Of a stretch of DNA of 20,557 bases, positions 1-20,557 are shown piece by piece (position 1 is the stretch's first letter; each line of letters opens with the position of its first letter). The position numbers were made by a program, and so were the translations under genes. This stretch comes from a virus. Under the pieces are notes generated by a model. It was not told where the DNA came from. It did not search any database and saw only the letters and a program-made list of their open reading frames with translations. The stretch is taken from IMG/VR virus record IMGVR_UViG_3300023180_000508, positions 1 to 20,557 of that record. One strand, given 5' to 3'.

Positions 1-87
1 ATCATCTACATTGATCTCTAAAACGGGAAAACCTAATTTCCTTAAGCAATAGTCAATTAACTCCTGGCGTGATGAGGGTCGTGCCAT
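1..87 (-). CDS. Conserved T4-like virion structural protein, N-terminal fragment (possible neck protein)
   Basis: This is a partial gene: 29 codons are visible from an ATG at 87-85 and it continues past the left edge. The residues read MARPSSRQELIDYCLRKLGF and continue with PVLEINVDD. I recognise this opening from a conserved virion protein of T4-like marine phages (Arg-rich start, DYCLR, then LEINVDD). The gene lies directly after fibre-like genes in transcription order. In T4, neck genes 13 and 14 follow the fibre and whisker genes, so a neck-protein identity is plausible, but it is a positional inference. The only Shine-Dalgarno-like motif is AGGGG at 105-101, 13 bases from the ATG, which is a long spacing. 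A late promoter TATAAATA lies at 126-119 on the same strand. Confidence 0.6.
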   Translation of the reverse strand, partial: MARPSSRQELIDYCLRKLGFPVLEINVDD

Positions 88-91
88 GAAT

Positions 92-123
92 AAAAAAATA
101 CCCCTAGTTTCCTAGAGGTATTT
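92..123 (-). terminator. Factor-independent terminator closing the halogenase operon
   Basis: Read on the minus strand, AAATACCTCTAG (123-112) pairs with CTAGGGGTATTT (107-96). This gives a 12-bp stem with one G-U pair, closed by a GAAA tetraloop and followed by a run of U (95-92). It starts five bases after the halogenase stop codon at 131-129. The 3' arm carries the only SD-like AGGGG of the next gene, and the late promoter overlaps the 5' arm. Confidence 0.85.
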
Positions 124-126
124 ATA
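119..126 (-). promoter_or_regulatory. T4-type late promoter for the virion gene at the left edge
   Basis: The minus strand carries an exact TATAAATA, the T4 late consensus recognised by the phage sigma factor gp55. With the usual spacing, transcription would start near 113. That would remove nearly all of the 5' arm of the overlapping terminator hairpin and leave the AGGGG at 105-101 unpaired. Two other TATAAATA sites in the window (11294-11301 and 19843-19850) lie in the same position just before minus-strand virion genes, which supports the call. Confidence 0.65.
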
Positions 127-128
127 AA

Positions 129-1385
129 TTATGTTATCAATGGTTGATTTGACCATCTAATCTTTGGTTTATTATTTTCAGTCCATTGATCAGTCATCCA
201 TCTGTGGACATATAATAAGTCCTGTCTACTGTGTTGAAAAATTCTATGAATAGATTTTCTATTTTGTAAAATTTTTTCATCGTCAGTTGAACTAATTAAA
301 AGATCTAATGCTTCAATGCTAGCTGATGGATGATAGTACATAAGTTCTCTAGCTTGTTTTGTTTTATCATTCCAGAATTTACTATCTTTAAATATAGATC
401 CATATTGATAGTGGAATGCCAATTCTTGCTCATAACCAATAATAGACTCACGATATGCCAAATTAACTTTATTCATTTCAAGTTGATCAGGTCCAAAATG
501 TAAATATTTTGAAATCATGGTTGCCATCTCACTATACATTAAAACTGAATAAGCCTGTAGAGGTTCATTGAAAAATAATCTACTGCCGTTAGCAGCAATC
601 CTTTTCGATTCCAAAAGATACTTAGATTTTTTGGGAGTCCATTTAAATACTTTTCCTTTTTTACCTCGTTCACCCAGTTTTTTTACTACATCATTTTCAG
701 AAATATAATTTGTATTAAACAAGTATCCCTTTCTCATAATATTTTCTTTTGGGAATGGAAGATTAAACTCCCAACCATCTTCAGTGGCAAGATGTACTGT
801 CAAATCTTTAGATTCTAACTCATCTGTTACCATGAAATCACTGTCTCTATACAAAAATGCCGCATTTACAGTATGAAATTGTGGGGTAATTAAAAGATTC
901 GGATCATAGTTCCATCCAGTACAATTTACTACTAGATCATATTCTTTACTATTTACATAAACCTTTGATCCACGTTCTTCTAAAGTTGTTACTTTCTCGG
1001 CATAATATTTGACACCAATTTCTTCCAACTTCTCGTTCAAAAATTTATTTAAAACTACGGTATCAAAATGAAAAGATCCAATTCCATTATTAGCATCTGG
1101 GGGATCTCCTCCAAAACCATGAACCCATGGAGTTCCCTTACCCCAGTTAATAAATGTTACTCCTCTTTTCCTCGAAATTAAACAATCATTGATCATATCC
1201 TCCATCTTTAAACCGAGGGAAAATGTCAGCAAGTGTGGAAAATGCGGTGTCGTAGACTCTCCCACGGAAACTGGTGGTATTTCTGGATCATAAAAAATTT
1301 CTACATCAATGCCAAATTCAATAAAAGAACATGCCTGAATAATTGCTGATGTTCCTTTTCCTATAACTGCCGCTTTTTTCCTCAT
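129..1385 (-). CDS. Flavin-dependent (tryptophan) halogenase-like protein
   Basis: The 418-aa protein matches the FAD-dependent tryptophan halogenase fold. It has an N-terminal dinucleotide motif (VIGKGTSA, residues 7-14; the family usually has GGGTAGW) and VGESTTP at 41-47. Lys73 in SRKRGVTFINW aligns with the catalytic lysine (Lys79 of PrnA). WEFNLP (205-210) corresponds to the WxWxIP signature, with Phe for the second Trp. EPLQAYS (274-280) stands where PrnA has EPLESTG, so the second Glu (E346 of PrnA) is Gln277 and the chloride-binding Ser-Thr-Gly is replaced. Family members use FADH2, O2 and halide to halogenate aromatic substrates; cyanophage Syn10 encodes a related enzyme shown to iodinate. 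A four-base ATGA overlap joins it to the preceding oxygenase gene, and a GGAG lies 10 bases before the start. It is slightly short for the family (about 500-540 aa). The fold is secure; the activity and the halide used are not. Confidence 0.88.
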   Translation of the reverse strand: MRKKAAVIGKGTSAIIQACSFIEFGIDVEIFYDPEIPPVSVGESTTPHFPHLLTFSLGLKMEDMINDCLISRKRGVTFINWGKGTPWVHGFGGDPPDANNGIGSFHFDTVVLNKFLNEKLEEIGVKYYAEKVTTLEERGSKVYVNSKEYDLVVNCTGWNYDPNLLITPQFHTVNAAFLYRDSDFMVTDELESKDLTVHLATEDGWEFNLPFPKENIMRKGYLFNTNYISENDVVKKLGERGKKGKVFKWTPKKSKYLLESKRIAANGSRLFFNEPLQAYSVLMYSEMATMISKYLHFGPDQLEMNKVNLAYRESIIGYEQELAFHYQYGSIFKDSKFWNDKTKQARELMYYHPSASIEALDLLISSTDDEKILQNRKSIHRIFQHSRQDLLYVHRWMTDQWTENNKPKIRWSNQPLIT

Positions 1386-1930
1386 ACTATAAGATCTCCG
1401 TTTACATTAAATGATAAAATAATTCTTTCTTCTTCTGATGTATTTGGATTTGTAAAATGATTTATAAATGATGGGAAGAAAATTAATGACCCTTCCCGCA
1501 CATTTCTAAATTCTTCTCTGATGATGTGACCAGTTCTAAAATCATTGAATGGTGCTATAAACTGAGTTGAAGAATGTACTTTATGATTAAATTTAACAAA
1601 ACATACAGCACTAATACCAGTCATACCATGATTATGAATATCATGATGCATTCCTTTTTTTCCAATTTCGATCCAAGAATTTTTTACTTCATATTCACCA
1701 GTTGTTGATATTGTTTTATATAAATCACTTATTTCTTTTTCAAAAATTCTGGCAACATCTTCATTGTAATTTGTTTTTTCATCATAAAAATCTGTCAAGA
1801 TATTCTCTGGACCAGTTTTTGTAAAATTGTTTTGATGAACTAATTTTTCAATCTCAGATTTTTTTTCTTTCCAATTAGAAACTCTTACATGAAATAATGG
1901 AATTGGAAATAAATCAATTTTAATAAGCAT
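1382..1930 (-). CDS. 2OG-Fe(II) oxygenase-like protein (2OG-FeII_Oxy_5 type)
   Basis: This is a 182-aa protein. I place the start at the ATG at 1930-1928 rather than at the in-frame ATG 24 bases earlier, because GGAGGAG sits seven bases upstream of the chosen start. The core HxH motif is H99-N-H101, followed by GMTGISAVCFVK. A distal His158 lies in FINHF and Arg169 in ERIILSFN. These are the expected metal ligands and 2-oxoglutarate-binding Arg of the small 2OG-Fe(II) oxygenase family common in cyanophages. Family members are predicted hydroxylases with mostly unknown substrates. The start overlaps the end of the upstream oxygenase gene by 11 bases, and the stop overlaps the halogenase start (ATGA), so the three are translationally coupled. 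An extra His-His-Asp precedes the HxH (95-97), which leaves the exact iron ligands uncertain. Confidence 0.82.
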   Translation of the reverse strand: MLIKIDLFPIPLFHVRVSNWKEKKSEIEKLVHQNNFTKTGPENILTDFYDEKTNYNEDVARIFEKEISDLYKTISTTGEYEVKNSWIEIGKKGMHHDIHNHGMTGISAVCFVKFNHKVHSSTQFIAPFNDFRTGHIIREEFRNVREGSLIFFPSFINHFTNPNTSEEERIILSFNVNGDLIV

Positions 1931-2519
1931 CTTTTCTCTCCTCCAAACAAACATTATAAGAGATTATGATTTTTTCACCATCACATTCTTGTTTTGGAGT
2001 TGAGTGTAATTGATCACTTGGAAACATCAAAAATCTACCTGGGATACACCTAACAGGAACAATAAATTGACTATATTCAGTTGGTCGATCGGGATTAGAA
2101 TATAAATTTTTAACTTGATCATGTAATAAAAGAACGTTTTCTTTTTGAGTTTTTATATAAAAAACACCAGATAAAAAACATCCATTATGAACATGCGGAA
2201 AAAGAAAATCACCTTTACCGCTAATGTTAAACCACATACTCTGAATAAAACAATCTTCAGATTTTTTTAAAGAATATCCCAATTCTCTGGCATAAATTTT
2301 TGCTGTGGATAAAATAAAAGAACTTAGATCTTTAAAAAGTTCATTCTTATGTAAAGAGCAATCATGATCATATGATGAATTTACATGTAATGTGGAACTT
2401 TTGAAAGTATTATTTTGGTTGTCAGAAATGTAATTTTCATATTCGCTTAATTTTTCTTTTAGAATATTATCTTTGAGTAAAAATGATCTAGGAAAAATTT
2501 GTATAATATCTTTATTCAT
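1920..2519 (-). CDS. 2OG-Fe(II) oxygenase-like protein (2OG-FeII_Oxy_5 type)
   Basis: This 199-aa protein is of the same type as the next gene downstream. Its central block MWFNISGKGDFLFPHVHNG is followed by SGVFYIK, giving the HxH pair H109/H111. A distal His172 lies in DQLHSTP and a C-terminal strand reads EKIIISYNV. Lys183 occupies the place where the paralogue has the 2-oxoglutarate-binding Arg, so co-substrate binding may differ. No Shine-Dalgarno sequence is visible upstream. The gene starts only five bases after the preceding 94-aa gene, so coupled translation is likely. It probably acts in the cytoplasm on a small molecule or protein; the substrate cannot be read from the sequence. 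The low identity to its neighbour suggests an old duplication or separate acquisition. Confidence 0.82.
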   Translation of the reverse strand: MNKDIIQIFPRSFLLKDNILKEKLSEYENYISDNQNNTFKSSTLHVNSSYDHDCSLHKNELFKDLSSFILSTAKIYARELGYSLKKSEDCFIQSMWFNISGKGDFLFPHVHNGCFLSGVFYIKTQKENVLLLHDQVKNLYSNPDRPTEYSQFIVPVRCIPGRFLMFPSDQLHSTPKQECDGEKIIISYNVCLEERKDAY

Positions 2520-2524
2520 AATTT

Positions 2525-2809
2525 TTAGTTAATAACAACTGTTGGACCCGACCCTGTTTTTACAGCTTGTTCCATAAGGTAATGCTCTACCATACGAAAA
2601 TCGTCAAATACTCTAATTTGATCTTCAAATTCTACCCACCAATAAACATCTTCCTCCCCAACATATGCTGGATTATAATCAGATGCTTCTAGTTCTTTTG
2701 TTACATGCTCCTTTAAAACAACTTCAATAACCATGTGAGTATCTTCACCATGCTTTTCTTCTGCTTTAATAGCAAGTTCCATAATTGGTAGTTCACCAAC
2801 CAATGCCAT
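2525..2809 (-). CDS. Conserved hypothetical protein, first gene of the halogenase operon
   Basis: This 94-aa acidic protein has no family I can name. It starts at the ATG at 2809-2807, eight bases after a good GAGGAG. The sequence has an N-terminal helix-like part rich in Glu and His (EEKHGED), then IEVVLKEHVTKELE, and a DVYWWVEFEDQIRVFDDFR block. It has no signal peptide, membrane segment or cysteine. Five bases separate its stop from the next oxygenase gene, making it the first cistron of the operon that ends with the halogenase. Its position suggests an accessory or regulatory role for the cassette, but that is only inference. Confidence 0.75.
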   Translation of the reverse strand: MALVGELPIMELAIKAEEKHGEDTHMVIEVVLKEHVTKELEASDYNPAYVGEEDVYWWVEFEDQIRVFDDFRMVEHYLMEQAVKTGSGPTVVIN

Positions 2810-2870
2810 GTACGGTTCTCCTCTTAATCAACTCAGATCTATAATATATATACTTTGTAAAAAAATACTA
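2810..2870 (-). promoter_or_regulatory. Leader/probable promoter region of the minus-strand halogenase operon
   Basis: The 114-base divergent gap must hold the promoter for the 94-aa gene unless the operon is transcribed from elsewhere. On the minus strand an alternating TATATATATTAT tract lies at 2852-2841. The hexamer TATTAT (2846-2841) differs from TATAAT by one base, but no good -35 box lies 16-18 bases upstream. TTTACA (2861-2856) is too close. No TATAAATA late motif is present. The region is likely but the exact promoter is unresolved. Confidence 0.35.
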
Positions 2871-2899
2871 TTGACGGTAAACCTTACCTGTAGTATAAT
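2871..2899 (+). promoter_or_regulatory. Strong sigma70-type promoter for the plus-strand operon
   Basis: TTGACG (2871-2876) and a perfect TATAAT (2894-2899) are separated by exactly 17 bases. Transcription would start around 2906, leaving a very short leader before the AGGA-type ribosome binding site and the ATG at 2924. This is a host sigma-type promoter of the sort used for early phage genes, unlike the TATAAATA late sites in front of the virion genes. Confidence 0.85.
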
Positions 2900-2923
2900 T
2901 TAAATTAAATTGACGAGGAAAAA

Positions 2924-3346
2924 ATGAGCATCAAAATTTGTTTACTCAGAAGTGGAGAAACTGTAATTGGTAATCTCAAAGAAGTTCTTGATCCACAAGA
3001 AAATAAATCACTCGGGTATAAAATTGAACACCCATATGTCATCGATTATCAATATAGAAAAGCTTTAAAATTAGGCGATGAAGGTGTTGAAGGTGCTGTT
3101 GGAAATGATGCTGAATACGCTTTTAGGGCATGGGGCGCACTTTCAGCAGAAAGAGAATTTAATTTTAATTACGATTTTGTTGATGTCATTTACAAACCAC
3201 ATAAGGCAGTGGAAGAATCATATAACATGATCGTCAATCACTGGATTGAAGAAAATACTCATAGTATTACAGTAGAAGGAACAAAATCAGTCACAACTAG
3301 GGGAATTGACCTCACTCAGCAACTTGATATGAGTGAAGGAGAGTGA
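2924..3346 (+). CDS. Conserved hypothetical phage protein, possible small-barrel (LSm-like) N-terminus
   Basis: This 140-aa protein is preceded by GAGGA six bases before the ATG and by the strong promoter at 2871-2899. The N-terminus (SIKICLLRSGETVIGNLKEV, then a strand containing YKIEHPYVIDY) has the alternating strand pattern of a small barrel. I have seen similar short proteins in T4-like marine phages, and an LSm/Hfq-like fold is possible but unproven. The middle (residues 47-75) is Gly- and Glu-rich, and the C-terminus (after residue 97) looks helical and then polar. It is the first gene of the plus-strand operon; its stop lies two bases before the chosen start of the next gene, whose ribosome binding site is inside this coding sequence. 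Confidence 0.75.
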   Translation: MSIKICLLRSGETVIGNLKEVLDPQENKSLGYKIEHPYVIDYQYRKALKLGDEGVEGAVGNDAEYAFRAWGALSAEREFNFNYDFVDVIYKPHKAVEESYNMIVNHWIEENTHSITVEGTKSVTTRGIDLTQQLDMSEGE

Positions 3347-3348
3347 TA

Positions 3349-4170
3349 ATGAAAATTGAAGATTTTAATCTATATGATTACAAAGATGCTTTTCAAATTA
3401 ACGAAGACTTTGAAATCACCACAGGTGAATATCAAGACTTAAAATATATCACTGTAGATAATTTTTTTCTGTATCCAGAAAAAATAACTGAAATTTTAAA
3501 AAATATTCCTATCAATGATAGAACTAAAGTCATTGAAGAGTATAAAAAAAGTGGAGTTGATATTTATGAAAATCCATCATTAGTTCAGTACCTATCCAGT
3601 ATATCTTTTGAACCAATCTCATACATTTATTATAAAATTTTGAGTGAAGAAGATTTCATTCATCATTCTTATGATCCTATGACTGAATCTGAACAACTTG
3701 GAGCTGAATTAACTCAATTTGTTTACTACACTAACATTTTCCATCCGAAGATGAATCATATTAGTCATAACTATATGCCGCATTTTGATAAATTTCAGTA
3801 TGTTTCTAGTGTCTGTTTAAGTGAAACCACTGAGGATACTGGGATCTCTTTTTATACTCTAGATCATGAAAATGAATCATATCAATCTATTGAATCTATT
3901 GTAAACATAGATTCTTTGGAAACTAAGAGTAATATTAGAGATAGATTAAATTCGATGCATACGCCTGATTATGAAGTATCGGAATATTATAATTCAGATC
4001 ATATCGAAAAAAATTCTTTATTTAAAAAATATTTCACAATACCATGTGAATATAATAAACTAATCATTTATCCTGGTATTTTCTGGCACGCCGCACAGTA
4101 TAATTCAGAAGTAAATGACAACATTAGATATACATTTAATGCTGGATACACACCAACTGATAATTTATGA
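3349..4170 (+). CDS. Oxygenase-like protein with H-x-D...H...R pattern (DUF6445-like), paralogue 1
   Basis: This 273-aa protein starts at the ATG at 3349, which has AAGGAG seven bases upstream; an in-frame GTG six bases earlier is too close to that site. The core is PHFDKFQYVSSVCLS, giving H145-x-D147. It continues to a GISFYTL strand, a long variable insert, then LIIYPGIFWHAAQ (H247) and RYTFNAGY (R260). H-x-D...H...R is the iron facial triad plus 2-oxoglutarate Arg of dioxygenases. The layout resembles DUF6445-type proteins, which I associate with tryptophan-halogenase operons of bacteria. The next gene is a diverged tandem copy. The product is probably a cytoplasmic oxygenase on the same pathway as the halogenase encoded on the opposite strand; the substrate is unknown, and the family name needs confirmation. 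Confidence 0.72.
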   Translation: MKIEDFNLYDYKDAFQINEDFEITTGEYQDLKYITVDNFFLYPEKITEILKNIPINDRTKVIEEYKKSGVDIYENPSLVQYLSSISFEPISYIYYKILSEEDFIHHSYDPMTESEQLGAELTQFVYYTNIFHPKMNHISHNYMPHFDKFQYVSSVCLSETTEDTGISFYTLDHENESYQSIESIVNIDSLETKSNIRDRLNSMHTPDYEVSEYYNSDHIEKNSLFKKYFTIPCEYNKLIIYPGIFWHAAQYNSEVNDNIRYTFNAGYTPTDNL

Positions 4171-4958
4171 TGAATGTTATAGATGAAAAAAATAATATAT
4201 CCTTATCAGAGTTTATTCGTTACACTGATAAGGATATATTAGAACTTACTAAAATTAATGAAAACTGTTCTATAGAAAAATATAAAGTTGAAAAATTAGA
4301 ATATGTAAAAATATACAATTTATTTTTGTATCCAGAAGATCTAAAAAAATTTTTATGTAAATTTCCATGTGAAGATAGATTTTTAAGCCTATCAGAAACT
4401 GGATCTGAATTAACTTCATCCGCTCCAGGTTTTCAGCAAACTTTTGATAAACATTACTTCAGAAAAATTTCTGAATTTATATCTAAAGTAATGCAAGAAA
4501 ATAATTTAAGTCAACATTATTGGGCAGTTCCATCCTGGGAATACTATAGTAATTGTATGTATTCGGGAATGAAATCATATCAAAAAAATAATCTTCCCCA
4601 TGTAGATCCATTTGATTATGCCTGTAACATGTATTTGTCAAATATAGAAAATACAGGAACTACATTTTTTACCTTTATTGGTGATGAACATGAGTATTAT
4701 GATGTAAAAGAATTACATAGAAGAAGTAAAAAAGATCATAATTTATTCTTAAAACAAGTTTTCGAAAATTCTATGGATAAAGATTTTGTTGATTGGAAAA
4801 CTTTTGACGGTAATTCTAGATACAGAAAATATCATATTATTGATGCTGAGTATAATTCAGCATCAATTTACAAGGGATGTTATTGGCATAGTATTAGATT
4901 TGATTCTCAAATAAAAAATCAAATTAGATATTCTTTAGTTGGAAGTGTAAAAAAATAA
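4167..4958 (+). CDS. Oxygenase-like protein with H-x-D...H...R pattern (DUF6445-like), paralogue 2
   Basis: This 263-aa protein overlaps the stop of the previous gene (ATGA at 4167-4170). No Shine-Dalgarno sequence is visible, so translational coupling is likely; a second ATG follows immediately and could be the true start. It is clearly related to the upstream protein. NLFLYPEDLKKFLCKFPCEDR (residues 51-71) matches NFFLYPEKITEILKNIPINDR there. PHVDPFDYACNMYLS supplies H145-x-D147, CYWHS supplies H241 and IRYSLVGS supplies R254. Identity outside these blocks is low, so the duplication is old. All predicted ligands are kept in both copies, which argues against one being a dead paralogue. The stop codon abuts a bidirectional terminator. 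Confidence 0.72.
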   Translation: MMNVIDEKNNISLSEFIRYTDKDILELTKINENCSIEKYKVEKLEYVKIYNLFLYPEDLKKFLCKFPCEDRFLSLSETGSELTSSAPGFQQTFDKHYFRKISEFISKVMQENNLSQHYWAVPSWEYYSNCMYSGMKSYQKNNLPHVDPFDYACNMYLSNIENTGTTFFTFIGDEHEYYDVKELHRRSKKDHNLFLKQVFENSMDKDFVDWKTFDGNSRYRKYHIIDAEYNSASIYKGCYWHSIRFDSQIKNQIRYSLVGSVKK

Positions 4959-4977
4959 CCCTCTCCTAGGAGAGGGT
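4958..4977. terminator. Bidirectional terminator between convergent operons
   Basis: ACCCTCTCCTAGGAGAGGGT is a perfect 20-base palindrome that folds as an 8-bp stem with a CUAG loop. It is followed by CTTTTATT on the plus strand and by TTATTTTTTT on the minus strand, so it can stop transcription from both sides. Its first base is the last base of the plus-strand stop codon (4956-4958), and the minus-strand gene ends 11 bases away at 4988. Confidence 0.88.
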
Positions 4978-4987
4978 CTTTTATTAA

Positions 4988-5308
4988 TCAGAATTTTCTT
5001 GAATCATCAGATTCGTCTGGTGAAGCATCATTCCACATTTTAATAACTTTATTTTTAATATTTGGTTCACTATCATGTTTAACTAGCAAAGCTTCTTTAG
5101 CACTCAGGGCAAGTACAAAACTTTGTCTAGCTGCTTCATAATCAGCTAATGTTTCCTGAGAAGGATTGTCAGTACCATCAGTAATACGATGATATTTAAA
5201 GTTACAATCTCTTAATGCTTGCTCATAAATTTCAAAGGTACATGTACTACCTTTTTTTCCAGCAAACATTCTTCTATCAACTACTGTATTTGGGTTGTAT
5301 TCAATCAT
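4988..5308 (-). CDS. Conserved hypothetical protein downstream of the large fibre gene
   Basis: This 106-aa protein has its ATG at 5308-5306 and AGGAG nine bases upstream. I do not recognise the family. It opens with IEYNPNTVVDRRMFAGKKGS, has a central helix-like stretch (ETLADYEAARQSFVLALSAKE), and ends in an acidic, polar tail (DASPDESDDSRKF). It has two cysteines and no signal or membrane segment. It lies 23 bases after the 1899-aa fibre-like gene and is the last gene before the terminator, so it is probably co-transcribed late. A small protein in this position could help assemble or attach the fibre, or be a minor virion protein, but nothing in the sequence proves this. Confidence 0.7.
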   Translation of the reverse strand: MIEYNPNTVVDRRMFAGKKGSTCTFEIYEQALRDCNFKYHRITDGTDNPSQETLADYEAARQSFVLALSAKEALLVKHDSEPNIKNKVIKMWNDASPDESDDSRKF

Positions 5309-5331
5309 TGGTTTTTTCTCCTAAATTTAAA

Positions 5332-8300
5332 TTACGCTTGTGATTCTTTCCATGTTACGCGAGCAGAAGCTGCGTATGGAGTTGCTGTACTTACACCAGA
5401 AGAGTCAATTACTTCTGCGATAATAGTCAGAAGGTCGGGACCATTGGGATAAACACCATCACCGCCAAGAATTGAGTTACTCAGGGAAGAAATCTCACTC
5501 AGATTATAGTTAGTAGTATCTGAAGTGAAGTCAGCACCACCAGTAGCGCGGAAGGAGAGAATTCTCTGACCGCCCGAAATTGTTTCATTTGGCTGGTGTT
5601 TTACAAGTTGACATAGAGATGGTGAAGATACATTTTCATAAAGGTCAGTACTTAATTCTGGATTCAGGACCAGAGAGATTTCGGAATCGTGCGTAACCTG
5701 TACACCAACTTCCTGAAGAGCAAGTTGCATTCTGTTGATAATTTCTCTCTGACCCAGAGAACCCGTGATTGAAGAGTCAACTGAAGGTGCGAGTCTGATT
5801 GAAATCAGCGGCATGTAGGAGGGAATCAAGTTTTCAGATCCAGCAGGCGCACCAACGTTGAAGGTTGTGCCAGAAGGAATGTCACCGCCCATCGCATTTC
5901 TAATAGTTGAAGCATATCTTCTTGGGAAGACACTCTGCGAACCATCGAGATACTGGATGTAAACATAATATGTAGAACCAGAAAGATATGTTCTGGAGTC
6001 AATTACACGACCATTTGAGAAATATCCATTACCAGCACTTGATTGATAAAGGAGGGTGTTAACTGTCAGTTTAGAAGATTCTGAGGATGCGAATGGAATT
6101 CTGATAAAGTAGATTGAGTTATACCAGGAGATTCTGCTCTCAAGAACAGCAGAAGTACCATTGGAAGATGATGTCTGTGTAGTAGCGTTGGTGAACTTAA
6201 GAACGTTACCTGACGCAGTGAACAGATACGCTTCGTCATCCTGGAACATACCATCCATAATAACCGAAGTACCCCAGTGGAACAGTGATGGTACGAAAGT
6301 TGGAGTACCGATGTTCTCAATTTCATAACGAGCAGGCAGGTTACCTGAACGGAAATATGATTCTCTCAGTCTGTTATTGTGCTTGTATTCGTGGACGTAC
6401 TTAACGTGACCATTTTGATCCTTAAATCCGTAACGAATCTTACCAGCACCATACCAAGAGTAATCCATGTAACACATCTGGATTCTATTAATATCCAGAA
6501 TGAATCCAGAAGGACCATTACCATCACAAGTATCAATATTCCAATCATCTCTTCCAGTCACAACATCAATAGTCTTAGTACCAATAACGTCAGAATTTGT
6601 TACACCGCGATAAGCTGGTTGAACAACAAGATCTGTATCATTTCTTACTTTAACGACCTTATGTGTCATACCACGAATAACAATCTTATCACCTTCTGTA
6701 AGTTGTGATGTGAATCTAGTATCAGTACCATGAATCAGAGAACTATTGGTAGTTACTTGAAGTTTTCCTGTAAGTTGTTGTACGGATGATCTTCTTACAC
6801 AATTTAAGGTTTGACCATCATATTCAAAGAAGAATCCATTCTGGAAATCAAACATACCAGCACGAACAGAAGATCCAGTCCAATTAATAACACCAAACTG
6901 TGGGAATCCACCAGAAGCGGAAGTATTATTTGGAAGATCTTTGACGATAATATAGAATTCGAAATCATTAATAATTTCAGCAACCGCAAAGTTACCATTA
7001 TAGACGCTAACGTCAGATTGTGTAATCGTAATTACAGTATTTTCCTTTACATAGTGAGGTCTATTTGCTCTAATTCTAGAGTATTCAGCAGCCTCCAGTT
7101 CTACAGATTCACCAGTTTGATTAGCAGTTAGAGGAGTGGAAAGTCTTATAGTTGTTGCGTCAACAATTTCGTCAATACCAGTACCTTCCACGCAACCAGT
7201 AACATCAGTAGCAACTGTCATATTAATATTAAGATTAGCAGTTCCTTCTGCTACTGTTACTAAATCTTGACCAGCAAGACCAGTAAATGTATAGATTCCA
7301 GGTGCTCCTTGTGGTTCATAAGCAAGTTGAACAATCTGATTCTGTGGAATAAAGTTAATAGCAAATGATGTCTGAATACCTTTACCTGACTGATAACGGA
7401 AATACTTTCTGGTTTGACGTGAAATCATACCATCAGGTGAATTAGACGTACCGATTTCCATACCACCATCAAATGGTCTGTGGAGGAAGTATCCATCAGG
7501 ACGTACATAGATGTAAGTAGGAATGAAGTACTTAGCATTAGAATCAGTGAATGAAAATTCTGTATCTACCAGCATTTCCTGGTCATCTTTAATCGCAGTA
7601 ATTCTAGCTGTTTCAAGTGTGCCACTAGGACTTGTAGTGGTATTAATTACTGTAATGTAATCGCCAATCTTGAAGTAACGCTTGAATTGGGTATCAGTAC
7701 CTGTAATAATTCTAGAATTAATACCAATTGTTAAAGTACCAGCACCTGTAACCAATCCAGACAGATTAGCAGTAATTAATCTATGTGTTCCAGTTCCTGT
7801 ACTAGTAAGAGCAATAGGAACTGGGGGATCAGCGAGAGCATCAGCAGCAGTTGCCGCTAATTGAATCTTAGAATCATCTTTAACAATTACAAAGTAGTCA
7901 GTGTTTGTGGTAAGACCACCAATATCAGTATTTCCATTAGCATCGTAAATTACTTTCGTTCCAGGAGAGAAGAAGTGCTCAGCAATAATAATGAAACTAT
8001 TTGTAGTATCAACATCATTAGTACCATCAAATGGTTTCTTACCAGGAGAAATCTTGAATGGAAGTGTTACTTCAAGAGTAAAATCATCAACTTTTCTCGT
8101 GGTCGTATAAGAACCATCAACAGCACCGAATGTAGCAGAAGCATTTTCAAATGTATGAAGACCAGAACCAGTACCAGTAATATCAACTTCATTAGTATCA
8201 CCTGGGTTAGCAAGTAACTGGAATCTATTATTATTGATTGCTCTAAAGTAATATGTTTGGTTATCAGTTAATCCAGGAATAATTGTTGCCGCACTGTCCT

Positions 8301-11031
8301 TAGTAACAAGAATTAGCTCACCATTGGAGAACTGGTTGTCCGCGATATACATACTATTTTTTGTTGGGTTTGTGAAAGTACCACTGAATGTATAAACACC
8401 ATTGGTTTCTCTCAGTCTATATTCAGAAGCACCTGTTGATGATTTAAGTCTAAATCTATTCTCATCAACTTTCTCGATGTATACACTAGAACCTGTGTTC
8501 AGGGTTCCAGTACCACCATCTTGATCAGACCAATAGCTAATAGGGTCTCCACTATCAACTGTAAGAGTTACATTATTGTTTGTCACATAACCATGATTTT
8601 GTGAATATAAGGTATCATTTGTACTTGTATTTCTTGCGAGAAGAATAAAGTACATGTTTGTGTTACCATCGGATGAAATACTGTTGAAAGTTCTATTTAC
8701 ACTATTGTTATAACCAAATCTATTGGCATTCCATCCATTACAATCCCCCTGACATCTCCAGTAACTATTATTGTCACCGTAAATTCTTAAACGATTAGAA
8801 TCAATCGCTTCACCCCAAATATTAGAGGTCCAGTAATAACGAGCATTTTGGCGGTTATATCCACCCATTGTATAACCATAACTTCTTCTATCACTAGTGT
8901 TTGAATAAACATTTGGGTTAACACCTCTATTTTCATCATCCGTGATGAAGTCGTATGATCCCTGTGAAGTAGCTGTTGTACCTAATGGTAAAGTAACTCT
9001 ATGGTAACCATAAGTTCTCCAGATACCAAATCTATCATACCACTCATAGTTATAGAAGAAGTAATTATGACCGCCATATCCAGGTCTTGATACGGAGAAT
9101 GATGCTACAATATCCCAAGCTTTTCCGCCCAAACCATATGTGCTATTTCTTGGTGCCGTATTGTTGCCAAGATCATGACCAGAATATGTACCGCCAAATT
9201 CGCGGTAATATGTGTGGAAGTAAGCATACCAATCTTGGTAACCCTTTGTTTCTCTGTAAACATTATATACCAAACCTAACTGGTGAGGTCCATTATTAAA
9301 TGTACCGCCAGCCTGTAAGTTCTTGAGTACATTACATCTTTGTGAATCATGAAGTCTAATAGTATCTTCATCAATTCTTTCAGTATAGTATACTAACATT
9401 CTGTTGAGACCACCAACTGGAAGATCTCCAGGAGCTGGGTAATAGAGAACAGCATAACCATTCTGGAAGTTATGACCTGGAAGAGTAATAGTATCATTAC
9501 TATAATTAACATCATCTTCCGTAAATCTTAAGGTATATGTTGATTCATAATCATAATTAATTCCTTCATATTGAGTCGTTGTACTTACAATAGTTCTAGT
9601 GTCAGCCTCATCAACAAATGGTCTACCATCATCAGCAGTTGCTGTTGGATCAGTAACATCAAGAGCTTTTGGTGAAATTGAGTTAACAAAATAGAAGTTT
9701 GTATTATCAGCAAAACCGTGTTCAGTTACTGTTCTAAGAACAACTTTTGTGTCTGAAGCAACAACACTAGTAGCATCACCACCCATTCCAGCATGAGTAT
9801 CGCAATAATAAAACAGATCTGGAGTAGAATTGGTTGTATAAATTCTCAGGTAAGCACCAGCAGTTCCAGCAGTACCTACCTCATATACAAAAGTAGTATA
9901 TTCCGTTCCAGAATTGTGAACTCCATCATCCGTTTCACTAAATTTAAATAAATGTGTTGATACTGATGAATCGCTAAGATCAAATTTATAAATTGAATTT
10001 TTTCTTAACGCTAAATCTGGTTGTTGTTCGCCATCAATAAAAAATACGTTACCTAAATCAATTACATTACTAACTGTGTATGTGCTAGCAGATCCAGCAT
10101 CACTAATAACATCACCATTACTAAATGTTCCTGAGACATTATAAAGTTCAACAGCATTATTAGTAATTTTTCCAATAATACCTTCAGCACCAGAATCACT
10201 ATTTACAACAGTGCCAACTGTCCAAGTTGATGAAATGGCCGTTCCAACATCAAGATGAATTACTGCTTTTACTTGTACAGTTTTTTCAAAATAATCGCTA
10301 GTAATACCAGTAGCACCATCAAGGGAAATTTGAGAACCTTGGAAAAATTCTCCAGGAATAATCGAAGTATAAGTTCCTTGTAATTCAGTTGATGTTAACT
10401 GCTTAGCTCTTCCCTTATATGTAAAGGTAGTATTAGTTGGTACTGATTGAATCAGATATGTACCTTCGGCAGTAATACTGGAAAGACCAGTAATTGTAAT
10501 TGGTGTACCACTTGTAAGACCATGATCAAACGCAGTAGTTACTGTAATAATTTCACTGTCCTGAGTGGATTCTACTGATTCAATAAACTGAATCGTAGTA
10601 TCAGCAGTACTGGAGAAGAATGAAGGAATCTGGTTGATCAGCTGAAGTGTTTCCCACTTAGATGCCTGAGGACCGTATTCAAAGTCGGTATCAATCAGGT
10701 TTTCTGGAGTTGAAACGCGGAACTTAGAAACTGGGTCAACATATGTTTCAGATGGTTCAAAGGCAACATAGTCCTTTTCATAGAAAATCTGAAGAGTGTC
10801 CGTATCGGACATCTGATTTGTATCATATGCAAGAGTGACTACAGTTTCCTCTGCTTCGGCATCATACTCAATATTTGAGACTGCCAGAGTCGGATCAGCA
10901 AAATTATAAATGTTTACATTATCGGTGACATTTGTGATAAGAAGAAGTCTATCGTGAGAGATATTTCCTTCAATTCTTACTTGTCTCGCCGAAGCGTCAA
11001 AGCTATACTTGTGTGCTAATTTCTTTGCCAT
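5332..11031 (-). CDS. Very large composite tail-fibre-like virion protein (1899 aa)
   Basis: The protein reads continuously from ATG at 11031 without a signal peptide. Visible parts in order: an N-terminal strand-rich domain (1-135) including a DTDTLQIFYEKDYVAFEPSE type block; phage beta modules with HGLTSGTPITITG and TFTYKGRAK (160-210); a cupredoxin-like segment (about 325-425) with H360, C410, H413 and M416; a Tyr/Trp/Gly-rich part (586-780); two related modules ending FRAINNNRFQLLA and FVIVKDDSKIQLAA (about 905-1090); and two GTDTxF...GD modules (about 1105-1160 and 1430-1475). The blocks RQTRKYFRYQSGKGIQ (1205-1220), MFDFQNGFFFEYDGQ (1393-1407) and WNIDTCDGNGPSGF (1497-1510, continuing to about 1575) are ones I know from large structural proteins of marine T4-like phages. 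It likely forms part of a fibre or baseplate appendage that contacts the host; the exact T4 counterpart is unclear. Only a weak AAGGA, at long spacing, precedes the start. Confidence 0.85.
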   Translation of the reverse strand: MAKKLAHKYSFDASARQVRIEGNISHDRLLLITNVTDNVNIYNFADPTLAVSNIEYDAEAEETVVTLAYDTNQMSDTDTLQIFYEKDYVAFEPSETYVDPVSKFRVSTPENLIDTDFEYGPQASKWETLQLINQIPSFFSSTADTTIQFIESVESTQDSEIITVTTAFDHGLTSGTPITITGLSSITAEGTYLIQSVPTNTTFTYKGRAKQLTSTELQGTYTSIIPGEFFQGSQISLDGATGITSDYFEKTVQVKAVIHLDVGTAISSTWTVGTVVNSDSGAEGIIGKITNNAVELYNVSGTFSNGDVISDAGSASTYTVSNVIDLGNVFFIDGEQQPDLALRKNSIYKFDLSDSSVSTHLFKFSETDDGVHNSGTEYTTFVYEVGTAGTAGAYLRIYTTNSTPDLFYYCDTHAGMGGDATSVVASDTKVVLRTVTEHGFADNTNFYFVNSISPKALDVTDPTATADDGRPFVDEADTRTIVSTTTQYEGINYDYESTYTLRFTEDDVNYSNDTITLPGHNFQNGYAVLYYPAPGDLPVGGLNRMLVYYTERIDEDTIRLHDSQRCNVLKNLQAGGTFNNGPHQLGLVYNVYRETKGYQDWYAYFHTYYREFGGTYSGHDLGNNTAPRNSTYGLGGKAWDIVASFSVSRPGYGGHNYFFYNYEWYDRFGIWRTYGYHRVTLPLGTTATSQGSYDFITDDENRGVNPNVYSNTSDRRSYGYTMGGYNRQNARYYWTSNIWGEAIDSNRLRIYGDNNSYWRCQGDCNGWNANRFGYNNSVNRTFNSISSDGNTNMYFILLARNTSTNDTLYSQNHGYVTNNNVTLTVDSGDPISYWSDQDGGTGTLNTGSSVYIEKVDENRFRLKSSTGASEYRLRETNGVYTFSGTFTNPTKNSMYIADNQFSNGELILVTKDSAATIIPGLTDNQTYYFRAINNNRFQLLANPGDTNEVDITGTGSGLHTFENASATFGAVDGSYTTTRKVDDFTLEVTLPFKISPGKKPFDGTNDVDTTNSFIIIAEHFFSPGTKVIYDANGNTDIGGLTTNTDYFVIVKDDSKIQLAATAADALADPPVPIALTSTGTGTHRLITANLSGLVTGAGTLTIGINSRIITGTDTQFKRYFKIGDYITVINTTTSPSGTLETARITAIKDDQEMLVDTEFSFTDSNAKYFIPTYIYVRPDGYFLHRPFDGGMEIGTSNSPDGMISRQTRKYFRYQSGKGIQTSFAINFIPQNQIVQLAYEPQGAPGIYTFTGLAGQDLVTVAEGTANLNINMTVATDVTGCVEGTGIDEIVDATTIRLSTPLTANQTGESVELEAAEYSRIRANRPHYVKENTVITITQSDVSVYNGNFAVAEIINDFEFYIIVKDLPNNTSASGGFPQFGVINWTGSSVRAGMFDFQNGFFFEYDGQTLNCVRRSSVQQLTGKLQVTTNSSLIHGTDTRFTSQLTEGDKIVIRGMTHKVVKVRNDTDLVVQPAYRGVTNSDVIGTKTIDVVTGRDDWNIDTCDGNGPSGFILDINRIQMCYMDYSWYGAGKIRYGFKDQNGHVKYVHEYKHNNRLRESYFRSGNLPARYEIENIGTPTFVPSLFHWGTSVIMDGMFQDDEAYLFTASGNVLKFTNATTQTSSSNGTSAVLESRISWYNSIYFIRIPFASSESSKLTVNTLLYQSSAGNGYFSNGRVIDSRTYLSGSTYYVYIQYLDGSQSVFPRRYASTIRNAMGGDIPSGTTFNVGAPAGSENLIPSYMPLISIRLAPSVDSSITGSLGQREIINRMQLALQEVGVQVTHDSEISLVLNPELSTDLYENVSSPSLCQLVKHQPNETISGGQRILSFRATGGADFTSDTTNYNLSEISSLSNSILGGDGVYPNGPDLLTIIAEVIDSSGVSTATPYAASARVTWKESQA
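8692..9276 (-). other. Tyr/Trp-rich segment of the 1899-aa protein
   Basis: Residues about 586-780 contain roughly 26 Tyr and 8 Trp in 195 residues, with much Gly, Asn and Arg, in runs such as WYAYFHTYYREF and NYFFYNYEWYDRFGIW. Two cysteines sit close together in YWRCQGDCNGW (C760, C764). This composition is quite unlike the Thr/Ser/Gly beta modules on either side. Aromatic-rich surfaces are typical of carbohydrate contact, so a receptor-binding part is a reasonable guess. Confidence 0.6.
9757..10059 (-). other. Cupredoxin-like domain within the 1899-aa protein
   Basis: Residues about 325-425 run from FFIDGEQQPDLALRKNSIYK through STHLFKFSETDDG to DLFYYCDTHAGMGG. A His in the first half and C-x2-H-x2-M near the end are the type-1 copper ligand pattern of plastocyanin-like domains. 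Similar YYC..H.GMGG segments occur in other marine phage virion proteins. Copper binding is inferred and not shown. Confidence 0.6.
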
Positions 11032-11073
11032 TTTTAATTAAAGTCCTTTATGATGTTTACGGTAATATATCTC

Positions 11074-11262
11074 TCACCAACCCATTCCCACTGCCATCGC
11101 CATCGCTAATCGCTTCGACGCAACTTCAAATCCACTAGCATGGACTCCATCATGAACAATCAGCGTTTTCTTATCAGTATCGACAGTGATTTCACCTTCA
11201 GCGCCTGTAAAAGTTTGGTGCTGGGCAGTAGTGCCTCGACGAAACTGTACTTGGGTAGTCAT
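11074..11262 (-). CDS. Short stand-alone fibre domain, Mtd N-terminal-like (62 aa)
   Basis: The 62-aa sequence opens TTQVQFRRGTTAQHQTFTGA and continues EGEITVDTDKKTLIVHDG. This pattern belongs to the small N-terminal domain of phage tail fibres and of the major tropism determinant (Mtd_N). In most phages it is followed by a long fibre; here it stops after a low-complexity tail, AMAMAVGMGW, encoded by GCNATG-like micro-repeats. An AGGT lies just upstream of the ATG at 11262-11260, and a TATAAATA late promoter lies 32 bases before the start. It is in the same frame as the 1899-aa gene but separated from it by TGA and TAA codons. It could be a real small decoration protein or the detached head of a former larger fibre. 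Confidence 0.7.
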   Translation of the reverse strand: MTTQVQFRRGTTAQHQTFTGAEGEITVDTDKKTLIVHDGVHASGFEVASKRLAMAMAVGMGW

Positions 11263-11293
11263 GTTCTTACCTAAACGGGTGATTTTCTTCTTT

Positions 11294-11301
11294 TATTTAT
11301 A
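11294..11301 (-). promoter_or_regulatory. T4-type late promoter before the 62-aa and 1899-aa genes
   Basis: There is an exact TATAAATA on the minus strand between the stop of the 2411-aa gene (11309) and the start of the 62-aa gene (11262). Transcription would start near 11288. It probably drives the 62-aa gene, the 1899-aa gene and the 106-aa gene down to the terminator at 4958-4977. Confidence 0.75.
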
Positions 11302-11308
11302 CAAATTA

Positions 11309-14300
11309 TTATATTATCGTACCGAAGATTCTAATTGGACTGAAGAGTTTCAGGACATTGACTGATTCACCAGAAAGTTTGAGTTGAGGTGTTCCTGGTT
11401 GTGTAATTCTGGTGACGCTTGATGGGCTGCTTCCAGAAACTTTGAAGAGATTAACCGAAACAATATCGCCTGGTTGAGCACCAGGAAGTGTCGTGTTAAT
11501 GTCAATGCTTCTGGCAACAGCAGCATTTTTGAATCCGAAGAGTGATCCAGAACCGACATAATCATCAGTCTGTTTCTCGATCGCTCTTCCCGAAGTGCTA
11601 ACATAAGCAAATACTTGATTACCGTAAGTAATCTTAATGTCAGATACTTCGCCAGAAACAGTTGCTGTACCTGAAGTATTGTAAGTTCCCTTAACAAATC
11701 TTTCTTGAGCAGTACCAGATGCCTTGAAGAGCTGAATGCTTTCAACAGCAACGGTCTTGGATTCGGCAGCATTGCCGACAGAGAACAGTGATCCAGAACC
11801 AACAAAGTCTCTAGTTCTTGTGATATTACCAGCACCACTGATAAATTCTGTTCCAGAACCGACATGACTTTGAGCAGATTTAATAACTCCGCGACCCTGT
11901 ACAGTGTAGAGAATTGTATTCTCTGGTGGGTTGGAAGTTGTGGATTCAGTAGCACCACCGATTGCGAAGAGTGAACCGCTACCAGTGAATACTTGAGTCT
12001 TGGACTCGTCTGCGATGCCAGAGATAAACTCGATAACACCTTCAGATACATATCTATCAGTCTGCTTCTCTGTGGCAGTACCAACAAATCTATAGAGATT
12101 TGTTTGAATTTCAGGAACAACAGCAACTGCTTCTGCCGCTCCAGCGTATCCAAAGAGTGAACCAGAACCAGCAAAATCTCTTGTTCTGTTAATTGTGGCG
12201 TTACCGACAAAGTTAAACAGACCAGTAGATTCTTCATCAACTGTTGCCGATTCAGCAGCACCACCAAATCCGAAGAGTGAACCTTCACCAATATAAGGTC
12301 TGCCGAATGCTTCATCACCAGCAACATCAACAGTAATCTCTGCCTTAGTAGCGGCAGAAATTCTGGTGAAGCTATGGTTGGCAGATCCACTGGCAGTGAA
12401 GAGAATAGTGCTTTCGCTTTCAGATTGAGTAACGCTATTCGCTTCACCACCAGCAGCAAAGAGCGAACCTTCACCAGCGTAACCTCTGGTGATAAGAACT
12501 TCATGAGTTACATCAATAGAAGTTCTTCCAGTTCCAATCTCGGTGACAGATACCTTCTGGATTCCAGCACCGTTGAATGTGTAGAGGAATGTATTTTCTG
12601 GTGGATTGACTGTTGTGGAATTCGCTTCTCCACCAACAGCAAATACTGAACCAGAACCAACATGAAGCAGTGAGAAGTTAGTCTTACCTGCTCCTTTGAA
12701 GTCGAACAGTCCAGTCTCAAGATCTGGATTGTAACCAACGATCTCAGAAGCTCCACCAACACTGAACAGTGATCCAGAACCAGTAAAGATCCTGCGGATC
12801 TTGAGATCTGGAGTACCATATACCTTAAAGTTATCTGTTGGGTCAACGTTACCAAACAGATTAAATCTGAGTTGAAGATCTGGAGTACCAGACAATCTTG
12901 GTGAACCATCTGGGCGTGATGTCCAAGCTGGATTCCATTTCGAAGGTGAAGTGCCAGAGAAGGTGAAGAATGTAATGTTTTCAGCATTAACATCTTCAGA
13001 TATAGAGATGGACTCTGCTCCACCACCAATACCAAACAGCGAACCTGAAGTTCCAGGATCCTTATCATCGCCATAGTATCCATAAACATTGATCTTTTGG
13101 GTCGCGGAAACACCACTGGTAAACGCAGATCCGCCAATGTTTCCATAAACGGAATTGACATAACGAGGAGATGGTCTATAATTTTTCCACTCAAATCCAA
13201 CTTTGTCTGTATACAGAGTAAACTGGACACCTTTACCGCCAACATAAGAACCACGGAATTCTTCTTCGGCAGCACCAGTGATGAAGATCTCGCCATAAGA
13301 TCTCCACCATGGGCGGAATCTAACAGCAGCATTGGGAGCAAGTGGAGTCTCCTCCTTGATCTTGATGTTTCCAATGCCAATATATCTTTCAACATGCTTC
13401 TCAATCGCTCTACCAGTAAACTTGTAAAGGAATGTGTCCTCGGGAGTCTGAGCAGAGAATACTTCAGCTGCGTTGCCAACAGAGAATAGTGAACCAGAAC
13501 CAACCCAATTAGCAAGTTTTGCTGGTTGAATTACGGAACCAGCAATCTTGAATAATCCATAAGGATATTCATTGCCAGTAGTAGTAATAATTCCACCGCT
13601 ATCAACCTGATCGCTAGTTACAACAGAAACAGAACCATAATCAATCGTTGATGTAGAGGTTGAAGTAATATCACCATAATCAGAAGCAGTTCCATAATTT
13701 ATGTTTGTAGCAGTAAATGCTGTTGAAGATTCATTATAACTATAGGTTGCTCTTTCAACTCTGTCGCCAATACTGAAGAGTGATCCAGAACCATCATAGT
13801 TACCCTTACCGAATGAGAGGGCGGAATATCCCTGACCGAACTCGAAGAGTACAGTGTTCTCTGGGGGATTGCTGGTAACCGATTCAGTAAGTCCAGTGAA
13901 TGTAAACAGAGAACCTGAAGTTCCAGGATCTTTATCATCACCATAATATCCGTATACTTGAATCCAGCGATCTGATGAAGCACCACTGAATGCGAACAGA
14001 CCAAATGGTTCAGTCGTATCAGTTTCAACGATATTACCAAAGTCTGTATCACCAGAAGCAGAACCAGTTACTGATCCGTAATCAACAGTAGTTGTTGTTG
14101 GATCGGAAATGCTACCATAACTACCACCAGGAACGAAGGTAGAAACTGAAGATTCGTTGTAACTATATGCTCTTCTTTCAACTTTATCACCAATATTGAA
14201 CAGAGATCCAGAAGCAACAAAGTCTCTCGCTCTTGGTGTAGCACCATCTCCAGTGATAAAGTATGAACCAAATGTATCATCGGTCTGGGAAACTTTCTCA

Positions 14301-17300
14301 ACCAGAGAACCTGTGATGTTAAGAAGTGATTCCTTAACAACATAAGGTCCACGGACGAACTGAGATTCAGCAGTACCCTGGAATTCGAAGAGTCCTGTGT
14401 AAGGATAGATAATATCCTCAACGATAATACTACCAAGATCAGTATCACCAGAAGCAATGGAACTTATAGAACCATAATCAACAGATGTTGTGACTGGATC
14501 TGTAATATCTCCATAACTACCGCCAGGTACAAATTCTACAATTGAGGATTCGTTATAATCGTATGTTACTCTTTCAAGTTTATCGCCAATGCTGAAGAGT
14601 GAACCAGAACCAATGAAAGGTCTCGTTCTAGCATAAGGAATAACATGATTGGTGATAATAATTTCACCATAAGATCTGTACCATGGGAAGAATCTCTGAT
14701 CAGTGGGCTTACTTTGACCCTTATAAATCTTAATTGGTGGGCTCTCACGATTCCAGATAAATTTGGGGAAGAAGTTTTCAACAGCAGTACCAGTAATAGT
14801 AAAGAGCTTACCGAGTGGAATCTCATCACCAGGAACCAGAACAATTCCGCCCTGATCAATTTGATCATTTGTTGAAGTTATTACTGATCCATAGTCAATG
14901 GTTGATGTTACAGGATCACTGATTTGTCCATATTCATTAGGATCACCGAGTTCACCAATAGAAGAAATATTATAACTGTATGTTGCTCTTTCAACTCTAT
15001 CACCGATATTGAAGAGTGATCCTTCCCCAATATATGTTGCCTTGGAATATGATTCGGAATTATTCCATACCAGGGACATATCATAGTAACCATCATATGA
15101 TGGTACATAACGAGTATCAGTTGGGAGTGGTTGATGAGTAAATTTAATCTCAGCATAACCAGTCCAGGGGAATCTCTGATACGCAACTGTAGCAGCAGCA
15201 CCGCTGATCTTAAATAGACCATAAGGTTCTTTGATTTCAGAATCAATAATAGAACCATTATCGGTTTCACCTACCGCTATTTCATTAACAAATCCATAAT
15301 CGACTGTTGTTCCAGTAGTGGTAATATCTCCATAATTATTTGGATTGCCAATTTCAAGAACAGCAGATTCGTTATAACTGTATGTCGCTCTTTCAACTCT
15401 ATCGCCAATACTGAAGAGTGATCCAGAACCGACATAATCATCTGTTTGCTTGATAGCAGTTCTTCCAGAGAAGTTGAATAGAACTGTCTCCTCTGGTGGG
15501 TTGTTAGTAATCGATTCAACCAGACCACCAGCAGTGAACAGATTTCCTTGACCAACAAATCTTCTGGATCTAGAATCAGAACTATCACCAGAAATATCGA
15601 ATAGACCATATGGAATAAGTTCTGTATTTGGTACAGTCTGACCAAAATCAGTATCACCTATTGAAGCTTCGGATACCTGACCATAATCTACAGAATTTGT
15701 TACTGTTCCAAGATCACCATAGGATTGCTCTGTTCCTTGTGAAACGATTGAGGAATTATTATAATCAAATGTAGCACTCTCAAGACCACCAGTGAGTGTG
15801 AAGAGAGATCCAGAACATACGGGAGTATATACATGGAAATATCTGTACTCTGAGTAACTACTGACACTGATAGTATCTCTATCGAAATTGCCATTGATAT
15901 CATAAATTTGTGGTGTTGGTTCTTGGAATATTGCTGTGGCAGAACCAGTAAATGAATATATTGATGGAACACTATAGATTATGGTATCTAAAGCAGAAGA
16001 AGAAATCAGTTCAACTCTAGATACACCATAATCATCTATGCCAGTACCAGCTGGTGAAAACTGTGCTAATCTAAATCTAGTAGAAGAAGTTTTTGCTTCT
16101 GTTGGAATAGTAAATGTTTTGGTTACTACACCATTTACACCATCTAGGGAATTTTCGGCAAGAACTATAGCGATGAATGTATATGTAGAACCACCATCAA
16201 GGCTATATGATAGTTGTAGATCTTCGTTAGTGTCTGGTTCTTCACCACCGTTGAGTGAATTTCCTCTAATTACATCAATAGCAATTTCATTATATGAAGT
16301 TGTATTAAATACAAATTCAACTGATCTTGTTACCGCACCATCAAAAGCAATATGTCTTCCAATATTAAATCCACCAGTAGATCCAGTACCAGTTCCAGAA
16401 TCTCTTAATGTTACATTTGTAAGTGTTCCACTGTAGTTACTTACAAAATCATCAGGAAGAATAGTTACATTTCCTGGAATTACATTTACATCTAGATTGG
16501 CAGTGTAATTATCAGTTTGTCTAACAACAGCAGCACCAGTCAGATTATATAATCCAAACTTAACTCCATCGTTAAAATCTAACCCAGCATAATCAGTATC
16601 ACCACTGGAAGATTCTGCTACCTGACCATAATTTTCTATTGTTCCTGCTGATTGATCAACAGTTCCGTAATCATTAGTACCAACAGGTTCTGGTAATGGA
16701 GTATATGCTGAACTGATTCCACTGAAGGTAAAGTCTGTAATACCATAATGATCAAATGTATTTCCACTGGCAAGAGTTTGTTCTACTCTAAAAATGGTAG
16801 ATCCAGTTTTTGCCGCTTCTGGTATCGTTACCGTAACTTCTTTTAGAGCACTAAAAGTAGCATCATTATATCTTACAATAATACCAACTAAAGTGAAACT
16901 TACTCCATTGTCTACACTATACCATAGTCTTAAACTTTCATTATCATTACTATCTGGAGTTTCACCACCATTACTACCATTACCCCTAATAGCATTGAAT
17001 GTAATACTATCATAGTTAGTGGAATTTATTGGGAATGTATCAAATCTTCTCAGTCCAGTATTCTGCTGAGTAATAAAACCGAAACTGAGGTGAGTTCCAA
17101 TATTAAATCCACCAGTAGATCCACTACCAGTTCCTCCAGAACTAACAGTAACATCATCAAATGTTGCTGTATTAATTGTAGTAGTATCATTAGCAAGTAC
17201 TACAAGATCTGGAACAGTCGTTCCAATAAGTTCTGAACTGTACTTGAATGTTGCTCTTTCAATTTTATTGCCAATATTAAACAGAGAACCAGATCCCTGA

Positions 17301-18544
17301 TATGAAGAACGAGCAAATTTTTCTTCTACAGAACCATTTACAGATAAGGATTCTTTCGTTGTAAAATCAACTCTATTTCCTCTTACAATATAAATCTGTG
17401 GTGTTGGTTCATTGAACTGAACATCGACATTACCAGTGATATTAAATCCACCTGTTGCCTGATGTCCGTATGCTCTCTTAACTGGAGCAAATATTTCATC
17501 AATACCGCCAGAGAACCTGAAGAGACCGTATGGAATACCATCGGTTCTCATCATAGAGCCATAATCAGTATCGCCTGTTCCAGGTTCTGCTACCTGCCCA
17601 TAATCAATTATATTTGTTACTGTTCCAAATCCAGATCCATAATCTGTACTTGTTACAGATGGATCAACAACAGATTCTGATGAATAACGATATACTCTAC
17701 TTTCTTCATTTGAGAAAATACTAAAGAGTGATCCAGATCCAGCATAAGGTCTGCTGAAAGCATCAGGGATGGTTGAATTAAATACTTTGAATAGACCGAA
17801 CGTATCGTCCGTTTGTGCTGCTACTACAGTGGTTCCAGAAATGCTGAAAAGTGAACCAGAACCTACTTTCGTATATACATTAAAGTATCTAGATTGTACT
17901 TCACCAGACCATCTAAAGCTACCAAATGGTCTTAGTTCGTCTCCGACAGTGATACTTCCGTATGAGAATTCATTTGTCGATGATTGATCAACTTGTCCAT
18001 AATCAACAGAAGAACCCACAGTACCGAGATCCCCGTAGGTAGTGTCGGCACTGTAGGTTTGTATAGAAGATTCGTTATATGCGTCTGCTGCGCTGATAAC
18101 AGCAGATCCAGATAGGCGCAGTGGTCCAGAAGATCCGACCCAAGGTGCGGCAATTCTTTCTTGTCCACCAGCAATTTCGAATAATGTACCAGAACCAGTC
18201 CACGCTTGTTTTCTTACTACAATCGCTTTCTGATAGAGAATAATTGGTTGTGGTTTTGCTACAAATACTACAGTAGCAGATACACTTAAATTATTACTAA
18301 TATTGATCTTACCAAATGGGTATGTAGTTTCGGTGAAATTAATCTCGCCGTAAGAAGAACTACTTTCAACATAAATGATCAGATCGCCTTCTACGATATA
18401 ATCGGTTCCCAATTCAACCGTAAAATCATCAGCCGCCAAACCATTATCAGCAGTAGAAATTGGAGCATCTCCAATGCTTCCTAAATCTACTACCGCATAA
18501 AAATTTACGGTAGATGGTGATGAGTCGTAGACAAATGTATTCAT
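11309..18544 (-). CDS. Giant repeat-built fibre-like virion protein (2411 aa)
   Basis: A single open frame of 7.2 kb starts at the ATG at 18544 with AAAGGGG five bases upstream. After a unique N-terminal part (1-110), the protein is built of about 22 units centred on GSGSLFSIGD-type motifs. Between about residues 268 and 1680 most units are long: SGSLF, then ERATYSYNESS, YGDIT, TxDYGxV, GDTDxGxI and PYGLFxISG. The C-terminal third has shorter units of the form GSGSLFxxGGAxES...LFxFxGxA. Two paralogous modules of about 140 residues (463-608 and 708-848) are inserted near the N-terminus. The composition is Gly, Ser, Thr and Tyr rich, with a single Cys in the parts I read and no enzyme motif, signal or membrane segment. 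This is typical of elongated beta-structured phage fibres, so a host-contact or decoration role is inferred. Genes of this type occur in marine T4-like phages as structural proteins. Nothing suggests a break in the frame. Confidence 0.85.
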   Translation of the reverse strand: MNTFVYDSSPSTVNFYAVVDLGSIGDAPISTADNGLAADDFTVELGTDYIVEGDLIIYVESSSSYGEINFTETTYPFGKINISNNLSVSATVVFVAKPQPIILYQKAIVVRKQAWTGSGTLFEIAGGQERIAAPWVGSSGPLRLSGSAVISAADAYNESSIQTYSADTTYGDLGTVGSSVDYGQVDQSSTNEFSYGSITVGDELRPFGSFRWSGEVQSRYFNVYTKVGSGSLFSISGTTVVAAQTDDTFGLFKVFNSTIPDAFSRPYAGSGSLFSIFSNEESRVYRYSSESVVDPSVTSTDYGSGFGTVTNIIDYGQVAEPGTGDTDYGSMMRTDGIPYGLFRFSGGIDEIFAPVKRAYGHQATGGFNITGNVDVQFNEPTPQIYIVRGNRVDFTTKESLSVNGSVEEKFARSSYQGSGSLFNIGNKIERATFKYSSELIGTTVPDLVVLANDTTTINTATFDDVTVSSGGTGSGSTGGFNIGTHLSFGFITQQNTGLRRFDTFPINSTNYDSITFNAIRGNGSNGGETPDSNDNESLRLWYSVDNGVSFTLVGIIVRYNDATFSALKEVTVTIPEAAKTGSTIFRVEQTLASGNTFDHYGITDFTFSGISSAYTPLPEPVGTNDYGTVDQSAGTIENYGQVAESSSGDTDYAGLDFNDGVKFGLYNLTGAAVVRQTDNYTANLDVNVIPGNVTILPDDFVSNYSGTLTNVTLRDSGTGTGSTGGFNIGRHIAFDGAVTRSVEFVFNTTSYNEIAIDVIRGNSLNGGEEPDTNEDLQLSYSLDGGSTYTFIAIVLAENSLDGVNGVVTKTFTIPTEAKTSSTRFRLAQFSPAGTGIDDYGVSRVELISSSALDTIIYSVPSIYSFTGSATAIFQEPTPQIYDINGNFDRDTISVSSYSEYRYFHVYTPVCSGSLFTLTGGLESATFDYNNSSIVSQGTEQSYGDLGTVTNSVDYGQVSEASIGDTDFGQTVPNTELIPYGLFDISGDSSDSRSRRFVGQGNLFTAGGLVESITNNPPEETVLFNFSGRTAIKQTDDYVGSGSLFSIGDRVERATYSYNESAVLEIGNPNNYGDITTTGTTVDYGFVNEIAVGETDNGSIIDSEIKEPYGLFKISGAAATVAYQRFPWTGYAEIKFTHQPLPTDTRYVPSYDGYYDMSLVWNNSESYSKATYIGEGSLFNIGDRVERATYSYNISSIGELGDPNEYGQISDPVTSTIDYGSVITSTNDQIDQGGIVLVPGDEIPLGKLFTITGTAVENFFPKFIWNRESPPIKIYKGQSKPTDQRFFPWYRSYGEIIITNHVIPYARTRPFIGSGSLFSIGDKLERVTYDYNESSIVEFVPGGSYGDITDPVTTSVDYGSISSIASGDTDLGSIIVEDIIYPYTGLFEFQGTAESQFVRGPYVVKESLLNITGSLVEKVSQTDDTFGSYFITGDGATPRARDFVASGSLFNIGDKVERRAYSYNESSVSTFVPGGSYGSISDPTTTTVDYGSVTGSASGDTDFGNIVETDTTEPFGLFAFSGASSDRWIQVYGYYGDDKDPGTSGSLFTFTGLTESVTSNPPENTVLFEFGQGYSALSFGKGNYDGSGSLFSIGDRVERATYSYNESSTAFTATNINYGTASDYGDITSTSTSTIDYGSVSVVTSDQVDSGGIITTTGNEYPYGLFKIAGSVIQPAKLANWVGSGSLFSVGNAAEVFSAQTPEDTFLYKFTGRAIEKHVERYIGIGNIKIKEETPLAPNAAVRFRPWWRSYGEIFITGAAEEEFRGSYVGGKGVQFTLYTDKVGFEWKNYRPSPRYVNSVYGNIGGSAFTSGVSATQKINVYGYYGDDKDPGTSGSLFGIGGGAESISISEDVNAENITFFTFSGTSPSKWNPAWTSRPDGSPRLSGTPDLQLRFNLFGNVDPTDNFKVYGTPDLKIRRIFTGSGSLFSVGGASEIVGYNPDLETGLFDFKGAGKTNFSLLHVGSGSVFAVGGEANSTTVNPPENTFLYTFNGAGIQKVSVTEIGTGRTSIDVTHEVLITRGYAGEGSLFAAGGEANSVTQSESESTILFTASGSANHSFTRISAATKAEITVDVAGDEAFGRPYIGEGSLFGFGGAAESATVDEESTGLFNFVGNATINRTRDFAGSGSLFGYAGAAEAVAVVPEIQTNLYRFVGTATEKQTDRYVSEGVIEFISGIADESKTQVFTGSGSLFAIGGATESTTSNPPENTILYTVQGRGVIKSAQSHVGSGTEFISGAGNITRTRDFVGSGSLFSVGNAAESKTVAVESIQLFKASGTAQERFVKGTYNTSGTATVSGEVSDIKITYGNQVFAYVSTSGRAIEKQTDDYVGSGSLFGFKNAAVARSIDINTTLPGAQPGDIVSVNLFKVSGSSPSSVTRITQPGTPQLKLSGESVNVLKLFSPIRIFGTII
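16001..16423 (-). repeat. Inserted beta module B of the 2411-aa protein
   Basis: Residues 708-848 repeat the plan of module A (463-608): TGSTGGFNIGxH, a block with N-T/S-x-Y followed by IRGN, NGGExPD, LxLSYSLDGG, a xFTIPTEAKTSSTxFRL strand and a final DDYGV/xY-G element. The DNIG, NGGE and YS-D-G landmarks are all in the same order. The module resembles a jelly-roll/reelin-like sandwich in pattern only; I cannot name the family. Confidence 0.7.
16721..17158 (-). repeat. Inserted beta module A of the 2411-aa protein
   Basis: Residues 463-608 carry GSGSTGGFNIGTHLSFG, the NSTNYDSITFNAIRGNGSNG block, GGETPD, LRLWYSVDNGVSF and TIPEAAKTGSTIFRVEQ, ending DHYGITDF. Module B (708-848) matches it step by step, so one arose from the other. 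Both interrupt the SGSLF repeat pattern. Confidence 0.7.
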
Positions 18545-18549
18545 TAATA

Positions 18550-18569
18550 CCCCTTTCCATTAAAAGGGG
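18550..18569 (-). promoter_or_regulatory. Possible hairpin covering the ribosome binding site of the 2411-aa gene
   Basis: On the minus strand CCCCUUU (18569-18563) can pair perfectly with AAAGGGG (18556-18550) around a six-base loop. The second arm is the Shine-Dalgarno sequence of the 2411-aa gene. The first arm overlaps the 3' arm and U-tract of the terminator at 18562-18586, so the two hairpins exclude each other. Confidence 0.5.
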
Positions 18570-18586
18570 GGACATAACATCCCCCC
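18562..18586 (-). terminator. Factor-independent terminator between the 393-aa and 2411-aa genes
   Basis: On the minus strand GGGGGGA (18586-18580... arm) and TCCCCCC (arm ending at 18566) form a 7-bp GC-rich stem around a seven-base loop, followed by UUUU (18565-18562). It lies about 35 bases after the 393-aa stop codon and just before the ribosome binding site of the 2411-aa gene. No late promoter follows it, so it may act as a partial attenuator that reduces expression of the downstream gene. Confidence 0.8.
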
Positions 18587-18622
18587 ACAAAAACCAATAA
18601 CGAAAAAGATGTATAGTATATA

Positions 18623-19804
18623 TCAGTCGAGGCTGACGTTCAGAGTGATCTTGATTTGGTCACCGTTGTTTTGAATTGGGTATGGACCATTGGTGAATCT
18701 TTCAGCGAACATGATGCTGCTGTACAGAGTCAGGTCACCACTACCATCAAGAGCAGGTGTAGTGTGGAAAGTGTTGGCATCAGGTACTTCGAATACAGTG
18801 TAAGTGCCAGCAGTTGTACCAGAGTTTGTTGTACCCTGAGCAACATAGATGACATCACCAATATTCAGTTGGTGTCCAGTAGCAGAAACTTTGCTGAATG
18901 ACAGGCTGATTGAGGAGTCAGTAGCAACCTGAATGTTATCTGTCAGATCATTATCGATATAGATAATTCTTGTGGCATAATCAATACCGATAACCTTTGT
19001 GCCAGCAGGAACAGCGTTGTTTGAACCAACTACCTGACCAACTGTGATATCATCCATGATACCAGCAACGTTAGGGAGAGTAATGAAAGCATTACCGATA
19101 ACACCGATACAAGGATTAGTGTTATCACCCTTAGCAAGAGGAGTTCCAGCAGAAGCAGCAGCAGCGTCTACAACACCATGGATAGAAACAGGCATGTTGT
19201 TGGCGCGAGCCAGATAGTAACCATAAACGTTACCAGCAGCACCAGTAAATGTGAAAGTTTGCTCTGGATAAGTAGCAGTTGTAACACCACCAGCGAAGTT
19301 AATTGTTCCAGAAACAGCACCCGAGTTGGCAACTGTAAGAACAACAAGGTTACCAGCAACTCTGGCAACTTTAGCGCCAGAAGCAATGCCAGTACCAGAA
19401 ACAAGGTTGCCTACGCTAATTGTTCCAGTAACGCTAGATACGGTGATTTCATACTCACCTTGAGCACCAGAACCTGTACCAGAAGCAACAGGATCGCTAG
19501 CAGTCGTGATCGCCCAACGGTTACCATTCAGCAGAATACCATACTGATCTGCGAAATCTTGATCGGCTTCTGTTCTGTTGTTTACACAGGTGGGATAACC
19601 AGTGTTAGCAGCAGTTCCATAAGTGTTGGTATTACCATCAGCATATGGTTCGAAATAAGCAGTTTCTGAAGGAACATCAGCCTCGGCAGGAGTTGTATTT
19701 GAGGTGAAAAGCTTCAGAACTAAGTTTCTAGGAATTTGATGAGTTGAGTTCAGCAAATAGCGAAGTGACTCTACCTCACCAATATTTGGTACTAAAAGTG
19801 CCAT
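18623..19804 (-). CDS. Conserved virion structural protein (393 aa)
   Basis: The ATG at 19804-19802 has a strong GGAGG nine bases upstream and a TATAAATA late promoter at 19843-19850. The N-terminus, MALLVPNIGEVESLRYLLNS followed by LVLKLFTSNTTPAEAD and ending near NRWAI (about residue 98), and the C-terminus, SIMFAERFTNGPYPIQNNG plus DQIKITLNVSLD, are blocks I know from a small structural protein of marine T4-like and Pelagibacter phages, usually 150-250 aa. Here the two are separated by about 260 residues of Gly, Thr, Val and Ala rich beta-type sequence with EYEITVSSVTGTISVGNLVSGTG-like repeats, so the gene has probably gained an insert. It has two widely spaced Cys and no enzyme motif. It is likely a fibre or decoration protein. 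Confidence 0.8.
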   Translation of the reverse strand: MALLVPNIGEVESLRYLLNSTHQIPRNLVLKLFTSNTTPAEADVPSETAYFEPYADGNTNTYGTAANTGYPTCVNNRTEADQDFADQYGILLNGNRWAITTASDPVASGTGSGAQGEYEITVSSVTGTISVGNLVSGTGIASGAKVARVAGNLVVLTVANSGAVSGTINFAGGVTTATYPEQTFTFTGAAGNVYGYYLARANNMPVSIHGVVDAAAASAGTPLAKGDNTNPCIGVIGNAFITLPNVAGIMDDITVGQVVGSNNAVPAGTKVIGIDYATRIIYIDNDLTDNIQVATDSSISLSFSKVSATGHQLNIGDVIYVAQGTTNSGTTAGTYTVFEVPDANTFHTTPALDGSGDLTLYSSIMFAERFTNGPYPIQNNGDQIKITLNVSLD

Positions 19805-19842
19805 TTAATTGTTCCTCCAGGGAATTTTGTTTTATCTGTTTA

Positions 19843-19850
19843 TATTTATA
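19843..19850 (-). promoter_or_regulatory. T4-type late promoter before the 393-aa gene
   Basis: There is an exact TATAAATA on the minus strand; the TAA inside it is the stop codon of the upstream 232-aa gene (19848-19846). Transcription would start near 19837, about 33 bases before the ATG. Its position and sequence match the sites at 11294-11301 and 119-126. Confidence 0.75.
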
Positions 19851-20557
19851 ATTTTACTTTCAAAGCGATAGCAAAATTACTGATCGATACTGTAGTATTT
19901 ATAACTTCAAATTGTATGATATCACCAGCATTTAGAGTGGTGTTCCACCCAGACAAAGTGATATCAGTATTTTTATTTGTGTTGATAAGTTTTGGAGTAT
20001 TACCCCCACAAATGGAAGTTACATTTGGATAGTCAGCAAAAGTAGATTTTCTCAAATCTACTTCTAATGTTCCATCAGCATCTGAAACCAAAATCCATGA
20101 TTCAATAACACCAGTAACATCAATGGTTAAATAACCTTTGTTACCAGTGGTCATGGGTCGTGAACCATTGTCCACAACATAGTTAATTGTTCTAGTTAGA
20201 TCAGCGGTATTAGCAAGAGCAATAGCGAAAAATGGTACATTACAAGGAGGAGTTGCGAAGATGATTTGATCACCAGATATAGTGTATCCAACTCCTGGTT
20301 GTAAAATAGTATTATCAACCGAGATGATTAATTGTTGATCATTGAGTGGTTGATAAGGTGTTCCAGAAGTAGTCAAGTTAAAAACAGTTCTGGCACAGTC
20401 AAACTGAGAGGTAAGGTCATCAAGAATTAAATTCTGATACTGAATACCTTTTACAGGTGCCTCATAATTTAGACCAATACTATAGTCTTCTGGAGTTCCC
20501 TGAGTAACAGTAAAATTTGTAGTGTTAATTTCGTAATTTGCCACTATACTGTCACTC
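19846..20557 (-). CDS. Fibre/decoration-type virion protein, probably truncated at the window edge
   Basis: At least 232 residues can be read from a GTG at 20544-20542. The frame stays open upstream to the edge (codons for S-D-S-I precede the GTG) and no ribosome binding site is visible, so the true start probably lies outside the window. Two modules are recognisable. Around residues 36-115, LDDLTSQFDCARTVFNLTTSG to LIISVDNTILQPGVGYTISG is a small beta module found in many marine phage virion proteins. Around residues 120-232, NGSRPMTTGNKGYLTIDVTG, IESWILVSDADGTLEVDL and TLSGWNTTLNAGDIIQFEV form a module frequent at the ends of phage fibre and decoration proteins. The stop codon is embedded in the late promoter of the next gene. 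A structural, surface-exposed role is inferred. Confidence 0.78.
   Translation of the reverse strand, partial: SDSIVANYEINTTNFTVTQGTPEDYSIGLNYEAPVKGIQYQNLILDDLTSQFDCARTVFNLTTSGTPYQPLNDQQLIISVDNTILQPGVGYTISGDQIIFATPPCNVPFFAIALANTADLTRTINYVVDNGSRPMTTGNKGYLTIDVTGVIESWILVSDADGTLEVDLRKSTFADYPNVTSICGGNTPKLINTNKNTDITLSGWNTTLNAGDIIQFEVINTTVSISNFAIALKVKL

Follow-up and report, generated by a model that had tools for sequence, protein, structure and literature searches.

A seven-gene island, encoding a halogenase-like protein and four oxygenase-like proteins among the virion genes of a phage, raises the question of whether such genes are delivered as an autonomous, moron-like cassette, as an earlier note on this DNA proposed, or as part of some larger unit of exchange. 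The window analysed here is the whole stretch of 20,557 nt of IMG/VR record IMGVR_UViG_3300023180_000508.

Organization of the locus

The island consists of two divergent arms. On one side it is bordered by BIG1899 (1,899 aa), a giant virion protein, and on the other by gp13, which encodes a T4-type neck protein. The features are as follows.

1-87 (-): start of the gp13 gene (T4-type neck protein), cut off by the contig end
88-128 (-): fused element of 41 nt, in which a predicted late promoter (TATAAATA, 119-126) shares bases with the stem of an intrinsic terminator (96-123)
129-1385 (-): HAL, short flavin-dependent-halogenase-like protein of 418 aa (PF04820)
1382-1954 (-): OXY1, 2OG-Fe(II)-type oxygenase (PF13759)
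1920-2519 (-): OXY2, oxygenase, island core gene (PF13759)
2525-2809 (-): S94, small conserved 94-aa protein, core gene (from alignment and relatives)
2871-2899 (+): probable sigma70-type promoter, TTGACG-17-TATAAT (11/12 matches), for S140, D1 and D2
2924-3346 (+): S140, LSm-like protein, core gene (PHROG 431)
3343-4170 (+): D1, DUF6445 protein (sub-threshold profile match; HxD...H...R intact in the window)
4167-4958 (+): D2, DUF6445 protein with a 2OG-Fe(II) oxygenase fold (profile and predicted structure)
4957-4978: right terminator, bidirectional, between the converging D2 and virion gene block
4988-5308 (-): S106, small gene separating BIG1899 from the island; relatives have ORFs of like size
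5332-11031 (-): BIG1899, giant virion protein (PHROG 5838, virion structural protein, 3e-181)

The gene calls agree with the two divergent operons of the earlier note, with four genes on the minus arm and three on the plus arm, and its tally of one halogenase and four oxygenase-like genes was borne out by the family assignments (HAL PF04820-like, OXY1 and OXY2 PF13759, D1 and D2 DUF6445). Its single-line GC counts (16, 18, 28 and 28) were exact, and the low GC extends to the whole island (0.296 versus 0.391 in the flank) and recurs as a dip in L003, L009, L011 and L012. Virion genes with late promoters do lie on both sides, TATAAATA being found 5' of gp13 and at 11301(-) and 19850(-). The full gp13, of 264 aa, is present in L002, a contig of the window's virus (99.93% identical over 4,192 bp).

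The closest isolates to this virus are Kyanoviridae. On the larger contigs of relatives (up to 132 kb) psbA was not found; talC was present on two of them, which makes a cyanobacterial host likely, not proven. We regard the virus as probably a T4-like (Kyanoviridae-type) phage of cyanobacteria. A genome scan seeded with S140 returned only the window's own virus.

An apparent exchange junction upstream of gp13

In five pairs of related phages, similarity starts exactly at the ~40-nt late promoter/terminator 5' of gp13, and upstream of this point it is lost or sharply lower. The L002 and L008 sequences agree at 99.4% of positions across the 3,195 bp beginning at the HAL stop codon, and the first 1,400 bp are free of differences; upstream of the junction, OXY2 is only 39% identical and a different oxygenase, X, replaces OXY1 and HAL. 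The other pairs whose similarity starts at the element are L188/L211 (90.5%), L192/L200 (96.0%), L191/L202 (95.7%) and L201/L210 (82.9%), and their upstream similarity is either absent or patchy (~65-84%). An assembly chimera could be involved in the window/L008 pair, and the other four pairs are independent of that event. Judged from these alignments, the gp13 promoter/terminator element is an apparent exchange boundary.

Tree comparisons point in the same direction. In AU tests, gp13-gp16 reject the grouping of L009 with L154 (p 8e-6); the island core rejects L012 with L154 (p 3e-64), as does the C-terminus of the giant protein (p 6e-75), and OXY2 rejects the window with L008 (p 9e-5). The island tree is concordant with that of the giant protein, and gp13-gp16 have a different history (AU p<=1e-5). 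The giant protein of the window is closest to that of L003 (72-74%), and these two viruses are distant both in gp13 (77% versus 86-92%) and at the end of the 2411-aa protein (38% versus 53-55%). Since the history of the island is also that of the giant virion protein, and differs from that of gp13-gp16, the exchanged unit appears to be the virion protein plus the enzymes rather than a self-bracketed moron, with the reservation that co-inheritance can be plain linkage beside a recombination hot spot.

In our interpretation, held with moderate confidence, the island is an accessory module that is particular to one lineage, carried by a T4-like (Kyanoviridae-type) cyanophage and exchanged together with the giant protein at a junction 5' of gp13. 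The swap would take place via homologous recombination within the conserved gp13 flank and within the virion-gene flank, and the promoter/terminator would be retained through the exchange because gp13 requires it.

The encoded enzymes and their possible targets

HAL matched the PF04820 family profile with 83.4 bits (cut-off 21, 2e-23), and its best relative of solved structure was VirX1 of cyanophage Syn10 (PDB 6QGM; 2.1e-14), which is likewise encoded by a marine T4-like cyanophage. Common to HAL and VirX1/PF04820 are the profile, the FAD-binding start and the catalytic lysine; the last is Lys73 in HAL, kept in 55/55 aligned phage proteins, and corresponds to Lys79, which is needed in Thal/RebH-type halogenases (PMC7948982). 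In contrast to VirX1 (531 aa), HAL has only 418 aa, has WEFNLP for WxWxIP and EPLQA for EPLES, and is a member of a four-gene arm with oxygenases. The EPLQA change places Gln277-Ala278 where the partner Glu-Ser (Glu358-Ser359 of Thal) is lost, and in a motif survey the short clade to which HAL belongs had WxFxxP throughout, save one WxLxLP. From its sequence, HAL is classed here as halogenase-like, not as a halogenase, and its function is a predicted one.

Both PF13759 assignments were above the cut-off of 27, with 45 bits for OXY1 (1.5e-11) and 51.6 bits for OXY2 (1.3e-13). At the island locus OXY1 occurs solely alongside HAL. The iron-site region of OXY2, tested for HxD/E...H, reads HVH...H, and its relatives have H[TLR]H; HxH may be normal for PF13759.

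D2 matched DUF6445 (1.8e-7) and was modelled with a pLDDT of 92. The best PDB matches of the model were all 2OG oxygenases, at superfamily level (TM 0.3-0.57), and the list was headed by protein hydroxylases (P. putida P4H, OGFOD1, PHD2 and the mimivirus lysyl hydroxylase). The HxD...H motif and 2OG-binding Arg of D2 are intact in every relative read, window included. D1 and D2 are thus predicted to be 2OG-Fe(II) oxygenases of DUF6445 type, the fold of D1 by alignment only; a 'minor coat protein' assignment of both (PHROG 1644) was dropped in favour of the oxygenase fold. The D1 triad is intact in 2/16 distinct D1 proteins and broken in most relatives. Two of the three HAL-linked D1 proteins have it intact, and a tie between D1 activity and HAL was suggested by seven loci, representing one independent contrast only; L188, which has HAL but a broken D1 triad, weakened this tie, and we do not claim it. 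D1 is probably a partner of D2, either active or a pseudo-enzyme. For S140, modelled with a pLDDT of 72, the best match was 3by7 (TM to target 0.82-0.91).

A further phage lineage (L165-L172) likewise has DUF6445 and PF13759 genes directly 5' of its gp13. Bacterial gene clusters can contain both DUF6445 and a halogenase; DUF6445 was in none of the control genomes, and a literature search for bacterial DUF6445/halogenase clusters gave no result. A general halogenase-DUF6445 partnership was rejected, since the short-clade halogenases of P-TIM40 and S-SCSM1 have neighbours without a DUF6445 profile match.

As for the targets, we tentatively suggest that the enzymes may modify proteins, the likeliest being the giant virion protein of the phage itself or else a surface protein that it meets, through 2OG-dependent hydroxylation and flavin-dependent oxidation or halogenation, with reduced flavin presumably supplied by the host. 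A bolder proposal, which we hold to be unlikely as a whole, is that the module is dedicated to the giant virion protein, with flavin- and 2OG-dependent enzymes oxidising or halogenating the particle surface and being swapped with the protein between strains, as a unit serving host range or anti-recognition; in that case, the short viral 'halogenases' would form a group of their own, flavin oxygenases directed at proteins.

A role in auxiliary metabolism, where the oxygenases would change host 2-oxoglutarate or other metabolites and HAL would be a passenger, is rather doubtful. 2OG-FeII oxygenases are found in 14/16 cyanomyoviruses, with a 2OG/NtcA role proposed (PMC3037559), and phrog_81 is listed under auxiliary metabolic genes; however, such a role predicts neither the placement next to gp13 nor the co-inheritance with a virion protein, and the closest folds to D2 are protein hydroxylases. 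It is less probable still that the enzymes form a small-molecule pathway making a halogenated and hydroxylated aromatic during infection, akin to the action of VirX1 on free aromatics. The closest solved structure to HAL is indeed that of VirX1, an enzyme accepting many substrates and halides (PMC7948982), but HAL is the shorter protein, the Glu and Ser found beside the catalytic Lys of PrnA, PyrH and Thal are missing from it, and the island is without biosynthetic or export genes.

Is the island a moron?

Morons of temperate phages are extra genes with their own promoter and odd composition, located between genes that are adjacent in relatives. The island resembles them in its odd composition and in its location, and one of its arms has a probable promoter of its own. 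The island is missing from L010, whose gp13 is 89% identical, and from the isolate S-SCSM2R; in both, the giant protein is followed directly by the gp13 promoter/terminator, which provides the empty site that the earlier note had suggested looking for. About 60 gp13 loci of more distant phages also have no island. The island is nevertheless no isolated insertion: in one lineage, a five-gene core (D2-D1-S140 facing S94-OXY2) is kept at this place in ~20 contigs. Fixed neighbours in relatives were half of what the earlier note had set against its proposal of a single cassette, and this half holds for the core; the absence of the island elsewhere speaks for the proposal. The slot adjoining gp13 is variable, containing OXY1+HAL, OXY3+OXY1+HAL, X or nothing. 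HAL was found in three lineages only, with X or nothing in its place elsewhere, and is an optional part.

Promoter-like matches over the whole window were not in excess (75 versus 77 in shuffles). The strong sigma70-type promoter claimed for one arm is nevertheless probably real, given that it recurs 21-28 nt 5' of S140 in 7/7 viruses compared, window included, and it is island-owned. No promoter of comparable quality was recognisable upstream of S94, on the HAL arm. The expression on its own schedule and the single modification pathway that the earlier note suggested are possibilities only; in L011 and L012, the late-type TATAAATA also precedes the S140 arm.

Terminators are enriched in the window (23 versus 9.0 +/- 2.8 in shuffles), and both hairpins described at the outer ends of the island exist, with only one of them its own. 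The right hairpin folds at about -14 to -16 kcal/mol, has the same position in L003, L009, L011 and L012 and is lacking in L010; by this distribution, it is a predicted part of the island. The left stem-loop (-15.7 kcal/mol) belongs to the late promoter/terminator of gp13, and since this element also occurs in the island-free L010 and S-SCSM2R, it is part of the backbone.

The moron-like character thus stands as regards the empty site, the low GC and the promoter of one arm, and falls short at the left terminator and at the co-travelling giant gene. Taken strictly, the proposal calls for a self-contained cassette that brings its promoter and both outer terminators with it, enters as a single unit and is expressed separately from the late genes. 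In this form it is improbable, and we rejected it because the left terminator belongs to the backbone. The empty site, composition, promoter and right terminator are in keeping with it; the fixed core with piecemeal variation of the contents, the movement of the giant virion gene along with the island and the late-type promoters of L011 and L012 are not, and the phage, unlike the carriers of morons, is presumably lytic. Least of all do we credit an assembly artefact fusing contigs at a short conserved element: the window stops 87 bases into gp13, a possible fork of a strain-shared assembly graph, and the element (~40 nt) is near-identical between strains, but the window record and L002 have the same join, the five pairs come from different records, four of them with 4-17% divergence, and the island and giant protein trees concur against gp13-gp16.

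Relation to known systems and significance

An exchanged module bounded by the gp13 element has partial parallels. PeSLs (Arbiol 2010, Comeau 2014, as cited in PMC4503421) are composite promoter-terminator motifs mediating module shuffling in T4-like phages and, like the gp13 element, join a promoter to a stem-loop at the edge of exchanged modules. As portrayed there, they have an early promoter and many mobile copies, whereas the gp13 element has a late promoter and one fixed copy; no second copy was present on the loci read. The hyperplastic region g15-g18 of cyanomyoviruses (Millard 2009, as described in PMC2984593) also has accessory genes within the structural module, but the island lies on the other side, from the giant virion protein to g13. 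Tail-fibre adhesin swapping in T-even phages (Tetart 1998, from its title as cited in PMC3797505) would be a similar exchange, of a large block for surface proteins that is bounded by conserved motifs; the block described here, unlike that one, brings an enzyme set along.

Halogenases and 2OG oxygenases are recurrent in cyanophages, with substrates not established (PMC3037559, PMC2984593, PMC10452541). The genetics of the island offer a testable lead to a substrate, as the enzymes share the inheritance of a single giant virion protein and appear to be exchanged at a defined junction. Phage pairs with near-identical gp13-gp16 but unlike modules lend themselves to comparison in such a search. 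With this junction, promoter-terminator shuffling would also reach beyond early regions, to a late promoter within the virion genes.

Genomic setting of the island

The window is the entire virus record (20,557 bp) and represents part of the genome of a T4-like, cyanophage-type virus. Contig L002, 99.93% identical across the 4,192 bp in common, is the same virus. Its gp13 has its closest matches in the Kyanoviridae (identity up to 57.5%), and the relative L003 has a terminase sharing 75% identity with that of Synechococcus phage S-BM3. The features are arranged as follows.

Window left end, minus strand: first 87 bases of the neck gene gp13
Between the gp13 start and HAL: 41-nt element, a late promoter/terminator fusion
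Minus strand, then a divergent gap: HAL-OXY1-OXY2-S94
Plus strand, right of the divergent gap: S140-D1-D2, then a bidirectional terminator
Right of this terminator, in order: S106, 1,899-aa virion protein, 62-aa Mtd_N protein, 2,411-aa protein, two more structural-type genes
11074-11262, minus strand: 62-aa Mtd_N gene, directly before the giant virion gene

The product of the 62-aa gene is almost entirely an Mtd_N (major tropism determinant N-terminal) domain (6e-18), and all four relatives compared have a match to it of 61-69 residues. The GC content dips to 0.296 over the whole island, from 0.391, and a dip is also seen in the relatives' islands. The earlier note had described a terminator-bracketed, moron-like unit, and the number of genes, the promoter, the hairpins and the base counts that it gave proved correct on rechecking; as a moron in the strict sense, the island fails one defining feature.

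Probable exchange at the gp13 element

L002 and the related contig L008 are 99.4% identical over 3,195 bp, the first 1,400 bp without any difference. The similarity sets in exactly at the junction of the HAL stop codon with the element, and the genes upstream differ. In four more pairs the similarity likewise begins at the element, the upstream sequence being unalignable or patchy (about 65-84%). The element is thus a boundary belonging to the backbone, and it stays with gp13 regardless of the upstream content.

The island core (D2-D1-S140 facing S94-OXY2) occurs in unchanged order in about 20 contigs. The slot separating OXY2 from gp13 varies in content: OXY1 with HAL in the window/L002 and L188/L189, OXY3 with OXY1 and HAL in L003, and the alternative oxygenase X in L008, L009, L191 and L154; it is empty in L011, L012, L155, L200, L201 and others. 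The island is absent from L010 (gp13 89%), where a 3,167-aa giant protein ends directly before the gp13 element, and isolate S-SCSM2R has the same layout. The L010 protein (438-9941, plus strand) compares with about 1,900 aa in island-bearing phages, the surplus lying in the N-terminal half. None of about 60 gp13 loci at 52-57% carried the island. In a second lineage (L165-L172; e.g. L166, about 9635-13000), which lacks the divergent island, genes of the DUF6445 and PF13759 families directly precede gp13 on the strand of the virion genes; one of its records (191,983 bp) has two psbA/psbD-type genes.

The trees for gp13-gp16 conflict with those for the island core, and each data set rejects the groups found with the other (AU test, p between 8e-6 and less than 1e-60). 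For the C-terminal 560 residues of the giant virion protein, the tree agrees with the island and disagrees with gp13-gp16. In the giant protein (72-74%) and the island, the window is similar to L003; in gp13, however, it is similar to L009, L010 and L012, and at the end of the 2,411-aa protein to L009 and L012. At least one segment of about 11 kb, spanning the giant protein and the island, thus seems to have been swapped between phages as a whole. A chimeric assembly might explain the window/L008 case, yet hardly five pairs plus congruent trees.

Halogenases and 2OG oxygenases are familiar from cyanophages, though without established substrates (PMC3037559, PMC2984593, PMC10452541). The known cyanomyovirus hot spot sits between g15 and g18 (PMC2984593), whereas the present one precedes g13. 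In T4-like phages, shuffling is mediated by composite motifs of an early promoter and a stem-loop, according to work cited in PMC4503421; the composite here instead has a late promoter and is single-copy on the loci read.

Island proteins

HAL matches PF04820 (2e-23), and VirX1 is its best match among solved structures. It retains the lysine equivalent to Lys79 of Thal, on which halogenation by that enzyme depends (PMC7948982). The adjacent Glu-Ser pair is replaced by Gln-Ala, and WEFNLP stands in place of WxWxIP. These changes, whole or partial, recur across a clade of short phage proteins (about 370-420 aa); longer phage halogenases retain EPLES or EPLEA and WxWxIP. At two other short-halogenase loci (L090, 8612-12400; L118, 9989-11747) the neighbours resemble 2OG oxygenases, and the L090 locus also has a methyltransferase-like gene.

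OXY1 and OXY2 both belong to PF13759. HxH, not HxD, is found at the presumed iron site of OXY1 (1382-1954, minus strand), OXY2 (1920-2519, minus strand) and X (L008, 671-1294). D1 and D2 are both DUF6445 proteins. The predicted D2 structure is a double-stranded beta-helix (pLDDT 92), with protein prolyl hydroxylases and other 2OG oxygenases as best PDB matches, at superfamily-level scores. HxD...H...R is kept in every D2 relative read; in D1 it is kept in the window and L003 and lost in all other relatives, including L188. S140 is LSm-like, and S94 has relatives (41-45% identity) in the phage contigs L195-L199, away from gp13 and without island genes. Synechococcus phage syn9 gp213 (L006, 8887-9543) carries the label 'minor coat protein' (PHROG 1644), but its alignment with the DUF6445 oxygenases covers HxD...H...R; the label may be wrong or reflect virion association. 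In L003, an additional gene of 207 aa (8803-9426, plus strand) precedes OXY1 in the slot and contains HRD...H; Pfam gave no convincing match for it, and it may be a further oxygenase.

Proposed mechanism

The data establish the location, modularity, boundary and gene content of the island, with a conserved promoter for one arm and a conserved right terminator; a late-type promoter precedes the S140 arm in L011 and L012. By established chemistry, D2, OXY1 and OXY2 would carry out 2OG-dependent hydroxylation, with D1 as a putative partner of D2, and HAL would perform flavin-dependent oxidation or halogenation using reduced flavin from the host. The DUF6445 and PF13759 genes before gp13 in the second lineage fit, without proving, a tie to particle assembly. 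Co-inheritance and placement suggest, with less than even confidence, that the enzymes act on the giant virion protein itself or on a surface it encounters.

Follow-up and report, generated by a model that had tools for sequence, protein, structure and literature searches.

Two tandem genes of a marine cyanophage encode DUF6445-like proteins that, judging from sequence and predicted models, are very probably catalytically competent 2-oxoglutarate (2OG)-type enzymes. The best explanation of the whole, given about an even chance, is that they are catalytically intact Fe(II)/2OG oxygenases within a conserved oxidative-tailoring module. Pfam lists DUF6445 as a family without known function, and no mention of it was found in the literature searched.

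Genomic context of the pair

The window, i.e. the whole stretch of DNA analysed, is the 20,557-base virus record IMGVR_UViG_3300023180_000508, read on one strand. Gene content and relatives identify its source as a T4-like cyanophage, and the virus carrying the pair is marine with a cyanobacterial host; nucleotide matches to phage records covered only ~1% of the window. Copy a (P0001, 273 aa; 3349..4170, + strand) and copy b (P0002, 263 aa; 4167..4958, +) overlap by ATGA and follow a gene for a conserved 140-aa cyanophage protein of unassigned function (phrog_431; 2924..3346, +). The opposite strand carries a conserved 94-aa ORF (2525..2809, -), two genes for 2OG-Fe(II) oxygenases of the 2OG-FeII_Oxy_5 type (P0005, 1920..2519, -, and P0004, 1382..1930, -; both PF13759, phrog_81) and P0003 (129..1385, -), a short flavin-dependent-halogenase-like protein of 418 aa (PF04820). 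The flavoprotein gene thus lies ~2 kb from the pair, separated from it by the two oxygenase genes, the 94-aa ORF and the 140-aa gene. Another contig of the same phage, L007, extends to the left of the window into neck genes gp13-gp15; gp13 was also recognised by profile, and the other names within this set are presumed from T4-like phages. L007 lacks the two bases AG at window positions 1877-1878, which breaks the frame of P0004 and is either a true variant or an assembly error.

A sigma-70-like promoter, TTGACG-N17-TATAAT (2871..2899, +), precedes the three-gene unit formed by the 140-aa gene and copies a and b; it is a consensus match only, and such matches over the whole region show no excess (19 vs. 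20.0 in shuffled sequences). A related phage, represented by locus L054 (from an 85-kb contig), has a similar TTGACG-N17-TAAAAT at the equivalent place. The unit ends at a bidirectional, terminator-like stem-loop (4957..4978, either strand). The pair is therefore probably transcribed in its own unit, divergent from the one that is headed by the 94-aa ORF and contains the oxygenases and the flavoprotein. A single operon comprising the pair and the flavoprotein was rejected on account of their opposite strands.

Paralogy, active-site residues and family

The first-pass annotation had described two tandem homologous ORFs of low identity with eight putative active-site residues, and this description is borne out: P0001 and P0002 share 26% identity over ~250 residues (BLASTP E=1e-25), their global alignment scores 18 sd above shuffled sequences, and all eight residues occupy the positions given (H145, D147, H247 and R260 in copy a; H145, D147, H241 and R254 in copy b). 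Both proteins contain the H-x-D...H iron triad of the Fe(II)/2OG dioxygenase superfamily and, at the basic 2OG-binding position, an invariant Arg located 13 residues past the distal His. None of the four residues varies across an alignment of 22 viral relatives, so the motif is not a chance occurrence. When copy a was used as a direct query against phages, no matches were obtained. An origin of the pair as a recent offshoot of the neighbouring 2OG-FeII_Oxy_5 genes was considered and rejected: profile comparison showed no sequence-level kinship, and the pair has therefore not recently diverged from them.

The expected relationship to DUF6445 (PF20043) was confirmed by profile search. The curated Pfam cut-off is 24 bits; P0002 exceeds it (31.8 bits, E=1.8e-7), and P0001, a clear homologue of P0002, falls 0.7 bit short (23.3 bits, E=7e-5). 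DUF6445 was matched in 17 of the 22 aligned viral proteins, and no other Pfam family reached E<=0.01. In the tree, the window proteins belong to a phage-only clade that is split from both core and divergent bacterial DUF6445 proteins (support 99/98), and they do not group with the bacterial core members.

Predicted fold

The AlphaFold models of the pair are confident (pLDDT 86.5 and 82.6), and both display a double-stranded beta-helix fold. The first-pass annotation had anticipated a 2OG dioxygenase family, and comparisons with Foldseek and VIA-align agree, placing both models among the Fe(II)/2-oxoglutarate dioxygenases with top Z scores of 12-14. The P0002 model resembles OGFOD1 (Z 14.4, rmsd 2.7 over 174), the mimivirus L230 lysyl hydroxylase (Z 14.2, rmsd 2.6 over 164), LH3 (Z 14.1, rmsd 3.2 over 179) and an algal P4H (Z 12.8, rmsd 4.0 over 170). 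The P0001 model matches OGFOD1 (Z 12.8, rmsd 3.1 over 176), L230 (Z 12.6) and LH3 (Z 12.2). Fold neighbours of both models further include small-molecule 2OG enzymes (Z 11-12). The structure comparisons span the whole domain, and the H/D/H/R residues map onto the expected strands of the double-stranded beta-helix. A profile search of the PDB with the pair found no chain related in sequence. These results point to DUF6445 as one branch within the 2OG dioxygenases.

An old duplication within a conserved module

L054 contains a module with the gene order and orientations of the window, comprising both copies, two 2OG oxygenases, the flavoprotein and gp13, and differs by one extra DUF-like gene within the 2OG/halogenase unit. 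This gene (L054:6803-7426) lies between those for the two 2OG oxygenases, and its product is a third DUF6445-like protein, shorter than the others, with the H-x-D, distal H and R; the window lacks a counterpart. Orthologues in the window and L054 are 37% (a), 39% (b) and 65% (flavoprotein) identical, compared with 27-31% for a vs. b. In the tree, a pairs with a and b with b (support 100/99), so the duplication predates the split of the two phages. Both copies are old, separately kept orthologues with full predicted active sites, and their ancient and separate conservation argues for two distinct roles. The first-pass annotation had offered two steps, two substrates or a heterodimer as possible reasons for keeping both. 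The dN/dS ratio between orthologues is not counted as evidence, because synonymous sites are near saturation.

The halogenase-like flavoprotein

P0003 matches Trp_halogenase, its best PDB match is VirX1, and it retains the invariant catalytic Lys (K73; K79 in RebH and PrnA). The catalytic Glu, the second E of EPLES, is replaced by Q277, and Gln also occurs here in L054 and P-TIM40. The Glu was located by alignment with RebH, in which EPLES places it at residue 357 (numbered after subtraction of a presumed 20-residue tag). A Glu-to-Gln change is reported to be inactivating (PMC8407142). Two halogenase motifs are also missing: WxWxIP reads WEFNLP and FxxPxxSxG reads FNEPLQAYS, though some halogenases are known without WxWxIP (PMC8407142). 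Because of the Gln and the two missing motifs, halogenation by P0003 is doubtful; the protein may halogenate weakly or be a flavin oxygenase. The earlier description of the pair as lying opposite a halogenase is right as to strand, but P0003 is a non-standard member of that family. A clade of short cyanophage 'tryptophan halogenases' (~360-420 aa; L051:3512-4675, L052:8010-9146 and L023:7998-9074) has the altered motif EPLxAxS or EPMEATS in common and also lacks WxWxIP.

DUF6445-like genes and halogenases in phages and bacteria

Similar gene groups occur in other phages. Nine loci (L016-L019, L032-L035 and L037), whose records partly overlap and come from one clade, have a DUF6445-like gene overlapped by a halogenase gene on the same strand. 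In Syn9 and Syn10, whose gp42 is VirX1, two DUF6445-like genes share a co-directional cluster with two halogenase genes, several 2OG genes and a gene for a JmjC/cupin protein; S-CREM1 has an arrangement of this type with one halogenase. No halogenase was found near the DUF6445-like gene in the stretches examined of the S-ShM2 type (order 2OG-2OG-DUF-2OG), L008-L015, L026 and Syn9 gp213. P-HM1, P-HM2 and MED4-213 each carry a DUF6445-like gene, and a halogenase search of these three gave no match. The link between DUF6445-like and halogenase genes in phages is therefore recurrent and not obligatory, and the genes share an accessory-gene hot spot. As 2OG genes abound in this cyanophage region (ten are reported for S-CREM1; PMC9964418), proximity by itself is a poor argument for a common pathway.

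Two side observations concern annotation of such loci. Syn9 gp51 and gp53 (L022:14412-14930 and 15535-16119), named 'DNA endonuclease V' (phrog_274), weakly resemble 2OG-FeII_Oxy_3 (E=2e-3 and 3e-4) and are probably misnamed. Five 2OG-FeII_Oxy_5-like genes flank the halogenase gene of L056, a 13.5-kb contig assigned to a Maricaulis bin; this contig may be phage DNA binned in error.

In bacteria, the claim that DUF6445 accompanies tryptophan halogenases held in a neighbourhood survey. The genomes, reached through halogenase loci, belonged largely to two orders and two classes, with halogenase-bearing genomes added. Among core DUF6445 genes, defined by a score above 140 bits, 16 of 36 have a tryptophan halogenase gene within 3 kb, nearly always directly adjacent, vs. 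one of 30 divergent genes (Fisher p=1.3e-4, or p=1.8e-4 with 14/31 core genes after removal of the five genomes first picked for their halogenases; these p-values are a rough guide, as related genomes are not independent). In one locus (L140), SapC and Cupin_8 genes are near the halogenase and DUF6445 genes, and in another (L134) a TonB receptor is nearby. A separate case is a Piscinibacter plasmid (L048:2100-9186), where a DUF6445 gene occurs with TfuA-like, carbamoyltransferase and DUF692 genes in what looks like a peptide-modification cluster.

The further suggestion that the phage carries a miniature of the bacterial partnership survives only in part. The association does recur in phages, but many phage relatives have no nearby halogenase, and the window proteins lie outside the core. 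Given that position and the rarity of pairing among divergent members (1/30), the window module should not be read as just a reduced form of the bacterial partnership. The two 2OG oxygenases that also belong to the module, and the doubt over halogenation by P0003, weaken the suggestion further. Direct adjacency of DUF6445 and halogenase genes is likewise absent in the window and L054, where they are ~2 kb apart and divergent, with genes between.

Proposed function and alternatives

In the proposed mechanism, the H-x-D...H triad of each copy would bind Fe(II), the Arg 13 residues past the distal His would bind 2-oxoglutarate, and O2 would be used for substrate hydroxylation, as fold and residues predict. 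The most likely type of substrate would be a protein or peptide side chain, given that peptidyl hydroxylases are the nearest solved structures in fold, although a peptidyl substrate is proposed only tentatively from the models. The old duplication, with the copies retained as separate orthologues, makes it probable that they act on different sites or substrates. The pair, the two 2OG oxygenases and the halogenase-like flavoprotein would together form the oxidative-tailoring module, whose gene content, order and orientation are seen in two related phages (the window and L054) and whose members may act jointly on one target. The chances for and against a functional link of the pair with the flavoprotein module are evenly poised.

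The strongest alternative, somewhat doubtful but a genuine competitor, is that the pair are ordinary accessory 2OG oxygenases of the cyanophage tail-fibre/neck region, active but with no functional tie to the adjacent flavoprotein. The many phage relatives without a nearby halogenase (the S-ShM2 type and L008-L015), the DUF6445-like genes of P-HM1, P-HM2 and MED4-213, which gave no halogenase match, and the location of the pair in its own divergent unit are all consistent with this, but the module's complete synteny with L054, maintained although the pair is only 37-39% identical, and the adjoining of DUF and halogenase genes in three phage arrangements and in bacteria argue for a link. It is unlikely that the module makes or tailors a small molecule of the host or phage, in which case the flavoprotein would halogenate or hydroxylate an aromatic ring and the oxygenases would introduce hydroxyl groups. 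VirX1 is reported to be active in vitro on diverse small aromatics (PMC8407142), and small-molecule enzymes are among the fold matches (Z 11-12); however, peptidyl hydroxylases are the best fold matches, P0003 carries Gln in place of the catalytic Glu, its halogenase motifs are altered, and the module ORFs include no carrier, assembly-line or transport gene.

A structural role is suggested by PHROG 1644, named 'minor coat protein', which is the closest phage family of both window proteins (E=2e-16 and 6.5e-19). The 2OG-dioxygenase fold and the conserved H/D/H/R residues do not back the role that the name implies and make the name itself doubtful. That the two are virion proteins whose enzyme activity has been lost, as the PHROG and RefSeq names would have it, is very improbable in view of the full H-x-D...H...R set invariant in all aligned relatives, the 2OG-enzyme fold of the models, the S-CREM1 record, and the lack of virion data on the DUF6445-like family in the literature consulted. 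The S-CREM1 genome record labels its two DUF6445-like relatives 2OG-Fe(II) oxygenases, and some 2OG proteins of that phage were identified through structure prediction (PMC9964418). The superfamily assignment is hence not wholly new; what is new here is the link to DUF6445 and the doubt over the PHROG name, a propagated name for which a correction is suggested.

Returning to the tailoring module, a more specific version, speculative and improbable as it stands, is a protein-tailoring system in which the paired DUF6445-type dioxygenases, the two 2OG oxygenases and a repurposed, non-halogenating flavoprotein oxidise a defined protein (a tail fibre or host protein), while VirX1-type versions of the system, with a full halogenase, halogenate that protein. 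The literature consulted names no natural role for VirX1. The recurrence of DUF6445-like genes beside halogenase-family genes in marine phages and bacteria offers a concrete, testable idea of halogenase partners, and that of similar gene groups in other marine viruses and bacteria makes a joint role testable.

Comparison with known systems

The DUF6445 profile matches both proteins, and aligned bacterial members share the H-x-D...H...R order, but the window proteins score 23-32 bits vs. ~150-270 for core bacterial members and form a separate phage clade. With OGFOD1/Tpa1, L230, LH3 and P4H, the pair shares the whole-domain fold, the iron triad and the basic 2OG-binding residue; the sequences differ widely (8-14% identity, no sequence-level PDB match), and side-chain hydroxylation by the pair is suggested by the fold resemblance. 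In the bacterial SapC - Cupin_8 - Trp halogenase - DUF6445 clusters (L140, and the TonB type L134), a halogenase-family gene also adjoins a DUF6445 gene, but these have core DUF6445 proteins and full-length halogenases, and no SapC or TonB receptor was recognised in the phage module. The Syn9/Syn10 and S-CREM1 clusters likewise group genes for a halogenase-family flavoprotein, 2OG-FeII_Oxy_5 proteins and DUF6445-like proteins near tail genes. However, all their genes are on one strand, their halogenases are full-length with the catalytic Glu and WxWxIP, and their DUF6445-like genes belong to other branches than the window pair.
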